Assembly (NCBI RefSeq): GCF_964222135.1
Contig: NZ_CAXQBR010000002.1
Span: 1 to 62,029, forward strand
Reading direction: 5' to 3'
DNA length: 62,029 nucleotides
Source: Euzebya sp.
GTDB lineage: Bacteria; Actinomycetota; Nitriliruptoria; Euzebyales; Euzebyaceae
Shown: positions 1 to 62,029 of the stretch, one piece after another
Layout of the letters: every line of letters starts with the position of its first letter
How positions within the stretch are numbered: the first letter of the stretch is position 1
Notes under the pieces: model-generated
Seen by the model: only the letters and a program-made list of their open reading frames with translations
The model's database searches: none
What the model was told of the DNA's origin: nothing
Translations under genes and position numbers: made by a program

Positions 1-1291
1 CCCCCACCCGGAGCTCGTTTCCCCACGCGGCGCCCATCGCGTTGTTGAGGGCTGCGACTTGTTCCTCACCGGAGAGGTCTCCCCAGTCCTCGGCGTGTTC
101 GGGGAACAGCCGTAGCTGTGTGCCCTCGGTGAGGACCGCGGCGTGGCGACGCTCCAGCGCCGCGTGGATCGCCGCCGTGCTGCTGGACGCCAGCCGCTGC
201 ATCAGGAGGACGAGGAACCCGACAGCGGGCCGGTTCTGGGCCAGCGCCTGCTTGTAGCCGTGGCGGACGTACTCGGTGACCGCGTCGTAGAGCTGCTGCT
301 CGATGTGCCGTTCGCCGTAGGGGATGCTCCGCAACGTCGTAGTACGGGGCAGGAACAGCGGGTTGCCGTCTTGGTCGGTGGTGCGGCGCTTGTCAGCACG
401 AACGACCAGCGGGCCGACCGTGTCACGGGTTGCCTCGAGCCCGTGGATGAAGCGGTCGTCGAGCAGCCCGAGCAGGCGGGCGAAGGCGTCGGACTTGCCT
501 GGGTGGGGGGTGGCCGACAGCAGCAGCACGTTCGGGGCGCACTCGGCAAGTCTTCGGGCCAACTGGTGACGGGCGACACTCGGGTCGCTGCCGGCGACGT
601 GGTGAGCCTCGTCGATGATGACGAGATCCCAGCCGGCGTCCACCAACGCGTCGACCCGGAGGCGGTTGTGCTCTTCGACCCGCTGGGGTGACCACCCTGC
701 ACGTGCCGTCAGCGGCTTGACCGCGTCCAGCGAGCAGATCACCTGGTCGAAGGTGGACCACGGATCGATCCCGGCGTCGAACGGCACGCCGCCGGGCCCC
801 ACGCGCACGAACTCCTCGTCGAAGTGGTCGGCCATCTCAGCCGCCCACTGCAGCTGCACGCCCTTGGGCGCGATGACGAGAGTGCGGCGGACCCGTCCAC
901 GGGCCTTCAACTCGGCGTGGATCAGTCCAGCCTCGATGGTCTTACCGAGACCCACCTCGTCGGCGAGCAACAGCCGAACCGGGTTGCGGGCGAGTCCCCG
1001 CTCGAGCGCGACGAGCTGGTGCGGGAGGGGGGCCAGGCGCGTGCCGTGCACGCCTGCTGACCCTGGTGGATCGAGTTGTTGGATGGCACGGCAGGCAGCT
1101 GCTCGCCACGCGACCTCTGCCGGCGCCCACGGTCGCGAGGTCAACGTCGCTAGCTCAGCCGTGGGACAGCGATGGACGGCCGCGCGGCTGGGGATGACGA
1201 TCTGAGCCGTCTCAACCCGGTCTATCGAGGTCGTCCCCAGGACGCGCACGACCTCGTGGCCGGTCGGCCACCACATCCACTCGGTCACCAT
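1..1291 (-). CDS. brxHII: SNF2-family helicase, BrxHII-like, 3' end cut by window edge
   Basis: An open frame runs off the left edge; 430 residues from the N-terminus are present. Superfamily 2 helicase motifs are clear: motif I (DEVGLGKT, residues about 111-118), motif II DEAH (about 227-230) and motif III SATPH (about 259-263), followed by the start of the region between the two helicase lobes. The second lobe lies outside the window. The ATG shares one base with the TGA of the methyltransferase gene (TGATG), so the two are probably translationally coupled. In BREX type 3 a SNF2-like helicase, BrxHII, follows the PglXI methyltransferase, which fits here. The SNF2 assignment is firm from motifs; the BREX role is inferred from gene order. 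A DISARM DrmD-like helicase is the main alternative, but no other DISARM gene is visible. Confidence 0.88.
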   Translation of the reverse strand, partial: MVTEWMWWPTGHEVVRVLGTTSIDRVETAQIVIPSRAAVHRCPTAELATLTSRPWAPAEVAWRAAACRAIQQLDPPGSAGVHGTRLAPLPHQLVALERGLARNPVRLLLADEVGLGKTIEAGLIHAELKARGRVRRTLVIAPKGVQLQWAAEMADHFDEEFVRVGPGGVPFDAGIDPWSTFDQVICSLDAVKPLTARAGWSPQRVEEHNRLRVDALVDAGWDLVIIDEAHHVAGSDPSVARHQLARRLAECAPNVLLLSATPHPGKSDAFARLLGLLDDRFIHGLEATRDTVGPLVVRADKRRTTDQDGNPLFLPRTTTLRSIPYGERHIEQQLYDAVTEYVRHGYKQALAQNRPAVGFLVLLMQRLASSSTAAIHAALERRHAAVLTEGTQLRLFPEHAEDWGDLSGEEQVAALNNAMGAAWGNELRVG

Positions 1292-3906
1292 CAGCGGACG
1301 AGCATGTCCGCGTTGTCGACGTAGTAGCGGAGCGTCGGCTCGTCGACCAGTGCATCGGCCGGCAGGCGGCGACCGACGGCGACGATCAGGTCGTAGTCCT
1401 GGCGATCCCACGCGTCGTCGAAGCCGGCCTTCACCGCTTCTGAGCGGAACGTCGCGATCCTGCCGGTGCCGGCGGTCAGCGTCTCGAACTCCCGCAGAAG
1501 CGCGCGGGTGCGGAGCTTCTCGAGGTCGGCGGCCTTCTTAGGATCGGGGACGTACCAGCGGCCATCGTCGTCTTGGATGAAGTTCTCAGCCAGCAGCTCC
1601 CGCAGCTCTGGAAGCTGTTCCCAGTCCGCCAGACTGTTGCCGAGCTCTCGGAGGAAGGCGGGTTGGATGTCGCTGTAGGCGAGCGGGCGACTGCGTGCCT
1701 TGAGGTGTTGCCTCAGCCATTGGACCGCGGATGATTCGTCGGTGATGAAGAGGGTGTCGGCGAGCAGCTCCTTGAACGTCAAGCGGTGACGTTCGTAGGT
1801 CTCGACCTGTGTGTCGAGGAAGTACATGCCGTCGCGCACGGGGAACCGCTGGTCGAGACCCTCGTAGAACTCCGTGGTGGTCAACGGGACCGGGATCTTG
1901 CGGCTGACGTGGTAGGCGATCATGCGGTCGTACAGCCGATCGGCCATTCGCTCGCGGATCGGCACGGCTTCACCGCGCCGACCCTCGACGACCTGCACCT
2001 TGCCGAGATGCTCCGTGATGAACGCCCAGGCCGTCTGCGGGTCCCCGTCACCGATGGCGGCGATGTCCGGCGAGGGGACGGTGGGCTTGTAGCAGGAGAT
2101 GACCAGGTCCTTCTTGGCCGCGGAGTCGGCAGTGACCTGTCGGTAGGACAGCTGCTCCTTGTCGAGGATGCGGGTGTCGGCGACCAGGAAGCCCGCGTGC
2201 TCGAGCGCCCGTTGGACGGTGAGCCACACGTCGTTGCTGTGGTTCGAGAACTCCACGGTCATCCACCGGCCGGGCTTGAGGACCCGGTAGAACTCCGCGA
2301 AGCAACGGGCCATGACCCGGCCGTACTCGCCGAGGCTACGGGGCACCGTCTTGCTCTGGTTCTCGATGGCCTCGTCGTCAGCTGACGTGTACACGCCATG
2401 CCATGCTTCGATGAGGTAGGCGAGGTCGGCGTAGTAGATGTTGGCGCCGAACGGCGGGTCGACGAACACGTAGTCGATCGAGTCATCCGGCAGGTCGATC
2501 GAGGTCGACGAGCCGGTGGAGATCATCACCTGGTCGAGCTTCGCCGGGGTCTGCTGCCAGGTCTTCACCAGCGTCTGCCGCTTCCCCCTCGCCGGTTGGC
2601 TGCCCTCCAGGTTGTAGCGAACCGAGCACTCAGAGTGGAGGGAGGGCACGTAGTACACCCCCGTCTGTTGGCGATTCACTTGTGAGTGGTCGGTCGGCTT
2701 GTAGCGGTTCTGCCAGGAAAGCCCCCACAGCGCCTGTTCGATCCAGAACTTCAGCGCGAACCTGGTTAGCGGTTCTGATTCGGCATTAGCTTCCGTCCAG
2801 AGCCAGGCGAGACTGTGGAGTGCGCGGTCTCCCCAGAGGTGGTGGACGCGGGTGAACCCCTTCTTGTCCATCGGGGCTCGCTCGTGGGTCATGTGCATGA
2901 ACGGGAACTCGTGGTCGGGGACCGGACCGGCGAGCGGCGTGGTGGCGATGCGGTCCAGGACAGCGAGGTCGGCCTCGTCAGGCGCCTTGTCGTACCGGGC
3001 GCCGCCATATCGGTAGTGGATGCGGACGGGGCGCATCTCGATTCGAGAGGTGGTGTCGCCGACCGGGGTACGGACGGTGGTCAACCGTCGTTCGAGCCGC
3101 TTCTTGTCCTGCTCGGCGCCACAGGTGGGGCAGGGGAACGGCTCCTCGACGCGTCCGGTGCTCGCGTTGTACGCGACGTCGTAGAAGACAACTGGAGACG
3201 CGCACTGGTTGCAGGAGAAGACCTCCGACCAGACCGTGTACTCGATCTTGGCGGGGCTGCCGTTGCTGTGCGTCGTCTCGTACATCCAGCCGAGCTCGGT
3301 GTCGAAGCGCTTCAGCAGCGCCGCCGAGGCGATGTCGAAGGCGGCAGCGTCGATCGGCAAGTTCAGGCCCGCGGCGATGATCGATGCGGACGGGCCCAGG
3401 TCTGTCAGCACCGCCCGGCGATACCCCCACGACACCGGCCCGAGCTCGCCCTCGATCGTCTCCTTGGTCTTGGCGTCCGGCGCCCCGCATGCCTGGGCGG
3501 CGAGGCCCGTGGCGCCGGTACCGGCGAACCCGTCCAGGACCACGTCCCCGGGACGGGTGTAGTGCAGCAGGAAGCGCATGATCGCGGGGTGCGGCACCTT
3601 GGTCGGGTAGCTGTGCGCCTTGTAGAAGAAGTTGCCCTTGCCGACCGAGACGTCGGTGGCGAACGGACCTGGGTCGGGGCGCTCGTCGTCGGTGGTACGG
3701 ACCCGTTCGAGCCACTCGGCCATGAACGGGTTGGGGCAGGTCGCGTGGTACGGCGGCAAGCTCGCGTCGACGATCGCGTCATCGTCGCCGACGGGGAACC
3801 CCTCCGTAGTGCGGACGTGGTCCAGTTCCTTGCGAAGCCCGTCACGTGCGGTGGCGATGTCCCAGTCGCCGGTCGATCCGGCGGTTGGGAAGAGCGGGTC
3901 GGTCAT
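1291..3906 (-). CDS. pglXI: Adenine-specific DNA methyltransferase with Zn-ribbon, PglXI-like
   Basis: 871 residues. The AdoMet-binding motif I is DGFAGTG (125-131) and the catalytic motif IV is DPPF (483-486), giving a beta-type order for an N6-adenine methylase. Between them lies a Cys4 zinc ribbon (CNQC at 232-235, CPTC at 259-262), typical of the COG1743 methylases found in BREX type 3. The C-terminal 250 residues show no motif I recognise. The ATG lies inside the stop codon of the upstream ATPase gene (ATGA), and the downstream helicase start overlaps this gene's TGA. In BREX the methylase marks host DNA at non-palindromic sites and is also needed for phage restriction. Enzyme class is firm; the BREX assignment rests on order and neighbours. 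Confidence 0.9.
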   Translation of the reverse strand: MTDPLFPTAGSTGDWDIATARDGLRKELDHVRTTEGFPVGDDDAIVDASLPPYHATCPNPFMAEWLERVRTTDDERPDPGPFATDVSVGKGNFFYKAHSYPTKVPHPAIMRFLLHYTRPGDVVLDGFAGTGATGLAAQACGAPDAKTKETIEGELGPVSWGYRRAVLTDLGPSASIIAAGLNLPIDAAAFDIASAALLKRFDTELGWMYETTHSNGSPAKIEYTVWSEVFSCNQCASPVVFYDVAYNASTGRVEEPFPCPTCGAEQDKKRLERRLTTVRTPVGDTTSRIEMRPVRIHYRYGGARYDKAPDEADLAVLDRIATTPLAGPVPDHEFPFMHMTHERAPMDKKGFTRVHHLWGDRALHSLAWLWTEANAESEPLTRFALKFWIEQALWGLSWQNRYKPTDHSQVNRQQTGVYYVPSLHSECSVRYNLEGSQPARGKRQTLVKTWQQTPAKLDQVMISTGSSTSIDLPDDSIDYVFVDPPFGANIYYADLAYLIEAWHGVYTSADDEAIENQSKTVPRSLGEYGRVMARCFAEFYRVLKPGRWMTVEFSNHSNDVWLTVQRALEHAGFLVADTRILDKEQLSYRQVTADSAAKKDLVISCYKPTVPSPDIAAIGDGDPQTAWAFITEHLGKVQVVEGRRGEAVPIRERMADRLYDRMIAYHVSRKIPVPLTTTEFYEGLDQRFPVRDGMYFLDTQVETYERHRLTFKELLADTLFITDESSAVQWLRQHLKARSRPLAYSDIQPAFLRELGNSLADWEQLPELRELLAENFIQDDDGRWYVPDPKKAADLEKLRTRALLREFETLTAGTGRIATFRSEAVKAGFDDAWDRQDYDLIVAVGRRLPADALVDEPTLRYYVDNADMLVR

Positions 3907-6900
3907 GCGTCGGTCTCCGGTGCGAGGACGATGCGGGTGCGGTCGGGGGTGTGGCCGTCGAGCAGGGTCTCGAGGAGCCCGTCGAGGCGTGCCCGTAGTT
4001 CCTCTGGTGCGGCCGGGGAACTGCCGGGGAACAAAGCGGCGCTCAGGTCGGCGGTGCTGACGGTGCGGATCTCGAAGCGCTTGAACACGAGGTCGACGGC
4101 CTTGACGAACTCGACGGTGACCGGGTCGGGCAACGTGCCGGTGTCGCGGAAGTGCTCGACCGCGTCCCTGACGCCGGCGTCGAGCAGGCCGATCTGTTCC
4201 TGCAGGTCGGGCTCGGCGAGGTTCTCGGCCAGCGTGGCGGTCCATCCCTCGTACAGCTCCAGGACTCGGGTTTCAAGCTGCTCGAGCCTGGCGTCGGCGG
4301 ACGTTCCCTCGAGCGTGCCGGGTTGGCGACCTTGGTGGATCACCGACGTCGTCAGCGCAGAGGCGTCGAGGCTCATGATCGTCGGGATGTCGGCGAGCTC
4401 CTGCTTCAAGGTCGTGAACACGCCACCGGGCAGCATCTTGATGGTGGCCAGTCGTTCGACGACGATCCATTCGGGACTGGTCCGCAACTGCTCCTTGCGC
4501 TTGTCTCCAGCGGCGTCCAGGTAGTTGTGCGTGTAGGCGGCTGCAGCAGCCTTTGCGAAGTCTTGGCGGAGCTCGTCGGCTCGGGACGTGAGCGTGCTGA
4601 CGGCGGCAGGGTCGATGGGAGTCGACTGCAACGTCGCGAGCATGTCCTCGCGAAGCGCCTTGGCGTCGTCGGACAGGCTGTGGTGCTCGCCGAAGGCGCT
4701 GACCGCCTCGCGCAGGTAGCTGGCCACACCGGCGAGCTTGGTCGCGGACTTGCGGAGGAGATCGAGGTAGGCGATCTCGTCCTTACCGGCCGTAGCAGCC
4801 TCGATCTGCGCAGGGGGCAGGTTCAGCTTGTTCAGCTTGCCTATGGAGTTGCGCGGCACGATGTCCTCGACGAACGCCTTGAGTCCGCGGATGCGGTGCC
4901 GGCGTTCCTCTCGGAGGTCGACGAGCTGGTCGCCCCAGAACTCGATGCCGTCGGCCACGACGTCTTCGAACTCGCTGATCCTGGATTGCAGCTCGACGGC
5001 ACGGGTACCGAAGGTGGTGACGAGGTCGGTGGTGGCCCCTGTGGCGGGCACAGCACCGGGCGCAACGTCCAGAAGCGTCGCTGCAGCCTTGAGCGCGTCC
5101 GTGGGGGTGGCTGCTGGTGGTGCGATGTGGGAGAAGGCGACCAGTTCGTCCTGCGGCTTCTTCGCCAGCTCTCCTAGGGACAGGGCGTCGATGGTCTGCC
5201 CGGGGTAGGCCAGCTCCGCGTGGCCGAGGTGAACCAGTGCGGCGGCGACGACGACGAGCCACTCGGGCTCGAGGTGCCATGGGGACCAGCTCCACAGCCC
5301 AGGGTCGCGCTGGGTGAGCAGGTCGGTGCGGTTGAGCACCTTGGGGGCCGCATCGTCGAGGAACTTCAGCAGTGCCGCAGCGTATGTGCCGTCGGCGTTG
5401 ATGGTTCCGGTGTGGTCCAAGAGCCCCAGCGCCGAAAGGACCGCACGGCTCGTGCTGGTCGACTTGGCCGGGGTGGCCAGCTGGTTCAGCCCGGCTCGTG
5501 CGGCCTCCATCACGTTGCCCGGTGTCACCTCGACGGTGAACGTGGGGTAGCCGGGGTAGCGCTGCCGGAAGTGGTCGGTCAGGATGTGCGACCAGACAGC
5601 CCGCAGCTGCTCGCGGATCGAGGTAGCCGGTTCGGGGACCTCGTGCAGCCACTCCGCGAGGGTGCGGGTCTCGCCCTTGTAGGTCAGGGTGACGGCATCG
5701 CGCATGTTGGTGCGCAGCCATGTGACGAGTTCCTGCCGGGCAGCCTGCGCCTTCGCGTCGTAGATGGGCCGCCGCTCCCCGGTCGACTCCTTCGCCAGAG
5801 CCAGCGCACCGGCGTACCGCTTCAGGACGGAGCGGAAGGTGTCGTCAGGTGCCGCGAGTCGCTGGAGCACCTCGTCGGACTGCTCCTCGTCGAAGAACTT
5901 GGGGGGGTCGTAGGGCTGGATGAAGAAGAGGTAGAAGTCGCGTGGGGGCTTCGCGGTCGAGCGCTGGTTGGGTGCACCCATGAACAGGTAGCCGCGGCGT
6001 TCGCTCTTCTTCTCAGGCCACGACAGGTCGTACTCCCACGTCTTGTAGGCGCCCTTGTAGGGGTCGTCTCGAACCCCGAGCGTCTCCTCCATCGCGACGT
6101 AGTAGGCCTCGTCCAGCCGGTTGTCATCTAGGGACTCGGCGCGTTGCGCGATCAGCTGGTCGTAGTCGACGTCCTTGTCGAGGTCGAGGTAGTACTGGCC
6201 GTTGTCCTGGTTCTTGCTGATGTACTCGCCGGACACCGCGACGAGCGTCTTCTGCAGGATGGACTCGAGCGTGATGCGGAGGAACGACGCGTCCTTCTTC
6301 GGCAATCCGGGCGGGAGGGGTAGGACCTGGTCGCGCAGCTCCTCGATCGTCATCCCGATCTTGCTGCGTGTGTCCTCAGTGGTCATCCGGTGGACTGCCA
6401 AGGCGTCGAGCAGGCGGGTCGCTGTCGGGATGAACTCCTTCTCGGGCAACGCGGACTGCACCTTGGTGCGGACGTCCTCGCTCTTGTCGAGCACCTCGGC
6501 CACCTCGGGCACCATCCGCGCTCCTGGGTCGTCGTCCATGCGCTGGCGGTAGCTGTCCAGGCATACGAGGCCGGGCTGGTCGTCCGGCACCTGCTGGTCG
6601 GCCAGCCGTAGGATCTCGTCCTGGATGGTGCGGAGGATCTCTCGCTTCTCGACCAAGCGGAGCTGCTCGAACGTGCCGAGGTAGGATGGGTGGACGGGGA
6701 ACAGATCGACGAAGTCCTCTAGGCGCTCGGCCATCCCGTCGTACAACGGCGTGAACGTGGTGAGGTGGTCGCGGATGCGGTCGCGTTGCGTCGGCGACTT
6801 GGGCAGGAGGCGGTGCTTGACGACGAACGACACGTCCTCCTTGCTGATCCGCAGCTGCTCGAACCGGGCCTTGACCCGTTGCACCGCGCTGGCGGCGCCC

Positions 6901-7586
6901 TGGAAGCGTGGGTTGTCGAACAGCGATTCCTGCAGGCCGATGAGGGTACGGAACCGCGAGTTCTTGGAGGACTCCCCGACCTCTCGGAGGAAGGCAAGGT
7001 CCTGGAACAGCTCGGCGTCCTTGCGGCCGCGCAGGTAGTCGAGCAGCTCGTCCAGCGCGAACAGCAGACCCTTGTCAGGGTAGACGGCCTCGAAGGCGGC
7101 CATCATCTCGACCAGGTGATCCTTGGTACCGCTGACCTGGTCGAAAGGCGGGAACTGGTAGTCCACACCCATCGCGGCGAGGCCTTTGGTGAGCTCTTGG
7201 CAGACGATGTCGCGCAGCGACATGCCTGAGGCCCCGATGTCGAAGCGGATGACCTGGAAGGTTCCACGCAGGGGCTCCAGCGCCGTGCGGACGGTCTCTT
7301 TGGTCACAACGTCGAGTAGGTCCGGGAACTCCGCGATGCCCGCGATGACCGCCATGAGGTGGGTCTTGCCGGTCCCGTAGGTGCCGACGATGAAGAGGCC
7401 GCGGTTGTCGCTGGGTTGGTCGAACCGCAGGTGGGGGAGGACCAGCGTGGTCAGTTGATCGGCCATGCGGTCGGAGATGACGTAGGTCTCGACGTCACGG
7501 CGAGCCTTGTCCTCGCTGGCGGAGTCGCGGACCTGCTTCACCTGCTCGAGCGGGGGCGGGATGTCGATGACGTCGCGGTATTTCAT
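3903..7586 (-). CDS. brxC: BrxC/PglY-like P-loop ATPase (DUF6079-type)
   Basis: 1227 residues. An N-terminal AAA-type ATPase core has Walker A GTYGTGKT (68-75) and a Walker B-like LLFALDE (174-180). The opening section, with its ETYVISDRMADQL and FIVGTYGTGKTHL stretches, is what I associate with the BrxC/PglY group (I believe Pfam DUF6079). The rest is long, alpha-helical and lacks other recognisable motifs. ATG is chosen because the N-terminal family signature begins there and the upstream gene stops one base before it. BrxC is the large ATPase common to BREX systems and is thought to act with the methylase and PglZ. The family call is from memory of sequence pattern, not a search. Confidence 0.85.
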   Translation of the reverse strand: MKYRDVIDIPPPLEQVKQVRDSASEDKARRDVETYVISDRMADQLTTLVLPHLRFDQPSDNRGLFIVGTYGTGKTHLMAVIAGIAEFPDLLDVVTKETVRTALEPLRGTFQVIRFDIGASGMSLRDIVCQELTKGLAAMGVDYQFPPFDQVSGTKDHLVEMMAAFEAVYPDKGLLFALDELLDYLRGRKDAELFQDLAFLREVGESSKNSRFRTLIGLQESLFDNPRFQGAASAVQRVKARFEQLRISKEDVSFVVKHRLLPKSPTQRDRIRDHLTTFTPLYDGMAERLEDFVDLFPVHPSYLGTFEQLRLVEKREILRTIQDEILRLADQQVPDDQPGLVCLDSYRQRMDDDPGARMVPEVAEVLDKSEDVRTKVQSALPEKEFIPTATRLLDALAVHRMTTEDTRSKIGMTIEELRDQVLPLPPGLPKKDASFLRITLESILQKTLVAVSGEYISKNQDNGQYYLDLDKDVDYDQLIAQRAESLDDNRLDEAYYVAMEETLGVRDDPYKGAYKTWEYDLSWPEKKSERRGYLFMGAPNQRSTAKPPRDFYLFFIQPYDPPKFFDEEQSDEVLQRLAAPDDTFRSVLKRYAGALALAKESTGERRPIYDAKAQAARQELVTWLRTNMRDAVTLTYKGETRTLAEWLHEVPEPATSIREQLRAVWSHILTDHFRQRYPGYPTFTVEVTPGNVMEAARAGLNQLATPAKSTSTSRAVLSALGLLDHTGTINADGTYAAALLKFLDDAAPKVLNRTDLLTQRDPGLWSWSPWHLEPEWLVVVAAALVHLGHAELAYPGQTIDALSLGELAKKPQDELVAFSHIAPPAATPTDALKAAATLLDVAPGAVPATGATTDLVTTFGTRAVELQSRISEFEDVVADGIEFWGDQLVDLREERRHRIRGLKAFVEDIVPRNSIGKLNKLNLPPAQIEAATAGKDEIAYLDLLRKSATKLAGVASYLREAVSAFGEHHSLSDDAKALREDMLATLQSTPIDPAAVSTLTSRADELRQDFAKAAAAAYTHNYLDAAGDKRKEQLRTSPEWIVVERLATIKMLPGGVFTTLKQELADIPTIMSLDASALTTSVIHQGRQPGTLEGTSADARLEQLETRVLELYEGWTATLAENLAEPDLQEQIGLLDAGVRDAVEHFRDTGTLPDPVTVEFVKAVDLVFKRFEIRTVSTADLSAALFPGSSPAAPEELRARLDGLLETLLDGHTPDRTRIVLAPETDA

Positions 7587-7587
7587 G

Positions 7588-8049
7588 TCAGGCGATCTCC
7601 ATGCGGTACGGAACTTCGTCGGGGAACGTGGTGGCGCGTGGATGGAGGATGACAAATCCTGTCGCTGGCGCATCGACGTAGTCGGCACGCCCTGCTGCGC
7701 TGTAGGTCAAGCGGTTGGCACGGACCGTGCCGGGCCATGCCGCGACCAACGGCGCGCGCCGGGAATGCTGCTTCAATAGCGCCGGAACATCGGTGGCCAG
7801 CATGGGGTGGAAGAGCACGTCGAAGTCGGTGAGGACCGTCGGCTCGTTGATGGCTCGCACGTGTTCGAGGACGTCGTGCGGTTCGTGCGCGACCTGGGCC
7901 ACGAACTGGCCGATGGAGGTCAGGGTGACCGAGTGTTCCAGGGCGTCCAGCAAGACGGGGGTCGCCGGGTCGTGCTGAGGGAAGACCGCGGGACGTCCCC
8001 GTTCGACGTGGACCCGCAGCGGTTCCAGCACGGTGGTCCATCGCGTCAT
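7588..8049 (-). CDS. brxF: BrxF-like small protein lacking a P-loop
   Basis: 153 residues. It sits directly before the BrxC-like gene, where BREX type 3 has brxF, and has the usual BrxF length. The central and C-terminal parts carry a pattern that I associate with BrxF: a hydrophobic strand with an acidic residue (FDVLFHP), then LVAAWPG, then LTYSAAGRADY. The N-terminal half, where BrxF proteins normally have GxxGxGKT, shows no Walker A here. The ATG overlaps the TGA of the upstream gene, and the stop lies one base before the next ATG, so it is embedded in the operon. Either this is a BrxF lineage that no longer binds nucleotide, or it is an unrelated protein in the same slot. Confidence 0.6.
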   Translation of the reverse strand: MTRWTTVLEPLRVHVERGRPAVFPQHDPATPVLLDALEHSVTLTSIGQFVAQVAHEPHDVLEHVRAINEPTVLTDFDVLFHPMLATDVPALLKQHSRRAPLVAAWPGTVRANRLTYSAAGRADYVDAPATGFVILHPRATTFPDEVPYRMEIA

Positions 8050-9431
8050 GCGTGGGGGCCGATGCTCGTGATCGTCCACGTCCGCGTGTCGTCGTCGACG
8101 TCCCAGTAGATGCGCAGGCACTGATCGGGACTAGTGGCCTCGTCGACCTTGAGGTGTGGGGACGGCTGGGCCCCGTAGCCGAACCCTCGGCGGGCGAAGA
8201 AGTCCGCGGGTGGCTCGCCGAGGTGGTCGTGGTGCACCAGCGCGCCAGCCTCCATCACCGCCTGCGTAGCGCGGAGTAGCTCACCGGGCTTCTTGTAGCT
8301 GGCGAAGCCGCGGGCAGACATGATCGCACCGTCGGTCAGCTCGACCTTGCCGGCGTACCACGTCGTCTCGGCCAGCTCCTCGATGCGGTCGACCGCGTCC
8401 GCGACCGTTGCTGGCTCGGCCGCGTCGACTGGACCGACAGGCCGGCCCCGGTGCTTCACCGCCTTGAACTGCTCCTCCAACGCCTCCGCTTTGGCTCTGG
8501 TGCGTGACAGATCGGTTTCAAGGTCGACCGCTCGTTGACGTTCGTCCCGCAGGTGGGCTGTGAGGTCCTCGTTGTCTGCCTCGTAGAGCTGGAGAAGCTC
8601 TCGGAGGTCGTTGACGTCGGAGCCTTCAATTGCCGCACGTGCGGCGACGCGTCGATCCTCGCGGAGCTGTGCGCGGGCAGGGTGTTCGGTGACGGCGGCA
8701 GCGGCCAGGGTGCCCATCCACGAGCGGAGCTGGCCGACGGTTCGGTCGCTGATGCGGTCCGGGAAGGTCAGGCGGTGCCGGTACGGGTCGTCGTCGGGGG
8801 TGAAGCTGGGGAAGTACACCCGCAGCGCTCCGTCGTAGACCGAGAGCTGCGCACCAACGACGTCCGTAAGCGTCCACGAGCTCTGCGGTGTCGACATGAC
8901 GCGCACGTGGGCCATGCCCGCCAGCTGTCTGGACAGTTCCACCGGATCGAGCAGCAGGTCGCTGCCTCGGGACGTCCGGCTGACCACGATGACGGGCAGC
9001 CGACGGCTGTCGCTCTGCATCAGCGTCACCAGGTCCCCGACCTGTGACGGGCCCACCTCGGGGACGGGGTCGGCGTGGCACTCGTGCTCACCGTCGTAGA
9101 CGTCCAGCTCTCGGAGCAGCGTCCGGACGAGTGCGGGTGACTTGAACTCGTACTCCAGCGGCGCGATCGAGCCTGTGGCGGCAGCGCGGATACCGATCCG
9201 GATCGTGACGTGTGCCCGCTCGTCGGGCGCCCCGTGGAGGATCTCGGTCCGCCACTGGACACCGTTGAGGGTCTGCTCCAGGCGGCAGACGCGACTGCCA
9301 TCGGATGCATCGTCGATATGGATGAGCGCGCTGCCATCGCGGTGCTTGTCCATCCACTCATCAATGAAGGGCCGTGCTCGATGATTGGTCGATTCGCGGG
9401 CGTAGAGCGCGGCCGCGTAGAGCTCACGCAA
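8046..9431 (-). CDS. Unrecognised 461-residue BREX-associated protein with central coiled coil
   Basis: I do not recognise a named family. Four parts can be seen: a mixed alpha/beta N-terminal domain (about 1-125); a second domain (about 130-245) containing LPVIVVSRTS and, later, LAGMAHVRV and LRVYFPSF; a charged coiled coil (about 265-345); and a C-terminal alpha/beta domain (about 350-461) ending in RIYWDVDDD. The two globular patterns recur, as I remember it, in uncharacterised actinobacterial defence-island proteins. A TTG start is preferred because GGAGGAG lies seven bases upstream; longer in-frame starts exist but overlap the RecD fragment. Its stop overlaps the ATG of the BrxF-like gene, so it is probably co-translated with the BREX genes and may be an accessory subunit or regulator. 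Confidence 0.7.
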   Translation of the reverse strand: MRELYAAALYARESTNHRARPFIDEWMDKHRDGSALIHIDDASDGSRVCRLEQTLNGVQWRTEILHGAPDERAHVTIRIGIRAAATGSIAPLEYEFKSPALVRTLLRELDVYDGEHECHADPVPEVGPSQVGDLVTLMQSDSRRLPVIVVSRTSRGSDLLLDPVELSRQLAGMAHVRVMSTPQSSWTLTDVVGAQLSVYDGALRVYFPSFTPDDDPYRHRLTFPDRISDRTVGQLRSWMGTLAAAAVTEHPARAQLREDRRVAARAAIEGSDVNDLRELLQLYEADNEDLTAHLRDERQRAVDLETDLSRTRAKAEALEEQFKAVKHRGRPVGPVDAAEPATVADAVDRIEELAETTWYAGKVELTDGAIMSARGFASYKKPGELLRATQAVMEAGALVHHDHLGEPPADFFARRGFGYGAQPSPHLKVDEATSPDQCLRIYWDVDDDTRTWTITSIGPHA

Positions 9432-9927
9432 GGGTGCCTCCTCCGTCTTCCTGTTGACGGCCCCAGCAGCCTGGCTGAAGGGCAGACGTTCGTTCGATTC
9501 GCCGCTGCACCGTGGGTGAGAGCTGATCTGAGCTAATGACCGTGACGCGTCGGCTTGACCGAGTGATGGCGGTGTACAACAGCTGTCGGGTGGTGCGGCG
9601 GCCATCGGGTGGCAGGGCGATGACCACGTCGTCGAACTGGGAGCCGTGGCTCTGGTAGATCGTCATGGCGTGGACGGTTTGGAGGCCGTGGAGGCGGCGA
9701 GGGTCGAGCGGCTGAAGGCCGGTCGAGGTGTCGAATGCGATGCGCAGGCGACTGCCGTCGCGGATGACGATGCCGAGGTCGCCGTTGAAGATGCCGAGGC
9801 GGTAGTCGTTGGTCGTCGCGCGGACCGGGCGACCGGGATAGGACTCCGGGCCCCAGGCGGGGATGCCCCGCGCGTCCACGAGCGCGTCCGCGCGTGGCGC
9901 TCGGTGGACGATCAAAGCCTCTGCCAT
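9424..9927 (-). pseudogene. recD: RecD-like helicase, C-terminal fragment only
   Basis: About 167 residues match only the end of RecD/UvrD-like superfamily 1 helicases: YPGRPVRATTNDYRLGIFNG (about 29-48), the VHAMTIYQSHGSQFDDV motif V region, and the closing LLYTAITRSSRRVTVI. The Walker A and central motifs, some 400 or more residues, are missing, and I see no trace of them upstream. It therefore cannot be a working helicase. Its stop overlaps the start of the 461-residue gene by eight bases, and its tail encodes that gene's ribosome binding site, so it is transcribed ahead of the BREX operon. It may be a recD relic at the boundary of the island, or a retained accessory domain. The start is uncertain. 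Confidence 0.7.
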
Positions 9928-10340
9928 GTCTGTTCTGGCCCCCTCGGCGCGACAGTGTTGCACACCTACCGAGGCGGACGGTGTTGCATCGGCGTCGGCG
10001 GATGAACCACTCGCAGTGCAGCACGGAAGGACAGACGGGACGAAGTGGGACGATCCCGCGCCTTAAGAGCTCTTGCCGCGCCCCCCGGCGTTGTCGGGCG
10101 CCCACGTGTCGCAGTCGGAGTCCGAACACTTCGGCGGGCTTCGCGGTGCTCAACGGCCCGGCGCCACAACGAACGGGCTGGTGGCAGACGGTTTCTGCTG
10201 AGGTCTGGGCGGGTGCGGGACGTAGGCCTACTGGCTCCTGAACGCGGTTGCCACCCTCAGCTCAACGCCGGTGGCAACAACGAGGGCGAGGGTTCTTGGC
10301 TACGATAAGTGCCGAGCGGAGGACCATCGGGAGGTCATTG
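9928..10340. other. Divergent intergenic region without a supported gene
   Basis: No reading frame here resembles a protein, and no RNA gene was recognised. It separates the minus-strand BREX operon from the plus-strand DUF3825 gene, so promoters for both should lie here. The missing upstream part of recD is not detectable. It contains one clear inverted repeat, listed separately, and TACGAT at 10301-10306 as a possible -10 element for the DUF3825 gene. Confidence 0.6.
10247..10278. promoter_or_regulatory. Inverted repeat, possible operator
   Basis: Perfect 9-bp arms (GTTGCCACC and GGTGGCAAC) are separated by 14 bases and end 62 bases before the DUF3825 start. The right arm lies just upstream of the position expected for the -35 of the TACGAT -10 candidate. 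There is no T-run, so an operator or mRNA hairpin is more likely than a terminator. Confidence 0.4.
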
Positions 10341-11159
10341 ATGAGTGCCGAACCAAAGGCTGAGGACTTGCTGCGCCCTTTCGAGGGTTACCGGCCAGGT
10401 GCCGTGCAAGGCCTGAAGCAGTTCTCATTTGTCCCGGACGAAGTGCGAGACAGGCTTGCCTCTCTCGCCTTGGATGAAGACTGGGGCGAGAACAACTTCG
10501 TTCTAGTGAAGTATCTCGCCGTTCAGGTGCCACTATCTCTTCAACAGGGCCGGTACACCTGGTTTAACAACCAACTCACCTTGACTGCGGGTACGCTGCA
10601 AACAAGGTACGGCACCCCGTTATACATCATCTTCGAACGGAACGAACGACCGGATGCCGCCCCGTGGTTCATGCGTATTGCGACTGATCGTCCGATGGCG
10701 GATGAATTGCCTCAGCCGGCCAACCTTCCCGATTGGCCTGATATTGCACTGAACTCTGAGATTGTCATCGCACACGAGCACATTCTTGATGATAACAAAT
10801 CCCGAGTTGCATTCCTAGAACACACACCCCCCGTTGCGCAAATGTGCGCGGTCGCAGGAGCTATTCAATGGTCGATTCATCGCAGGCTATACATACCGCA
10901 ACTCTACTGGGGAACGACGAGTTACTTCGTGCCGGTCTACCTCACGAGCCGGGAGGACATCACAGCGGCACCTGACCTCGTGGCCCCTGTGCAGGTCCAG
11001 CCTGGCTATCTCGTTGCCCGCACGCTGCTGGAGCCTTACATGAGCTACGCCAGAGCCCGGGTAGTCGCCCCCCGTGCGGATCAACTGCCCACCTGGCTCG
11101 TCAGCGCCTGGCGAGACCACAGCCAACACGTGTCGGAAGAAGAGGACGAGCTAGCTTGA
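10341..11159 (+). CDS. DUF3825 domain protein
   Basis: 272 residues. The segment from LASLALDEDWGENNFVLVKY to about residue 160 fits DUF3825: a helical start, the YLAVQVPLSLQQGR stretch, a thymidine-synthetase-like acceptor region, and IIFERNERP followed by the paired FMRIATDRP. DUF3825 is found near RNA- and DNA-processing enzymes in predicted defence or RNA-repair settings; its biochemical role is unknown to me. The ATG is supported by GGGAGG ten bases upstream. The coding sequence is visibly richer in A and T than both neighbours (for example around 10500-10640 and 10740-10920), which points to separate and recent acquisition. It is divergent from the BREX operon. Confidence 0.72.
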   Translation: MSAEPKAEDLLRPFEGYRPGAVQGLKQFSFVPDEVRDRLASLALDEDWGENNFVLVKYLAVQVPLSLQQGRYTWFNNQLTLTAGTLQTRYGTPLYIIFERNERPDAAPWFMRIATDRPMADELPQPANLPDWPDIALNSEIVIAHEHILDDNKSRVAFLEHTPPVAQMCAVAGAIQWSIHRRLYIPQLYWGTTSYFVPVYLTSREDITAAPDLVAPVQVQPGYLVARTLLEPYMSYARARVVAPRADQLPTWLVSAWRDHSQHVSEEEDELA

Positions 11160-11361
11160 CGCAAGTGCAGGGATTCGGTGCGCCCGGGGTTCGAGTAGTA
11201 GCGACTCGTGGCCGGGCCGCCGTGGATCGTCCGCGGGAGGACAGCTACGGAGTGTCCGCCTGAGGCCTTTGGATAGGCGTCTCGACCCCACTCACAGGCG
11301 CTGTCACCCACTTCCGTTGGACTCCGTCTGTGGACTGGCGAGGCACCGAGGAACAGGCGCC

Positions 11362-12159
11362 TCAGGGCTGGATCATCTGCGTCACCCACCGCTGGATGAA
11401 GGGGGGCATGCCAGAGGCGTCGAGCGCCGTCAGCAGTCGCGCCCAGCTCACGCCGGTCAGTGCGGGGTGCGGAGCCGTGCCCGTCCGCGACAGCAGTCCG
11501 TACGTCGTCCGCCGTTCGAGCAACCGGTCGAACATGTGACGTTGCACATCGAGTTGCGACACACGATCGAGTCCGCGCTCATCGAAGATCGACTTCTCTG
11601 CCGCAGTGGTCGGGTAGCTGCTGATGCCGGACTCGAGCTTCGCCTCGACGCACAGCGCGCGGTTGCGGCCGTAGAGGACGACGAGATCCGGCTTGATGTT
11701 GAACGACCACTTGAAGCGGCAGGCGTCCAAGAGCTCGCTGTTCGACAGGGGTTCGCCCGTATCCAGGCGCAGCGTCTCGTGGAGCTGCGTCACTCCCCAG
11801 CGCTGCGGAGACTGGATGTGGTCCGAGGAGATGGGTCCCGCGACGCCGAACCGCCTGTTGAACGTGCGCGGATCGCAGGTCTCGAGCTCGGCCGCGTCGT
11901 CGGGCTGGACTGCGGCGAGGATGATCCGCCGGCGGGTCTCGAGCTCCGGGTGCTGATGCCAGAGATCACGCAGGTAGGCGAACTCGACGAACACCTCCGT
12001 GTCCACGTCGTCGAACGTGAGCCCCCCGGTGCCGAACAGGTCCCCGAACTCCGCCAGGTTGTCGCGGTGGAACAGCAACGCGTAGAGGGTCGCGACCGCG
12101 TTCCGCTCTTCGCGGTTGAAGGCGGAGTACGGCGTGTCTGGAGTCGGGATGGCGGGCAC
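11362..12159 (-). CDS. PD-(D/E)XK nuclease-like protein
   Basis: 265 residues. The only clear motif is NIKPDLVVLYGRNRALCVEA followed by KLESG at about 155-180: an Asp in PD, a spacing of about 14, then E-A-K. This is the core of the PD-(D/E)XK nuclease fold. Helical segments lie on both sides, and I see no helicase or DNA-binding domain. GTG start, with AGGAGAGGAA about seven bases upstream. It stands alone in orientation with the DUF6308 gene upstream, in the middle of a run of defence-type genes, so DNA or RNA cleavage against foreign nucleic acid is plausible. The substrate is unknown. Confidence 0.65.
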   Translation of the reverse strand: MPAIPTPDTPYSAFNREERNAVATLYALLFHRDNLAEFGDLFGTGGLTFDDVDTEVFVEFAYLRDLWHQHPELETRRRIILAAVQPDDAAELETCDPRTFNRRFGVAGPISSDHIQSPQRWGVTQLHETLRLDTGEPLSNSELLDACRFKWSFNIKPDLVVLYGRNRALCVEAKLESGISSYPTTAAEKSIFDERGLDRVSQLDVQRHMFDRLLERRTTYGLLSRTGTAPHPALTGVSWARLLTALDASGMPPFIQRWVTQMIQP

Positions 12160-12219
12160 TCGAGTTCCTCTCCTATGGCCCCGTCAGCGTTCCGGGATGC
12201 CGTTCGCACGACGTGAGCT

Positions 12220-12963
12220 TCAGACGCGGCCCCTGGACCGTCCCCACACGAGAGCATCGAGCAGGCGCAGGTCTGTGAGTCCGCTCAAGCGTTGCACGTG
12301 GGTGACGGTCTGCTCAGAGTCCGCGGGAAGGTCCCTGAGCAGTTCCTTCATATGTGCCAGTCCGTCCGAGGAGGCGACGAGGTCCTCACGGAAGGCCATC
12401 CAGTAGGCGCGGACGTTCGCCGTCTTCGTCGGCGCACGTTGGTCTCCCACGGACTCCTTGATGCCCATGCTGGCGTTGTGGTGTTTGACCGCCCGCTCCT
12501 GGTAGACGCCGAGGAACTCGCTGTCCGTGATGGGGACGAAATCCGGCCACTTGATGTGGAGGAGCTTCCCGACCGTCCCGAAGGCGAGGCCGCCCAGGCT
12601 GGTCCAGTAGTCGAAGAGCACCCACATGGCAGCCACGCCTTCGGCATGCACGAACTGTTCGCCCCCTGCGTGCGCGGTCAGCGGGGCCACATCGAGTTCG
12701 GGCCACGGGGCGTCCGCGGCCTCGCGCAGCAGGACGTGGCTGCGTTCGTATGTGAGTCCCGCACCGATGCACGTCAGTCGGCCGAGGTCGGTGAGCGTGA
12801 CGTCATCCACCGGAGAGCGGCGGTCCTCGCCGACCTCCATGTCGGCGTAGTCGTAGTAGCGGACGGTGTCCCGCGGGTAGCGCTCGACGAGGAACTCGAC
12901 GGCGGCCCTCGGGTCGATCGGGTCGCCGGTGATCCAGATCTGTGGTGCGTCGCCGTCGGACAT
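12220..12963 (-). CDS. DUF6308-family protein
   Basis: 247 residues. The C-terminal part reads through conserved-looking helical stretches such as KLLHIKWPDFVPI and DSEFLGVY (about 140-165) and ends with LRLLDALVWG, which I associate with the actinobacterial DUF6308 family. A middle segment, GRLTCIGAGLTYERS, and the basic, aromatic KxW motif resemble helix-hairpin-helix-type DNA or RNA binding, but this is weak. The ATG has GGGAGG four bases upstream, which fixes the start downstream of a longer possible one. It is co-directional with the PD-(D/E)XK gene 60 bases away and divergent from the DnaB-like gene. Function unknown. Confidence 0.6.
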   Translation of the reverse strand: MSDGDAPQIWITGDPIDPRAAVEFLVERYPRDTVRYYDYADMEVGEDRRSPVDDVTLTDLGRLTCIGAGLTYERSHVLLREAADAPWPELDVAPLTAHAGGEQFVHAEGVAAMWVLFDYWTSLGGLAFGTVGKLLHIKWPDFVPITDSEFLGVYQERAVKHHNASMGIKESVGDQRAPTKTANVRAYWMAFREDLVASSDGLAHMKELLRDLPADSEQTVTHVQRLSGLTDLRLLDALVWGRSRGRV

Positions 12964-13061
12964 GCTCCCTCCCAGGTCGGTGACCGCTCTCAGCCGCGCA
13001 GGGTAGTGGAGGCCTTCAGCACGTGCTGGCGACGTCACACCACAGCGAGATGATGATCGCG

Positions 13062-13745
13062 ATGCCACCCATCCCCTTCACGCATCAGCTGCTGGCGGCG
13101 TTCGACGCCATCGAGCATCGACATGAGGTGCTCATGGATCGCCCGCCCGTGGCGGTCCCACGGACCCCCGGGTGGATGGGGACTGCCCTCGAACCCGGTG
13201 AGTGGACGTGGGCAGCACCGCGGGGCACGACGACATCGTTGGCAGGACCGGTGGGGGTGCAGCTCGGGTGGATCTCGTCCTACATCGATGCGGTGGCTGA
13301 CCGTCGCGACCCGGTTGTGATCGTCGCGCATGAGGATCTCCACGAGCTCGTCATGCTGGTGTTGATCGCGCACGGCGGCATCCGCCTCGACGTCCTGCGA
13401 CGCGGAGACCTCCGCGCCGGGGACTGGCCGAGGCTCTCAGCGCGGCTCGGGGCCCTCGCCGAGGCACCAGTGGTCCTGGTGTCCCCGACGGGGTCTGCGC
13501 TTCCTGCGGAGGCGGACGACGCGTCGTTGGTGGCGTGCATCTGCCCCGACGACGACCTGGTGCGTGGAGCCGGAGATGCCGCGCGCACTCACGGCCCACG
13601 CGTCGTCTTGGGTTGTGCGTGGGCCGGCGCGGGCGCCACCGTCCGTCTGGAACCCGAGCACACCGCGGTGCGCGTGCAGGGTGTCGGCCGGTGGGCGTTC
13701 AGCTGGCCGACGCTGCAGGTGGTCAAGCCGTGGCCGATCGGTTGA
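13062..13745 (+). CDS. DnaB-like RecA-fold protein without Walker A
   Basis: About 227 residues. The order of elements matches the C-terminal RecA-like domain of DnaB replicative helicase: a strand and turn where RPGMGKT should be (here LAGPVGVQLGW), a strand with an acidic residue (VVIVAHEDLHELV, the FSLEM position), then VLRRGDLRAGDWPRLSARL and EAPVVLVSP. The Walker A Lys/Thr pair is absent, and the Arg/Gly-rich loops are short. It is therefore probably inactive as a motor and may serve as a structural or decoy subunit. Three ATGs (13050, 13053, 13062) are possible starts. It precedes the SMC-like ATPase gene by 130 bases on the same strand. Confidence 0.55.
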   Translation: MPPIPFTHQLLAAFDAIEHRHEVLMDRPPVAVPRTPGWMGTALEPGEWTWAAPRGTTTSLAGPVGVQLGWISSYIDAVADRRDPVVIVAHEDLHELVMLVLIAHGGIRLDVLRRGDLRAGDWPRLSARLGALAEAPVVLVSPTGSALPAEADDASLVACICPDDDLVRGAGDAARTHGPRVVLGCAWAGAGATVRLEPEHTAVRVQGVGRWAFSWPTLQVVKPWPIG

Positions 13746-13875
13746 TCGCGGAGCGCAGGACCCAACCCTGGCTCCGTTGCTTCGCCATCCATGTCGCAGC
13801 CATGGGGCATCCTGAGGTGGACTGATCGACAGGGCCGGCCCGGCGGGAGACCGTGGCCTGGCGGAGGGGAACTCC

Positions 13876-16305
13876 ATGGAACCGCAACTCGCTGCCGCCG
13901 TCCGGCAGCGGCTGGCCGACGCGGGGCTCGACGAGGCGACCGTGCAGCTGGTCACCGCGGCATGCACCGGCACGCCGTTGGATCGCTCAGCCGACGCGAC
14001 GTGGCCGGATGATTCGGAACCCGACCAGCGTGACGATGGCGACGTGGCCGGGGTGTTCCTCGCGGGCATCGCCGTCGAGGGCTTCCGCGGGATCGGGCCG
14101 CGACGTGAACTGCCGCTGACGCCTGGTCCGGGTCTCACGCTCGTGGTGGGGCGCAACGGGTCGGGCAAGTCGAGCTTCGCCGAGGCACTTGAGATGTGCC
14201 TGACCGGCACGTCGTCGCGATGGGCCGGGCGACCGAAGGCATGGCAGGAGACCTGGCGCAACCTCCACCACGACGGCGACGCGGCGATCACCACCCGACT
14301 TGTGGGGGTGGGCGACGCCCCCTGCGACCTCATCCATCGGTGGCCGGACGGGGAGAACGATGTCACCGCCGGCCACAGCGAGCTGGACGACGGTCGGCGC
14401 CTGAGGGACCTCGGCTGGGCCGCTGCGCTCAACCAGTTCCGGCCCCTCCTATCGTTCAACGAGCTCGGCGGCATGTTCGACGGCCGGCCCGCGGACCTCT
14501 ATGACGCCATCGCGGCCATCCTCGGCGTCGATCCGCTGCGGGGCGCCGTCGAGGTGCTGCGCCAGTCTCGACTCGCGGACTCGAAGCCGATCAAGGCCGT
14601 CACCGACGCGCGGAAGGAGTTGATCTCCCAGCTCCGAGCGAGCCACGACGACCGAGCCGACGACGTGCTCACGGCCATAGACGGCAAGGACTGGGATCTG
14701 CCTGCTGCGCTTGCCGCAGTGCAAGAGGACACGACCGCACCGACCTCGGACCTCTCACGCCTCCGCGCGCTCATCGGCATCGACGCTCCCCACCCCTCGG
14801 ACGCCGCGCAGGTCGCCGAGCAGCTGCGGGACGCCGCAGCCGCGCACGCCGCGGCGGCGGCCACCGACGCCGGCCGTGCCGACCGCATCGCGCAGCTGCT
14901 CCGCCAGGCCATCGCCTGCGTCGATCACGACGGTCCCACGCCATGCCCCCTCTGTGGTTCCGGCACCGTGCTCGATGACGACTGGCGTTCCACCGCCGAG
15001 GCCGAAGCCGAGCGGTTGGCGGACCAGGCGCGGGTGGTCCGCGATGCCGAGGCCGCGATGTCGGTGGCCCGTCAGCAGGCACGCCGTCTGATGCCATCCC
15101 TGCCGGCGACGTTGGAGGACGCGAGCCTGGTCGGTGTCAACGCCGTCGAGGCGCTCGCCGCGTGGCAGCGGCTGCTCGACGCGCCCGAGGATCCGGGGGC
15201 GCTGGCAAGGCACCTCGTGGACGCCGTCGATGCGCTCGACGAGCAGCTCCGTGAGCTGCGCGCTGCAGCATCGCGTGAGCTCGACCGCCGGCAGGACGAC
15301 TGGCGTCCGCTGGCCGTCGCCGTGACCCGGTGGGTCGAGGACGCGCGCGAAGCACGCCTCGCCGAGGCACGAGCCATCCAGGCGCAGACGGCGGAGAAGT
15401 GGCTGGCCGCCTGCGCGACGGAGATCGAGGCGGAGCGGTTCGCCCCCATCCGCGAGGCCGTGCGGTCCTACTGGGAGCGGCTGCGGCTCGAGTCGAACGT
15501 CAGCCTCGAGGACGTGTCGCTGTACCGGGCGGGTCAGCGGCGCAGCCTCGAGCTGGACGTCACCGTCGACGAGACCGGCGCCAACGCACTCGGCGTCATG
15601 AGCCAGGGAGAGCTGCACTCCCTCGCCCTCGCCGTCTTCCTCCCACGCGCCACGTTGGACGAGAGCCCGTTCCGCTTCGTCGTGCTCGACGATCCGGTGC
15701 AGGCGATGGATCCCGCGCGGGTCGAGGGGTTGGCCACCGTCCTGGCAGAGGTCGCCAAGACCCGTCAGGTCGTCGTCATGACGCACGACACACGCCTGCC
15801 GGATGCGGTCCGGCAGCTGCAGATCCCTGCCACCGTCTGGGAGGTGCATCGTCGGCCACGGTCCGAGATCGACCTCCGCACGGTCGATGATCCCGTCGAC
15901 CGGTACCTGGACGACGCTCGTGCGGTGGCACGGACCGAGGAACTGCCGGCTCCCGTTCGCGCGAAGCTCGTGGCGCAGATGGGACGGGGGGCGCTCGAGG
16001 CGCTCACTGTCGACCGCATCCGCCGGCGGTGGCTCGGTCGGGGCATCCCACACAGTGAGGTCGAGCGCCGCCTGGACGGCAAGCGCGTCCACGACCTGAT
16101 CGCCCTGGCGCTGTTCGACTCCGACGACCGCGACGCGACGACGAAGGTCACCCCGACCCTCGCGGGCTGGTTCGACGGCTACGCCGACGTGCTGAAGGAC
16201 TGCAAGCGCGGCACGCACGTCGGGGAGCGGGTCATCGAGGACGCCGTCTTCGTGCGCCACCTGGACGGTCTCGTGAAGAAGCTTCGGCAGGAAGCACCAG
16301 CATGA
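13876..16305 (+). CDS. SMC/RecF-like AAA ATPase with CxxC zinc-hook motif
   Basis: 809 residues. A helical N-terminus (1-60) precedes an ABC-type split ATPase: Walker A GRNGSGKS (92-99), a CPLC motif near 356 at the apex of the helical arms, the signature SQGELHSLALAVF near 576, Walker B FRFVVLDDP near 600 and an H-loop MTHD near 634. A further 160 residues of charged helices close the protein. This layout fits RecF/RecN/Rad50-like ATPases used in several defence systems, such as Lamassu or overcoming-lysogenization-type nucleases, but no nuclease domain is seen here. Its stop overlaps the next ATG (ATGA), so effector activity may reside in the partner. GGAGGGGAA upstream supports the start. 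Confidence 0.85.
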   Translation: MEPQLAAAVRQRLADAGLDEATVQLVTAACTGTPLDRSADATWPDDSEPDQRDDGDVAGVFLAGIAVEGFRGIGPRRELPLTPGPGLTLVVGRNGSGKSSFAEALEMCLTGTSSRWAGRPKAWQETWRNLHHDGDAAITTRLVGVGDAPCDLIHRWPDGENDVTAGHSELDDGRRLRDLGWAAALNQFRPLLSFNELGGMFDGRPADLYDAIAAILGVDPLRGAVEVLRQSRLADSKPIKAVTDARKELISQLRASHDDRADDVLTAIDGKDWDLPAALAAVQEDTTAPTSDLSRLRALIGIDAPHPSDAAQVAEQLRDAAAAHAAAAATDAGRADRIAQLLRQAIACVDHDGPTPCPLCGSGTVLDDDWRSTAEAEAERLADQARVVRDAEAAMSVARQQARRLMPSLPATLEDASLVGVNAVEALAAWQRLLDAPEDPGALARHLVDAVDALDEQLRELRAAASRELDRRQDDWRPLAVAVTRWVEDAREARLAEARAIQAQTAEKWLAACATEIEAERFAPIREAVRSYWERLRLESNVSLEDVSLYRAGQRRSLELDVTVDETGANALGVMSQGELHSLALAVFLPRATLDESPFRFVVLDDPVQAMDPARVEGLATVLAEVAKTRQVVVMTHDTRLPDAVRQLQIPATVWEVHRRPRSEIDLRTVDDPVDRYLDDARAVARTEELPAPVRAKLVAQMGRGALEALTVDRIRRRWLGRGIPHSEVERRLDGKRVHDLIALALFDSDDRDATTKVTPTLAGWFDGYADVLKDCKRGTHVGERVIEDAVFVRHLDGLVKKLRQEAPA

Positions 16306-16700
16306 CGCCGGAGGAGGTGCTGGCGGAGGCGCGGACGCTCGCCAGTCGAGGCGTCGGCGAACTGGGTGGGACGGCGAGCAGGGCGGCCGCCCTGTTGGGT
16401 CGGAGTGCGCTGGAAGACGCGATCTGGGACCTGTTCCCCCAGCTGAAGGAGGTCAGTGGACGGGCGATGCACCTGACCCTCCCGTTCGTCTTCGATCGGC
16501 AGGTCGCGCGTCAGGCTGCCCTGGTGTGGGGGCGGCTGTCCGCCGCCAGCCACCACCACATCTACGAGATGCCGCCGACCGCGGTCGAGCTGGAACGGAT
16601 GCTCGACACCGTCCACGACGTCATCGACGCGGTCCGTGACCGGCAGGAGCGCAGGCGTGAGAAGCGTTCGGCTGGTGTGACGAGGGCCAGCGGACGATGA
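16302..16700 (+). CDS. Small helical partner of the SMC-like ATPase, possibly HEPN-like
   Basis: 132 residues, mostly alpha-helical. A conserved-looking opening (RAAALLGRSALEDAIWDLF, about 25-45) and LSAASHHHIYEMPPTAVEL (about 85-105) match a family I recall next to actinobacterial AAA ATPases. The segment RLSAASH contains an Arg followed six positions later by His, which fits the R-x4-6-H motif of HEPN ribonucleases; this is suggestive only. The gene starts inside the stop codon of the ATPase gene, so a tight two-component system is likely. The last 20 residues are basic and poorly ordered. Confidence 0.65.
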   Translation: MTPEEVLAEARTLASRGVGELGGTASRAAALLGRSALEDAIWDLFPQLKEVSGRAMHLTLPFVFDRQVARQAALVWGRLSAASHHHIYEMPPTAVELERMLDTVHDVIDAVRDRQERRREKRSAGVTRASGR

Positions 16701-16751
16701 CGGGGTTCACGCGGCAAACCGGTTCCAGCCGCTCTGCGCTGGCTGCTGCGG

Positions 16752-17978
16752 TCAGACCGAGCCCCACGCCAGGACCTCCAGCTGCCGGCCGTCCCACGGT
16801 GCGGCCTCCCACCCGTCCTCGCCCTGCTCCAGCCACGTCGCGCAGCGGCTGCACCGCCGCGGGGTCGGCAGCAACGGTCTGATGCAGCCGCCTAGCTGCA
16901 CCTCGCCCCTCTCGGCCATGTCCACCAACTCCGGGCTGGGGTAGCCGTACACCACGGGAACCTCGAGCTCGCCGCAGATCGGGCACGCCGTCGGTCGCCG
17001 TGGTGACCGCCGCCCTGGGTCGGGGATGCGGTACACCTGGGCGCCGCAGGGTTCGGCCTCGGCTTGGACGACGTACCAGCCAGGCCGGACGTCGAGCACG
17101 TCGTGTTGCGGGTCCCCCTCGGTGCTCCGGACCACGATCCGGCCGTCAGCAGCGTGCACCACCCGGCGGGGCGCTGGGGCGACCGGCCCCTCGAAGGCGT
17201 CGGTGTCGCCGACGAGGCGGATGGCGTCCACCTGCCCCTCGGCGTCGATCGACTGCAGGACGGCCAGTGGGATGCCGTCCGGCGGAGCGATCTCCACCGT
17301 GCCGCCGTCCGGCTCGGTGGTCTCGATCACGCCGCGCCACGCGCCGCCCAGCACCCAGCTGCCGGTCGGGCGCCACAACCGCCCGGCCAGTGGCAGGCCC
17401 AGGTGTTCGCGGGCCGACTCGGCGAGCCGGTCCACCTCCGCCAGGTCGAGGATCTGCCATCCGGCGCGCGAGAGGCACGTCAGCGGTTCATCGACGGCGG
17501 ACAGGCGCGAAAGGGGAAGATCGGTCGGTGGGTCGCGGAGGAACCGGACGAGGTCGACGGCGTCGAGATCCTCAGCCGCCGCCGTCATCCTCCGGACGGT
17601 CTGATCCTCGATCGGCGAGGGCGACTCGAGGAAGATGACCTGGACACCGCGGTCGCGTGCCCAGCGGATGGCCTGGGTGCCGACCTCCTCCTCCAACCAG
17701 CCGTACCAGCGGCCGAGGACGACCGCGTCGACGTCCTCGAGGTGGTCGGCGACGACCTGCCAGCCCCTGTACCGGAGGTCGTCGTGCACGCCCACGTCCC
17801 AGGCGACCTTCTCGATCTCGTCGATGGCGCTCCCCAGCGCGTCGATCGACTGCTCGGGGATCGGACTCTCGTCCATCGCGCCCTCGTGGACCGCCACGAC
17901 CGCGTGGCCCCCCTCCACGAGGGTGCGGATGAGCTCCGCGGTCCGATCCCACCGCAAGCCGATGACCCCCACGCGCAT
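16752..17978 (-). CDS. Uncharacterised protein with C-terminal Cys4 zinc ribbon
   Basis: 408 residues. The start (MRVGVIGLRW, then ELIRTLVEGGHAVVAVHEG) looks like a Rossmann-type or DUF1887-like alpha/beta domain, and the middle is beta-rich. The C-terminus has CPIC and CSRC pairs separated by about 45 residues, with VVYGYPSPELVDMAERGEV and LGGC between, a zinc-ribbon arrangement common in small actinobacterial proteins. ATG 17978 is preferred over an upstream start that would overlap the promoter of the divergent DUF4268 gene. It converges on the ATPase/partner operon. No enzymatic residues were recognised, so no function is assigned. Confidence 0.6.
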   Translation of the reverse strand: MRVGVIGLRWDRTAELIRTLVEGGHAVVAVHEGAMDESPIPEQSIDALGSAIDEIEKVAWDVGVHDDLRYRGWQVVADHLEDVDAVVLGRWYGWLEEEVGTQAIRWARDRGVQVIFLESPSPIEDQTVRRMTAAAEDLDAVDLVRFLRDPPTDLPLSRLSAVDEPLTCLSRAGWQILDLAEVDRLAESAREHLGLPLAGRLWRPTGSWVLGGAWRGVIETTEPDGGTVEIAPPDGIPLAVLQSIDAEGQVDAIRLVGDTDAFEGPVAPAPRRVVHAADGRIVVRSTEGDPQHDVLDVRPGWYVVQAEAEPCGAQVYRIPDPGRRSPRRPTACPICGELEVPVVYGYPSPELVDMAERGEVQLGGCIRPLLPTPRRCSRCATWLEQGEDGWEAAPWDGRQLEVLAWGSV

Positions 17979-18040
17979 GACAAGATGATCGCACGGGGGT
18001 GCGACAGCGAGCACCCGCACGATCGACGGGAGAGGATCCG

Positions 18041-19024
18041 ATGGACATCGAGCTCGGCCGCCTCGAACCGGTCGTGCCGCGCACCGTGTGGGCGCACGAG
18101 GCACAGGACTTCACGCCGTGGCTGCTCGCCCATCCCGATGACCTGGCGGAGGCGCTCGGCATCGAGCTCGAGTTCACCGCGGCGGAGCATCCGGTCGGGC
18201 CGTACGCCCTCGATCTCGTCGGCCGCGACCTGACGCACGATGCGGTGCTGATCGTCGAGAACCAGCTGGAGGCGACCGATCACAGCCACCTCGGTCAGCT
18301 CCTCACCCACACCGCTGGGACCGGGGCCGCGACGATCGTGTGGATCGCCACGAGGATGCGCGACGAGCACCGACAGGCGCTCGACTGGTTGAACCAGGAG
18401 ACCGGGGAGGGCATCCGGTTCTTCGGCGTGGAGCTGCGGGTGGTGCGCATCGGCACCTCTGCGCCTGCGCCGCTCCTCGACGTCGTGGCCGAGCCGAACG
18501 ACTGGCAGAAGCACGTCAGGGCTGCCGCGCGGGCCGAGCAGTCCGGCGGCAAGGGCGAGATCTACCTGCGGTTCTGGACCCGCTACCTCGAACGCGTCCA
18601 CGATGAGCACCCGGGGTGGACGAGGGCACGGAAGCCGCAGACCGCGAACTGGATAAGCCAACCCGCGGGGGTACCCGGGGCGTACATCTCGGTGAGCTTC
18701 GCGGCGGGGGCACGGCTGCGCCACGAGCTCTACATCGACTCCGAGGATGGCGAGGTCAACCAGCGGACGTTCGACGCCCTGTCGGCGCACCGCGATCTGC
18801 TCGAGGAGCAGTACGGACGGCAGCTGTCGTTCGAGCCGCTCTCGAACCGTCGGGCGTGCCGCATCGCTGAGTACCGCGACGATGGTGATGCTGCCGACGT
18901 CGATCGGCACGAGGACTTCATCGATTGGTTCTTCGACGCGGGGGTGCGTCTCCGTCGCGCCATCGCTGCGTTGCCCGCGCGGTGGATCGACAGCGGTCCT
19001 GCACGGCCGGATGTGGACCTGTAG
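18041..19024 (+). CDS. DUF4268 protein with N-terminal nuclease-like domain
   Basis: 327 residues. The N-terminal half has the restriction-nuclease-like pattern seen in DUF4268 proteins: YALDLVGRD, a strand with E-N-Q (VLIVENQLEATDHSHLGQLL, about 68-87), then IVWIATRMRDEHRQALDWLN. The second half (about 165-320) is DUF4268 itself, with the FWTRYLERV and LYIDSEDGEVNQR stretches. The D...ENQ trio could be a PD-(D/E)XK variant in which Lys is replaced by Gln. ATG follows GAGAGGATCCG. The family is common as solitary genes in defence-rich regions. It is divergent from the Zn-ribbon gene, with about 60 bases between them for promoters. Confidence 0.8.
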   Translation: MDIELGRLEPVVPRTVWAHEAQDFTPWLLAHPDDLAEALGIELEFTAAEHPVGPYALDLVGRDLTHDAVLIVENQLEATDHSHLGQLLTHTAGTGAATIVWIATRMRDEHRQALDWLNQETGEGIRFFGVELRVVRIGTSAPAPLLDVVAEPNDWQKHVRAAARAEQSGGKGEIYLRFWTRYLERVHDEHPGWTRARKPQTANWISQPAGVPGAYISVSFAAGARLRHELYIDSEDGEVNQRTFDALSAHRDLLEEQYGRQLSFEPLSNRRACRIAEYRDDGDAADVDRHEDFIDWFFDAGVRLRRAIAALPARWIDSGPARPDVDL

Positions 19025-19456
19025 GCCGTCCACAGGCGTCCCGATCGGTCTCGCCACGTGAGCGGCCCGCCCGTAGCATCGGTCCAATAGCCGCCCCCCG
19101 GAGCCCCGATGTCCGATCTCGAAGGCCGCATGACCGACGCGGAGCACCGACTGGACGTGGTCGAGGCCGACCTCGGCGACATCAGTACTGCCCGCGGACA
19201 TGACGTGGCGCTGCTGACCGCCCTTCGGCAGACGCAGGTCGAGCACTCCACCGTCCTGGCACAGCAGTCCGGGATCCTCGCCGAGCACTCCGCGACCCTG
19301 GCGGAGCACTCGGCCACATTGGCCAGGCATTCCGCCATGCACGCCGAGCACACCCGGCGGTTCGACCAGATCGACAGCGCCCTCGGGACGCTGACGGTGG
19401 GCATGCACGCGATCGAACGGCTCCTCACCCGCCTGGTCGAGGACGAGACTGACTGA
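19024..19456 (+). repeat. Duplicated module, copy A (pairs with 23166-23576)
   Basis: The upstream region and whole coiled-coil gene are repeated 4.1 kb away. Both copies begin GGCCGTCCACAGG, share GATCGGTCTCGCCAC and a TAGCAT box, and then carry CGGAG followed by nearly the same start of the gene. Similarity extends to the 3' end (GTGGGCATGCACGCGATCGA). The TAGCAT box, conserved where other spacer bases differ, is a candidate -10. Confidence 0.8.
19109..19456 (+). CDS. Small coiled-coil protein with 7-residue repeats, copy A
   Basis: 115 residues, predicted to be almost fully helical. A central run of heptads of the form xxLAEHS (about residues 47-77: ILAEHSATLAEHSATLARHS) is flanked by MSDLEGRMTDAEHRLDVVEA and by HAEHTRRFDQID and HAIERLLTRLV. 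Such regular hydrophobic spacing implies an oligomeric coiled coil; no signal or membrane segment is present. A close paralogue lies at 23250. The copies differ by one heptad, consistent with repeat-number change. Function unknown. It is co-directional with the DUF4268 gene and convergent with the NERD-helicase gene. Confidence 0.75.
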   Translation: MSDLEGRMTDAEHRLDVVEADLGDISTARGHDVALLTALRQTQVEHSTVLAQQSGILAEHSATLAEHSATLARHSAMHAEHTRRFDQIDSALGTLTVGMHAIERLLTRLVEDETD

Positions 19457-19476
19457 CTGGCGGGCGGAGCCCATGA

Positions 19477-21150
19477 TCAGGCGGCCGGCGCGTCCTTGAA
19501 CAGCGCTGCCAACGTGTACAACCCGGCCCGGCGGAGCTGGTCGGGGTCACCGACCAGGACCAGCAGCGAGCGGGCTCTCGTCGCCGCCGCGTAGACGTTG
19601 CGGCTGAGCTCCTCGGCGGTCTTGTCCGACCGCAGGTCCAGGCCGAGGACGACCGCGGGGCGCTCCATCCCCTTGAACGCCGCGGCGTTGGTGGTCACCG
19701 TCTCGCCGGCGTCGTCCTGGGCGATCAGCGCGGCCGGGTCGCCCTGCAGGGGGTTGTGGTACAGCCACAGGCAGGCGACGTCGCCGGCCGCGAACCCCTC
19801 GTCCCGCACGAGCTTCCGGGCGAACTCCGGCACCCTCCCCACCACCCGGTCGGCGGGGACGCGCTCGAAGCGGATCGGCGGGCCCGACCCGGTCAGGCAG
19901 TCGGTCTCCACCGCGCCGAACAGCCGGGCGAAGTTGGCGATCTCGACGGAGTTGCGGAAGTTCTCGCGCAGCTCGTGCTCGACGTCGACGAAGTCCCGCA
20001 ACGTCGGGGCGGTGCCGAACAGGTCCTGCTGGCGGTCGGCGAAGGCGTACCACCGCCCGCCGTCGCGCAGCAGGCCGGCCAGGGCCATCAGCCACAGCTC
20101 GTTCGGGTCCTGCGCCTCGTCCAGCACGATCACATCGAACTCGCCGGCCACCCCGGACTGGCCCAACCGGTCGGGGAGGACCTGGTAGTACCACTCCGTC
20201 AGCCCCTCCCGGCCGGGCATCTCGCCCGGGTCGCTGACCAGCGAGACCAGGTCGTTGACGACGACGTGACCCGACACCTCCCCGGTGACCTCGTCAGCCG
20301 CCGGGGACTGGATCGCGCGCAACCGCTCCTCCAGCCGCCGGCGCAGGTGGGTGCTGAGCAGCTTGTGCCAGCAGGTCAACAGGACCCGGTCGCCCTGGGC
20401 GGCGAACTTCGCGGCGACCTCCAAGGCCAAGACCGTCTTGCCCGTCCCGGCCGCCCCGCGGACCAGCACCTTCTTGTCCCGGGTGAACCGGTGCATCACG
20501 TTGCGGTGCGACGCCGTCAGCGCCCGGACCCGCGCGTCGTGGGCACCGACCACCAGCGCCGTGCTGGGCGTCCCCTCCACCGATCGGCCCCGCAGCACCC
20601 GGGCGATCCGCTCGGCGCGGAGCTCGCCGATCGCCTCCTCCCCGTCGACCATCGGACCCTGCACGCGCCGCAACGACCCGGGCACGTCCGCCAGCGCCCG
20701 CGCGTCCCACAGCCGGTCGTCGCCGAGCACCGGGTCGCCAGGGGCGTCGAGGGTGCACTCCGGCGTGGCGACCGCCCAGCGGATCGGGATGGTCTCGACG
20801 GGCAGCTGCGCGTCGGCCAGCGCCCGGCTGAGGAACGACCGGACCCGCTTGACCTGGGCGACCGGGTCGCGGATCTCGGCCATGCCGGCCTCCCGGCGCC
20901 GCCACGACCGCCGGGTGGCGTCGTAGGACACCGTGCCGCCCTTCACCTCGACGACCACCACCCCGTGGTCGGGGTCCACGACGACCAGGTCCGCCTCCGC
21001 CTCGGCCAGCCGCCCGCGGTCGGGGACGCTCAGCATGACCTCGTTGAGCAGGATCGCCCGGTCACCCACCGACTCGGCGATCCGCTCGTACAGCATCCGC
21101 TCCGCCGGCGGGGCGTCGTCGGACCAGCGCGGGTCGTTCCACCCCTCCAC
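19477..21150 (-). CDS. NERD-domain protein with UvrD/DEAD-like helicase
   Basis: 557 residues. The N-terminal NERD nuclease-like domain (about 15-120) shows LVVVDPDHGVVVVEVKGG, giving D...ExK of the PD-(D/E)XK fold. A superfamily 1 helicase follows: Walker A RGAAGTGKT near 235-243, Walker B VIVLDEAQD near 345, ELRENFRN near 397 and the closing AATRARSLLVLVGD near 530. Nuclease-helicase fusions of this type occur in DNA repair and in defence islands. GTG start, with GGAGGG immediately upstream. It is convergent with the coiled-coil gene and follows Qng1 on the same strand by 27 bases, so read-through from that gene is possible. Confidence 0.85.
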   Translation of the reverse strand: MEGWNDPRWSDDAPPAERMLYERIAESVGDRAILLNEVMLSVPDRGRLAEAEADLVVVDPDHGVVVVEVKGGTVSYDATRRSWRRREAGMAEIRDPVAQVKRVRSFLSRALADAQLPVETIPIRWAVATPECTLDAPGDPVLGDDRLWDARALADVPGSLRRVQGPMVDGEEAIGELRAERIARVLRGRSVEGTPSTALVVGAHDARVRALTASHRNVMHRFTRDKKVLVRGAAGTGKTVLALEVAAKFAAQGDRVLLTCWHKLLSTHLRRRLEERLRAIQSPAADEVTGEVSGHVVVNDLVSLVSDPGEMPGREGLTEWYYQVLPDRLGQSGVAGEFDVIVLDEAQDPNELWLMALAGLLRDGGRWYAFADRQQDLFGTAPTLRDFVDVEHELRENFRNSVEIANFARLFGAVETDCLTGSGPPIRFERVPADRVVGRVPEFARKLVRDEGFAAGDVACLWLYHNPLQGDPAALIAQDDAGETVTTNAAAFKGMERPAVVLGLDLRSDKTAEELSRNVYAAATRARSLLVLVGDPDQLRRAGLYTLAALFKDAPAA

Positions 21151-21177
21151 CCCTCCGATGCAACCACACGCCGCCGG

Positions 21178-22167
21178 TCAGTACATCGTGGTCGGGGTCA
21201 GGTGGTGGGGCCAGAAGGTCGCGTGGTACGTCTTCCACAGGCGGTAGTCGATCTGGGGGATGATCACCTGCCGGTCGTCGGGCCGTCGCCGGTTGATCGC
21301 GTCGGTCAGCTGCGCGGTGGCGACGAGGGTGCTGGCCCGGATCTCGATCTCCTCGTCGCTGTCGCGCGCCACGATGCCCCGCTCGGTGATCGTGGCCTCC
21401 AGCTCCGGGCTGTAGGTGAGGATGCCCATGACGCGCAGGGCGACCGGGACGATGTAGTCGGCGAAGGCGGTCATGCGGTCGAGGTCGCGCAGCTCGATCA
21501 GCTCCGCGCCGCGCAGCGACCACAGGGCGAGCTGGGCCAGCTTGTGCAGCTGCACCTCCTGCCCGCGGTACGTCGAGACGTCGTCGAACCGCGGGAACTC
21601 GCGCACCAGCCGCTCCAGCATCCCCTGGCCGTCGGCGTACATGGCGGGTTCGCAGTCGCGGATGAAGGTGTGGAAGTGCCCGTCGTAGCGCTCGACGAGC
21701 CGTCGACCCACGTCGTTGAGGATCTGCGCCCGCTCGGCGTTGAGGGGCATGGTGATCGACCCCTCGAAGATCGTGTCGAGGTACCCCTCGGTGATCGTCG
21801 TCCAGTGCGCGCCGTCGAGGAGCGGCTCACCCCGCTCGAGCGCCTCGTGGAGGCAGGCCGACATCCCGTCGGTGTCGACCAGCTGCTCCCCGTCTCGCTG
21901 CACGATGAACGTCTCGCCCGTCTCGAAGTCGGTGAACGCGAAGTTGAGGCAAGCGACCAGCATCATCAGGTCGATCGCCTTGTCGGGGTCCCGGTCGACG
22001 TCGTAGGGGGCCAGGGAGAGGTTCCGCGGGAACACGAACGTCTCGTACGCCATCCACGAGGCCACCGACTCGATCGCCTCGGTTGAGATCTGCACGTGCT
22101 CGGCCGTCTCCGTCACGGGGAGGCAGGAGCGCAGCACGGGTGAGCTCCAGTGGGGCGGGGTCAACAT
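21178..22167 (-). CDS. qng1: Queuosine-5'-phosphate N-glycosylase / queuosine salvage protein (DUF2419)
   Basis: 329 residues, close to the family length. Family hallmarks are present: DLMMLVACLNFAFTDFETGE (about 85-104), NAERAQILNDVGRRLVERYD (about 145-164), VREFPRFDDV, the LTAFADY-like MTAFADYIVPVALRVMGILTY (in two overlapping parts, about 230-250), EIEIRASTLVA and DYRLWKTYH. These enzymes release queuine from queuosine-5'-phosphate so that it can be reinserted into tRNA by a transglycosylase. The ATG has GGAGA just upstream. It is divergent from a PfkB kinase gene with only 57 bases between the starts, a shared control region. The family call is strong; the substrate follows from characterised members. 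Confidence 0.85.
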   Translation of the reverse strand: MLTPPHWSSPVLRSCLPVTETAEHVQISTEAIESVASWMAYETFVFPRNLSLAPYDVDRDPDKAIDLMMLVACLNFAFTDFETGETFIVQRDGEQLVDTDGMSACLHEALERGEPLLDGAHWTTITEGYLDTIFEGSITMPLNAERAQILNDVGRRLVERYDGHFHTFIRDCEPAMYADGQGMLERLVREFPRFDDVSTYRGQEVQLHKLAQLALWSLRGAELIELRDLDRMTAFADYIVPVALRVMGILTYSPELEATITERGIVARDSDEEIEIRASTLVATAQLTDAINRRRPDDRQVIIPQIDYRLWKTYHATFWPHHLTPTTMY

Positions 22168-22224
22168 GGTCTCCTGTGTCGTGGTCGAGGATCCAGAACC
22201 CCGGACCGTAGAGGAGCCCCAGCC

Positions 22225-23157
22225 ATGCCGCCCGACCCGACGCCCACCCCGCGCATCGCCGTGGTGGGCAGCACGATGATCGACCTGATCGCCTACGTCG
22301 ACCGCGTCCCGGCGGCGGGCGAGACCGTCATCGGCCGCCGGTTCAGCCAGGGCTTCGGGGGCAAGGGCGCCAACCAGGCGGTGATGGCCGCGCGGCTCGG
22401 TGCGCAGGTCGCGATGGTCGCCTGCGTCGGGGACGACGCCTTCGGCCAGCAGACGCTCGACAACCTGGTCGAGATGGGCGTCGACACCGCACACGTCCGG
22501 CAGGTCCCGGGCACCAGCGGGATCGCCCCGATCTGGGTGGAGGCCGACGGCAGCAACCGCATCGTGATCGTGCCGGGGGCGAACGACGAGCTGACGGCGG
22601 ACGCCGCGGTCTCCGCGATCACCGCGCTGGCGCACGTGGATGTCGTCGTCGGGCAGCTCGAGGTCCCCCAGCCCGCCACCACCGCCGCGTTCGAGGCCGC
22701 CCGGCGCCGCGGAGCGGTGACGATCCTCAACCCCGCGCCGTTCGCCCCGCTGTCGACCGAGCTGCTGGCCGCCACTGACTGGCTGGTGCCGAACGAGGTG
22801 GAGCTGGAGGGTCTGGTGGGCCCCGTCGACCCCAACGACGACACCGCGTTGGAGGGGGCGGTCCGCGCGCTCGGACCCCGCCTGCTGGTGACCCTCGGCG
22901 CGGCCGGGGCTGTGCTGGTGGGGGAGGGGGCGGTCGTGCGCGTCCCGGCTCCCTCGGTCGACGCCGTCGACAGCACCGGCGCGGGTGACGCCTTCATCGG
23001 CGCCTTCGCCGTCGGCATGGCCCTCGGCCGCGGGGTGGAGGCGAGCATCGACCTCGGCGTCCGCTGCGCCAGCGACAGCGTGACCCGGCCCGGCACGCAG
23101 TCCTCCTTCCCCGACCGCAAGCGCTGCACGACCCTGCTCTCGGGGGCCACGAGCTGA
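22225..23157 (+). CDS. PfkB-family sugar/nucleoside kinase, ribokinase-like
   Basis: 310 residues. Both PfkB signatures are present: GFGGKGANQAVMAARLGA near 43-60 and DSTGAGDAFIGAF near 252-264, the latter with the catalytic Asp. An N-terminal GSTMIDLIAYVDR and an N-P-A-P motif (LNPAPFAP near 170) are typical of ribokinase. It transfers phosphate from ATP to a sugar hydroxyl. Divergence from the queuosine-phosphate glycosylase suggests either recycling of the released ribose-5-phosphate moiety's precursors or phosphorylation of queuosine itself to make the glycosylase substrate. That is inference; plain ribokinase is the default reading. Confidence 0.85.
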   Translation: MPPDPTPTPRIAVVGSTMIDLIAYVDRVPAAGETVIGRRFSQGFGGKGANQAVMAARLGAQVAMVACVGDDAFGQQTLDNLVEMGVDTAHVRQVPGTSGIAPIWVEADGSNRIVIVPGANDELTADAAVSAITALAHVDVVVGQLEVPQPATTAAFEAARRRGAVTILNPAPFAPLSTELLAATDWLVPNEVELEGLVGPVDPNDDTALEGAVRALGPRLLVTLGAAGAVLVGEGAVVRVPAPSVDAVDSTGAGDAFIGAFAVGMALGRGVEASIDLGVRCASDSVTRPGTQSSFPDRKRCTTLLSGATS

Positions 23158-23165
23158 ATCGGGCT

Positions 23166-23576
23166 GGCCGTCCACAGGAGCATCGATCGGTCTCGCCACC
23201 ACATCGGTCCCCGACTAGCATCAGAACTCACTCGATCGCGGAGTCCCCGGTGCCTGATCTCGAAGGACGCATCACCGATGTGGAGCAGCGTGTGGACGCC
23301 TTCGAGTCCGGGCTCGACGACATCCGCACTGCCCGTCGGCACGACGTGGAGCTGCTGAGCGCGCTCCGGCAGACCCAGGTCGAGCACTCCGCCGTCCTGG
23401 CCGACCACACCGCGATCCTGGCGGAGCACACCGCGATCCTGGCCGAGCACTCCGCGATGCACGCCGAGCACACCCGGCGCTTCGATCGGATCGACCGCAC
23501 GCTCGGGGAGCTGACGGTGGGCATGCACGCGATCGAGGGGCTCCTGACCCGCCTCGTCGAGGACGAGGGCAGCTGA
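23166..23576 (+). repeat. Duplicated module, copy B (pairs with 19024-19456)
   Basis: Second copy of the upstream region plus coiled-coil gene. It differs from copy A by scattered substitutions and by loss of one 21-base heptad in the gene. The intervening 3.7 kb (NERD-helicase, qng1, kinase) is not repeated, so this is a dispersed duplication and not a tandem one. Confidence 0.8.
23250..23576 (+). CDS. Small coiled-coil protein with 7-residue repeats, copy B
   Basis: 108 residues, paralogous to the gene at 19109. It starts MPDLEGRITDVEQRVDAFES and carries four heptads of the form xVLADHT/xILAEHT (about residues 46-73) before HAEHTRRFDRID and the shared C-terminus. The start is GTG where copy A has ATG at the aligned position, which supports both starts. 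The conserved D-L-E-G-R-x-T-D opening and the C-terminal HAIEGLLTRLVEDE are the least changed parts and may be the functional ends. Function unknown. Confidence 0.75.
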   Translation: MPDLEGRITDVEQRVDAFESGLDDIRTARRHDVELLSALRQTQVEHSAVLADHTAILAEHTAILAEHSAMHAEHTRRFDRIDRTLGELTVGMHAIEGLLTRLVEDEGS

Positions 23577-23617
23577 CCAGCGGCCGCCGGCGTCCGGCCC
23601 GACAGCCGGACGGGCTG

Positions 23618-23893
23618 TCAGTCGCTGAGCAGGGACCGCGCGACGTCCCACTCGACCCCGCAGGTCCGCACGAGGCTGGCGACCGCGTCCTCGTGCGGGA
23701 TCGTCTCGGCCTCGATGGCCTGCTTGAGGGACTCCACGCGCTGTGCCAGCTCCCGGTCGGTCACCCGCTGGTGCCGTGGTGGCGCGGGGCGGTTCGGCGC
23801 GGGCACGACGATGGGGGCGTTCGCCCGGTCCTGCCGACGGCTGTAGATGACCAGGACGATCACGACGACGAGGAGCAGCACCAGCAGCGGCAT
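23618..23893 (-). CDS. Small single-pass membrane protein
   Basis: 91 residues. One hydrophobic helix at the N-terminus (MPLLVLLLVVVIVLVIYS) is followed by R-R and a soluble tail, so the C-terminus should be cytoplasmic. The tail is proline-rich (residues 25-40) and then helical, ending WDVARSLLSD. ATG overlaps the TGA of the CPBP protease gene (TGATG), so the two are coupled. No family recognised; the tail vaguely resembles SHOCT-like or short lipoprotein-regulator helices. Confidence 0.65.
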   Translation of the reverse strand: MPLLVLLLVVVIVLVIYSRRQDRANAPIVVPAPNRPAPPRHQRVTDRELAQRVESLKQAIEAETIPHEDAVASLVRTCGVEWDVARSLLSD

Positions 23894-24657
23894 CACCTAC
23901 GAGTGTGCCGTCCCGGGCGGGTCCTCTCAGCGATCACCCCACCGGCGCGATCGGTCCCGCGGGCCAGCCACCGCGCAGCCGCGAGGCCGAGCACGTTGGC
24001 GGCGACGTGCACACCGATCGGCGCGACCAGGTGCCCGGCCCGGCGCCGGAGGACGTGGAGGACGCCGCCGGCCGCGGTCATCGCCGCCACCTGGGCGACC
24101 AGGACGGGCAGCTCGCCGTGCGCCGTCGCCAGCCCCTCCACCGAGGCGTTCTGCCGACGCAGCTCCCGGGCCGGCAGGATGTGCCACACCCCGAACAGCA
24201 GCGACGACACCGCACCGGGTGCCCACGACGGTCGGCTCGTCCCCTCCAACAGGGCGGGCAGGACCCCGCGGAAGGCGACCTCCTCCGCCAGCGCCGTCCC
24301 CAGCGGGATCCGCACCAGGACGTGCCACCAGGCGGTTGACGTCGACAAGGAGGTGACGCGCTCGTCCGCGAACGCCGTCCGCCCCGCGCCCGAGGCCAGC
24401 ACGGCGCCGTACCCGGCGGCGACCATCGCGGCCCCCGCCGCGCCCGCGACCGCTCCCCGCCGCAGGTCGCGGCGGTCCAGCCCCAGCGCCGCGTCGTCGC
24501 ACCCGGCGCGACGCGCGAGCGCGACGAGCGTGGCGGCCAGCCCCAGGTTCCACGGGACGTAGGCCACCGGCGGCAGCACCCGGTTGGTCATCACGTTCGA
24601 CGCCGCCAGCACCGACACGGCGGCCACCGCGGTGCGGTCCCGCGATCCCGCCCTCAC
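23893..24657 (-). CDS. CPBP-family intramembrane metalloprotease (Abi/CAAX-like)
   Basis: 254 residues with several hydrophobic helices. The diagnostic motifs are EEVAFRG (motif 1, E-E-x3-R, about 137-143), FGVWHI (motif 2 His, about 171-176) and HVAANVLGL (motif 3, about 226-234). These are the metal ligands of Rce1/CPBP enzymes, which in bacteria are linked to bacteriocin immunity, sortase-like processing or regulation, with substrates mostly unknown. GTG start, with GGGGAGG eight bases upstream. The small membrane protein is translated directly after it. Confidence 0.85.
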   Translation of the reverse strand: MRAGSRDRTAVAAVSVLAASNVMTNRVLPPVAYVPWNLGLAATLVALARRAGCDDAALGLDRRDLRRGAVAGAAGAAMVAAGYGAVLASGAGRTAFADERVTSLSTSTAWWHVLVRIPLGTALAEEVAFRGVLPALLEGTSRPSWAPGAVSSLLFGVWHILPARELRRQNASVEGLATAHGELPVLVAQVAAMTAAGGVLHVLRRRAGHLVAPIGVHVAANVLGLAAARWLARGTDRAGGVIAERTRPGRHTRR

Positions 24658-24873
24658 CGGAGCGGCCTCCCCGTGACGTTCGCTGCGCCGACGCACATCG
24701 CGCCGGTCCCGCAGACGTGGCGTGGCCGCATCGTGACATCCTCCCACCCGAGGGCCTCCGTCGGGCGGGATGGCGCACACGGCGCGTGCGCCCCCAGCCC
24801 GCCCTAAGGATCCCGTCGCGAGATGCCGTAACCCTCCACCGAGGGGCGGGGACGCGAGGCAGAGGGAACGAGG

Positions 24874-26352
24874 ATGTCGACGACGGTGCAGCCCACGCTC
24901 AACCACCGCCCGGCCGAGGGCGGTCCGGGGTTCCGCCCGCCGCCCCGACGGCCGCACGACACCCGGCTGGTGCAGGACCACCTCCTCGGCTTCGTCGCGG
25001 CCCTGACCGCCGCCGACGTCCTCGCTCTGATCGGCCTCCTCGGCGTGGTCGCCCTGCGGCACGCCCCGGAGCGGGACACGTCAGGCAGCGTCCACCTCGC
25101 CGCCGCCGTCATCGTCCTCCTCGTCACGCCGGTGGTGTGGCGCCGCCTCGGCCTCTACCGGATGGTCGGCAGCTGGACGCTCGCCTCCGCCGTCACCGCG
25201 GGCGCGGCCGGGGCCGGTTCCCTGGTGCTGATCGGCGCGACGGTGATCGTCGTCCTCGACGTGGGCGACGTCTCGCGCCCGCTCCTGCTCGGCGCCCTCG
25301 CCGCGACCGGCGCATGGGTCACCGCCAGCCGCGCCGTCACCGGGATCGTGCTCCGCCGCCGCCAGGCCGACCCCCGCTGGCGCCGCCGGGTCCTGCTGGT
25401 CGGCGGGGACGTCGAGGGCGCCCGCTTCGTGTCGGTCGTGCACGACAGCCCGGACCTGGGCATGACCCTGATCGGCTACGTGGGCCGTGACATCCCCGGC
25501 GCCACGGACGAGCGGCGGCTCGGCGACCTGGCGGACCTCGCGGACATCCTGGCCACCGAGATCGTCGACGACGTCGTCGTCTGCCTGCCGTTCACCGAGT
25601 GGAACCTGGTCCGCGACTGCGTGGCCGTCGCCCGCGAGCAGGGCAAGACCATCCGCATGCCGCTGTGGGTGGCCGAGGACCTGGGCTGTGGCACCCGGGT
25701 CGACGACGTCGTCGGCGCCCCGCTGCTGAGCCTGACCACCACCCCCGACGACGTCATCCAGGTCGGGGTGAAGCGCGTCATCGACGTCGTGATCGCCGCG
25801 ATCACCGTCGTCTGCTGCCTGCCCGTCCTCGCCGCTGCCGCCGTGGCGGTCAAGGTCGGCGACGGCGGCCCGATCCTGTTCGCCCAGACGAGGGTCGGCC
25901 TGCACGGGCGTCCCTTCCGGCTGCTCAAGTTCCGCACCATGGTCGTCGACGCCGAGGCCCGACTGGCCGAGGTCGCCCACCTCAACGAGCGCGACGGCGT
26001 GGCGTTCAAGGCCACCAACGACCCGCGGGTCACCCCGATCGGGCGGTGGCTGCGGCGGCTGAGCATCGACGAGCTGCCCCAGCTCCTCAACGTCCTGAAG
26101 GGCGAGATGTCCCTCGTCGGTCCGCGGCCCGCGATGCCCCACGAGGTGTCGATGTACGACCTCCGCCACCGCCGGCGCCTGTCGGTCAAGCCGGGCGTGA
26201 CCGGCCTGTGGCAGGTCTCGGCCCGCCAGGACGGCGACTTCGAGGCGTGGGTCGAGCTCGACCTCGCCTACATCGACACCTGGTCGCTCGCCTCGGACGT
26301 CCGGATCCTGTGCCGGACCGTGCCGGCGGTCCTGCGCGGCACCGGGGTCTGA
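24874..26352 (+). CDS. Exopolysaccharide polyprenyl-phosphate sugar transferase
   Basis: 492 residues. Four N-terminal membrane helices (about 35-160), a soluble Rossmann-like domain (about 168-290) with VLLVGGDVEGARFV, then a fifth helix (about 300-325) and a bacterial sugar transferase domain. Family motifs include LLKFRTMVVDAE (about 349-360), SIDELPQLLNVLKGEMSLVG followed by PRP (about 397-419) and LSVKPGVTGLWQVSAR. The enzyme puts the first sugar-1-phosphate on undecaprenyl phosphate at the cytoplasmic face. No other polysaccharide gene is in the window, so the repeat unit is unknown. Its ATG follows GGAACGAGG. The 216 bases upstream hold the shared promoter with the CPBP gene and nothing else that I recognise. 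Confidence 0.93.
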   Translation: MSTTVQPTLNHRPAEGGPGFRPPPRRPHDTRLVQDHLLGFVAALTAADVLALIGLLGVVALRHAPERDTSGSVHLAAAVIVLLVTPVVWRRLGLYRMVGSWTLASAVTAGAAGAGSLVLIGATVIVVLDVGDVSRPLLLGALAATGAWVTASRAVTGIVLRRRQADPRWRRRVLLVGGDVEGARFVSVVHDSPDLGMTLIGYVGRDIPGATDERRLGDLADLADILATEIVDDVVVCLPFTEWNLVRDCVAVAREQGKTIRMPLWVAEDLGCGTRVDDVVGAPLLSLTTTPDDVIQVGVKRVIDVVIAAITVVCCLPVLAAAAVAVKVGDGGPILFAQTRVGLHGRPFRLLKFRTMVVDAEARLAEVAHLNERDGVAFKATNDPRVTPIGRWLRRLSIDELPQLLNVLKGEMSLVGPRPAMPHEVSMYDLRHRRRLSVKPGVTGLWQVSARQDGDFEAWVELDLAYIDTWSLASDVRILCRTVPAVLRGTGV

Positions 26353-26386
26353 CGCACGTCCGACCGGCCTGCGAGGATCGGCGGCG

Positions 26387-26785
26387 ATGGCCCACCCGCG
26401 GATGTTCGACGACGACGACCCGGTCCTCGCGCGCGTCCGGGCGATCGCGCTGGCCCTGCCGGACGCGGCAGAGAAGGTCTCCCACGGCCGGCCGGCGTTC
26501 TTCACCACCAAGGTGTTCGCCTACTACGGCGGATCGCTGAAGGTGGACGGTGAGTGGGTCCAGCACCCGCACAGCATCATCGTCCAACCCGACGGCGCGG
26601 ACCGCGAGGCGCTCGTCCAGGACCCCCGCGCGTTCGTGCCCGCCTACCTCGGCCCCTCCGGTTGGGTCGGGGTGGACCTCGATGAGCGGACGGACGACGT
26701 CGAGCTCGCCGAGTTGCTCGAGGACTCCTACCGCCAGACCGCCGGGTCGCGCCGGGTCGCCCGCCTGGACCAGCCTCCACGCTGA
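26387..26785 (+). CDS. MmcQ/YjbR family protein
   Basis: 132 residues, typical length. It follows the family pattern: a helix ending ALPDAAEKVSHGRPAFFTTK (about 23-42), strands VFAYYGG and HSIIVQP, then the PAYLGPSGWVGVDLDE (about 85-100) beta-hairpin and a C-terminal helix ELLEDSYRQTA. The fold resembles double-wing DNA-binding domains; a role is not established. It lies 35 bases after the sugar transferase gene. Confidence 0.85.
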   Translation: MAHPRMFDDDDPVLARVRAIALALPDAAEKVSHGRPAFFTTKVFAYYGGSLKVDGEWVQHPHSIIVQPDGADREALVQDPRAFVPAYLGPSGWVGVDLDERTDDVELAELLEDSYRQTAGSRRVARLDQPPR

Positions 26786-26866
26786 GGCTGGGGACAACCC
26801 GCCGCCGATCGTCACACCCCCTCCTGAGGGTGGTCGCACCGCAGACCGACTCCAGGAGGATCCACC

Positions 26867-27460
26867 GTGGACGACCACGACATCAGCGACTTCATCGACG
26901 GCCTCGACGACGCCGGCGGGTTCGCCGGCAGGGGCACCCACGAGGCGGCGGCGACCCCCGCCCTGCTGCACCAACACCGCGCCGGCAGGGTCGAGGACTG
27001 GCTCGTGACCGCCGTCACCGCGCTGCGCGACGGGATGCGCGACGACCTGCAACCCCCCGTCGCCCGCGGACTGCTGCAGACCGCCCAGGCGGTGCACGCG
27101 AGCGAGGCCGAGCCGTGCTGTGCCACCGAGTGGTTCGCACACGAGCTCAGGCGTCGGGCGAGGGACCTCCCCGATGTCTGGGTCGCCCTCGCGGTCCCCG
27201 ACCTGGGCCCGAGCCGGATCTCGACGGCGGACTGGAACCCGCTCAACCTGGGCCACGGCGTCCGGGTCCGCGACATGCGCTGGTTCGTCGAGATCCGCGG
27301 GAGGGGGCTCGGACTCGACCGGGGGAAGCTGGTCCGGACCGGACGCACCTCCCTCCTCACCGACGGGCCCGTCGACCTCGAGGCCGCCGACGACCCCGGC
27401 CTGATGCGGCTGGGTCGCCGGGTCCTGCGTGGCCACCCGGTCCGTCGGGCCGCACGATGA
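26867..27460 (+). CDS. Uncharacterised 197-residue protein
   Basis: No family recognised. The protein is soluble and acidic at the N-terminus (MDDHDISDFIDGLDDAGG), with a helical middle and a beta-rich segment (about 105-150: VWVALAVPDLGPSR, WFVEIRGRGLGLDR). Two Cys at about 84-85 (PCC) are the only ones. AGGAGGATCCACC upstream gives a good ribosome binding site. Its stop overlaps the ATG of a 56-residue gene, so the two form a unit; the small partner resembles an excisionase, and this gene may belong to a small mobile or toxin-antitoxin-like locus. Confidence 0.6.
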   Translation: MDDHDISDFIDGLDDAGGFAGRGTHEAAATPALLHQHRAGRVEDWLVTAVTALRDGMRDDLQPPVARGLLQTAQAVHASEAEPCCATEWFAHELRRRARDLPDVWVALAVPDLGPSRISTADWNPLNLGHGVRVRDMRWFVEIRGRGLGLDRGKLVRTGRTSLLTDGPVDLEAADDPGLMRLGRRVLRGHPVRRAAR

Positions 27461-27627
27461 TCCTGGAGGCTGCTGAGCGCTTGGACGTCGACGTCGACCT
27501 GGTGCTCGATCTGGTCCTCTCGGGCCTTGTTCCGTCCGTCCGGCGTCCGAACGGCAGGCCGTTGGTGAGGACGGACGACGTGGCCGCTGCGATCGATCAC
27601 AACCCGACCGTGCGCAGTCCGAACTAG
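27457..27627 (+). CDS. Very small helix-turn-helix, excisionase-like protein
   Basis: 56 residues. The pattern is a MerR/excisionase-type winged helix: a helix (MILEAAERLDVDVDLVLDLV), a turn, then a wing-like segment SGLVPSVRRPNGRPLVRTDD followed by a V-A-A-A helix. Length and layout suit a DNA-binding recombination directionality factor or an antitoxin. The ATG is inside the upstream stop (ATGA), and it ends seven bases from the convergent ABC permease stop. Confidence 0.55.
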   Translation: MILEAAERLDVDVDLVLDLVLSGLVPSVRRPNGRPLVRTDDVAAAIDHNPTVRSPN

Positions 27628-27634
27628 CCCGGAG

Positions 27635-28396
27635 CTACGCGACCTTCCGGCGGTAGGTGGCCATGGCGCCGGCGTAGGCGACGACGAGGATGCCGACGCA
27701 CCAGGCCAGCGCGATCCAGATGTCGGCGTCGACCGGCTGGGAGGCGAACAGGTCCCGGATCGCGTTGACGATCGAGGTGACCGGCTGGTTCTCGGCGAAC
27801 GCGCGGACCGGGCCCGGCATCGTGTCGGTCGGCACGAACGCCGAGCTGATGAACGGGAGGAACACCAGCGGGTAGGAGAACGCGCTCGCGCCGTCGACGG
27901 TCGTGGCGGACAGGCCGGGGATGATCGCGATCCAGGTCAGCGCCAGGGTGAACAACCCCAGGATCCCGACGACGGCCAGCCACGCCAGCACGCCGGCACC
28001 GGACCGGAAGCCCATGAGGAGGGCGACGAGCACGACGACGACCAGTGACGCCGCGTTGGCGACCAGCGAGGTCAGCACGTGCGCCCACAGCACCGAGGAG
28101 CGGGCGATCGGCATGGACTGGAACCGCTCGAAGATGCCGCCCTGCAGATCCTGGAACAGCCGGTAGGCGGTGTAGGAGATGCCCGAGGCGATCGTGATGA
28201 TCAGGATGCCCGGCAGCAGGTAGTCGACGTAGGACCCCGTCCCCGTCTCGATCGCCCCGCCGAACACGTAGACGAACAGCAGCAGGAACGCGATCGGCAT
28301 GATCGTGGTCGTGATGATCGTGTCGACGCTGCGGGTGATGTGGCGCAGGGACCGCCCCAGCAGGGTGGTGGTGTCGCTCAGGAACTGGGTGCTCAT
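27635..28396 (-). CDS. drrB: ABC-2 type exporter permease, DrrB-like
   Basis: 253 residues with six membrane helices (first near residue 30, last near 230-248). The central GGIFERFQSMPIARSSVLWA (about 87-106) and VFLPFISSAFVPTDTMP (about 170-186) are hallmarks of DrrB permeases. Together with a DrrA ATPase it would export drugs or lipids. The ATG overlaps the TGA of the ATPase gene (ATGA). Because that ATPase is truncated, this permease probably has no working motor unless it borrows one. Confidence 0.88.
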   Translation of the reverse strand: MSTQFLSDTTTLLGRSLRHITRSVDTIITTTIMPIAFLLLFVYVFGGAIETGTGSYVDYLLPGILIITIASGISYTAYRLFQDLQGGIFERFQSMPIARSSVLWAHVLTSLVANAASLVVVVLVALLMGFRSGAGVLAWLAVVGILGLFTLALTWIAIIPGLSATTVDGASAFSYPLVFLPFISSAFVPTDTMPGPVRAFAENQPVTSIVNAIRDLFASQPVDADIWIALAWCVGILVVAYAGAMATYRRKVA

Positions 28397-29010
28397 GACT
28401 GGTCTCCCTCCGAGGTCGTGCCACCGATCAGGGACAGGAAGACGTCCTCGAGCGTCGGCTGCTTCTCCACGTACTCGACCGTCGCCGCGGGCAGGAGGCG
28501 CTTGAGCTCCTCGAGGCTCCCGCTCACGATGATCCGCCCCTCGTGCAGGATCGCGATGCGGTCCGCGAGGTGCTCGGCCTCCTCGAGGTGCTGGGTCGTG
28601 AGCAGCACCGTGGTGCCGGCGTCCGCGAGCTGCCGCACCGCCCGCCACACCTCGATGCGCGCCTGCGGGTCCAGCCCCGTCGTCGGCTCGTCGAGGTAGA
28701 TGACCGGGGGGTCGCCGATCAGGCTCATCGCGAGGTCCAGGCGGCGGCGCATCCCTCCGGAGTACTCGCCGACCTTCCGCCCGCCGGCGTCGGTCAGCGA
28801 GAAGCGCGCCAGCAGGTCGTCGGCGACCCCGCCGGGGTCCGCGACGTGGCGCAGCTTGGCGATCAGGACCAGGTTCTCGCGCCCGGTGAGGATCTCGTCG
28901 ACCGCGGCGGACTGGCCGGTGAGGCTGAAGGACTCCCGCGCGCGGGCCGGGTCGGCCGCGACGTCGACCCCGTGCACGGTGGCCGTGCCCGCGTCCAGAC
29001 CGAGGTGCCA
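28393..29010 (-). pseudogene. drrA: DrrA-like ABC ATPase, N-terminus and Walker A missing
   Basis: About 205 residues align to DrrA-type ATPases from the GTATVHGVDVAADPARARES stretch onward: Q-loop SLTGQSAAVDE, signature YSGGMRRRLDLAMSLIGDPP, Walker B VIYLDEPTTGLDP, H-loop TTQH and the closing TLEDVFLSLIGG. The first 60 or so residues of the family, with GPNGAGKTT, are gone. Homology stops within a few bases of the ATG of the divergent TetR gene, and the frame beyond reads antisense through that gene. Without Walker A it cannot hydrolyse ATP. A deletion of the start plus intergenic promoter, or a misassembly, explains it. Confidence 0.85.
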
Positions 29011-29762
29011 TGGCCGACAGCGACACGACGTACGTCTCGGTGTGGGCCAAGCCGGCACCGGAGACCCGTTCGACGCTGACCCGCGACCAGATCGTGGTCG
29101 CGGCCATGGAGCTCCTCGACCGCGACGGCATCGAAGGGCTCAGCATGCGCAACCTCGCCAGCGGGCTGGAGGTCGGCGCCACCACGCTCTACTGGCACGT
29201 GGCCAACCGGCAGGAGCTCCTCGCCCTCGTGGTCAACGAGGTCTACGGCGAGGTCGAGCTGCTCGACCCGGAGGAGGCGGACTGGCGGTCCGCCGTGCGG
29301 CACCTGGCCCACCAGACGCGCGCCGGGGTCCTGCGCCACCCCTGGGTCGTGTCGGTCCTCGACCTGTTGGTGGGGGACTCATTCGCCCCGAACCTCGTCC
29401 GCATCACCGAGCACATGCTGGTCGTGCTCGAGGGGGCCGGCTTCGCGCTGCGGGAGGCCGAGCGCGCGCTGTCCACCGTCTCGGCCTACGTGCTGGGCAT
29501 CTCACTGAGCGAGGCCGCGTGGCGCGGTGCCGGGTACGCCGACGAGCAGGGCGACGAGGCGGTGGCTGCCGAGTGGCAGCGCCTGGCGATGACGGCGACC
29601 GAGGACGCCCCGCGGCTGCGCGCGCTCTTCACCGCGTACGAGGACGTCGACGTGGAGCGGACCACGACCGACGACTTCGAGTACGGCCTCGACCGGGTCC
29701 TCGACGGCCTCCAGCTCCGCCTGGACGCCATCGCGGGCACCGGGTCGGGGGGTCGGGGATAG
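29010..29762 (+). CDS. TetR-family regulator of the DrrAB exporter
   Basis: 250 residues. N-terminal helix-turn-helix (about 24-70): LTRDQIVVAAMELLDRDGIE, then LSMRNLASGLEVGATTLYWH, a standard TetR pattern. The ligand-binding domain follows (about 85-235), with AHQTRAGVLRHPWVVSVLDL as often seen in TetR_C regulators of DrrAB-like pumps. The ATG abuts the remnant of drrA: there is no ribosome binding site and no room for a promoter, because the bases just before it are drrA coding sequence. Regulator and pump were probably divergently transcribed before the deletion or misjoin. Confidence 0.88.
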   Translation: MADSDTTYVSVWAKPAPETRSTLTRDQIVVAAMELLDRDGIEGLSMRNLASGLEVGATTLYWHVANRQELLALVVNEVYGEVELLDPEEADWRSAVRHLAHQTRAGVLRHPWVVSVLDLLVGDSFAPNLVRITEHMLVVLEGAGFALREAERALSTVSAYVLGISLSEAAWRGAGYADEQGDEAVAAEWQRLAMTATEDAPRLRALFTAYEDVDVERTTTDDFEYGLDRVLDGLQLRLDAIAGTGSGGRG

Positions 29763-29771
29763 CCTCGGATC

Positions 29772-30182
29772 GTGCTCGACCACCGTGATGTGCTGGCGAC
29801 GCTGGTCGCCGTCGCGGATGACGGCCGCCTGGCGACGATCTGCGAACGCCACGGGGTGGTCGTCCTGGGCGCGCACGGCAGCGCAGTCGACGGCGACCGC
29901 CCGGCGCGCGACCTGGACCTCGCGGTGCTCCTCCGACCGGACGCCTCGCCTGACGACGTGCTCGCGCTCACCGAAGAGCTGGGCGAGCTCCTCGGCGACG
30001 TGGTGATCGACGTCATGGACCTGCGGCAGGCCTCGCCGGTGGCGCGCACCCACGGCCTGGGCGGGATGCCGCTGTACGAGGACCGGCCCGGGCGCTTCGC
30101 CCACGAGTGCGTGGCGGCATGGTCTGAGCGTCTCGACACGGCCTGGCTCCGCCGGCTCGAGCGTGAGGTGCTGGCCGGATGA
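29772..30182 (+). CDS. mntA: MNT-type nucleotidyltransferase antitoxin, MntA-like
   Basis: 136 residues. The minimal nucleotidyltransferase motif is VVLGAHGSAVDGDRPARDLD followed by LAVL (about 37-60): GS, then D-x-D. A later DVVIDVMDLR (about 77-86) supplies the third acidic residue. Such proteins neutralise HEPN toxins by adding AMP to a tyrosine near the RNase site. GTG start. The stop overlaps the ATG of the HEPN gene. It lies ten bases after the TetR gene on the same strand. Confidence 0.85.
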   Translation: MLDHRDVLATLVAVADDGRLATICERHGVVVLGAHGSAVDGDRPARDLDLAVLLRPDASPDDVLALTEELGELLGDVVIDVMDLRQASPVARTHGLGGMPLYEDRPGRFAHECVAAWSERLDTAWLRRLEREVLAG

Positions 30183-30643
30183 CCCCGCGGGCGCTCGACC
30201 CGGAGGTGGTCCAGCAGAAGGTGCGTCACATCGCCCGGTTGCGGGATGACCTCCGCGCGATGGGTGTCGTCGAGGCCGCCCGCCTCGAGGCCGAACCCGT
30301 GACCCGACACGCAGGGGAGTGGATCCTCACACAGGTGGCCCAGCAGGCTGCCGCCGCGGCGACGTACCTGGTGGTGCGCTCAGGGGGTCAGGTGCCGACG
30401 ACCTACCGGGAGTCGTTTCGCCTGCTGGCTGCCGACGCCGTCATCGATCCCGATCTTGCCGAGCGGCTGCAGGCGCTCGCCGGGATGCGCAACCTCCTGG
30501 TCCACCGCTATGACGACATCGACCTGGACCGGCTGGCTGCCGGGTTGCGACGGCTCCCAGAGGACGCCGACGCCTTCGTCCACCAGGTGACCGCCGAGGT
30601 TCGTCGCCTCCTGGGAGAGGGCACGGACCCGCCACCGTCGTGA
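30179..30643 (+). CDS. hepT: HEPN-family RNase toxin, HepT-like (DUF86)
   Basis: 154 residues, helical. The HEPN motif is MRNLLVHRYDDID near 103-115: Arg, four residues, His, then a Tyr two residues later, which is the AMPylation target in characterised HepT proteins. EWILTQVAQQAAAAATYLV (about 43-61) is the second helix bearing family positions. HepT cleaves tRNA and is held inactive by MntA. The start lies within the antitoxin stop (ATGA), the usual order with the antitoxin first. Confidence 0.88.
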   Translation: MTPRALDPEVVQQKVRHIARLRDDLRAMGVVEAARLEAEPVTRHAGEWILTQVAQQAAAAATYLVVRSGGQVPTTYRESFRLLAADAVIDPDLAERLQALAGMRNLLVHRYDDIDLDRLAAGLRRLPEDADAFVHQVTAEVRRLLGEGTDPPPS

Positions 30644-30705
30644 CGACGGCGTCCGCACGAGACGACGAGGCCCGCCAGATCGATGGTGGGCGTGGCCTCA
30701 GGCGG

Positions 30706-31254
30706 TCAGCGGGCCTGCGCGGCCTGGGGATCGTCCGTGCCGCGCCACAGCGCCCACGCGCCGGGCAGGGTCCCGATCCCGGTGCCCATCATCGGCCACA
30801 CCGGCCAGAAGTAATCCGCACCCGTGAGCGCCCAGATCGTGAGGAACAGGGCGCACAGCGCCAGCCAGCCGGCGACCATCGACCGGGCCGCCGCGCGCCG
30901 GCGGGCTCGCGACGACGCCGGGGCCGTCCGCGGCAGGTCCGCGGTCACCGCCGCCAGCTCGGACTCCGTGACGGCCGCGAAGACGCGGTCCAGGCGCTCC
31001 TCGAACTCCACCAGGGTCAGCCGGCCGGCGGCCATGTGGACGCCCAGCGCCTCCGACGCCTCCCGGCGGGCGGCGTCGTCCACCCGCAGGTCGGCGCGCG
31101 CCGCGCCCGTGCGCTGTCGGGAGCGCGACGTCGGGGGGAGGGGCAACGACCCGTTCCGCCGGTCCGCTGGACGTTCGTCGACGTGCGTCCCGCCGGTCGA
31201 CCTGCCGCCGCCGACCGACACCGCCGACTCGAGTCGCTGCGAGGTGCACCACAT
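30706..31254 (-). CDS. DUF1707 protein with C-terminal membrane helices
   Basis: 182 residues. A disordered N-terminus precedes DUF1707 (about 62-110): LRVDDAARREASEALGVHMA and GRLTLVEFEERLDRVFAA. Two hydrophobic segments follow (about 128-165) with WPVWPMMGTGIGTLP. DUF1707 proteins are common in actinobacteria as small membrane-tethered proteins of unknown role. ATG 31254 is chosen because GGAGGAGG lies eight bases upstream; in-frame ATGs just before it are too close. It shares the operator region with the divergent TetR gene and is probably its target. Confidence 0.8.
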   Translation of the reverse strand: MWCTSQRLESAVSVGGGRSTGGTHVDERPADRRNGSLPLPPTSRSRQRTGAARADLRVDDAARREASEALGVHMAAGRLTLVEFEERLDRVFAAVTESELAAVTADLPRTAPASSRARRRAAARSMVAGWLALCALFLTIWALTGADYFWPVWPMMGTGIGTLPGAWALWRGTDDPQAAQAR

Positions 31255-31283
31255 GCCCATCCCTCCTCCGAGACACCGAATCA

Positions 31284-31325
31284 CTTGACAGTGTCAAGCC
31301 TACGCCGTGACTTGACACTGTCAAG
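31284..31325. promoter_or_regulatory. Two 15-bp palindromic operators between TetR gene and DUF1707 gene
   Basis: Two sites, CTTGACAGTGTCAAG (31284-31298) and CTTGACACTGTCAAG (31311-31325), each have perfect 7-bp arms around one base and are reverse complements of each other, with centres 27 bp apart. Each holds a TTGACA -35 hexamer in both directions. For the TetR gene, TTGACA at 31312 with GACGAT at 31335-31340 would place transcription start at or next to its GTG, implying a leaderless mRNA. Binding by the adjacent TetR is inferred. Confidence 0.8.
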
Positions 31326-31346
31326 CCGGATCCGGACGATGACCCG

Positions 31347-31988
31347 GTGCCGCGCCCACCGACCGACCCGCCTGCCTCCGACGGCGCCCGCGCCGCCCTG
31401 CTGGCCGCCGCCGAGGCCGAGGTCGCCGAGGGCGGGAGCGCCGCGGTCAGCCTGCGGGCGATCGCCCGTCGAGCCGGCGTCAGCCACGCCGCCCCGGCCT
31501 ACCACTTCGGCGACAAGGCGGGGGTCCTCACCGCCCTGGCGACCGAGGGGTTCCGCCGCCTGACCGCCGCGATGCGCGACGCGATCGCGGACTCAGACGC
31601 CCCGACGCCGGCGCGGGAGGTCCAGGCCGCCGGCATGGGCTACCTCCGCTTCGCCCTCGACAACCCGGCGCTGTTCGACGTCATGTGGCGGCCCTCCTCC
31701 CTCCACCGCGACGACCCCGACCTGCGTGCCCGCGGCGACGACGCCTACGCGATCCTCGTCGACGCCATCGCCGCCGCCCAGGCGCGCGGGTGGGGAGACG
31801 GACGCGACGCCGACCTGCTCGCCGTCCTGATGTGGAGCTGGATCCACGGCATGGCGACCCTGCTCCGCGACGGCCCGCTCGCCGAGCAGGGCGACGCCCA
31901 GACCGCCGACACGCCCTCCGCGGAGGAGCTGGCCCGGGCCGTCGGCCGCATCCTGATCGACGCCCTCGCCGCCCCGCCCACCGGCTGA
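31347..31988 (+). CDS. TetR/AcrR regulator with WHG-type C-terminal domain
   Basis: 213 residues. The helix-turn-helix spans about 15-60: AALLAAAEAEVAEGGSAAVS, then LRAIARRAGVSHAAPAYHFG. The ligand domain contains MGYLRFALDNPALFDVMWRP (about 92-111) and WSWIHGMATLL (about 168-178), the latter being the W-H-G signature. Start is GTG with no clear ribosome binding site, consistent with a leaderless transcript from the promoter inside the operator. It probably represses itself and the divergent DUF1707 gene. Confidence 0.92.
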   Translation: MPRPPTDPPASDGARAALLAAAEAEVAEGGSAAVSLRAIARRAGVSHAAPAYHFGDKAGVLTALATEGFRRLTAAMRDAIADSDAPTPAREVQAAGMGYLRFALDNPALFDVMWRPSSLHRDDPDLRARGDDAYAILVDAIAAAQARGWGDGRDADLLAVLMWSWIHGMATLLRDGPLAEQGDAQTADTPSAEELARAVGRILIDALAAPPTG

Positions 31989-31992
31989 CGCC

Positions 31993-32727
31993 TCACCCCA
32001 GCTCCGGCGCCCGCGCCGCGAGCCACGCCGCCTCGTCGTCCCACGCCGACAGCGGCACGCGGCCGAGGAACGACGCCCACGGCTCGCGGCCGGCCACGCC
32101 CCACCGGGCGGTCCGCCGGTGCTCGCGGCGCTGGAGCACCTGCAGCGCCCGCACGACCTGCCCGGGATCGAACCGGCCGTAGCCGTCGCACAGCACCGCC
32201 AACCGCACCCGCAGGTCCCCGCACGCGGCGACCCCGGCCTCCTGCCAGCGCCGGCTGAGCGGCACCGCGTACCAGGCCAGCCACGCCACGTCGCGGATCC
32301 GCGGGCCCGGCTCGGCCAGGTCCCAGTCGATCAGCGCGACCGGCTCCTCGCCCTGCCACACCACGTTCCACGGCGCGACGTCGCCGTGGCACACCACCTC
32401 CCACGGCTGCACCGTCCGGGCGGCGGCGCACCACCGCAGCGCCCCCTCCGGCCGCCAGCCCGCCACCGCGTCGTGGTAGCCGCGCAGCAACCGGGCCATG
32501 CGCCACAGCCCCTCCCCGCCCACGGGTGAGGGGGCGAACGGCCGGTGCGCCACCTCACCCGGGATCCACGTCAGCACCTCCCGGCCTGCCTCGTCGATCC
32601 CCCGCACCCGCGGCGCGCCGTCGAAGCCGACCGCCTCGAGGTGGCCGAGCAGCCGGTGCACCGCCGGCGTCCACACCCCCGTCGGCCGGCGGACGGTGTC
32701 GCCGAACCGGACCACCCCCGCGGTCAT
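31993..32727 (-). CDS. Aminoglycoside phosphotransferase-family protein
   Basis: 244 residues. The catalytic loop is VCHGDVAPWNVVW (about 113-125), with His-Gly-Asp and the downstream Asn, and the metal-binding Asp is in LIDWDLAEPGPRIRDVAWLA (about 131-150). This is the APH/choline-kinase fold. The N-terminal lobe is short and lacks a clear glycine-rich loop. Substrate unknown: many members phosphorylate small alcohols or antibiotics. It is followed upstream by the NrtR-like gene on the same strand, 35 bases away. Confidence 0.85.
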   Translation of the reverse strand: MTAGVVRFGDTVRRPTGVWTPAVHRLLGHLEAVGFDGAPRVRGIDEAGREVLTWIPGEVAHRPFAPSPVGGEGLWRMARLLRGYHDAVAGWRPEGALRWCAAARTVQPWEVVCHGDVAPWNVVWQGEEPVALIDWDLAEPGPRIRDVAWLAWYAVPLSRRWQEAGVAACGDLRVRLAVLCDGYGRFDPGQVVRALQVLQRREHRRTARWGVAGREPWASFLGRVPLSAWDDEAAWLAARAPELG

Positions 32728-32762
32728 GCGCCCGCCGTGGAGCCGCTGCTCCGCCGAACCGG

Positions 32763-33509
32763 TCAGCTCGACCCCTCCGGATCGGCCCGCAGCAGGGGAG
32801 GGACGAGGGTCCGCGCCGGCCCGGCCCGGTACAGCAGCGCCGGTCGGCCGCCGGTCGCGGTGCGCTGGCCGGTCGGCTCGACGAACCCCTCGCTGCGCTG
32901 GACCTTGCGGTGGAAGTTCGGGGCGTGCAGCCGCTGTCCCCACACCGCCTCGTAGACCCGCCGGAGCTCCCCGAGGGTGAACTCGTCGGGCACGAAGCTG
33001 GTCGCCAGGGTGGTGTGCTCGAGCGCGGTGCGGGCCCGCTCGACGGCGTCGGCGACGATCGTGGCGTGGTCGAAGGCGAGGGTCGGCAGGTCCTCGGTCG
33101 CCCAGAACCGGGCGGCGGCGGCGTCGCCCCCTCCCACGGGTCCGGGGGGTGCGGGCACCAGCGCGAGGTAGGCGACGGTCACCACCCGCATCCGGGGGTC
33201 CCGGTCGGGGGCGCCGTAGCTGGCCAGCTGCTCCAGGTGCTCGACGGACGCGGCCAGCGCCGCCCCGGCCTCCTCCGCCAGCTCGCGGCGGGCGGCCTGC
33301 CCGAGGTCCTCGTCGGGGCGGACGAACCCGCCGGGCAGCGCCCACCCGCCGGCGAAGGGCGCCTCGCCGCGCTCGACCAGCAGCACCGACAGCTGGCCGG
33401 CCAGGACGGTCAGCACCCCCACGTCGCACGTCACCGCGACCGGGGGGTAGTCCCGGGGGTCGTAGGTCGCCGGCGCGTCGGGGGATGCCATCTGTGAGGA
33501 TTCTGTCAT
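32763..33509 (-). CDS. nrtR: NrtR-like NUDIX regulator of NAD metabolism
   Basis: 248 residues. The NUDIX domain (about 20-155) contains GGWALPGGFVRPDEDLGQAA then RRELAEEAGA, a near-complete Nudix box in GxF..(E)..RELxEEAG form. The C-terminal part (about 165-240) is the winged helix of NrtR: FTLGELRRVYEAVWG and NFHRKVQRSEGFV. NrtR proteins repress NAD genes and are released by ADP-ribose. Its position divergent from pnuC-nadR supports that role. The ATG at 33509 is used; another at 33491 is possible. Whether the Nudix part still hydrolyses substrate is unclear. Confidence 0.9.
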   Translation of the reverse strand: MTESSQMASPDAPATYDPRDYPPVAVTCDVGVLTVLAGQLSVLLVERGEAPFAGGWALPGGFVRPDEDLGQAARRELAEEAGAALAASVEHLEQLASYGAPDRDPRMRVVTVAYLALVPAPPGPVGGGDAAAARFWATEDLPTLAFDHATIVADAVERARTALEHTTLATSFVPDEFTLGELRRVYEAVWGQRLHAPNFHRKVQRSEGFVEPTGQRTATGGRPALLYRAGPARTLVPPLLRADPEGSS

Positions 33510-33554
33510 TGCCCCGGGCCGGCGCCGACGCCTATATTTCTCCACATGAGAATA
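33509..33554 (+). promoter_or_regulatory. pnuC promoter with candidate NrtR operator, probably leaderless
   Basis: TATATT (33533-33538) is a good -10, with TTGCCC (33509-33514) 18 bases before it. Seven bases after the -10 lies the pnuC ATG (33546), so the transcript should start at or next to it. An imperfect palindrome, TATTTCTC...GAGAATA (33535-33554, one bulged T), covers the -10 and the start codon and is the best operator candidate. It is conspicuously AT-rich for this DNA. Confidence 0.5.
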
Positions 33555-34259
33555 AGTCGCCGAACCGGTCTCCTCCTGCTCCTCAGCACCGTCACCTCCA
33601 CCGCCGCGACCGCGGCCGCCGCGGCCGGGTGGCTCCCCCTCGACTGGTCCGCGACCGAGGTCCTCGCCGTGGTCACCGGCGCGTGGAGCGTCGCGCTGCT
33701 GGCCCGCAACCACCCCCTCGGCTGGTGGGTCGGCCTGGTCAGCGTCACCGCCTTCGCGGTCGTGTTCTGGCGGGTGCGGTTGTTCGCCGAGGTCGGCATC
33801 CAGGTCGTCTACCTGGTCACCAGCGTGCAGGCGCTGTGGGTGTGGGCGCGGACCGGGCCGGGGGAGGGGGAGCGACCGGTCGCCACCGTCCCGCGCCGCG
33901 TCGTCGCGCTCACCGTGCCGGCGGTGGTCGTCGGCGTGGTCGCGTTGCGGGCGCTGCTGGTCGAGCTCAACGGCGCCGCCCCGTTCTGGGACGCGCTCAC
34001 CACGGTCGGGAGCCTGACCGCCCACCTGTGGCTGGTCGGCCGCTGGACCCAGGCGTGGTGGATCTGGATCGCGGTCGACGTGATCTACGTGCCGCTCTAC
34101 GCCTCCCGCGGCCTGACCCTCACCAGCGGGCTGTACGTGGTGTTCCTCATCCTGTCGATCAGCGGGCTCCTCCGCTTCCGCGCCGAGGCCCGAGCCGCGG
34201 CGGAGGAGGGACCGGTGCCCGACGACCCCGCGGACGCGGTCGCGGTGGCCGCGGGATGA
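33546..34259 (+). CDS. pnuC: Nicotinamide riboside transporter PnuC
   Basis: 237 residues with seven or so membrane helices. PnuC features are visible: EVLAVVTGAWSVALLARNHP (about 38-57) then LGWWVGL, EVGIQVVYLVTSVQALWVWA, and WWIWIAVDVIYVPLYASRGL (about 164-183) near the end. PnuC lets nicotinamide riboside diffuse in, and trapping comes from phosphorylation by the downstream NadR. The stop overlaps the nadR ATG. Regulation by the divergent NrtR is inferred. Confidence 0.92.
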   Translation: MRISRRTGLLLLLSTVTSTAATAAAAAGWLPLDWSATEVLAVVTGAWSVALLARNHPLGWWVGLVSVTAFAVVFWRVRLFAEVGIQVVYLVTSVQALWVWARTGPGEGERPVATVPRRVVALTVPAVVVGVVALRALLVELNGAAPFWDALTTVGSLTAHLWLVGRWTQAWWIWIAVDVIYVPLYASRGLTLTSGLYVVFLILSISGLLRFRAEARAAAEEGPVPDDPADAVAVAAG

Positions 34260-35236
34260 CCCTCGGCGTCACGGTCGGCAAGTTCAACCCGTTCCACGTC
34301 GGCCACGACCACCTGCTCCGGACCGCGCTCGCCCGGGTGGACCACCTGGTGGTGGTCCTCGGCGACCGGCCCGGCGAGACGATCCCGGCGGCGACCCGGG
34401 CGGGGTGGCTCCGGGACGAGCACCCGGAGGTCGAGGTCCTCGTCACCCTCGACGACCTGCCCGACGCGCCCGAGCCGTGGGCGCAGCGGACCCTCGACCT
34501 GCTGGCCGGCCGCCGTCCCGACCTGGCGTTCACGTCCGAGCCCTACGGCGACGCCTGGGCGGCCGCGATGGGTGCCCGGCACGTGGCGGTGGATCCGGCG
34601 CGCGCCGCGTTCGGCGTCTGCGGGTCGGCGTTGCGGGCGGACCTGGGGTCCGGCTGGCGCTGGCTCGCGCCCGCCTCCAAGGCCGGGCTGGCCCGCCGGG
34701 TCGTCGTGGTCGGGGCGGAGTCCAGCGGCACGACCACGCTGGCCGAGGACCTGGCGGCGGCGCTCGGCACGGTGTGGGTGCCCGAGCACGGCCGCTGGTA
34801 CTGGGAGGGCCGGCGCCACCTGCCCGACGCCGACCGCTGGGACCCCGAGGAGTTCGTCCACATCGGTCGGGCGCAGGCGGCGTTGGAGGACGCCCTCGCC
34901 CGCCGGGCCGACCGGGTGCTGGTCGCCGACACCGACCCGCTCGCGACCGTCGCGTGGGCCGAGCGGTACCTCGACGGGCCTGCCCCCGATGCGCTCGTCG
35001 ACCTGGCGGCCGCCCGCCGGCCGGACCTGTACTTGCTGACCGCCCCGGACTTCGGCTTCGTCCAGGACGGCACCCGCGAGGACGGCCCGCACCGCCAGCG
35101 GATGCACGAGCGGCTGGCCGCGCTGCTGGCGGCGACCGGCGTGCCCTGGCACGTGCTGTGCGGCCCGCCGACGGCCCGGCTGGCCGAGGCCCGACGGCTG
35201 GTCGAGCCGCTCCGCGCGTTCGCGGTGCTGGCCTAG
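34256..35236 (+). CDS. nadR: NadR: NMN adenylyltransferase / nicotinamide riboside kinase
   Basis: 326 residues. N-terminal nucleotidyltransferase: VTVGKFNPFHVGHDHLLRTA (about 5-24) with the HxGH motif. C-terminal kinase: VVVVGAESSGTTTLAEDLAA (about 148-167), followed by PEHGRWYWE and a DTDPLATVAWAE segment. The P-loop reads GAESSGTTT, so the usual Lys is Thr; I recall the same change in other actinobacterial NadR proteins. It lacks the DNA-binding domain of enteric NadR. It would phosphorylate imported nicotinamide riboside and then make NAD. It starts inside the pnuC stop. Confidence 0.92.
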   Translation: MTLGVTVGKFNPFHVGHDHLLRTALARVDHLVVVLGDRPGETIPAATRAGWLRDEHPEVEVLVTLDDLPDAPEPWAQRTLDLLAGRRPDLAFTSEPYGDAWAAAMGARHVAVDPARAAFGVCGSALRADLGSGWRWLAPASKAGLARRVVVVGAESSGTTTLAEDLAAALGTVWVPEHGRWYWEGRRHLPDADRWDPEEFVHIGRAQAALEDALARRADRVLVADTDPLATVAWAERYLDGPAPDALVDLAAARRPDLYLLTAPDFGFVQDGTREDGPHRQRMHERLAALLAATGVPWHVLCGPPTARLAEARRLVEPLRAFAVLA

Positions 35237-35271
35237 TGGCGCGTCACACCCTTCGGGCATCCTCTGGGGGC

Positions 35272-36696
35272 ATGCGGATCGACAGGGATCGCGCGGCCGG
35301 CGCGCTGGTTGGCCTCGCCGCCGGCGACGCGCTGGGTGCGGGGTTCGAGTTCACCGTGCCGGCCGACGACGAGCCGATCACCATGAGGACCGGCGTGATG
35401 GGCTTCGCGCCGGGCGAGTGGACCGACGACACCGCACAGGCCGTCGGCATCGCCCGGGTGACCGCGACCGGGTCGACCGACGTCGAGGCGATCGGCGCGC
35501 AGTTCCTCGACTGGTACGCGACCGACCCGCGCGACGTGGGCACGACCACGCGGGCCGCACTGGACCCGGTGGAGGGACCGGGTCAGCTCGCCGCCGCCGC
35601 GGCTGATCACTTCGCCGCGACCGGTCGGGGGGCGGGCAACGGCAGCCTGATGCGGACCGCGCCCGTCGCCCTGGCCCACCTGGGCGACGACGGCGCCATC
35701 GCGCGGCTGGCGACCGACGTGAGCCTGCTGACCCATGGCGACCCGTTGGCCGCCGAGGCGTGCGTGCTGTGGTCGATCGCGCGCGACCGGGCCGTCCGCG
35801 AGGGGGTCCTCGACGTGCGGGCCGGCCTGTCACTGCTGGGCGAGGGCCGGCGAGCGTTCTGGGCCGACGCGCTCGACACCGCCGAGGCCACCCCGCCGGC
35901 GCACTTCCGCCAGGGCAACGGCTACGTCGTCACCGCCCTGCAGGCCGCCTGGTCGGCGATCCACCACACCCCGGTCCCCGAGGACCAGCCGTGCCGCCAC
36001 CTGGCCGACACCCTCGAGGCGGCGGTGCGGGTCGGCGGGGACACCGACACGGTCGCGGCCATCGCCGGTCAGCTGCTCGGGGCGCGTTGGGGCAGCTCGG
36101 CCGTGCCGTGGCGGTGGCGGCGGATGCTCCACGGGTGGGGTGCGGCCGGGGTGCACGACCTCGTCCGCCTGGCGATCCTGACCGCGTCGGGCGGCGCCGA
36201 CGACCACCTCGGCTGGCCGAGCGCGCCGTCGCTGGTCGAGACCGCTCGGGCCCGCGGTGAGCGGCAGGTCTTCTGCGCCCCCGCCGACCATGACGGCGAC
36301 CTGCTGCTCGGCAACCTCCCAGGCCTTCCCACCGCGGTGTCCGAGGGGGTCGATGCCGTCGTGTCGCTGTGCCGCACCGGCCGCGCCGAGACCCCGCCCG
36401 GCGTGGAGCACCACCGCTTCTGGCTGGTCGACCAGCCCGGACCGGACGTGAACCCGAACCTCGCCTTCGTGCTGGACGACGCCGCCGAGGCGGTCCGCAC
36501 CCTCCGCCAGGAGGGCAAGCGCGTCTACCTGCACTGCTGGGGCGGGCGCAGCCGCTCGGCCACCGTCGCCGCCCTGGTCGCCGCCGCGGTCACCGGCGAG
36601 GATGCCGCGACGACCCTCGAGAAGGTCGGTCGGGCGCTGCCCGAGGCGCGCCCGAACCCGACGTTCGCCGAGCTGCTGCGGCGTCGACTGGGGTGA
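35272..36696 (+). CDS. ADP-ribosylglycohydrolase fused to dual-specificity phosphatase
   Basis: 474 residues. The first 310 are a DraG/ARH glycohydrolase: AAGALVGLAAGDALGAGFEF at the start, WTDDTAQA (about 44-51) and GGDTDTVAAIAGQLLGARWG (about 250-269), which hold the two metal ions. The last 150 are a cysteine phosphatase with P-loop HCWGGRSRSAT (about 422-432) after a DQPGPDV segment carrying the general-acid Asp. ARH removes or cleaves ADP-ribose; a phosphatase on the same chain suggests handling ADP-ribose-1''-phosphate or a phosphorylated ADP-ribose product. It lies 35 bases after nadR in the NAD operon. Both domains appear intact. Confidence 0.93.
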   Translation: MRIDRDRAAGALVGLAAGDALGAGFEFTVPADDEPITMRTGVMGFAPGEWTDDTAQAVGIARVTATGSTDVEAIGAQFLDWYATDPRDVGTTTRAALDPVEGPGQLAAAAADHFAATGRGAGNGSLMRTAPVALAHLGDDGAIARLATDVSLLTHGDPLAAEACVLWSIARDRAVREGVLDVRAGLSLLGEGRRAFWADALDTAEATPPAHFRQGNGYVVTALQAAWSAIHHTPVPEDQPCRHLADTLEAAVRVGGDTDTVAAIAGQLLGARWGSSAVPWRWRRMLHGWGAAGVHDLVRLAILTASGGADDHLGWPSAPSLVETARARGERQVFCAPADHDGDLLLGNLPGLPTAVSEGVDAVVSLCRTGRAETPPGVEHHRFWLVDQPGPDVNPNLAFVLDDAAEAVRTLRQEGKRVYLHCWGGRSRSATVAALVAAAVTGEDAATTLEKVGRALPEARPNPTFAELLRRRLG

Positions 36697-36702
36697 CGGC
36701 GG

Positions 36703-37116
36703 TCACAGGTCCGCCAGGACCGCCCGCGCCCACGCCGTGACCCGGTCGGCGTGGACGTCGGGGTCGGGCGGGCCGACGTCGGCGACCGTCATCGACCAGC
36801 GGCGCAGGGTCGGGGGCGGGGCATCGTCGCCGCGCACCCGCGCAGCCCCGTCGAAGGCCCCGCCCATCCGCGAGCAGATCTCGCTGATCGGGACGTCGTG
36901 GACGACGACGTCCTCGAGCGCACGGCGCAGCCCCTCCCTCGCGGCGGTGGGGAGGGTGAACGCCGCCGGGTGCTGCAACTGGTAGCAGACGACGGTGTGG
37001 AAGTGGACCGGGCCGGCGCGGACGTCGGAGAACTCGAGGGCCAGCAGCTCGTCCCACTGCCCCCGGCAGCCCAGGCCGTCGCGGTCGGGGGCACCGCACT
37101 CTGCGCACGTTCCCAT
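36703..37116 (-). CDS. DUF5946 family protein
   Basis: 137 residues. CAECG and C at about 17 form an N-terminal metal-binding start, then WDELLALEFSD, HFHTVVCYQLQHPAAF (about 38-53), matching the family pattern of a Cys/His cluster plus an LQHP motif. Function unknown. It is convergent with the ARH-phosphatase gene (six bases between stops) and divergent from the GNAT gene, with about 45 bases in which promoters must overlap. Confidence 0.75.
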   Translation of the reverse strand: MGTCAECGAPDRDGLGCRGQWDELLALEFSDVRAGPVHFHTVVCYQLQHPAAFTLPTAAREGLRRALEDVVVHDVPISEICSRMGGAFDGAARVRGDDAPPPTLRRWSMTVADVGPPDPDVHADRVTAWARAVLADL

Positions 37117-37160
37117 GGGTGGGAAGTCTCGCAGTCACACCCCTGGGCTACGGTGCGCAG

Positions 37161-37739
37161 GTGGACATCGAGGTCAAGCCGGCGACGCTCGAGCGCTTCG
37201 ACGACGTCGCGATCATGGTCGGCCCGAAGAAGCCGACGTCGAACGTCTGCTGGTGCCTCAGCCACCGGATCGATTCGAAGACCAACCGCGAGCTCGCCGG
37301 GCCGGCGCGGGGCGAGTACATGCGCGACCTCTGCGCCCGCGACGTCGCCCCGGGCGTGCTCGCCTACGACGGCGACGACGTGGTCGGCTGGGCGGCCGTC
37401 GCCCCCCGCGCCGAGCTGCCAGTCGCGCGCTCGAAGCTGATCCCCCACGTCGACGACCTGCCGGTCTGGTCCGTGATCTGCATCCGCGTCCGCCCCGGCC
37501 ACCGGGGTGCGGGGATCCGCCACCACCTCCTCCGCTGCGCGGTCGAGTACGCCCGCGCCCACGGCGCCCCGGCCGTCGAGGGCTACCCGACGGACAACGA
37601 GGGCGAGAAGGTGGACACCACGATGGCGTTCGTCGGCACCCGGTCGCTGTTCGAGACGGCCGGGTTCACCAAGGCGTCCGACACCGGTTCGGTGGCCGGC
37701 GGGTTCCCGCGGGTGCTGATGCGCCTGGACCTGCGCTGA
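37161..37739 (+). CDS. GNAT-family N-acetyltransferase
   Basis: 192 residues. The acetyl-CoA-binding loop is VRPGHRGAGIRHHLLRCAVE (about 112-131), preceded by the beta-strand VWSVICIR. The N-terminal half contains CWCLSHRIDSKTNRELAG (about 30-47), typical of a subfamily in which a W-C-L strand is followed by a flexible loop. GTG at 37161 gives the family-like start; an upstream ATG at 37119 would overlap the neighbouring promoter. Substrate unknown. Confidence 0.85.
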   Translation: MDIEVKPATLERFDDVAIMVGPKKPTSNVCWCLSHRIDSKTNRELAGPARGEYMRDLCARDVAPGVLAYDGDDVVGWAAVAPRAELPVARSKLIPHVDDLPVWSVICIRVRPGHRGAGIRHHLLRCAVEYARAHGAPAVEGYPTDNEGEKVDTTMAFVGTRSLFETAGFTKASDTGSVAGGFPRVLMRLDLR

Positions 37740-37783
37740 GGCTGCGCTCGGCCCGGCGACCGATCCGGCGCCCGATCCGGCGG

Positions 37784-38383
37784 CTACGCGCCCTCGCCGA
37801 AGGTGAACGCGAACAGGTCGGCGAGGGGGACCTCGATGCCGCAGGCCATCAGGACCTCGTCCGCGCGGTGCCGGCTGACCGCGGCGAACACACCGTCGAC
37901 GGGATCGGTGTGGACGACCACCTGCCGCGCACCGAGGTCGACGATCCAGTAGGCCGGGACCGACGCCTCGGCGTAGATGGGTGCCTTCACGACCAGGTCG
38001 CGTCGCAGGCTGCTGCCCGCCACCTCCACGACCAGCTCGGCGACCTGCGGGTGGCTGCGCACCCCGTCCGGCGGTGACCAGCGCGCTGGCACGATGGCCA
38101 GGTCCGGCTCCGGTTCGGAGTCGTCGGTCGCGGCCCACGCGCTCTGCACCCGCACGTGGAGGTGATCGGGTAGCCGCCGGGCCAGCCACATGTTCAACCA
38201 CTGCACCGCCATGTCGTGCGGCACGCCCTTCGCGGCCATCGTGACGACCATCCCCCGCAGCAGCTCGACCGGTTCGTCCTCGAGCACCCCCGTCTCGACC
38301 AGCGCGTCGTACTCCCGCCGCGTCAGGCCGCGCACGGCCTCACCCAGCTCGCCGGCGATCTCGAGGGTGGTCATCGCATCCAT
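37784..38383 (-). CDS. Uma2-family endonuclease-like protein (DUF820), copy 1
   Basis: 199 residues. The PD-(D/E)XK core reads SEPEPDLAIVPARW (about 89-102) and ELVVEVAGSSLRRDLVVKAP (about 117-136), then YAEASVPAYWIVDLGARQVV. The preceding helix LTRREYDALVETGVLEDEPV is the family opening. Uma2 proteins are widespread, often in many copies, and mostly uncharacterised; the fold suggests a nuclease. Two relatives lie at 41824 and 52229, sharing the same three blocks. Confidence 0.9.
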   Translation of the reverse strand: MDAMTTLEIAGELGEAVRGLTRREYDALVETGVLEDEPVELLRGMVVTMAAKGVPHDMAVQWLNMWLARRLPDHLHVRVQSAWAATDDSEPEPDLAIVPARWSPPDGVRSHPQVAELVVEVAGSSLRRDLVVKAPIYAEASVPAYWIVDLGARQVVVHTDPVDGVFAAVSRHRADEVLMACGIEVPLADLFAFTFGEGA

Positions 38384-38438
38384 CGCACACCTGCCGCGCA
38401 GATCAGGTCAACCAGTGGGTGTGGACAAGTGTGCCCCG

Positions 38439-39782
38439 TCACGCCGCCGCTGACGGGGCGGCGTCCCGGCCGAGGGATCCGCTGAGGACCCGCCACATGG
38501 TGCGCGGGTGCATCAGCGCCTGCGGGCGGTCGACCAGGCCGATGACGCGGATCAGCGCGTCCGCGACCTCGGGGTCCCGGTGGGCCACGGGCAGGACGTG
38601 CTGCAGGTAGGCGGTGGTCGCCTTCCACGCGAGCGGCCGGGGCCCCTCCACCTCGGGGTGGGCCAGCACCGCGCCGCTCGAGAGGTCCCACGCGTCCTGG
38701 ACGACGGGCAGGCTCGCCTCCGCCAGCCGTGGGCCGACGGTGGCCGGGCCGTGCGCGTCGAGCACCTCCCCCAACGCGATCGCCTCCGCGATCCCGACCG
38801 CCATCCCCTGGCCGAAGCGCGGGTCGAAGGAGCAGACCGCGTCGCCGAGGACCGCGAAGGACCCGGGCATCCGGTCCAGCCGGTCGTAGCGGTTCCACGC
38901 GAAGGCGGGGAACGCGTGGCGGGCCGGCTCGCTCACCGGCGTCGCGCCGTCGACGATCCGGTGGAGGTCGTCGACCCACAGGCTGCCGGCGTAGGCGGCG
39001 AACCCCTCCAGGTCGGCCGGTGGGCGCTCGCCGAGCATCCCCATCAGCGTGACCAGCCACCGGTCGCCCTCCACGGCGAGGGCGACCCCGCCGCGGCGCT
39101 GGCCGGGTGGGATGTCGACCAGGACGTTGCGGGCGCCGCCCAGGTCGGCGGGATCCCGGTCGAACAACCGGGTGGTGTAGTGCACGCCGACGCTCAGGCG
39201 CTCCTCGGTCGGCGGCGTGTAGCCCAGGTCGGCCAGCCACCGCGGCGCGGCGGACCCGCGGCCGGTCGCGTCGACGACCAGGTCGGCGTCGAGGTGCCGC
39301 TCCTGCGCGGGATCGGCCTCGGACTGCAGCCGAACGCCGGTCACCGTCGCGCGGTCGTCGGTGGTGACCAGGTCGCGGGCGCTCCACCCCTGGAGCAGAT
39401 CGACACGCTCGAGCGCCCGGACCCGGTCGCGCACGACCTGCTCGAGCAGCGGGCGGGTGGCACCGGTGATCCGCAGGGAGGGGTCGCGGGCGGCGACGCG
39501 GCCGCCGCCCATGTGGAAGCGCCACTCGGGGGCGGGGATGATGCCGGCGCCGGCGGCGGCCAGGTCGTCGGCGATGTCCGGGAGGAGCGATTCCAGCCGT
39601 TGCAGCCCGCCGGGCACCAGGAGGTGGATGTGACGGCCCTGCGGCACCCCGTCCCTCGCGGTCGGACCGGTGGGGGCGGTGTCGCGGTCCACGACCGTGA
39701 CCCGGTCGTGGCGAGCGGCGAGCGTGGTGGCGGCGGCGAGGCCGGCGATGCCGGCTCCGAGGACGACGGCGTGACGGGTCAT
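38439..39782 (-). CDS. FAD-dependent monooxygenase
   Basis: 447 residues. The dinucleotide-binding start is VVLGAGIAGLAAATTLAARH (about 6-25), GxGxxG followed by an acidic end (VVDRD). DLVVDATGRGSAAPRWLADL (about 148-167) and VLGDAVCSFDPRFGQGMAVG (about 300-319) are the second and third FAD motifs of class A monooxygenases. The substrate is unknown; relatives hydroxylate or epoxidise aromatic and polyketide-like compounds. The LuxR-family gene sits upstream on the same strand with a REP-like hairpin between them. Confidence 0.88.
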   Translation of the reverse strand: MTRHAVVLGAGIAGLAAATTLAARHDRVTVVDRDTAPTGPTARDGVPQGRHIHLLVPGGLQRLESLLPDIADDLAAAGAGIIPAPEWRFHMGGGRVAARDPSLRITGATRPLLEQVVRDRVRALERVDLLQGWSARDLVTTDDRATVTGVRLQSEADPAQERHLDADLVVDATGRGSAAPRWLADLGYTPPTEERLSVGVHYTTRLFDRDPADLGGARNVLVDIPPGQRRGGVALAVEGDRWLVTLMGMLGERPPADLEGFAAYAGSLWVDDLHRIVDGATPVSEPARHAFPAFAWNRYDRLDRMPGSFAVLGDAVCSFDPRFGQGMAVGIAEAIALGEVLDAHGPATVGPRLAEASLPVVQDAWDLSSGAVLAHPEVEGPRPLAWKATTAYLQHVLPVAHRDPEVADALIRVIGLVDRPQALMHPRTMWRVLSGSLGRDAAPSAAA

Positions 39783-39951
39783 CGGGATCCTCCTGCGGTC
39801 GGAGCGGACACCGATGACGCTATGGAGGGGGAGGGGTGGGCCGCGTCGGGCGAACGGCGCAACCTCGCGGTCGGCGGCCTACACCATCTGGTGCACGGCG
39901 ACGAGGCCCCGCCGAGGCGTCGATCGCCCCGACCGCCGCGCGGTGCGTGCA

Positions 39952-39994
39952 CGATCGGGGCCTCCCTCGTCCCACGGCGAGATAGGCCCCGATC
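39952..39994 (-). repeat. 43-bp REP-like palindromic repeat, copy 1 (pairs with 61166-61208)
   Basis: Perfect 12-bp arms (CGATCGGGGCCT and AGGCCCCGATCG, the second extending to 39995) enclose 20 bases. The reverse complement aligns without gaps with 61166-61208: the same GATCG ends, shared CTCGCCGT and the shared segment CGAGGGAGGCCCCGATCG. It lies in the 243-base gap between the LuxR stop and the monooxygenase start, so it could also end transcription of the LuxR gene. The rest of that gap shows nothing I recognise. Confidence 0.7.
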
Positions 39995-40025
39995 GCGCCC
40001 GGGCGGGGCCGTCACAGCGGGGCCG

Positions 40026-41705
40026 TCACACCAGGCCGTGCTCGTAGGCGTACGCGGTGGCCGCGGCCCGGTTGGGCAGGTCGAGCTTGGTGAAGACGTT
40101 GTGGAGGTGACGGGCGACGGTCTTGTCGCTGACGACCAGCCGGCCGGCGATCTCGCGGTTGGTGAGCCCCGCGGCGACCAGTCGGATCACCTCCACCTCG
40201 CGTGGGGTCAGCGCCGTGGACTGGTCCGGGCCGCCGGCGTGCACGCCGTCGAGGTGGTCCAGGTCCGGGGTGGCGCCGAGGGCTGCGAAGACCTCCCGGG
40301 CCGCCTGTCGCTCGATCGCCGCGGTGTCCGCGTCGCCGAGCTGGTCCAGGGCTCGGGCCACCAGCACCCGGACGCGGGCCGTCTCGTGAGGTGCATCGAG
40401 GGCCAGCCAGCACGACCGGGCCTCGACGAGCGCGTCGAGCGCCGGCCCCGGACGGCCCTCCGCGAGCAGCAGGGCGCCGCGGGCCGCGGTGGCCAGGGCG
40501 ACGACCACCGGCGTGGCCTGGGCGTCGGCGAGCGCCTCGAGCTGGGCGCAGGCGTCGGCGGCGGCGTCGCGCTCGTCCGCGGCGAGCACCACCTCCACCG
40601 CGGCGGCCAGCGCCTCGGCCCGCGGGCGGGTGTGGTGGACCTCCGTCGTCACCGGGGGGTACACGGCGGTCCGGTCGTCGATCACGCGGCGCATCGTGGC
40701 GACGGCCGTGCGGACGCGGCCCTGGGCCAGCCAGAGCAGCGCGAGGCCGGGGTGGGGGTCGTGGCCCCTCGCGGTCGCGTGCTGGTAGGCGGCCTCGGCG
40801 TCGGCGTGCTCGCCGCGGAGCCGGTGCAGCTCGGCCCGTTGGTAGAACGCCATCCCGGCCGCCGGGTCCGGGGGGTCGGACAGCCGGTCGCAGGCGTGGT
40901 CGGCATCCTCGACCGCCTGGGTCCAGTCGCCGCGGAGCTGGGCGAGCTCGGCCCGGTGGACCAGGCAGGTGCCGCGGAAGGCGACCAGCCCCGGCTGCGC
41001 CTCGCACCACCGGGTGAGCGCATCGGTCCACCGCTGGGCGCGACGGACGTCGGCCACCTGCTTGCAGGCGAGGATCACCCCGCAGTACACGATCCCCGCC
41101 GGCAGCGGGGCGACCTCGCGGGCGTCGACGGCCACCATGACCTCGTCGAGTAGCGCGATCCCCGCCGCGGTCTCCCCCAGGCGGATGCGGGCCTGCCCCT
41201 CTCCCAGCCGGCCGAGCGCCACCAGGTCGGCGTCCCCGTGCTGGGCCCCGATGCGCGCGGCGTCGGCGAACCGCTCCCGGGCCATCTCCGCGTCGTCGCC
41301 GTCCAGCGCGGTGAGGGCGGCGATGAGCCGGGCGATGCCGACCTCGGCGCGGTCGGGGGATGCCGTGGTGGAGATCAGCCGGGTGGCGCGGGCGAACCAC
41401 CCGCCGCCGCGCTCCACGTCGCCACGGCCCATGACCAGCGCCAGGCCGAGCCAGAAGGCGCACCGCGCCGCGCGCAGGGGCTCGCCGTCGGCCAGGAACG
41501 CGGTGTGCGCGCGGACCCAGGCGTGCTCGGCGACGTCGTCGTGGCCGGTCAGCCAGGCGCTCTCCGCGTACCGCTGCAGGTCCTCCGCGGCCATGGCCGC
41601 CGGTTCGTCCGCCTCGACGGCCGCGAACGCGGTGCGCGCCTCCTCCCAGGTCCAGGCCTCGGCCGCGGCGCGACCCCGTCGCAGCTCGGCGGTCACGTCG
41701 ATCAC
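40026..41705 (-). CDS. LuxR-family regulator with TPR-like repeats
   Basis: 559 residues. The C-terminal helix-turn-helix is unmistakable: LTPREVEVIRLVAAGLTNRE (about 495-514), then IAGRLVVSDKTVARHLHNVF. The preceding 450 residues are alanine-rich helical hairpins of TPR type (for example WAEEARTAFAAVEADEPAAM-like packing near 20-40), which usually bind partners or ligands. No ATPase domain of the MalT type is present. GTG start. It is divergent from a Uma2 gene and upstream of the FAD monooxygenase gene, which it may regulate. Confidence 0.9.
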   Translation of the reverse strand: MIDVTAELRRGRAAAEAWTWEEARTAFAAVEADEPAAMAAEDLQRYAESAWLTGHDDVAEHAWVRAHTAFLADGEPLRAARCAFWLGLALVMGRGDVERGGGWFARATRLISTTASPDRAEVGIARLIAALTALDGDDAEMARERFADAARIGAQHGDADLVALGRLGEGQARIRLGETAAGIALLDEVMVAVDAREVAPLPAGIVYCGVILACKQVADVRRAQRWTDALTRWCEAQPGLVAFRGTCLVHRAELAQLRGDWTQAVEDADHACDRLSDPPDPAAGMAFYQRAELHRLRGEHADAEAAYQHATARGHDPHPGLALLWLAQGRVRTAVATMRRVIDDRTAVYPPVTTEVHHTRPRAEALAAAVEVVLAADERDAAADACAQLEALADAQATPVVVALATAARGALLLAEGRPGPALDALVEARSCWLALDAPHETARVRVLVARALDQLGDADTAAIERQAAREVFAALGATPDLDHLDGVHAGGPDQSTALTPREVEVIRLVAAGLTNREIAGRLVVSDKTVARHLHNVFTKLDLPNRAAATAYAYEHGLV

Positions 41706-41748
41706 GGTGCGGGCCTTCCCACAGACCCACCGTAGTCACATCCGGACC

Positions 41749-41785
41749 TAGACTTCTCCACAGCGCGACGCGATTCCGCGTCGCG
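41749..41785 (+). promoter_or_regulatory. Candidate promoter and leader hairpin before Uma2 copy 2
   Basis: TAGACT (41749-41754) is a possible -10. Downstream, CGCGACGCG (41764-41772) and CGCGTCGCG (41777-41785) form a perfect 9-bp stem with an ATTC tetraloop, ending about 24 bases before the GGAGG of the gene. As RNA it would sit in the 5' leader; as DNA it could be an operator for the divergent LuxR gene region. Confidence 0.4.
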
Positions 41786-41823
41786 CGACGGCAGATCTGG
41801 TGTCGGATGAGGAGGTGACCAGC

Positions 41824-42390
41824 GTGCTCGCCCCCAGCCCGACCCTGCCGGAGGAGTTCCGGCCGTTGCGCGTCGACGAGTACCACCAGCTGATCGAGCT
41901 CGGCGTCTTCGAGGGGACGAAGGTGGAGCTCGTCGGAGGTGTCCTCGTCGAGATGAGCCCCCAGGGACCTGCGCACTTCGGGTTGATCCCCTATCTGAAC
42001 CACCTGCTCGTCAGCCTGGTGGGGGACGACTACACCGTGAGCCCACAGGGGCCGGTGATCGCCGACGAGATCTCCGAACCCGAACCGGACTTCGCGATCC
42101 TGACCAAGCGGGACACCCGCCGCACCGGGAAGCCCACCGACGCGCTGCTCGTCATCGAGGTCTCGAACAGCTCCCTCCGGTTCGACCTCGGCGAGAAGGC
42201 CCGCCGCTACGCCGGCGCCGGGTTCGGCGAGTACTGGGTCATCGATGTCCAGGACCGGTCCATCCACGTCCACCGCGGGCCCCGACCCGACGGCACCTGG
42301 ACGGCGGTCGAGACCGTCCGCGAGGGTGAGCTGCAGGCCGTCGCCGTCCCGCCCCTCCACCTCGACGTCGGGGACCTCCTCGACTTCTGA
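41824..42390 (+). CDS. Uma2-family endonuclease-like protein (DUF820), copy 2
   Basis: 188 residues from the GTG that has GGAGG eight bases upstream; an in-frame GTG at 41800 would add eight residues. Core motifs: SEPEPDFAILTKRD (about 82-95) and LLVIEVSNSSLRFDLGEKAR (about 106-125), then FGEYWVIDVQDRSIHVHRGP. The catalytic E-V-S with a following Lys fits PD-(D/E)XK. Closest in layout to the copies at 37784 and 52229. Confidence 0.88.
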   Translation: MLAPSPTLPEEFRPLRVDEYHQLIELGVFEGTKVELVGGVLVEMSPQGPAHFGLIPYLNHLLVSLVGDDYTVSPQGPVIADEISEPEPDFAILTKRDTRRTGKPTDALLVIEVSNSSLRFDLGEKARRYAGAGFGEYWVIDVQDRSIHVHRGPRPDGTWTAVETVREGELQAVAVPPLHLDVGDLLDF

Positions 42391-42393
42391 CGC

Positions 42394-43362
42394 TCAGACC
42401 GTCACGACGACCTTGCCGAGCGTCCGCCCGCGCCAGACGTGGTCGATGGCCGCGGCGCCCTCGGCGAGTGCGTAGGTGCGGTCGATCGGTGGGGTGAGCG
42501 CACCCTCGGCATGGGCGTCGAGGAGGGTCCGGACGTCCTCGGCTCGCTCGGGGGCCACCACGGTGCGCAGCCGCTGCGACGTGACGAGGTCACCCAGCCG
42601 CATGGCGAGCATCAGGGGGATGGGTCCGCCCCAGGGCCCGCCATCCCCGGTCACCGACACCAGCGTCCCCGTGGAGGTCAGCGCGCGGCGGAGGTCGCGC
42701 AGCCGCAGGTGCCCGGCGACGTGGACGATCACGTCGTACGGGCCGTCGCCGGGCACGGGCTCGCGGGTGCGGTCGATCACCGCAGCGGCGCCGAGGGAGC
42801 GGACGAGGTCGACGTTCTCGGTCCGGCACACCCCGGTGACGTGCGCGCCGGCGGCGGTCGCCAGCTGCACCGCGGCGCTGCCGACCCCGCCGGATGCGCC
42901 GGTGACGAGCACCCGCTGGCCGGTGCTGACCTGCGCGACGTACCGGATGGCGTGCAGCGCCGTCGTGGAGGCGAGCGGGATCGACGCGGCGGTCACCGCG
43001 TCGACGTCCGGGGGCCGGGCGACCAGCCGCTCGACGGGGACGGCCACGCGCTCGGCGAGGGCACCTCCCTGCACGATGCCGACGACCGGGTCACCGGGCG
43101 CGAACGCGGACACCGCGGTCCCGACCGCTCCCACCCGACCGGCGACGTCGGAGCCGGGGATGCGGCGCGTCGGCCGGCGGAGCCCGAGGGCCACCCGGGC
43201 GAGCCGGGGCTCGCCGGTGGTGATGTGCCAGTCGGCGGCGTTGATCCCGACGGCCTCGACGTCGACCAGGACGTCCGTCGGACCGAGGGTCGGTTCGGCG
43301 ACGTCGGCGAACCGCAGCACCTCGAGGGGCGGGCCGTAGCGGTCCTGCACCAGCGCCTTCAC
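42394..43362 (-). CDS. Medium-chain NAD(P)H quinone oxidoreductase-like protein
   Basis: 322 residues. GroES-like N-terminal domain with EAVGINAADWHITTGEPRLA (about 36-55) and IPGSDVAGRVGAVG; Rossmann domain with VLVTGASGGVGSAAVQLATA (about 145-164), a GxGxxG-like AxGGVGS. Zinc-ligand cysteines are absent, as in zeta-crystallin quinone reductases. GTG start inside the stop of the deazaflavin gene (GTGA), so it is the second gene of a two-gene operon. Confidence 0.88.
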   Translation of the reverse strand: MKALVQDRYGPPLEVLRFADVAEPTLGPTDVLVDVEAVGINAADWHITTGEPRLARVALGLRRPTRRIPGSDVAGRVGAVGTAVSAFAPGDPVVGIVQGGALAERVAVPVERLVARPPDVDAVTAASIPLASTTALHAIRYVAQVSTGQRVLVTGASGGVGSAAVQLATAAGAHVTGVCRTENVDLVRSLGAAAVIDRTREPVPGDGPYDVIVHVAGHLRLRDLRRALTSTGTLVSVTGDGGPWGGPIPLMLAMRLGDLVTSQRLRTVVAPERAEDVRTLLDAHAEGALTPPIDRTYALAEGAAAIDHVWRGRTLGKVVVTV

Positions 43363-43889
43363 GCCTGGCCGCCGGCGGTGTCGCGGTGGCCGTCCGTCGC
43401 GGCGGCCACGGGGGTGCTGCGGTGGAGGATCAGCGCCTCGCGGAGCCCGACGCTGCGGTTGCTCCGCTGCTCGCGCGCGGAGAAGAGGCTGTCGACCTGC
43501 TCGATCGGGACGACCTCGGGTCGCTCGACCGCCACGCGGTCGCCGTCGTGCTCGAGGACCCCGCCGCCGGCGGCCTCGAGGTTGCGGAGCCAGTCGGTCT
43601 CGGGCCCGTAGGGGAGCACGATGGCGAAGGCGTCCCCGCGCGGCACCGCCACGACCGGCGTGCGGTACGGCGTCCCGCTGTTGCGGCCGACGTGGTGCAC
43701 GACCGACGCCCACGCGCCCGGCTGCCCCGCGGACCCGCGCAGCTGGATGGGGTTCGTCACCCGGCGGTTCAGCCGCCTGATCGCCGTGAGGACGGGCCGG
43801 AACCGGAAGCGGAAGGACAGGACGAAGCCGGCGGCCAGCAGGACGAGGGTGCCGACGACGGCGACGGCGGCGGTGACGAGCGGTGGCAT
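43359..43889 (-). CDS. Deazaflavin (F420)-dependent nitroreductase-family protein
   Basis: 176 residues. One N-terminal membrane helix (about 5-27), then the family signature SVVHHVGRNSGTPYRTPVVA (about 62-81), LPYGPETDWLRNLEAAGG (about 93-110) and a Pro-Glu-Val close. These proteins (DDN/DUF385 type) bind F420 and reduce quinones or nitro compounds. Pairing with a quinone-reductase-like gene suggests a redox-stress or detoxification operon. A palindromic operator lies just upstream. Confidence 0.85.
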   Translation of the reverse strand: MPPLVTAAVAVVGTLVLLAAGFVLSFRFRFRPVLTAIRRLNRRVTNPIQLRGSAGQPGAWASVVHHVGRNSGTPYRTPVVAVPRGDAFAIVLPYGPETDWLRNLEAAGGGVLEHDGDRVAVERPEVVPIEQVDSLFSAREQRSNRSVGLREALILHRSTPVAAATDGHRDTAGGQA

Positions 43890-43899
43890 GGAGGTGTTC

Positions 43900-43950
43900 C
43901 CTTACGACGTATGGTGGCCTTACGGCGTACGGTAGACATACGCCGTAAGG
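43900..43950. promoter_or_regulatory. Triple-site palindromic operator upstream of deazaflavin gene
   Basis: Perfect 12-bp arms CCTTACGGCGTA (43918-43929) and TACGCCGTAAGG (43939-43950) lie nine bases apart. A third half-site, CCTTACGACGTA (43900-43911), differs by one base. This is typical of a TetR-family binding region, but no TetR gene adjoins it. The deazaflavin ATG is 11 bases away, so binding should block its transcription start. Confidence 0.75.
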
Positions 43951-43978
43951 CCGTCAAGGGCCGGATCGTGTCCGCGGG

Positions 43979-44905
43979 TCAGGTCCAGGGCAGCACGGAC
44001 CGTCGGGCCCAGTAGGCCGCCGGATCCTCAGGCGCGACGGGGGGCACGTCGTCTGGGTCCACGGCGAGGGCCGTCAGGTTGGACCCCAGGTGGGCGACCG
44101 TCGCCGCCCCGGACAGGACCACGTCGACGAACGGCTGAGCGAGGGCCGCGGCGATGGCGAGGGCGTCCGTGGGTGCGGGGCCGTCGAGGCGCGCATCGCC
44201 GCGGTCGGTCAGCCGGCCGTTCGCCACGGCCTCCTTCACGATCACGCCCCAGCCGGCGGCGTGCGCCTCGGCGAGGGCCGGTCCGACGGACGGCTCGAGC
44301 AGGTTCCACGTCGCCTGGACGCACCGGAACGGCGTGTCGGGCAGGGCGAGCGCACGCCGGACGACCGCGGCCTGGTCCGGCCCGCTGACGGTCAGCCCGA
44401 CCGCGACGGGTTCGGCGCGGAGGGCCTCGAGCACCTCGGCGTCGTCGAGGATCCCGCTGTCGAGGGTCGCGGAGTGCACCTGGTACAGGTCGAGGTGGTC
44501 GCCGAGCAGGGCCGCGGTCTCCGCGCGCTGGCGGCGGAACGTGGCGGCGGAGTGGTCCTTCACCTCGTGCTGCTCGGCGTCGACCCGCCAGCCCGCGGTG
44601 TAGGTGTAGCCCCACTTCGAGCCGACGGTGGTGCCCGACCCGAGCCCGGGCCAGGAGGCGAGGAACGCCTCGGCCAGGCCGTAGGAGCGTGCCGCGTCCA
44701 CGTAGGTGATGCCGGCCGCGGTGGCCTCGTCCAGCACGCGGTGGGTCCGGTCCTCCAGGACCTCGACCGACCGGTCCTCGACGAGGTCCCGGTCGTGGCC
44801 GATGACGAGGTAGCCGGGTCGTCCGAGCGCGGCCAGGCCGAGGCCGATCCGGCTGACGGCGGGCCCGTCGCGGCCGAGCGTGGTGCGGGGCATCTGCGGT
44901 GGCAT
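43979..44905 (-). CDS. Aldo/keto reductase
   Basis: 308 residues. AKR features: ISRIGLGLAALGR-like start (about 18-30), ITYVDAARSYGLAEAFLASW (about 67-86) with catalytic Asp and Tyr, SKWGYTYT (catalytic Lys region), DLYQVHSATLDSG (His) and VDVVLSGAATVAHLGSNLTA (about 262-281) for NADP binding. Substrate unknown. ATG with GAGGGGAACC upstream. Confidence 0.92.
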   Translation of the reverse strand: MPPQMPRTTLGRDGPAVSRIGLGLAALGRPGYLVIGHDRDLVEDRSVEVLEDRTHRVLDEATAAGITYVDAARSYGLAEAFLASWPGLGSGTTVGSKWGYTYTAGWRVDAEQHEVKDHSAATFRRQRAETAALLGDHLDLYQVHSATLDSGILDDAEVLEALRAEPVAVGLTVSGPDQAAVVRRALALPDTPFRCVQATWNLLEPSVGPALAEAHAAGWGVIVKEAVANGRLTDRGDARLDGPAPTDALAIAAALAQPFVDVVLSGAATVAHLGSNLTALAVDPDDVPPVAPEDPAAYWARRSVLPWT

Positions 44906-44940
44906 GCGGTTCCCCTCCTGCGGGGGTGGGGCGGTGGGCC

Positions 44941-45822
44941 TCAGCCTCGCGCGAGGGCGGCGACGTCGTCGACCCCTGCCAGCTTCTCGGGGTTGAACAT
45001 CGCGTACACGCGCGTGATCCGCCCGTCCTGGACGTCGAGGGCCATCGCCGCCGTCACGACCCCGTCGACGGTCAGGCGCAGGCCCGGGCTGCCGTTGACC
45101 CGCACCGGCTCGGCGGCGAAGGCGACCCGGCGGGCGAACATCGCGACCAGTGCGGCCACCGTGGCGGCCCCGGTGACCGGGCGGCGCGACGCGGGCACCA
45201 GCCCACCGCCGTCCGGGATCACCACGACGTCGGGGGCCAGCACCTCGAGCAGCCCCTCCACGTCGCCGTCTCGCACGGCGTCGAGGAAGCGCTCGACGAC
45301 GCGCGCCTGCTCCCCCTCGCCCACGTCGACCCGGGGTCGACGCGCGGCGACGTGGTCGCGGGCCCGGTGGGCGATCTGGCGGACCGCGGGGACGGACCGC
45401 CCGACCGCCGCGGCGATGTCGTCGTAGGGGGTGTCGAACACCTCCCGCAGCACGAACACCGCCCGCTCGACCGGCCCCAGCGTCTCGAGCACGGTGAGCA
45501 TCGCCATCGAGATGCTCTCGGCGAGCTCGACGTCCGCGGCGACGTCGGGGCCGGTCGCGAGCGGTTCGGGCAGCCACTCGCCGACGTAGTCCTCCCGCCG
45601 CCGCGAGAGGGTCCGCAGGCGGTTCAGCGCCTGCCGGGTCGTGATGCGGACCAGGTAGGCGCGGTGGTCGCGCACCGCCGCGTGGTCCACCTCGGCCCAC
45701 CGCAGCCACGTCTCCTGGACGACGTCCTCGGCGTCGGTGGCCGAGCCGAGCATCTCGTAGGCGACGGTGAACAGCAGGCGGCGGTGGCGCCCGAACGCGT
45801 CGTCGCGCGCGGGCGCGGTCAT
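44941..45822 (-). CDS. sigJ: ECF41-type sigma factor SigJ with SnoaL-like C-terminus
   Basis: 293 residues. Sigma region 2 (about 10-75) has LGSATDAEDVVQETWLRWAE, region 4 (about 110-160) has VFVLREVFDTPYDDIAAAVG. The C-terminal SnoaL-like domain holds the ECF41 hallmarks VIPDGGGLVPASRRPV (a DGGG motif, near 205) and FNPEKL near 280. In ECF41 factors this domain acts in place of an anti-sigma factor. The ATG overlaps the stop of the carboxymuconolactone decarboxylase-like gene, the classic ECF41 target, and a matching promoter lies before that gene. Confidence 0.93.
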   Translation of the reverse strand: MTAPARDDAFGRHRRLLFTVAYEMLGSATDAEDVVQETWLRWAEVDHAAVRDHRAYLVRITTRQALNRLRTLSRRREDYVGEWLPEPLATGPDVAADVELAESISMAMLTVLETLGPVERAVFVLREVFDTPYDDIAAAVGRSVPAVRQIAHRARDHVAARRPRVDVGEGEQARVVERFLDAVRDGDVEGLLEVLAPDVVVIPDGGGLVPASRRPVTGAATVAALVAMFARRVAFAAEPVRVNGSPGLRLTVDGVVTAAMALDVQDGRITRVYAMFNPEKLAGVDDVAALARG

Positions 45823-46400
45823 GTCGGCGCGCCCGCGGTGGACGACGGTTCGGCGAGGGGGACGCGGCAGGCCGTGGAGAGCCCCTGGGACTCGATCCCC
45901 ATCGCGACGTTCGAGCGGGTGACCAGGTTCGCGTAGCCGATCCACGCGGTCAGCTCGACCACCCCCGGGGCGCCGAGCGCCGCGACCAGCCGGTCGACCT
46001 GGGCGTCGGTGGCCTGCGGCGGCGTCTGGCTCATCGCCTCGGCGTACGCCATCACGTCGCGCTCGAGCGGGCTGAACACGTCGCTCTCCCTCCAGCGGGG
46101 CACCTGGCTGATCGTCTCCTCGTCGAGCCCTTGGTCGTGGGCCCTGTAGTAGCCGTAGTCCAGGCAGAACGCGCAGCCGACCAGCGCGGCGACGGCCATG
46201 TGGGCGCAGACCTTCAGGTGCGGGTCGACCCGGTCCCAGCGCTCGGCCTCCTGGCCCATCGCGCTGAGGACCACCAGCACGCGGCGGTGGTGCCACATCA
46301 CGCCGAGGGCGTCGGGGACCTCTCCGAGCGCCCGGCGGCTCATGCGCGTGGCCAGGTACCCGGTCAGACCGGTGAGCGGTGTCGGGGGGATGCGGGGCAT
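45819..46400 (-). CDS. Carboxymuconolactone decarboxylase-family protein (ECF41 partner)
   Basis: 193 residues. AhpD/CMD active-site motif VGCAFCLDYGYYRAH (about 82-96), Cys-x-x-Cys with a downstream His, as in peroxidase-like CMD proteins. DVFSPLERDVMAYAEAMSQT (about 115-134) is the second family block. ATG 46400 follows GAGGAGG; an upstream ATG at 46430 lies before the ribosome site and is less likely. Co-transcribed and overlapping with sigJ; such pairs respond to unknown, perhaps oxidative, signals. Confidence 0.92.
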   Translation of the reverse strand: MPRIPPTPLTGLTGYLATRMSRRALGEVPDALGVMWHHRRVLVVLSAMGQEAERWDRVDPHLKVCAHMAVAALVGCAFCLDYGYYRAHDQGLDEETISQVPRWRESDVFSPLERDVMAYAEAMSQTPPQATDAQVDRLVAALGAPGVVELTAWIGYANLVTRSNVAMGIESQGLSTACRVPLAEPSSTAGAPT

Positions 46401-46433
46401 GTCGTCCTCCTCGGTGATCGTCGGTGTCATGGA

Positions 46434-46460
46434 GACACCGGCCGGACCCGAGTCGTGACA
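46434..46460 (-). promoter_or_regulatory. ECF41-type promoter of the CMD-sigJ operon
   Basis: On the minus strand TGTCACG (46460-46454) is followed 16 bases later by TGTC (46437-46434). The ECF41 consensus, as I recall it, is TGTCACA then about 16-18 bases then CGTC. Start of transcription would fall about 27 bases before the CMD ATG, leaving room for GAGGAGG. This suggests autoregulation by SigJ. Confidence 0.65.
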
Positions 46461-46494
46461 GGCGGGGTCGTCGCGTTGTCGAGGTGCTGGTCGG

Positions 46495-47700
46495 TCACCG
46501 GTCCGCCCGCAGGTGGCCGGCCAGCCCGGGCAGGCCGAACTCGAACCGGCCCCGCCCGGGGGCCATGCGGATCAGCCCGCGGTCGACCAGCGCCCGGACC
46601 GTCGAGCCGAGCTGGGAGGACCGGCGGCCGAGCCGCGCGGCGACCGCTCCCGTCGTCCGGTCGGCGTCGTCGACGGCCGCCGCCGCCCGCAGCCAGTCGT
46701 GCTGCAGGTCGCCGAGCCCCCTGAGGCGCTCGGCGTAGAACCCGTCGAGATCGGCCCGGGCGATCGCGTACCCCTCGTCGACCTCCTCGACCGTGATCAC
46801 CGGCCCCGTCCCCGCCGTCCACACCCGGTGGCCGATGAGGTGCAGGAAGTACGGGTAGCCCTGGACCAGCTCGACCAACCGGTCGAGGGCCGGCGCGTCG
46901 ATCGCGACGTCGCGGTTGGCCGCGAAGGCGACCAGCCCCTCCCGGACGTCGGCGTCGCCCAGCAGGCCGAAGTCGAGGTGCCGGCTGCGCTCGAAGAACG
47001 TCGCGCCGGCCTGCTGCAGCTGGCCGACGACACCCGGCAGCCCGGCGACGTACACGCCGATCGGCAGGTGCCGTCGGACCCGCGCGCCGTTCGGCGCGGT
47101 CTCGAGCGTCGCGGTGGACTGCGCCTCCTGCAGGGCGTGGCACAGGTCGGCGAGCGCGGGCGCGGCGATGTTCTGCGCCTCGTCGACGAGGACCAGGAGC
47201 ACCGCACCGCGCTCGGCCGCCAGCCGGCCGGCCTCGACCAGAAGGCGGGACAGCTCCGCCCCGCGGTCGATCGTCGCGCCCGACGGCCGGGCGACCTCGA
47301 TGCCGATGCCCTCGGGGCCCACGCGGATGCCCGCGAGCAGCCGCAGCGCGTCGAGGCTGCGGGCCGACAGCCGGCGGGCCAGGTGGTGGGCGTCGAGCGC
47401 CTCGGCGAGGCGCTGCAGCAGGTCGGCCACCACGCCCTCGCCTGGCCTCGCCGACACGCGGACCGGCCAGTCGCCGGCCTCGCGGGCGTCCTGCTCGAGG
47501 TGGAGCAGGAACACGGTCTTGCCCACCCCGCGGTCCCCGGTGACCAGGCGGGCCTGCTCGTAGACGCCGTCGCGGAGGCGGGGGAGGAGGACGTCGTCGA
47601 ACTCCGCGAACTCCGCCCGACGGCCGGCGAAGACCTCGGGCACCGCGCCGTAGCCCGGCGTGAACGGGTTGTTCCGGGCCGTCCGGCGATCCTCCGTCAC
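46495..47700 (-). CDS. ATP-binding protein, AAA_16/STAND-like, with C-terminal winged helix
   Basis: 401 residues. RNNPFTPGYGAVPEVFAGRR (about 8-27) opens the protein, as in ORC/Cdc6-like AAA_16 proteins. Walker A is VTGDRGVGKTVFLLHLEQDA (about 54-73), Walker B VLLVLVDEAQNIAAPALADL (about 167-186). A winged helix at about 335-395 (TGAVAARLGRRSSQLGSTVR, then ALVDRGLIRM) ends it. GTG start; AAGGTTACGTCC upstream may be a -10 region, giving a short or absent leader. Function unknown; similar proteins act as DNA-bound ATP switches. Confidence 0.8.
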   Translation of the reverse strand: MTEDRRTARNNPFTPGYGAVPEVFAGRRAEFAEFDDVLLPRLRDGVYEQARLVTGDRGVGKTVFLLHLEQDAREAGDWPVRVSARPGEGVVADLLQRLAEALDAHHLARRLSARSLDALRLLAGIRVGPEGIGIEVARPSGATIDRGAELSRLLVEAGRLAAERGAVLLVLVDEAQNIAAPALADLCHALQEAQSTATLETAPNGARVRRHLPIGVYVAGLPGVVGQLQQAGATFFERSRHLDFGLLGDADVREGLVAFAANRDVAIDAPALDRLVELVQGYPYFLHLIGHRVWTAGTGPVITVEEVDEGYAIARADLDGFYAERLRGLGDLQHDWLRAAAAVDDADRTTGAVAARLGRRSSQLGSTVRALVDRGLIRMAPGRGRFEFGLPGLAGHLRADR

Positions 47701-47809
47701 GGACGTAACCTTACACGAGGATGTACCGGTGTGTCGCTGTCGCGGTCGTTGCGCTGGCCGGTCTACGATCCCGCACGCCACGGGGCCCACCGACGAGGAG
47801 CCACCCCAC

Positions 47810-48580
47810 ATGCCCGTGCTCGCCGACCTGCTCGCCGCGCTGTCCGACGGATCGATCGAGGTCATCGACCTGACCGCCCCGCTGTCGGAGGAGACGCCGA
47901 TCCTCGAGCTGCCGCCCGAGTTCGGTCAGACCCAGCGCTTCACGCTGTCCGAGATCAGCCGCTACGACGACCGCGGCCCGGCCTGGTACTGGAACAACTT
48001 CCACACCGGCGAGCACACCGGCACCCACTTCGACGCCCCGAACCACTGGGTGACCGGGCAGGACGGCGCGTCGATCGACGCCGTCCCGGTGCGGGACCTG
48101 ATCGCCCCGGCCGTCGTGCTGGACGTCACCGCCGAGGTCGAGGCGGACCCGGACTTCCTGATCGAGGTCGCGCACCTCGAGGCCTTCCAGGAGACCCACG
48201 GCCCCCTCCCCGCGGGCGGCTGGCTGCTGTGCCGGACCGGCTGGTCGTCCCGGACGTCGCAGGAGGACATGATCAACAACACCCAGACCGGGCCGGCCAG
48301 CCCGGGCATGTCGGCGGCGTGTGCCCGCTGGGTGGCCGAGGAGTCCCCGCTGCAGGGCATCGGCGTGGAGACCGTCGGCACCGACGCCGGCGCCGCCCAC
48401 TCCTTCGACCCGCCGTTCCCCTGCCACGCGTTCCTGCTCGGCAACGACAAGTACGGCCTGGCCCAGCTGCAGAACCTCGACCGCCTGCCGCCGACCGGCG
48501 CCGTCGTCATCGCCCCACCCCTCAAGATCGTGGGAGGGTCGGGGTCACCGGTCCGGGTGCTCGCGCTCGTCGAGGGCTGA
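47810..48580 (+). CDS. Cyclase-family metal hydrolase, kynurenine formamidase-like
   Basis: 256 residues. The family motif is HTGEHTGTHFDAPNHWVTGQ (about 64-83): His-x-Gly-Thr-His-x-Asp. A second block, CRTGWSSRTS (about 143-152), and the late VGTDAGAAHSFDPPFPCHAF are also typical. Members hydrolyse N-formylkynurenine, isatin or related cyclic amides. ATG with GAGGAG eight bases upstream. The ThDP enzyme 134 bases downstream on the same strand could use its product. Confidence 0.87.
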   Translation: MPVLADLLAALSDGSIEVIDLTAPLSEETPILELPPEFGQTQRFTLSEISRYDDRGPAWYWNNFHTGEHTGTHFDAPNHWVTGQDGASIDAVPVRDLIAPAVVLDVTAEVEADPDFLIEVAHLEAFQETHGPLPAGGWLLCRTGWSSRTSQEDMINNTQTGPASPGMSAACARWVAEESPLQGIGVETVGTDAGAAHSFDPPFPCHAFLLGNDKYGLAQLQNLDRLPPTGAVVIAPPLKIVGGSGSPVRVLALVEG

Positions 48581-48630
48581 TGGTGGGGGTGTCGGTGGGG
48601 GCGTCGGCGGTGGGGTCGGTGTCACGGGTC

Positions 48631-48680
48631 CTCAGATCTGAGCCGCGGGTGCCTGGGGGGACCCACCTCTCGGATCTGAG
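48631..48680. promoter_or_regulatory. Two 12-bp palindromes before the ThDP enzyme gene
   Basis: CTCAGATCTGAG (48631-48642) is a perfect palindrome; CTCGGATCTGAG (48669-48680) differs by one base. Their centres are 38 bp apart, and the second lies 33 bases before the GTG. They look like paired operator sites for a dimeric regulator. No regulator gene is adjacent. Confidence 0.55.
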
Positions 48681-48713
48681 CGCCAGGGCGGCGGGATCCA
48701 GGGGGGTGCAACC

Positions 48714-50372
48714 GTGAACGTGGCGGAGGCCGTCGGGCGGGCCCTCGTCGCCGTCGGGGTGGACCTGGTCGCCGGCGTGGTGGGCTCCGGGAACTTCCAC
48801 GTCACCAACGCGATGGTGGCCGCCGGCGCCCGGTTCGTCGCCAGCCGGCACGAGGGCGGGGCCGCGACGATCGCCGACGCGTACGCCCGCACCGCCGACC
48901 GGCCCGCCGCGCTGAGCGTCCACCAGGGCTGCGGGCTGACCAACGCGATGACCGGGATCGCCGAGGCCGCGAAGTCCCGCACCCCGCTGATCGTGCTGGC
49001 CGCCGAGGCGACGAACCGGCACTCGAACTTCTTCGTCGACCAGGACGCGCTGGCCACGGCCGTCGGCGCGCTGTCCCACCGGATCGCCGACCCCGCCACC
49101 GCGGTCGCCGACACCGTCGAGGCCGTCGCCGCCGCCGTCCACGGCCGCCGGACCGTGGTGCTGAACCTCCCCCTCGACGTCCAGGTCGCCGAGATCCCCG
49201 ACGGGATCGCGCCGGACACCGCGGTCCTGCCCCCGCCGCCGGCGCCGCCCCATCCCTCCCCCGAGGCGGTGGCCCGGCTGGTCGAGGCCCTGCGCGTCGC
49301 CGAGCGGCCGGTCTTCGTCGCCGGCCGTGGGGCCAGGTCCGCGGCGGCCCGGGACGCGGTGGTCGACCTCGCGGAGCGGTGCGGGGCGCTGCTCGCCACC
49401 TCCGCGGTGGCGAAGGGCCTGTTCGTCGGCCACCCGTGGTCGCTCGACGTGTCCGGCGGGTTCTCCTCACCGGTCGTGGCCGAGCTGATCGCGGACGCCG
49501 ACCTGATCGTCGGGTGGGGCTGCGCGCTCAACATGTGGACCATGCGCCACGGGGCGCTGATCGGCCCGGGTGCCACGGTGGTGCAGGTGGACGACACCGC
49601 GTCGGCACTGGGCGCTCACCGGGCGCTGGCGTTGGGGGGGGAGGGGGACGTCGCGGTCACCGCGCGGGCAGCGGGGGAGGGGTGGGGTCGCGAGGGGTGG
49701 GGTCGCGTCGCGTCGGGGTACCGCTCGCCGGCGGTGGCCGAGCGGCTGCGGAGCGGGCGGCGCTGGCAGGACGTGCCCTTCGAGGACACCTCCACGCAGG
49801 AGCGGATCGACCCGCGGACCGTGTCCCTCGCCCTCGACGACCTGCTGCCCGCGGACCGGGTCGTCGGCGTGGACTCCGGCAACTTCATGGGCTACCCGTC
49901 GATGTTCCTCGATGTCCCGGACGAGCGGGGGTTCTGCTTCACCCAGGCGTTCCAGGCGATCGGGCTGGGCTTGGCGACCGCGATCGGGGCGGCCCTGGCC
50001 CAGCCCGACCGGCTGCCGGTCGCGGCGGTGGGGGACGGTGGGCTGACGATGAGCGCGGCCGAGCTCGACACCGTCCGGCGGCTGGGGCTGCCCATGGTCG
50101 TGGTGGTGTACGACGACGACGCGTACGGGGCGGAGGTCCACCACTTCGGCCCCGACGGCCACGACATCTCGACGGTGCGGTTCCCCGAGACCGACCTGGC
50201 CGCCGTCGCCCGCGGGTACGGGTTCACGGCGGTGACGGTCCGGTCCGTCGCGGACCTCGATCCGGTCCGGACGTGGCTCGCTGGCCCGCTGGACACCCCG
50301 CTGCTGATCGACGCGAAGGTCGTCGAGGACCAGCCGTCGTGGTGGCTCGAGGAGGCCTTCCGGGGGCACTGA
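48714..50372 (+). CDS. Thiamine-diphosphate-dependent enzyme, acetolactate synthase-like
   Basis: 552 residues, three-domain ThDP layout. Pyr domain with the catalytic Glu in SRHEGGAATIADAYAR (about 45-60), central domain (about 180-310), PP domain with the ThDP-binding GDGGLTMSAAELDTVRRLGL (about 441-460) and YDDDAYGAEVHH closing the metal-binding motif. Candidate activities include acetolactate synthase-like, sulfopyruvate or phenylpyruvate decarboxylase. No FAD or regulatory subunit gene is nearby, so branched-chain synthesis is doubtful. GTG start. Confidence 0.9.
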   Translation: MNVAEAVGRALVAVGVDLVAGVVGSGNFHVTNAMVAAGARFVASRHEGGAATIADAYARTADRPAALSVHQGCGLTNAMTGIAEAAKSRTPLIVLAAEATNRHSNFFVDQDALATAVGALSHRIADPATAVADTVEAVAAAVHGRRTVVLNLPLDVQVAEIPDGIAPDTAVLPPPPAPPHPSPEAVARLVEALRVAERPVFVAGRGARSAAARDAVVDLAERCGALLATSAVAKGLFVGHPWSLDVSGGFSSPVVAELIADADLIVGWGCALNMWTMRHGALIGPGATVVQVDDTASALGAHRALALGGEGDVAVTARAAGEGWGREGWGRVASGYRSPAVAERLRSGRRWQDVPFEDTSTQERIDPRTVSLALDDLLPADRVVGVDSGNFMGYPSMFLDVPDERGFCFTQAFQAIGLGLATAIGAALAQPDRLPVAAVGDGGLTMSAAELDTVRRLGLPMVVVVYDDDAYGAEVHHFGPDGHDISTVRFPETDLAAVARGYGFTAVTVRSVADLDPVRTWLAGPLDTPLLIDAKVVEDQPSWWLEEAFRGH

Positions 50373-50535
50373 CCGGGAGCTCGACCGGGGCCGGTGCTGC
50401 GCGACCGGTGCGGTGGGGCCGGTGCGGTGGGCCGGTGTGGGCGGGGGCAGTGGCTGGGCGCGTGCCGTTCGGCGCCCGTGGGTCGATGGCGGGGACGTAC
50501 GGGTGCCGCGCGGTCCGGAGATGGCGTCCCGTGAT

Positions 50536-50820
50536 GCGCCCGTGGGTCGATGGCGGGTCTCGTGTTGGCCGTCGCCGTCCTGTGGTGCGCCCGTGGGTCG
50601 ATGGCGGGTCTCGTGTTGGCCGTCGCCGTCCTGTGGTGCGCCCGTGGGGCGATGGCGGGTCGCGTGCTGGCCGTCGCCGTCCTGTGGTGCGCCCGTGGGT
50701 CGATGGCGGGTCGCGTGCTGGCCGTCGCCGTCCTGTGGTGCGCCCGTGGGTCGATGGCGGGTCTCGTGCTGGCCGTCGCCGTCCTGTGATGCGCCCGTGG
50801 GGCGATGGCGGGTCGCGTGC
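50536..50820. repeat. 51-bp tandem repeat (minisatellite), five full copies plus a part
   Basis: Units start GCGCCCGTGGG at 50536, 50587, 50638, 50689, 50740 and 50791; the last is cut at about 50820. A more distant copy begins at 50472 with 64-bp spacing. Units differ at a few positions (TCTCGTG/TCGCGTG, GTTGG/GCTGG, GGTCG/GGGCG). Being a multiple of three, the array keeps most frames open, and one reads M-A-G-L-V-L-A-V-A-V repeats, but no ribosome site or homologue supports a protein. It fills the 534-base gap between the ThDP gene and the DLH gene; nothing else is visible there. Confidence 0.9.
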
Positions 50821-50906
50821 CACCGCCCGGCCACCCGTTCGACGCCTATGGGTTGATCGCGGCACCTCCCCCCGGGGGTCCTGAGGCACCCTGCTCCGCC
50901 GAACCC

Positions 50907-51479
50907 CTACCGCCCGGCCAGGAACGCGACCACCCGCTCGGTGAGCAGCGCCGTCGCCTCCTCGTCGTAGCTCGGCAGCGAGCGGTCGGCGAAGTAGTGC
51001 TGGTCGCCGGGGTAGGTGAACACCGCCACCTCCGGGTGATCCGCCGCCAGGGCCTCCGCCGCCTCGAGGTCCCCCTCCTCGGCGAAGATCGGGTCTGCGT
51101 CCATGCCGTGCACCTGCGCGGCCAACCCGTCCGGCCATGCCCCGACGTACTCCGCTGGTAGGCAGGAGTACAGCAGCACCGCCCCGCGCGCCCCCGGTCG
51201 GGTCTGGGCCAACCGCTGGGCCGGCACGACCCCGAGGGACATGCCCGCGTAGACCAGCTCGGCCGGCAGGTCCTCGGCCAGGCGCACGGCCCGCTCGGCG
51301 ATGACGTCGAACCCCTCGGACTTGACGCGGGCCATCCCCTCCTCGATCGACCCGTACGTGTGCCCGTCGAACAGGTCGGGGGTGTGGACGGTGTGGCCCG
51401 CCTCGCGGAGTTCGTCGGCGAACGCGATCACCCCCTCGGTCAACCCCTGGGCGTGGTGGAACAGCAGGACCTCGGCCAT
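50907..51479 (-). CDS. Dienelactone hydrolase-family protein
   Basis: 190 residues. Alpha/beta hydrolase layout: VLLFHHAQGLTEGVIAFADE (about 4-23) at the oxyanion strand, nucleophile elbow YAGMSLGVVPAQRLA (about 84-98), GDQHYFAD with the catalytic His (about 163-170). The elbow Ser replaces the Cys of classical dienelactone hydrolases, so esterase chemistry is likely. Length is typical of a small DLH. AAGGAGG lies six bases before the ATG. It is divergent from the wHTH gene. Confidence 0.87.
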   Translation of the reverse strand: MAEVLLFHHAQGLTEGVIAFADELREAGHTVHTPDLFDGHTYGSIEEGMARVKSEGFDVIAERAVRLAEDLPAELVYAGMSLGVVPAQRLAQTRPGARGAVLLYSCLPAEYVGAWPDGLAAQVHGMDADPIFAEEGDLEAAEALAADHPEVAVFTYPGDQHYFADRSLPSYDEEATALLTERVVAFLAGR

Positions 51480-51576
51480 GGCTGGCCTCCTTGTGCCCGA
51501 CGGCGGGCGCGGTGATGATCGGACGTGACGATCCGGAACTCTAGAACGATCCAACTATCCCGATCAATAGGCGGCC

Positions 51577-52197
51577 ATGTCTGACCTGCCCGACTACGAC
51601 CTCGACGACCTGCAGATCATCACGACGCCGCAGGAGATCAAGGCCGCGTTCCACGACCTCCGCGAGACGATCTGCGACCTGCTGCTCGAACGGGCTGCGA
51701 CGGTCGGCGAGCTGGCCGAGGCCGTCGACCGGCCGAAGAGCACCGTCGCCTACCACGTCGGGGTGCTGGTCGACGCCGGCCTGCTCAAGGTCGTCCGCAC
51801 CCGGCGGGTCCGCGCCATCGAGGAGCGGTTCTACGGTCGGACCGCCCGGATCTTCTACGTCGGCCAGATCCAGCCCGAGCAGCTGCGGGACATCCCGAAC
51901 CTGCTCAAGCACGCCGCGGCCGAATCAGGCCCAGCTCACGCCGCGGACCGCCTTCGTGCCATCCAGCGCCACGCCCGGATCCCGCGGGAGCGCGCCGCTG
52001 AGTTCTGGGACCGCGTCTTCGACCTGACCCGCGAGTTCAGCGCGATCCCGCGGGACGGCGACACCGTCTACGGGTTCGTCGCCGGCCTGTACCCGACGTC
52101 GGGCCGCCCCTCCCTCCCCGACATCGACGATCCACCGGCCGACCATCCACCGGCCGACCATCCCCAGGCCGGCCGTCCACAGGCCGGCGGATCTTGA
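51577..52197 (+). CDS. ArsR-type winged-helix regulator
   Basis: 206 residues. Winged helix at about 20-85: LRETICDLLLERAATVGELA, then EAVDRPKSTVAYHVGVLVDA and GLLKVVRTRRVRAIEERFYG. The second half is helical and may sense a ligand. The end is a low-complexity tail of PADHP/QAGRP repeats (about 187-205), matching a run of near-identical 12- to 15-base units in the DNA. ATG start. It probably controls the divergent DLH gene; the 97 bases between are AT-richer and contain four GATC-centred boxes. Confidence 0.85.
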   Translation: MSDLPDYDLDDLQIITTPQEIKAAFHDLRETICDLLLERAATVGELAEAVDRPKSTVAYHVGVLVDAGLLKVVRTRRVRAIEERFYGRTARIFYVGQIQPEQLRDIPNLLKHAAAESGPAHAADRLRAIQRHARIPRERAAEFWDRVFDLTREFSAIPRDGDTVYGFVAGLYPTSGRPSLPDIDDPPADHPPADHPQAGRPQAGGS

Positions 52198-52228
52198 CCG
52201 CGCCGCCACCGCGTGCCCCACTACGCGC

Positions 52229-52807
52229 ATGGCCATGAGCGATGTGCTCGCCGAGCTGTCGTCGACCGTCCGCCCGATCTCCCGGCGCGAGTTCAACGCG
52301 TGGGCGGCGGAGGGGTGGTTCGCCGACGAGCAGGTCGAGCTGATCGACGGGGTGATCGTCACCATGGCCGCAGAGGGCGGACCGCACCTGAAGGTGGTGA
52401 TGTGGCTGAACAACCACCTCGCCCGGGCGCTCGCGGACGACCGGATGGTCGGGGTGTCCCACCCCTACGCGGTCAGCGAGTGGAGCCAGCCCCAACCCGA
52501 CGTCGCGATCGTCCGGACCGCCGACTTCGAGCGGATCACCGACGCCGTCGCCGCGGCCGAGCTGGTCATCGAGGTCGCCCACTCGAGTCGCCGCCGTGAC
52601 CTGTCGATCAAGACCCGCCTGTACGCCGAGGCCGCGGTGCCGGAGTACTGGGTCGTCGACCTGGTGCAGCGCCGGCTGGTCATCCACACCGAGCCGGCCG
52701 GCGACCGCTACGCGACGGTCCGGACCCTCGACCCCACCGCGGCCGCGACCGCGGTGGGGGTGGAGGTCGACCTGTCGACCCTGTTCGGTCTGGCCGAGCC
52801 CGCCTAG
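52229..52807 (+). CDS. Uma2-family endonuclease-like protein (DUF820), copy 3
   Basis: 192 residues. Same blocks as the other two copies: ISRREFNAWAAEGWFADEQV (about 18-37) opening, SQPQPDVAIVRTADF (about 89-103), ELVIEVAHSSRRRDLSIKTR (about 111-130) and YAEAAVPEYWVVDLVQRRLV. It is closest to copy 1 (LYAEAxVPxYWxVDL). Here the PD-strand begins with Q-P-Q-P-D in place of E-P-E-P-D. Function of the family is unproven. Confidence 0.9.
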   Translation: MAMSDVLAELSSTVRPISRREFNAWAAEGWFADEQVELIDGVIVTMAAEGGPHLKVVMWLNNHLARALADDRMVGVSHPYAVSEWSQPQPDVAIVRTADFERITDAVAAAELVIEVAHSSRRRDLSIKTRLYAEAAVPEYWVVDLVQRRLVIHTEPAGDRYATVRTLDPTAAATAVGVEVDLSTLFGLAEPA

Positions 52808-52810
52808 CGG

Positions 52811-55330
52811 CTACGCGCAGTTCGCCTGGGGCTGGCTGTACAGCTGGTCCAGGGTCACCGCGGCGGAGTCGGTGATCACGTCGGTCCCACCCGCCAGGAA
52901 GTGCTGGCCGCCGAGGGCGCTGAACCCGCAGTAGACCCCCAGGACCGGGTCGGTCACGACCGACCCGTCGTCGCCCTCCAACGGGACGAACAGGTTCCCG
53001 AAGGTGCTGATCAGCGTGGCGGACAGCACGTGGGTGAAGTCGCGGCGCAGGTTCACCGCCACCGTGCCGATGCCGCTGTCCACGCCGTCAGCCACCAGCT
53101 CGTTGAACATCAGCACGCTGACGGCGAGGGACGTCTCGACCCGGCTGGGTCCGGCCAGCCGGTCCACGGACAGGCCGAGCGCGCCGATCTGCTGGGCGAC
53201 AGCGTCGCTCAGCACGGCGGTGCCGCCGACCAGGAACACCCGGCTGGGTTGCAGCTGGGTGAGGGCCTGACGGGTCACGTCGTTCAGCGCGCCGGTCTCG
53301 GTCACCAGGATCGGGATGCCGAAGTAGCTGGCCATCTGCCCGGCGCCCACGGCGTCGGGCCAGTTGCCTGCGAAGGTCACGAACGCGAAGTCGCGCTCGC
53401 GGCGGTCGGTCACGGCCTTGATCTCCTCCACCAGCTCGCTGCCCAGGGCGGCGGTCTCGAACCGGCTGTTCCCGGCCAGGCGGATGATCCGGTAGCCCAT
53501 GGCCTGCAGCTCGCCCTCGAGGGTCGCGGGCAGCGCGGCCGTGCCGCCCATCAGCACCACCTGGCCGCCGGGCGGCAGGACGCGCTGGATCTCCGCGGCG
53601 GTGGCGGAGGCGAGCGGCCCGGTCGAGGTGGTGTACAGGAGCGGGCCCAACCCGTAGCCGACCGCGCTGCCCGACAGGGCGTCGGCGAAGTTGTCGACGC
53701 GGGCCAGCACCACGTGGGCGGCCGACTGGTCGGGCAGGCCGCTCGACACCGCGACGGCTTGGGCGATCGGGTCGGTGGCCCCGCCGGTCGAGACGCGGAT
53801 GATGCCTTCGGGCGTGCCGCCGGGCGGGGGAGGGGTCGGGGGCGCGCCGCCCTCGGCCGGGAAGCTCGGGCGGGGGCCGAGGATCAGCCCCTCGCCGCCC
53901 TGCGCCGCCGCGAGCGCAGCCGCCACGTCGACGAGGCCCTCGCCGAACTCGACGTCGCGGCCCGGTCCGCCGAGGTCCTGGGCGGTGTTCTCGATCACCG
54001 CCTGGACCTGGTCGATCGACAGCGACGGCACCACGGACCGGATCAGCGCGACCACCGCCGCGATGTAGGGCGAGGAGAAGGACGTCCCCGTGATCACGTC
54101 GTAGGCGAACCCGGGGTCGCACCCGAGGGTCTGCCCGCCGTTGCCCGGCAGGCAGGTCGTCAGGATCATGTTCGCGATGGCCGCGTCGACGGTCTGCTCG
54201 GCGGGGAAGACGCCGCCCGGCGCGGCGACGTCGACGAAGTCGTTGGTCTGTGAGTAGTCGGCCCGTTGGTTCTGCGAGCCGGTCGCGCCGACGGAGATCA
54301 CGCCGTCGCAGGACGCCGGGACCGACGTGCCCGAGGTGCCGTTGTTGCCGGCGGCGGCGACCACGACGATGCCGCGTGCGCGCGCGTTGTTGATCGCCGC
54401 GGTGTAGGCAGCGGGGCAGGCCGGACGGTCGCCGCCCAGGCTGAGGTTGATCGCGAGCGGCGGCTCGGGGAGGGAGGCCATCGCCTCGATCGCGGCGATC
54501 GTGGCGTCGTCCGGCGGGCCGGGGGGGCAGCCGTTCCGGTTGGAGGTCAGGGCGACGTCGATGATCCGCGGCTCCCACAGCACGCCGGAGACGCCTCCGC
54601 CGTTGTTGCCCCGGGCGCCGACGACGCCCGCGACGGCGGTGCCGTGGCCGATCCCGCACTCGTCGTTGGCGAGCTGGCCCGGTGCGACCTGGCCGTTCGC
54701 GGCCTGGAGGCTCTGGACCACGATGCCGTTCAGGTCCGGGTGGTCACCGGCGACGCCGGAGTCGAGGACGGCCACGAGGGGCCGGCCGTTGCCGACGCTG
54801 ACGTCCCACGCCGCCTCGATGTTGGTCCGCTGGTGCGCCCACTGGGCCCCGTAGAGCTCATCGTTCGGCGCGGCCGCCCACTCGTTGATCAGGTTCGGCT
54901 CGACCGCGATGACGCCGGGCAGGGAGGCGAGCTCGCGGGCCACCTCCACCTCGCTGCCCTCGGCCGTGCGGACCAGGGCGACCTGGCTGCCGATCGCGTC
55001 CGCCGAGGCGAAGCCGGCGGCGGCGAACCGCGGTGCGGCCACGTCGGCCAGGACCCCGTCGAGGGCGACCCCGTCGGTCGTGGTGACCAGCAGGCTGCCC
55101 GGCACCACCTCGGGCGCGTCCTCGTCGGAGCCGATCTCGCCGCTGGCGAACGCGAACCGCAGCGCCGCGAGATCGGCGGTGGTGTCCTCGGCCGCGGTGT
55201 CGGCGACGCCGGCGGTCGCGTACGTCGGCGCCGGGTCGGGCGCCTGCGCGGCGGCCGGGCCGGCGAGGGTCGTGGTGAGCATCGCGAGCGCGGTCAGCAC
55301 GACCACGGCCCGTCGGGGGGTGAGGGGCAT
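52811..55330 (-). CDS. Secreted S8 subtilisin-like protease with C-terminal CWB2 repeats
   Basis: 839 residues. Signal peptide with TPRR, a hydrophobic core and an A-A-Q-A cleavage region (1-30). An inhibitor-like segment (about 75-150) precedes the S8 domain with Asp190 (VAVLDSG), His229 (GIGHGTAVAG), Asn330 (AAAGNNG) and Ser417 (GTSFSSP). A Gly/Pro linker (near 475-495) leads to about three CWB2-like repeats (500-839) with VVLARVDNFADALSG, VVLMGGTAAL and RVFLVGGTAVLSD. CWB2 repeats hold proteins on anionic cell-wall polymers. AAAGG precedes the ATG. Such proteases are abundant in Nitriliruptoria/Euzebya-like genomes. Confidence 0.95.
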   Translation of the reverse strand: MPLTPRRAVVVLTALAMLTTTLAGPAAAQAPDPAPTYATAGVADTAAEDTTADLAALRFAFASGEIGSDEDAPEVVPGSLLVTTTDGVALDGVLADVAAPRFAAAGFASADAIGSQVALVRTAEGSEVEVARELASLPGVIAVEPNLINEWAAAPNDELYGAQWAHQRTNIEAAWDVSVGNGRPLVAVLDSGVAGDHPDLNGIVVQSLQAANGQVAPGQLANDECGIGHGTAVAGVVGARGNNGGGVSGVLWEPRIIDVALTSNRNGCPPGPPDDATIAAIEAMASLPEPPLAINLSLGGDRPACPAAYTAAINNARARGIVVVAAAGNNGTSGTSVPASCDGVISVGATGSQNQRADYSQTNDFVDVAAPGGVFPAEQTVDAAIANMILTTCLPGNGGQTLGCDPGFAYDVITGTSFSSPYIAAVVALIRSVVPSLSIDQVQAVIENTAQDLGGPGRDVEFGEGLVDVAAALAAAQGGEGLILGPRPSFPAEGGAPPTPPPPGGTPEGIIRVSTGGATDPIAQAVAVSSGLPDQSAAHVVLARVDNFADALSGSAVGYGLGPLLYTTSTGPLASATAAEIQRVLPPGGQVVLMGGTAALPATLEGELQAMGYRIIRLAGNSRFETAALGSELVEEIKAVTDRRERDFAFVTFAGNWPDAVGAGQMASYFGIPILVTETGALNDVTRQALTQLQPSRVFLVGGTAVLSDAVAQQIGALGLSVDRLAGPSRVETSLAVSVLMFNELVADGVDSGIGTVAVNLRRDFTHVLSATLISTFGNLFVPLEGDDGSVVTDPVLGVYCGFSALGGQHFLAGGTDVITDSAAVTLDQLYSQPQANCA

Positions 55331-55455
55331 GAAGGGGCCTTTCAGGACCTGGTCCCGCCAGTGACGCGAGGAGTCTAGGGCGCCGGTCGCCGGTGGGAGA
55401 ACCCCACGTGAGGGAACCGTTAGCTGCCGTCGTCCAGAGTGGTTCACTGCGGTCC

Positions 55456-56115
55456 ATGGGCCACCTCACCACCGACGAGCTGCTGACCACCACCCGGGCG
55501 GTGCGCAAGCGCCTGGACCTGACCCGCGACGTCGACCCGGCGGTCATCCGCGAGTGCCTCGAGATCGCGATCCAGGCACCCAGCGGGAGCAACCGGCAGG
55601 GCTGGCGGTTCCTCGTCATCACCGATCCCGAGATCCGGGCTGGGATCGCCGGGTTCTACCGCCGGTCCTACGAGGCGTACCGCGCCTCCCCCGGCTACGC
55701 GGGCCGCGGCGGCAGCGACGACCCGGACCGCGTGGCGACCCAGTCGCGGGTGGCGGACTCCGCGGACCACCTGGCCGCCCACCTCCACGAGGTGCCGGTC
55801 CTGTTGCTGGCCTGCATCCACGGCCGGCCGAGCGGGGACAACCCGGCCGGGTTGTACGGATCGATCCTGCCGGCGGTGTGGAGCTTCATGCTCGCCGCCC
55901 GCGACCGCGGGCTCGGGACCGCCTGGACCACCCTCCACCTGGCCTACGAGCGCGAGGTCGCCGAGCTGTGCGGCATCCCCTACGACGAGGTGACCCAGGC
56001 CGCGCTCATCCCGGTCGCCCACCACGTCGGCGACGACTTCGGGCCCGCGCCGCGCGCCCCGCTCAGCGAGGTCGTCAACGCCGACCGCTGGGACCAGCCG
56101 GCGGCGTGGGTCTGA
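55456..56115 (+). CDS. Nitroreductase-family protein
   Basis: 219 residues. RAVRKRLDLTRDVDPAVIRE (about 14-33) gives the FMN-binding Arg pair, and AIQAPSGSNRQGWRFLVITD (about 38-57) is the classic block after it. GLYGSILPAVWSFMLAARDR (about 135-154) and GLGTAWTTLHL follow. It would reduce nitro compounds or quinones with FMN and NAD(P)H. ATG chosen at the family start. It is divergent from the S8 protease gene. Confidence 0.92.
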   Translation: MGHLTTDELLTTTRAVRKRLDLTRDVDPAVIRECLEIAIQAPSGSNRQGWRFLVITDPEIRAGIAGFYRRSYEAYRASPGYAGRGGSDDPDRVATQSRVADSADHLAAHLHEVPVLLLACIHGRPSGDNPAGLYGSILPAVWSFMLAARDRGLGTAWTTLHLAYEREVAELCGIPYDEVTQAALIPVAHHVGDDFGPAPRAPLSEVVNADRWDQPAAWV

Positions 56116-56142
56116 GTCCCCGCCGGCGTCCTGCGGGCGCAC

Positions 56143-57783
<1,641 letters not shown>

Positions 57784-57849
57784 GCCCCGCATCCTTCCAC
57801 CACGACGGCCGGGTTGACGCGCCGGCGTGGCCCGACCCACAGTGGGCCG

Positions 57850-58416
57850 TCAGCGCGACCGGCGGGCCGCCTTCCGGGCCCGGTACGCGGCGACGTGGGC
57901 GCGGTTGGCGCAGTTGCCGACGTCGCAGTAGCGCTTCGACCGGTTGCGGGAGAGGTCGACCAGGACGGCGTCGCAGTCCTCGGCGTCGCAGCGGCGCAGG
58001 CGGCTGAGCTCGTCGCCGCGGACCAGGTCGAGCACCGCGAGCGCCGCCTCCACCGCGATGCGGTCGGCGAGGGGTCGGCTGGGCTCGACGGCGTGGATGT
58101 GCCAGCTCCAGCCGTCGTGGCGGACCAGCTGCGGGAGGGCGCGGTGCTCGCGGAGCAGGCCGTTGACCAGGTCCACCACCGCGGTCTCGTCGTCGGTCTG
58201 CCACAGCCCGGCGAGCCGCTCCCGGACCGCGTGCACGGCCTCGAGCTCGGCGTGGTCCCGGGTCCGCGATCCGGTGTAGCGGTGCGCCTCCACGAACGCG
58301 TCGAGGTCATCCGGCGAAGCCAGCCCCTCCACCCCCCCGTCCGCCCGCGAGGGGTGGGTGTTCACCAGCGCCGCGGTCGCGAGCAGCGCCACCTCGGTGT
58401 CATGGGCGAAGGGCAT
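57850..58416 (-). CDS. CGNR zinc-finger (ABATE domain) regulator
   Basis: 188 residues. An N-terminal stress-response ABATE-like domain (about 15-135) is followed by the CGNR zinc finger (about 140-185): LRRCDAEDCDAVLVDLSRNR, then SKRYCDVGNCANRAHVAAYR. Four Cys and the C-x-N-x-x-x-V motif are intact (here C-A-N-R). Such proteins bind DNA in actinobacteria. AGGAG precedes the ATG. It faces an EamA transporter gene across an inverted repeat, so it probably controls that gene and itself. Confidence 0.92.
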   Translation of the reverse strand: MPFAHDTEVALLATAALVNTHPSRADGGVEGLASPDDLDAFVEAHRYTGSRTRDHAELEAVHAVRERLAGLWQTDDETAVVDLVNGLLREHRALPQLVRHDGWSWHIHAVEPSRPLADRIAVEAALAVLDLVRGDELSRLRRCDAEDCDAVLVDLSRNRSKRYCDVGNCANRAHVAAYRARKAARRSR

Positions 58417-58423
58417 GTTGACT

Positions 58424-58450
58424 CCTGACAGGTGCTCGCGTACTGTCAGG
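58424..58450. promoter_or_regulatory. Inverted repeat between CGNR regulator and EamA transporter
   Basis: CCTGACAG (58424-58431) and CTGTCAGG (58443-58450) are perfect 8-bp arms separated by 11 bases. A further partial half-site, CCTGACG, lies at 58470-58476. The left arm abuts the AGGAG of the regulator gene on the minus strand, so binding would give autorepression. Confidence 0.65.
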
Positions 58451-58509
58451 ATCGTACTCCCTCGACACTCCTGACGTCGCCTGTCGGACGTCCGCCCCGG
58501 AGCCCGCCC

Positions 58510-59457
58510 ATGTCCCCGACCACCGACGTCCGCGCCCTCGCCCTGGCCGCGGTGTCCGCCGCCGCGTTCGGCCTCTCCGGCCCCTTCGCGAAGGCGCTGC
58601 TCGACGCCGGGTGGTCGCCGTCGGCGGCGGTGCTCGCCCGCGTGGGCGGGGCCGCCGCCGTCCTGGCCCCCCTCGTCGTCCGGCAGTGGCGACGTCGCCG
58701 GCCCTCCGCGGCGAACGCCCGGATCGTGTTGGCCTACGGGCTGACGGCCGTGGCCGGGACGCAGTTCGCGTACTTCTCCGCGGTGCAGACGTTGTCCGTC
58801 GGTGTGGCGCTGCTGCTCGAGTACCTCGCGCCGGTGCTGCTGGTGGGCCTGGCGTGGGCGCGGACCCGGTCCGCTCCGCCCACGGGGACCCTGATCGGCA
58901 CCGTCCTGTCAATGGTCGGGCTGGTGCTGGTCCTCGATCTCGGCGGCGGCGTGTCGGTGGATCCGGTCGGCGTCGCGTGGGGGCTGGCCGCCGCCGTGTG
59001 CCTGTCCGCCTACTTCGTCCTGTCGGCGCGGGTCGACGACGGCCTGCCCGCGGTCGTGCTGGCTGGCGGTGGGCTGGCGGTCGGCACGGTCACCCTGGCC
59101 GTGCTGGGGGTGGCCGGCATCGTGCCGCTCGAGGCCAGCACCGGCCCGGTCGAGCTGCTCGGGGCCTCGGTCAGCTGGCTGGTCCCCGTCGTCGTGCTGG
59201 TCGGGGTGTCGACCGTGGCCGCCTACCTGACCGGCATCACCGCCACCGCCCGGCTGGGATCGCGCGTCGCCTCCTTCGTCGGGCTGACCGAGGTCCTCTT
59301 CGCCGTCCTCGCCGCGTGGTGGCTGCTGGGCGAGCTGCCGGTCCCGATCCAGCTGCTCGGCGGCGTCGGGATCGTCGCCGGCGTGGCGCTGGTGCACCGC
59401 GACACCGACGACCGCCACGACCCGGCGTCCGAGCCCGTCCCGGTCACCACCGCCTGA
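58510..59457 (+). CDS. EamA-family (DMT) transporter
   Basis: 315 residues with ten membrane helices in two EamA halves (about 8-140 and 155-300). The opening LALAAVSAAAFGLSGPFAKA (about 9-28) and GLTEVLFAVLAAWWLLGELP (about 255-274) are the family repeats; the second ends with the typical W-W-L-L-G-E. It exports or imports a small metabolite such as an amino acid or purine; substrate unknown. ATG start. Divergent from the CGNR regulator. Confidence 0.93.
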   Translation: MSPTTDVRALALAAVSAAAFGLSGPFAKALLDAGWSPSAAVLARVGGAAAVLAPLVVRQWRRRRPSAANARIVLAYGLTAVAGTQFAYFSAVQTLSVGVALLLEYLAPVLLVGLAWARTRSAPPTGTLIGTVLSMVGLVLVLDLGGGVSVDPVGVAWGLAAAVCLSAYFVLSARVDDGLPAVVLAGGGLAVGTVTLAVLGVAGIVPLEASTGPVELLGASVSWLVPVVVLVGVSTVAAYLTGITATARLGSRVASFVGLTEVLFAVLAAWWLLGELPVPIQLLGGVGIVAGVALVHRDTDDRHDPASEPVPVTTA

Positions 59458-59483
59458 CGGCCGGGCGGGGCGAGCGCCGGCCG
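59458..59483. terminator. Hairpin between EamA and TPM-like genes
   Basis: CGGCCGGGCG (59458-59467) and CGCCGGCCG (59475-59483) pair with one bulged G and a seven-base loop directly after the EamA stop, in a convergent gap of 47 bases. It lacks a T-run, as is common for terminators in high-GC actinobacteria. Confidence 0.5.
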
Positions 59484-59504
59484 ACCCCGACGTCGCACTG
59501 CTGC

Positions 59505-61085
59505 TCAGGTGCTGCCCGCTGCGCCTCCGCCGCCGCTGACCCCGATGCCGCTCACGGTGCTGCCGGCACCGGCCGTCGAGGCCGACGCGGTGGAGGACTG
59601 GAAGCCGCTCCACAGCACGACGTACATCGCCGGGCTGAACCCGGTCGACCCACCCGCGGCGGGGGTGAACGCCGCGAGGGTCTGACCCGCCTCACCGGCC
59701 GCCTCGATCCGGTCGTCGGCCTCGTGCGCGAGCTCCAGCGCGACCAGGTCGGGCAGGACGGCGTCGAGGTCGAGTGGCATCCGGTCGTCGTGGACGGCCT
59801 CGCCCAGCCCGGCGCGGTAGGCCTGCCAACCGACGGCGGTCTGCTGCCCCTCCGCGGACAGCCGGGAGTAGGTGGTGAACAGGACCAGGGCGGTGATCGC
59901 CGCGACGGCGAGCGCACCGGCCCCGACGAGGCCGAGCGGCGATTCGCCGAGCGCCGCGATCACGATCACCGCCAGCAGCAGGACCGCCGCCACGCCGACG
60001 ATGACGCCGAGCCACCCGCGGTTGGCCCGGGCGCGCGGGTCGAGCCACCCCTCGGCCCGCATGCGGGCCTCGACGGCGGCATCGACCTGCGCATCGGACC
60101 CGGCGAGCGCCGCCAGCTCGTCGGGGCGGACCAGACCGTCCTCAGCCGCCTCCTCAAGCGCACCCCACACCGCCACCTCGACGTCGTCGCGGAGGCGTGC
60201 GCGGTCGAGCAGCCGGACCTGGGCCTTCGCCTCGTCCGCGTCGACGTCGGGATCCTCCACCTCGATCGCCACGGCTCCGCGCGTGGCCAGGTCGAGGACG
60301 GTGGCGGGGATCGCGGTGGCCTGCGGCGACCCCGCGAGCAGCGCCGCGACCACCGCGGGCGGCAGGTCGCCCGGGCGGGCCGTCGTCGGCGACACGTCCC
60401 CGGCGTCGATGGTCGTGCGGCGCCGGTGGACGAGCCCCGCGGCGGCCACCAGCGCCACCGCGGCCGCCAACGCCGCCCACAGGACCCAGCCACGCGCCGC
60501 CTCGGCCGCCCACACCTCCGCGGCGCTGACCGGCGGCCCCTCCACCGCGCTGGTAGCCAGCCGGTCGATGCCGGCCGCGAGGCTCGCGTGCACGTCACCG
60601 TCGCGCAGGGGAGGGATGAGCGCCTGCTCGACGATGGCGACCTGCTCGTCCTCTCCCACGTTGCCCTCGCGCAGCTCCGGGCCGACGAACACCCCGGCTC
60701 GGGCGTCGGTCGGATCGTCGGGGTTGCGGTTGATGAGGAACGCCGCGGCGGTCTCCGCCGCCGCGCCGGTCCGTGCCACCCACGCCTGCTGCAGCGCCTC
60801 GACCTGCTCGAGGGTCTCCTCCGGCGAGGCGTCGAGCGCGCGCACGACCGCCACCCCGTCGACGCCGGCGGCGGACAGCGCCTCGAACCGCTCGCGGAGG
60901 TCGGCCACCTCGGTCTCGGACAGCGACGAGCCGGTCAGATCCACCACGCGCTGCCCGGCTTCGAGACCGGGGAAGTCCGTGGGCGACTGGGCGGACGCCG
61001 CGGTGGCGAGCCCGAGGACGAGCAGCGCCACGAGGGCCACCACGGCGATCAGCTCGCGCTGGTGCGCCCGGGGGTCGGTGGACAT
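59505..61085 (-). CDS. Membrane protein with TPM-like extracellular domain and DUF2207-like C-terminus
   Basis: 526 residues. Signal peptide or first helix (about 10-33), then a TPM-like domain (about 35-150) with VVDLTGSSLSETEVADLRER (about 47-66). Second helix about 193-215, a cytoplasmic stretch with PPAVVAALLAGS and GAVAIEVEDPD (winged-helix-like, DUF2207 style), then two helices near 345-395. The last 40 residues are Ser/Gly/Ala-rich, ending SGGGGAAGS, like many TPM/DUF2207 proteins. Role unknown, perhaps envelope stress or protein quality control. Confidence 0.82.
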   Translation of the reverse strand: MSTDPRAHQRELIAVVALVALLVLGLATAASAQSPTDFPGLEAGQRVVDLTGSSLSETEVADLRERFEALSAAGVDGVAVVRALDASPEETLEQVEALQQAWVARTGAAAETAAAFLINRNPDDPTDARAGVFVGPELREGNVGEDEQVAIVEQALIPPLRDGDVHASLAAGIDRLATSAVEGPPVSAAEVWAAEAARGWVLWAALAAAVALVAAAGLVHRRRTTIDAGDVSPTTARPGDLPPAVVAALLAGSPQATAIPATVLDLATRGAVAIEVEDPDVDADEAKAQVRLLDRARLRDDVEVAVWGALEEAAEDGLVRPDELAALAGSDAQVDAAVEARMRAEGWLDPRARANRGWLGVIVGVAAVLLLAVIVIAALGESPLGLVGAGALAVAAITALVLFTTYSRLSAEGQQTAVGWQAYRAGLGEAVHDDRMPLDLDAVLPDLVALELAHEADDRIEAAGEAGQTLAAFTPAAGGSTGFSPAMYVVLWSGFQSSTASASTAGAGSTVSGIGVSGGGGAAGST

Positions 61086-61254
61086 GGGACGGTCTCCTCT
61101 CGGCGGTGGTCGTCGGACCGACGGTACGCGCCGCCGCGCGCCACGTGCCGGGGGGCAGGCGTCAGGATCGCGCCGATCCTCGCCGTCAGGCGAGGGAGGC
61201 CCCGATCGCGCCCGTCCTCGCGCCGGTGTCGCAGCCCGGGACTAGGGTCCGGGG
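61086..61254. other. Intergenic region before the broken esterase gene
   Basis: It holds the second REP-like repeat and no gene. The motif GGGACTAGGGTCCGGGG just before the esterase ATG looks like a start-region context (TAGGGT as a possible -10 eight bases before the ATG). The missing N-terminal coding sequence of the esterase is not found here. Confidence 0.5.
61166..61208 (+). repeat. 43-bp REP-like palindromic repeat, copy 2 (pairs with 39952-39994)
   Basis: Aligns without gaps to the reverse complement of copy 1. The outer arms are less perfect here (GATCGCGCCGATC against GGCCCCGATCG), but an inner stem CCTCGCC-GTCA-GGCGAGG is formed. The conserved 3' half CGAGGGAGGCCCCGATCG is identical in both copies. 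Confidence 0.7.
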
Positions 61255-61970
61255 ATGTCCGCGTACCGGACGCCGTTCCCGCACGCCGTCGACGACCTCT
61301 TCGCCCGCGGCGACGTGCCCCCCGCCATCGTGGTCTTCGTCGACGCGATGACGCTGTACGGGGGGTCGCAGTTCGTCGACTCGCCGGGGACGGGCCCGTA
61401 CCACTCGTACCTGTGCGACGAGGTCGTGCCGTTCGTCGACACGCGGTTCCGCACCCTCGACGACCCGGCCCACCGGGGGATCATGGGCAAGTCGAGCGGC
61501 GGGTACGGGGCGATGATCACCCCGATGTGGCGTCCGGACCTGTTCGGGGGGTTCGCGAGCCACGCCGGCGACGCGCTGTACGAGTTCCTCTACATCCCCG
61601 AGTTCGCCAAGTCCGTCCGCCACCTGCGCGGCCACGACGGCGACCTGATGGCCTGGTGGGCGGACTTCCAGGGCCGGACGGCGTTCACCCGCGAGGAGGA
61701 CTCGACCCTCCTCATGCTCCTCGGTGTGACCGCGTGCTTCTCGGCGGACCCCGACGGCACGCCGACGCCCTCCGCGGCATGCGGGCGATCTGGCTGGACG
61801 GGGGCACGAAGGACGAGTGGTACCTCGACGTCGGCGCCGTGGCGGTGCACGACCAGCTCGCGGCGATCGGCGTGACCGACGTCCACCTCGAGCTGTTCGA
61901 CGCCGGGCACGGCGGGATCGACTACCGCTACCCGCTGTCCCTCGCCCACCTGGCCGAGCGGCTCAGCTGA
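61255..61970 (+). pseudogene. Esterase (putative esterase/Fes-like family), shortened and frameshifted
   Basis: Reads as an alpha/beta hydrolase of the putative esterase family: AIVVFVDAMTLYGGSQFVDS (about 24-43), CDEVVPFVDTRFRTLDD, nucleophile elbow GIMGKSSGGYGAM (about 75-87) and FGGFASHAGDALYEFLY. Two faults: the frame starts in the middle of the family, so about 70-90 residues (VYLLHG region) are missing; and at about 61761-61775 the frame changes from DPDGTPT to HADALRGMRAIWLDGGT, with about 25-30 residues lost. The catalytic His part (FDAGHGGIDYRYPLSLAHLA) is in the second frame, ending at 61970. Natural decay or misassembly. Confidence 0.8.
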
Positions 61971-61988
61971 CATCCCGGGCCGGGTGCC

Positions 61989-62029
61989 AGATCGGAAGAG
62001 CACACGTCTGAACTCCAGTCACAGCATAC
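61989..62029. other. Illumina adapter sequence at contig end
   Basis: From AGATCGGAAGAGCACACGTC (61989-62008) to CAGTCAC at 62022 this is the TruSeq read 1 (3') adapter, and the last seven bases, AGCATAC, are in the place of the sample index. It is not genomic. The biological sequence ends at about 61988, 18 bases after the esterase stop. Confidence 0.98.

Follow-up and report, generated by a model that had tools for sequence, protein, structure and literature searches.

A divergent member of the candidate defence family HEC-07 heading a type 3 BREX operon in Euzebya sp., with a C-terminal fold likely, from models of relatives, to resemble RelE-superfamily toxins

Gene organization of the locus

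The window (the whole stretch analysed, 62,029 nucleotides of contig NZ_CAXQBR010000002.1 of Euzebya sp.) was found to contain, on the minus strand, a gene of 461 codons running from a TTG start (9431-9429) to a TGA stop (8048-8046), followed by the genes of a type 3 BREX operon (Table 1). Support for the TTG start comes from the closest intact relatives, which share this starting point: the N-terminus is MRELYAAAL in the window protein and MRTVYAAAL in that of Variovorax. A sequence-only reading had proposed this gene without giving its strand, and the gene was found to be real; the PADLOC HEC-07 models and the tblastn relatives described below indicate that it is more than a chance open reading frame. 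Both overlaps proposed for it were also found, the stop codon sharing a four-base ATGA with the start of the brxF-like gene (ATG 8049-8047) and the recD-like fragment, which ends in a TGA (9426-9424), reaching seven bases into the HEC-07 frame. At the gene itself, searches found no promoter, terminator or Rfam element.

Table 1. Coordinates of the HEC-07 gene, its parts and the neighbouring genes in the window
Feature	Coordinates	Strand	Basis or remark
HEC-07 family gene, 461 aa	8046..9431	-	translation; PADLOC E=1.2e-46
Shine-Dalgarno GGAGGAGG, 5 nt before TTG	9437..9444	-	sequence
N-terminal region, residues 1-115	9087..9431	-	relative's model: helix and four-stranded antiparallel sheet, pLDDT ~45-68
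Alpha/beta-looking region, residues 121-225	8757..9071	-	RRLPVIVVS ... DPVELSRQLAGMAHV ... GALRVYFP; pLDDT ~30
Coiled-coil linker, residues 250-318	8478..8684	-	long helix in relative's model
C-terminal module, residues 342-461	8049..8408	-	RelE-superfamily-like fold predicted in relatives
His426, first conserved His of the C-terminal module	8154..8156	-	alignment
His460, second conserved His of the C-terminal module	8052..8054	-	alignment
brxF-like gene, ATGA overlap with HEC-07	7588..8049	-	NF033453 51.8 bits, cut-off 50
brxC (DUF6079 ATPase)	3903..7586	-	PF19557 1116 bits
pglXI / brxXI methyltransferase	1291..3906	-	PDLC02541 E=1.1e-274
brxH SNF2 helicase, 5′ part, cut by contig end	1..1288	-	continues on contig C93
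recD-like gene fragment, C-terminal end only	9424..9927	-	overlaps HEC-07 start

All six core genes listed for type 3 BREX in a 2026 survey (PMC12839542), namely brxF, brxC, pglXI, brxH, pglZ and brxA, were found across the window contig (C2) and contig C93, the latter located through a PglZ search of the same genome. Contig C93 (L111, 4776-10134) was found to contain the second half of brxH, pglZ, brxA, darT and darG in one direction, together with an opposed ZacC-like helicase gene. The two contigs almost certainly adjoin because the helicase halves fit one model at successive positions (89-429 and 451-635), the junction being placed by brxH alone. Spread over two contigs, the type 3 BREX operon is complete and reads HEC-07, brxF, brxC, pglXI, brxH, pglZ, brxA, darT and darG; the coupling to a BREX operon that had been proposed was confirmed, as translational coupling through the ATGA shared with brxF. 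Within the operon BREX-3 is flanked by HEC-07 at one end and by DarTG at the other. The brxH helicase obtained a higher score from the PADLOC model labelled BrxHI than from the BrxHII model. The brxF homologue was found to have no Walker A P-loop and to be matched by BrxF models in its C-terminal part only; other actinobacterial BrxF proteins contain a Walker A motif (for example GPSGSGKTSAL in L068:9612-10088).

Over its first ~13 kb the window showed a G+C content of 63-69%, whereas 70-77% was found from 14 kb on, as is expected of an acquired island. The recD-like fragment, ~50% identical to a longer recD-like frame in the same genome (contig C99), is for that reason probably foreign, left over at the edge of the island. 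Beyond the BREX island a plus-strand gene for an SbcC/ABC-type ATPase of 809 aa was found (13876-16305), possibly another defence gene, with a partner gene of 132 aa (16302-16700) whose start overlaps it.

Assignment to the HEC-07 family

Four PADLOC HEC-07 models (PDLC04158-04161) matched the window protein, with E-values of 1.2e-46 (157.8 bits), 2.5e-21, 1.6e-14 and 2.4e-14. The match runs along most of the protein, covering positions 102-442 of the 553 in the profile, and the order of parts is the same in the window protein and the family. Differences were found in the shorter front end (the profile match begins at 102), in the identity of about 20-28% to any relative, and in the type 3 BREX operon context, unseen in the other members examined here; homologues lie close to Hma, DISARM and other defence genes. 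Searches of Pfam and NCBIfam with the window protein gave nothing above the cut-offs, so the sequence-only reading, which saw no recognised family, stands for these two collections and falls for PADLOC. No match to a characterised family was obtained, HEC-07 being a candidate family for which no functional study was found; the literature search on HEC-07 and NsnC returned no relevant paper. HEC stands for "Hma-embedded candidate". That group name is used in PMC12988326, where several HECs are described as having antiviral activity and HEC-06 is named. By its profile matches the window gene is a real, divergent member of this already listed candidate family, and its operon setting is new.

Nearest BLAST relatives of the window protein were proteobacterial and not actinobacterial, with tblastn relatives on plasmids of Bradyrhizobium (4e-25) and Variovorax (7e-21). 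The family tree agrees only weakly with the proteobacterial relatives being the nearest, the window protein forming its longest branch (1.74). Intact relatives could be aligned over 500+ aa. HEC-07 relatives were obtained by searching genomes with the PADLOC models; scans of genome contigs with back-translated patterns, too strict for such a divergent family, gave no relatives. Among viral contigs most protein scans gave one contig only, and a C-terminal DNA pattern added two more (L063 and L064). An alignment of 13 relatives proved too diverse to serve as a scan query.

Architecture and the shared C-terminal module

In members of the family a conserved Trp marks the N-terminal region, which is followed by an alpha/beta-looking region with the motifs RxLPVVVVS and GAxRVYxP, a coiled coil and a C-terminal module spanning ~140 residues. 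The sequence-only reading had described two globular ends with a coiled coil between them, and this is borne out as predicted structure in AlphaFold2 models of relatives. The N-terminal region (residues 1-115) gave no firm fold match; the structure hits to DUF1089 (2h1t, Z 6.0) and TIPRL (Z 5.1) were weak, fell in a part modelled at pLDDT ~45-68 and were not interpreted. The second N-terminal region of HEC-07, of the LPVVVVS type, was seen again in three proteins (L036 4800-6599, L037 9366-11300, L051 11923-12993), there combined with a coiled coil and an end that looks different (HFW...VGVHDD); those of L036 and L037 additionally contain S1 RNA-binding domains.

Two histidines of the C-terminal module were invariant in all 16 members aligned. 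The module was found behind other N-termini as well, namely behind an NDT/DUF4406-like domain, an ATP-cone and a coiled coil (L033 8346-9743, L044 8152-9843, L088 9151-10488) and behind further N-termini (L034, L040, L042). It corresponds to the C-terminal ~130 residues of NsnC, a PADLOC candidate, which are common to relatives of the window protein (L064, E 3.7e-14; L048, 7e-9); these intact relatives matched the NsnC models, and the window protein itself gave no match at E up to 1. NsnC homologues keep the first His, the second often being Lys (in two of those examined). NsnC differs from the window protein in its N-terminus, in belonging to a three-gene system with NsnA (DUF262-like) and NsnB (an AAA ATPase), and in having no coiled coil in the sequences examined. 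One such operon, NsnA-NsnB-NsnC, was found at L086 (6398-9733), its NsnC ending in the RelE-like module common to HEC-07. The C-terminal module is thus common to HEC-07, NsnC and proteins with different N-termini.

Genomic distribution of HEC-07

Of 396 genomes sampled from the phylum, 21 gave a match to the HEC-07 model and 8 to DUF6079. Multi-gene defence systems were found to adjoin at least 6 of the 21 loci, with the window and one module-only locus counted, a lower bound since PADLOC scans of neighbours covered the loci judged by eye to be defence-island-like. HEC-07 adjoins the DISARM genes drmA, drmB and drmMI (L031), adjoins a truncated HmaA whose frames overlap (L032), lies one gene away from Wadjet jetABC (L041) and lies between brxL and an HEC-06-like gene with drmD nearby (L046), and a protein that has only the C-terminal module in common with the family adjoins DrmD, DrmMI/type IIG enzyme and DarT genes (L033). 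As a rough expectation, chance would give well under one of 21 loci, because multi-gene defence systems are a small part of genomes of 2-9 Mb. Other HEC-07 loci lie alone amid housekeeping genes.

Relatives were also found on plasmids of Streptomyces, besides those of Bradyrhizobium and Variovorax, and on three related prophage-like contigs with HEC-07 at one position (L052 10001-11545, L063 8641-10188, L064 317-1864), convergent with a small head-module gene in a cargo position. A tyrosine integrase gene was seen close to HEC-07 in L052. This distribution over plasmids, prophages and defence neighbours is that of a mobile defence gene.

State of the copy in the window

The window copy lacks the usual LPNTKT tail and, by an in-frame difference, ~25 residues of the hairpin region immediately ahead of PHLK. 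It keeps His426, His460 and the strand before them, and its C-terminal motif aligns with the relatives, a domain E-value of 7e-4 being obtained with the family's own profile over residues 424-460 only. The tail may be dispensable because a tail-less relative exists (L030) that retains the rest of the module; the internal loss, unlike the tail, may not be. With ~25 residues of the effector domain missing, the window copy is possibly weakened or inactive.

These losses raise the alternative of a degenerate passenger: a HEC-07 that is decaying or has lost catalysis, and that either survives only through its position in the operon or now serves as a scaffold, decoy or regulator. The long branch in the family tree would suit such decay, as would the L030 relative (10114-11554) of another genome, which is split into two overlapping frames, lies next to an IS630-type transposase gene and looks broken. 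Against it, 461 codons have stayed open behind a Shine-Dalgarno sequence and are coupled to brxF through the ATGA, both conserved histidines are retained, and L030 shows the tail lost with the remaining module kept. A passenger is considered unlikely, at perhaps one chance in four.

Predicted fold of the C-terminal domain

A resemblance to RelE/YafQ was noted from the conservation pattern alone, before any model. Two AlphaFold2 models were then available, in which the modelled chains are intact relatives and the window protein is only an alignment row. The first (L052 as query, the window protein as second row) gave a mean pLDDT of 44, with the C-terminal part mostly at 60-87, and the second (L064 as query with L063, L052 and the window protein) a mean of 53, with the C-terminal part mostly at 70-92. 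The alignments, of 2 and 4 sequences, share sequences, hence the models are not independent; query and alignment depth differ. The best PDB matches of the C-terminal domain by VIA-align were 4ls4 (Z 6.5), 7v6w (6.5), 5ifg (6.1) and 4fxh (6.1) for the first model and 4ls4 (Z 7.0), 7v5y (6.7), 4fxe (6.4, 82/82 residues) and 5ifg (6.2) for the second, all below the Z of 8 under which, according to the tool, a match may be a common arrangement. These are RelE-superfamily toxins, with YoeB in 7v6w and 7v5y, HigB in 5ifg and RelE in 4fxh and 4fxe, and nearly the whole target chains were covered.

The RelE matches come from the VIA-align re-ranking only; plain Foldseek against the PDB gave no E below 0.09 and no RelE among the best 50 matches listed. 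Membership in YafQ was rejected, as comparison by hhalign with a YafQ toxin alignment found no sequence link (probability 0.14%, 4 columns). Pfam gave no hit in 16 family members, neither Pfam nor NCBIfam nor the PDB yielded a relative by sequence, and sequence searches of the PDB returned coiled-coil noise only. The C-terminal ~140 residues are thus likely to fold like RelE, YoeB and HigB toxins, as judged from the models, the claim being one of fold and not of membership. The likeness to these type II toxins lies in the predicted C-terminal fold of the intact relatives and in short His-containing C-terminal strands; the differences are that no sequence relation is detectable, that HEC-07 has no adjacent antitoxin and that its domain follows a coiled coil and a large N-terminal part in one chain.

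ParE toxins have a RelE-superfamily fold, and a domain of this fold need be no RNase; it might act as a ParE-like gyrase poison or as a nucleic-acid or protein binding domain. ParE was indeed found among the matches (6x0a for the first model, 8c24 for the second), and the conserved C-terminal residues are not known as the catalytic set of any single RelE subfamily. The RNase-type members RelE, YoeB and HigB outranked ParE, however, and the two His with a nearby Arg/Ser-Ile-His/Tyr strand would look like an RNase-type site, which leaves the non-RNase alternative improbable.

Relation to BREX

The gene had been put forward as an undescribed BREX subunit, with recurrence upstream of brxF-brxC in other actinobacteria as the check. 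Such recurrence was not found in the searchable loci: brxC (DUF6079) adjoined none of the 20 other HEC-07 loci, whose flanks were inspected over about 9 kb in both directions, and HEC-07 was present at none of the five other DUF6079 loci (out of seven) with enough flank to judge. HEC-07 occurs largely alone or with unrelated genes, and as an existing candidate family it does not bear out the undescribed subunit; of the proposed subunit, sensor or regulator, a sensor/effector-type architecture stays plausible and the BREX subunit is not supported. Among the 66 genomes of the class no other full relative was found, and one genome of the same genus contained the C-terminal module only, in a short frame.

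A dedicated subunit or regulator that binds BrxF/BrxC as part of the machine, for example a sensor triggering BREX, would suit the first place in the operon, the ATGA overlap and the small HTH/excisionase-like gene found upstream of brxF in three of the five readable actinobacterial BREX-3 loci and missing here, but with both recurrence counts at zero and a family that occurs alone or with other systems it is considered improbable.

Discussion

The best reading takes HEC-07 as an accessory module heading a type 3 BREX operon, composed of a sensor, a coiled coil and a RelE-fold effector and serving as a backup, a reading to which a probability of roughly 0.5 is given. The gene would have been acquired by horizontal movement into the 5′ end of the BREX operon, its place beside brxC being a single instance. 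Its two N-terminal domains may sense a sign of infection, either the phage or a BREX that has been overcome or inhibited; the term sensor is drawn from the architecture, the N-terminal half being modelled at low confidence. The coiled coil would dimerise and relay the signal, and the RelE-fold end, going by its fold, would cut RNA (mRNA or ribosome-bound) or otherwise block translation or growth, by which growth of the infected cell would be stopped as a backup abortive response behind BREX. An effector function of the RelE-like fold is plausible but unproven, and HEC-07, instead of being a true subunit of BREX, may be a self-shutdown module that plugs into it.

DarTG is an abortive toxin-antitoxin defence. 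Auxiliary and suicidal effectors are embedded in many BREX operons (2026 survey, PMC12839542), and the backup-effector view of HEC-07 fits these as well as the DarTG at the other end of the operon. The likeness is that of an extra gene within or at the end of the operon which may abort infection when BREX fails; the difference is that the main text of the survey names HNH, PD-(D/E)XK, OLD/TOPRIM, HEPN, PIN and Schlafen effectors, RelE, HEC and DarT not being found there by text search.

More tentatively, and with the odds somewhat against it, HEC-07, NsnC, the NDT/ATP-cone proteins and the other fusions might form an undescribed class of sensor proteins with one RelE-fold effector, acting as a suicide backup in BREX-3, DISARM, Hma, Wadjet and Nsn. 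The HEC-07 match explains an otherwise unannotated gene of this genome. If the accessory-module reading is true, a RelE-type module would join the known backup effectors of BREX operons, alongside DarTG at the opposite end, and if the module is a RelE-fold effector common to NsnC and the fusions, it would provide a testable mechanism for two candidate families together.
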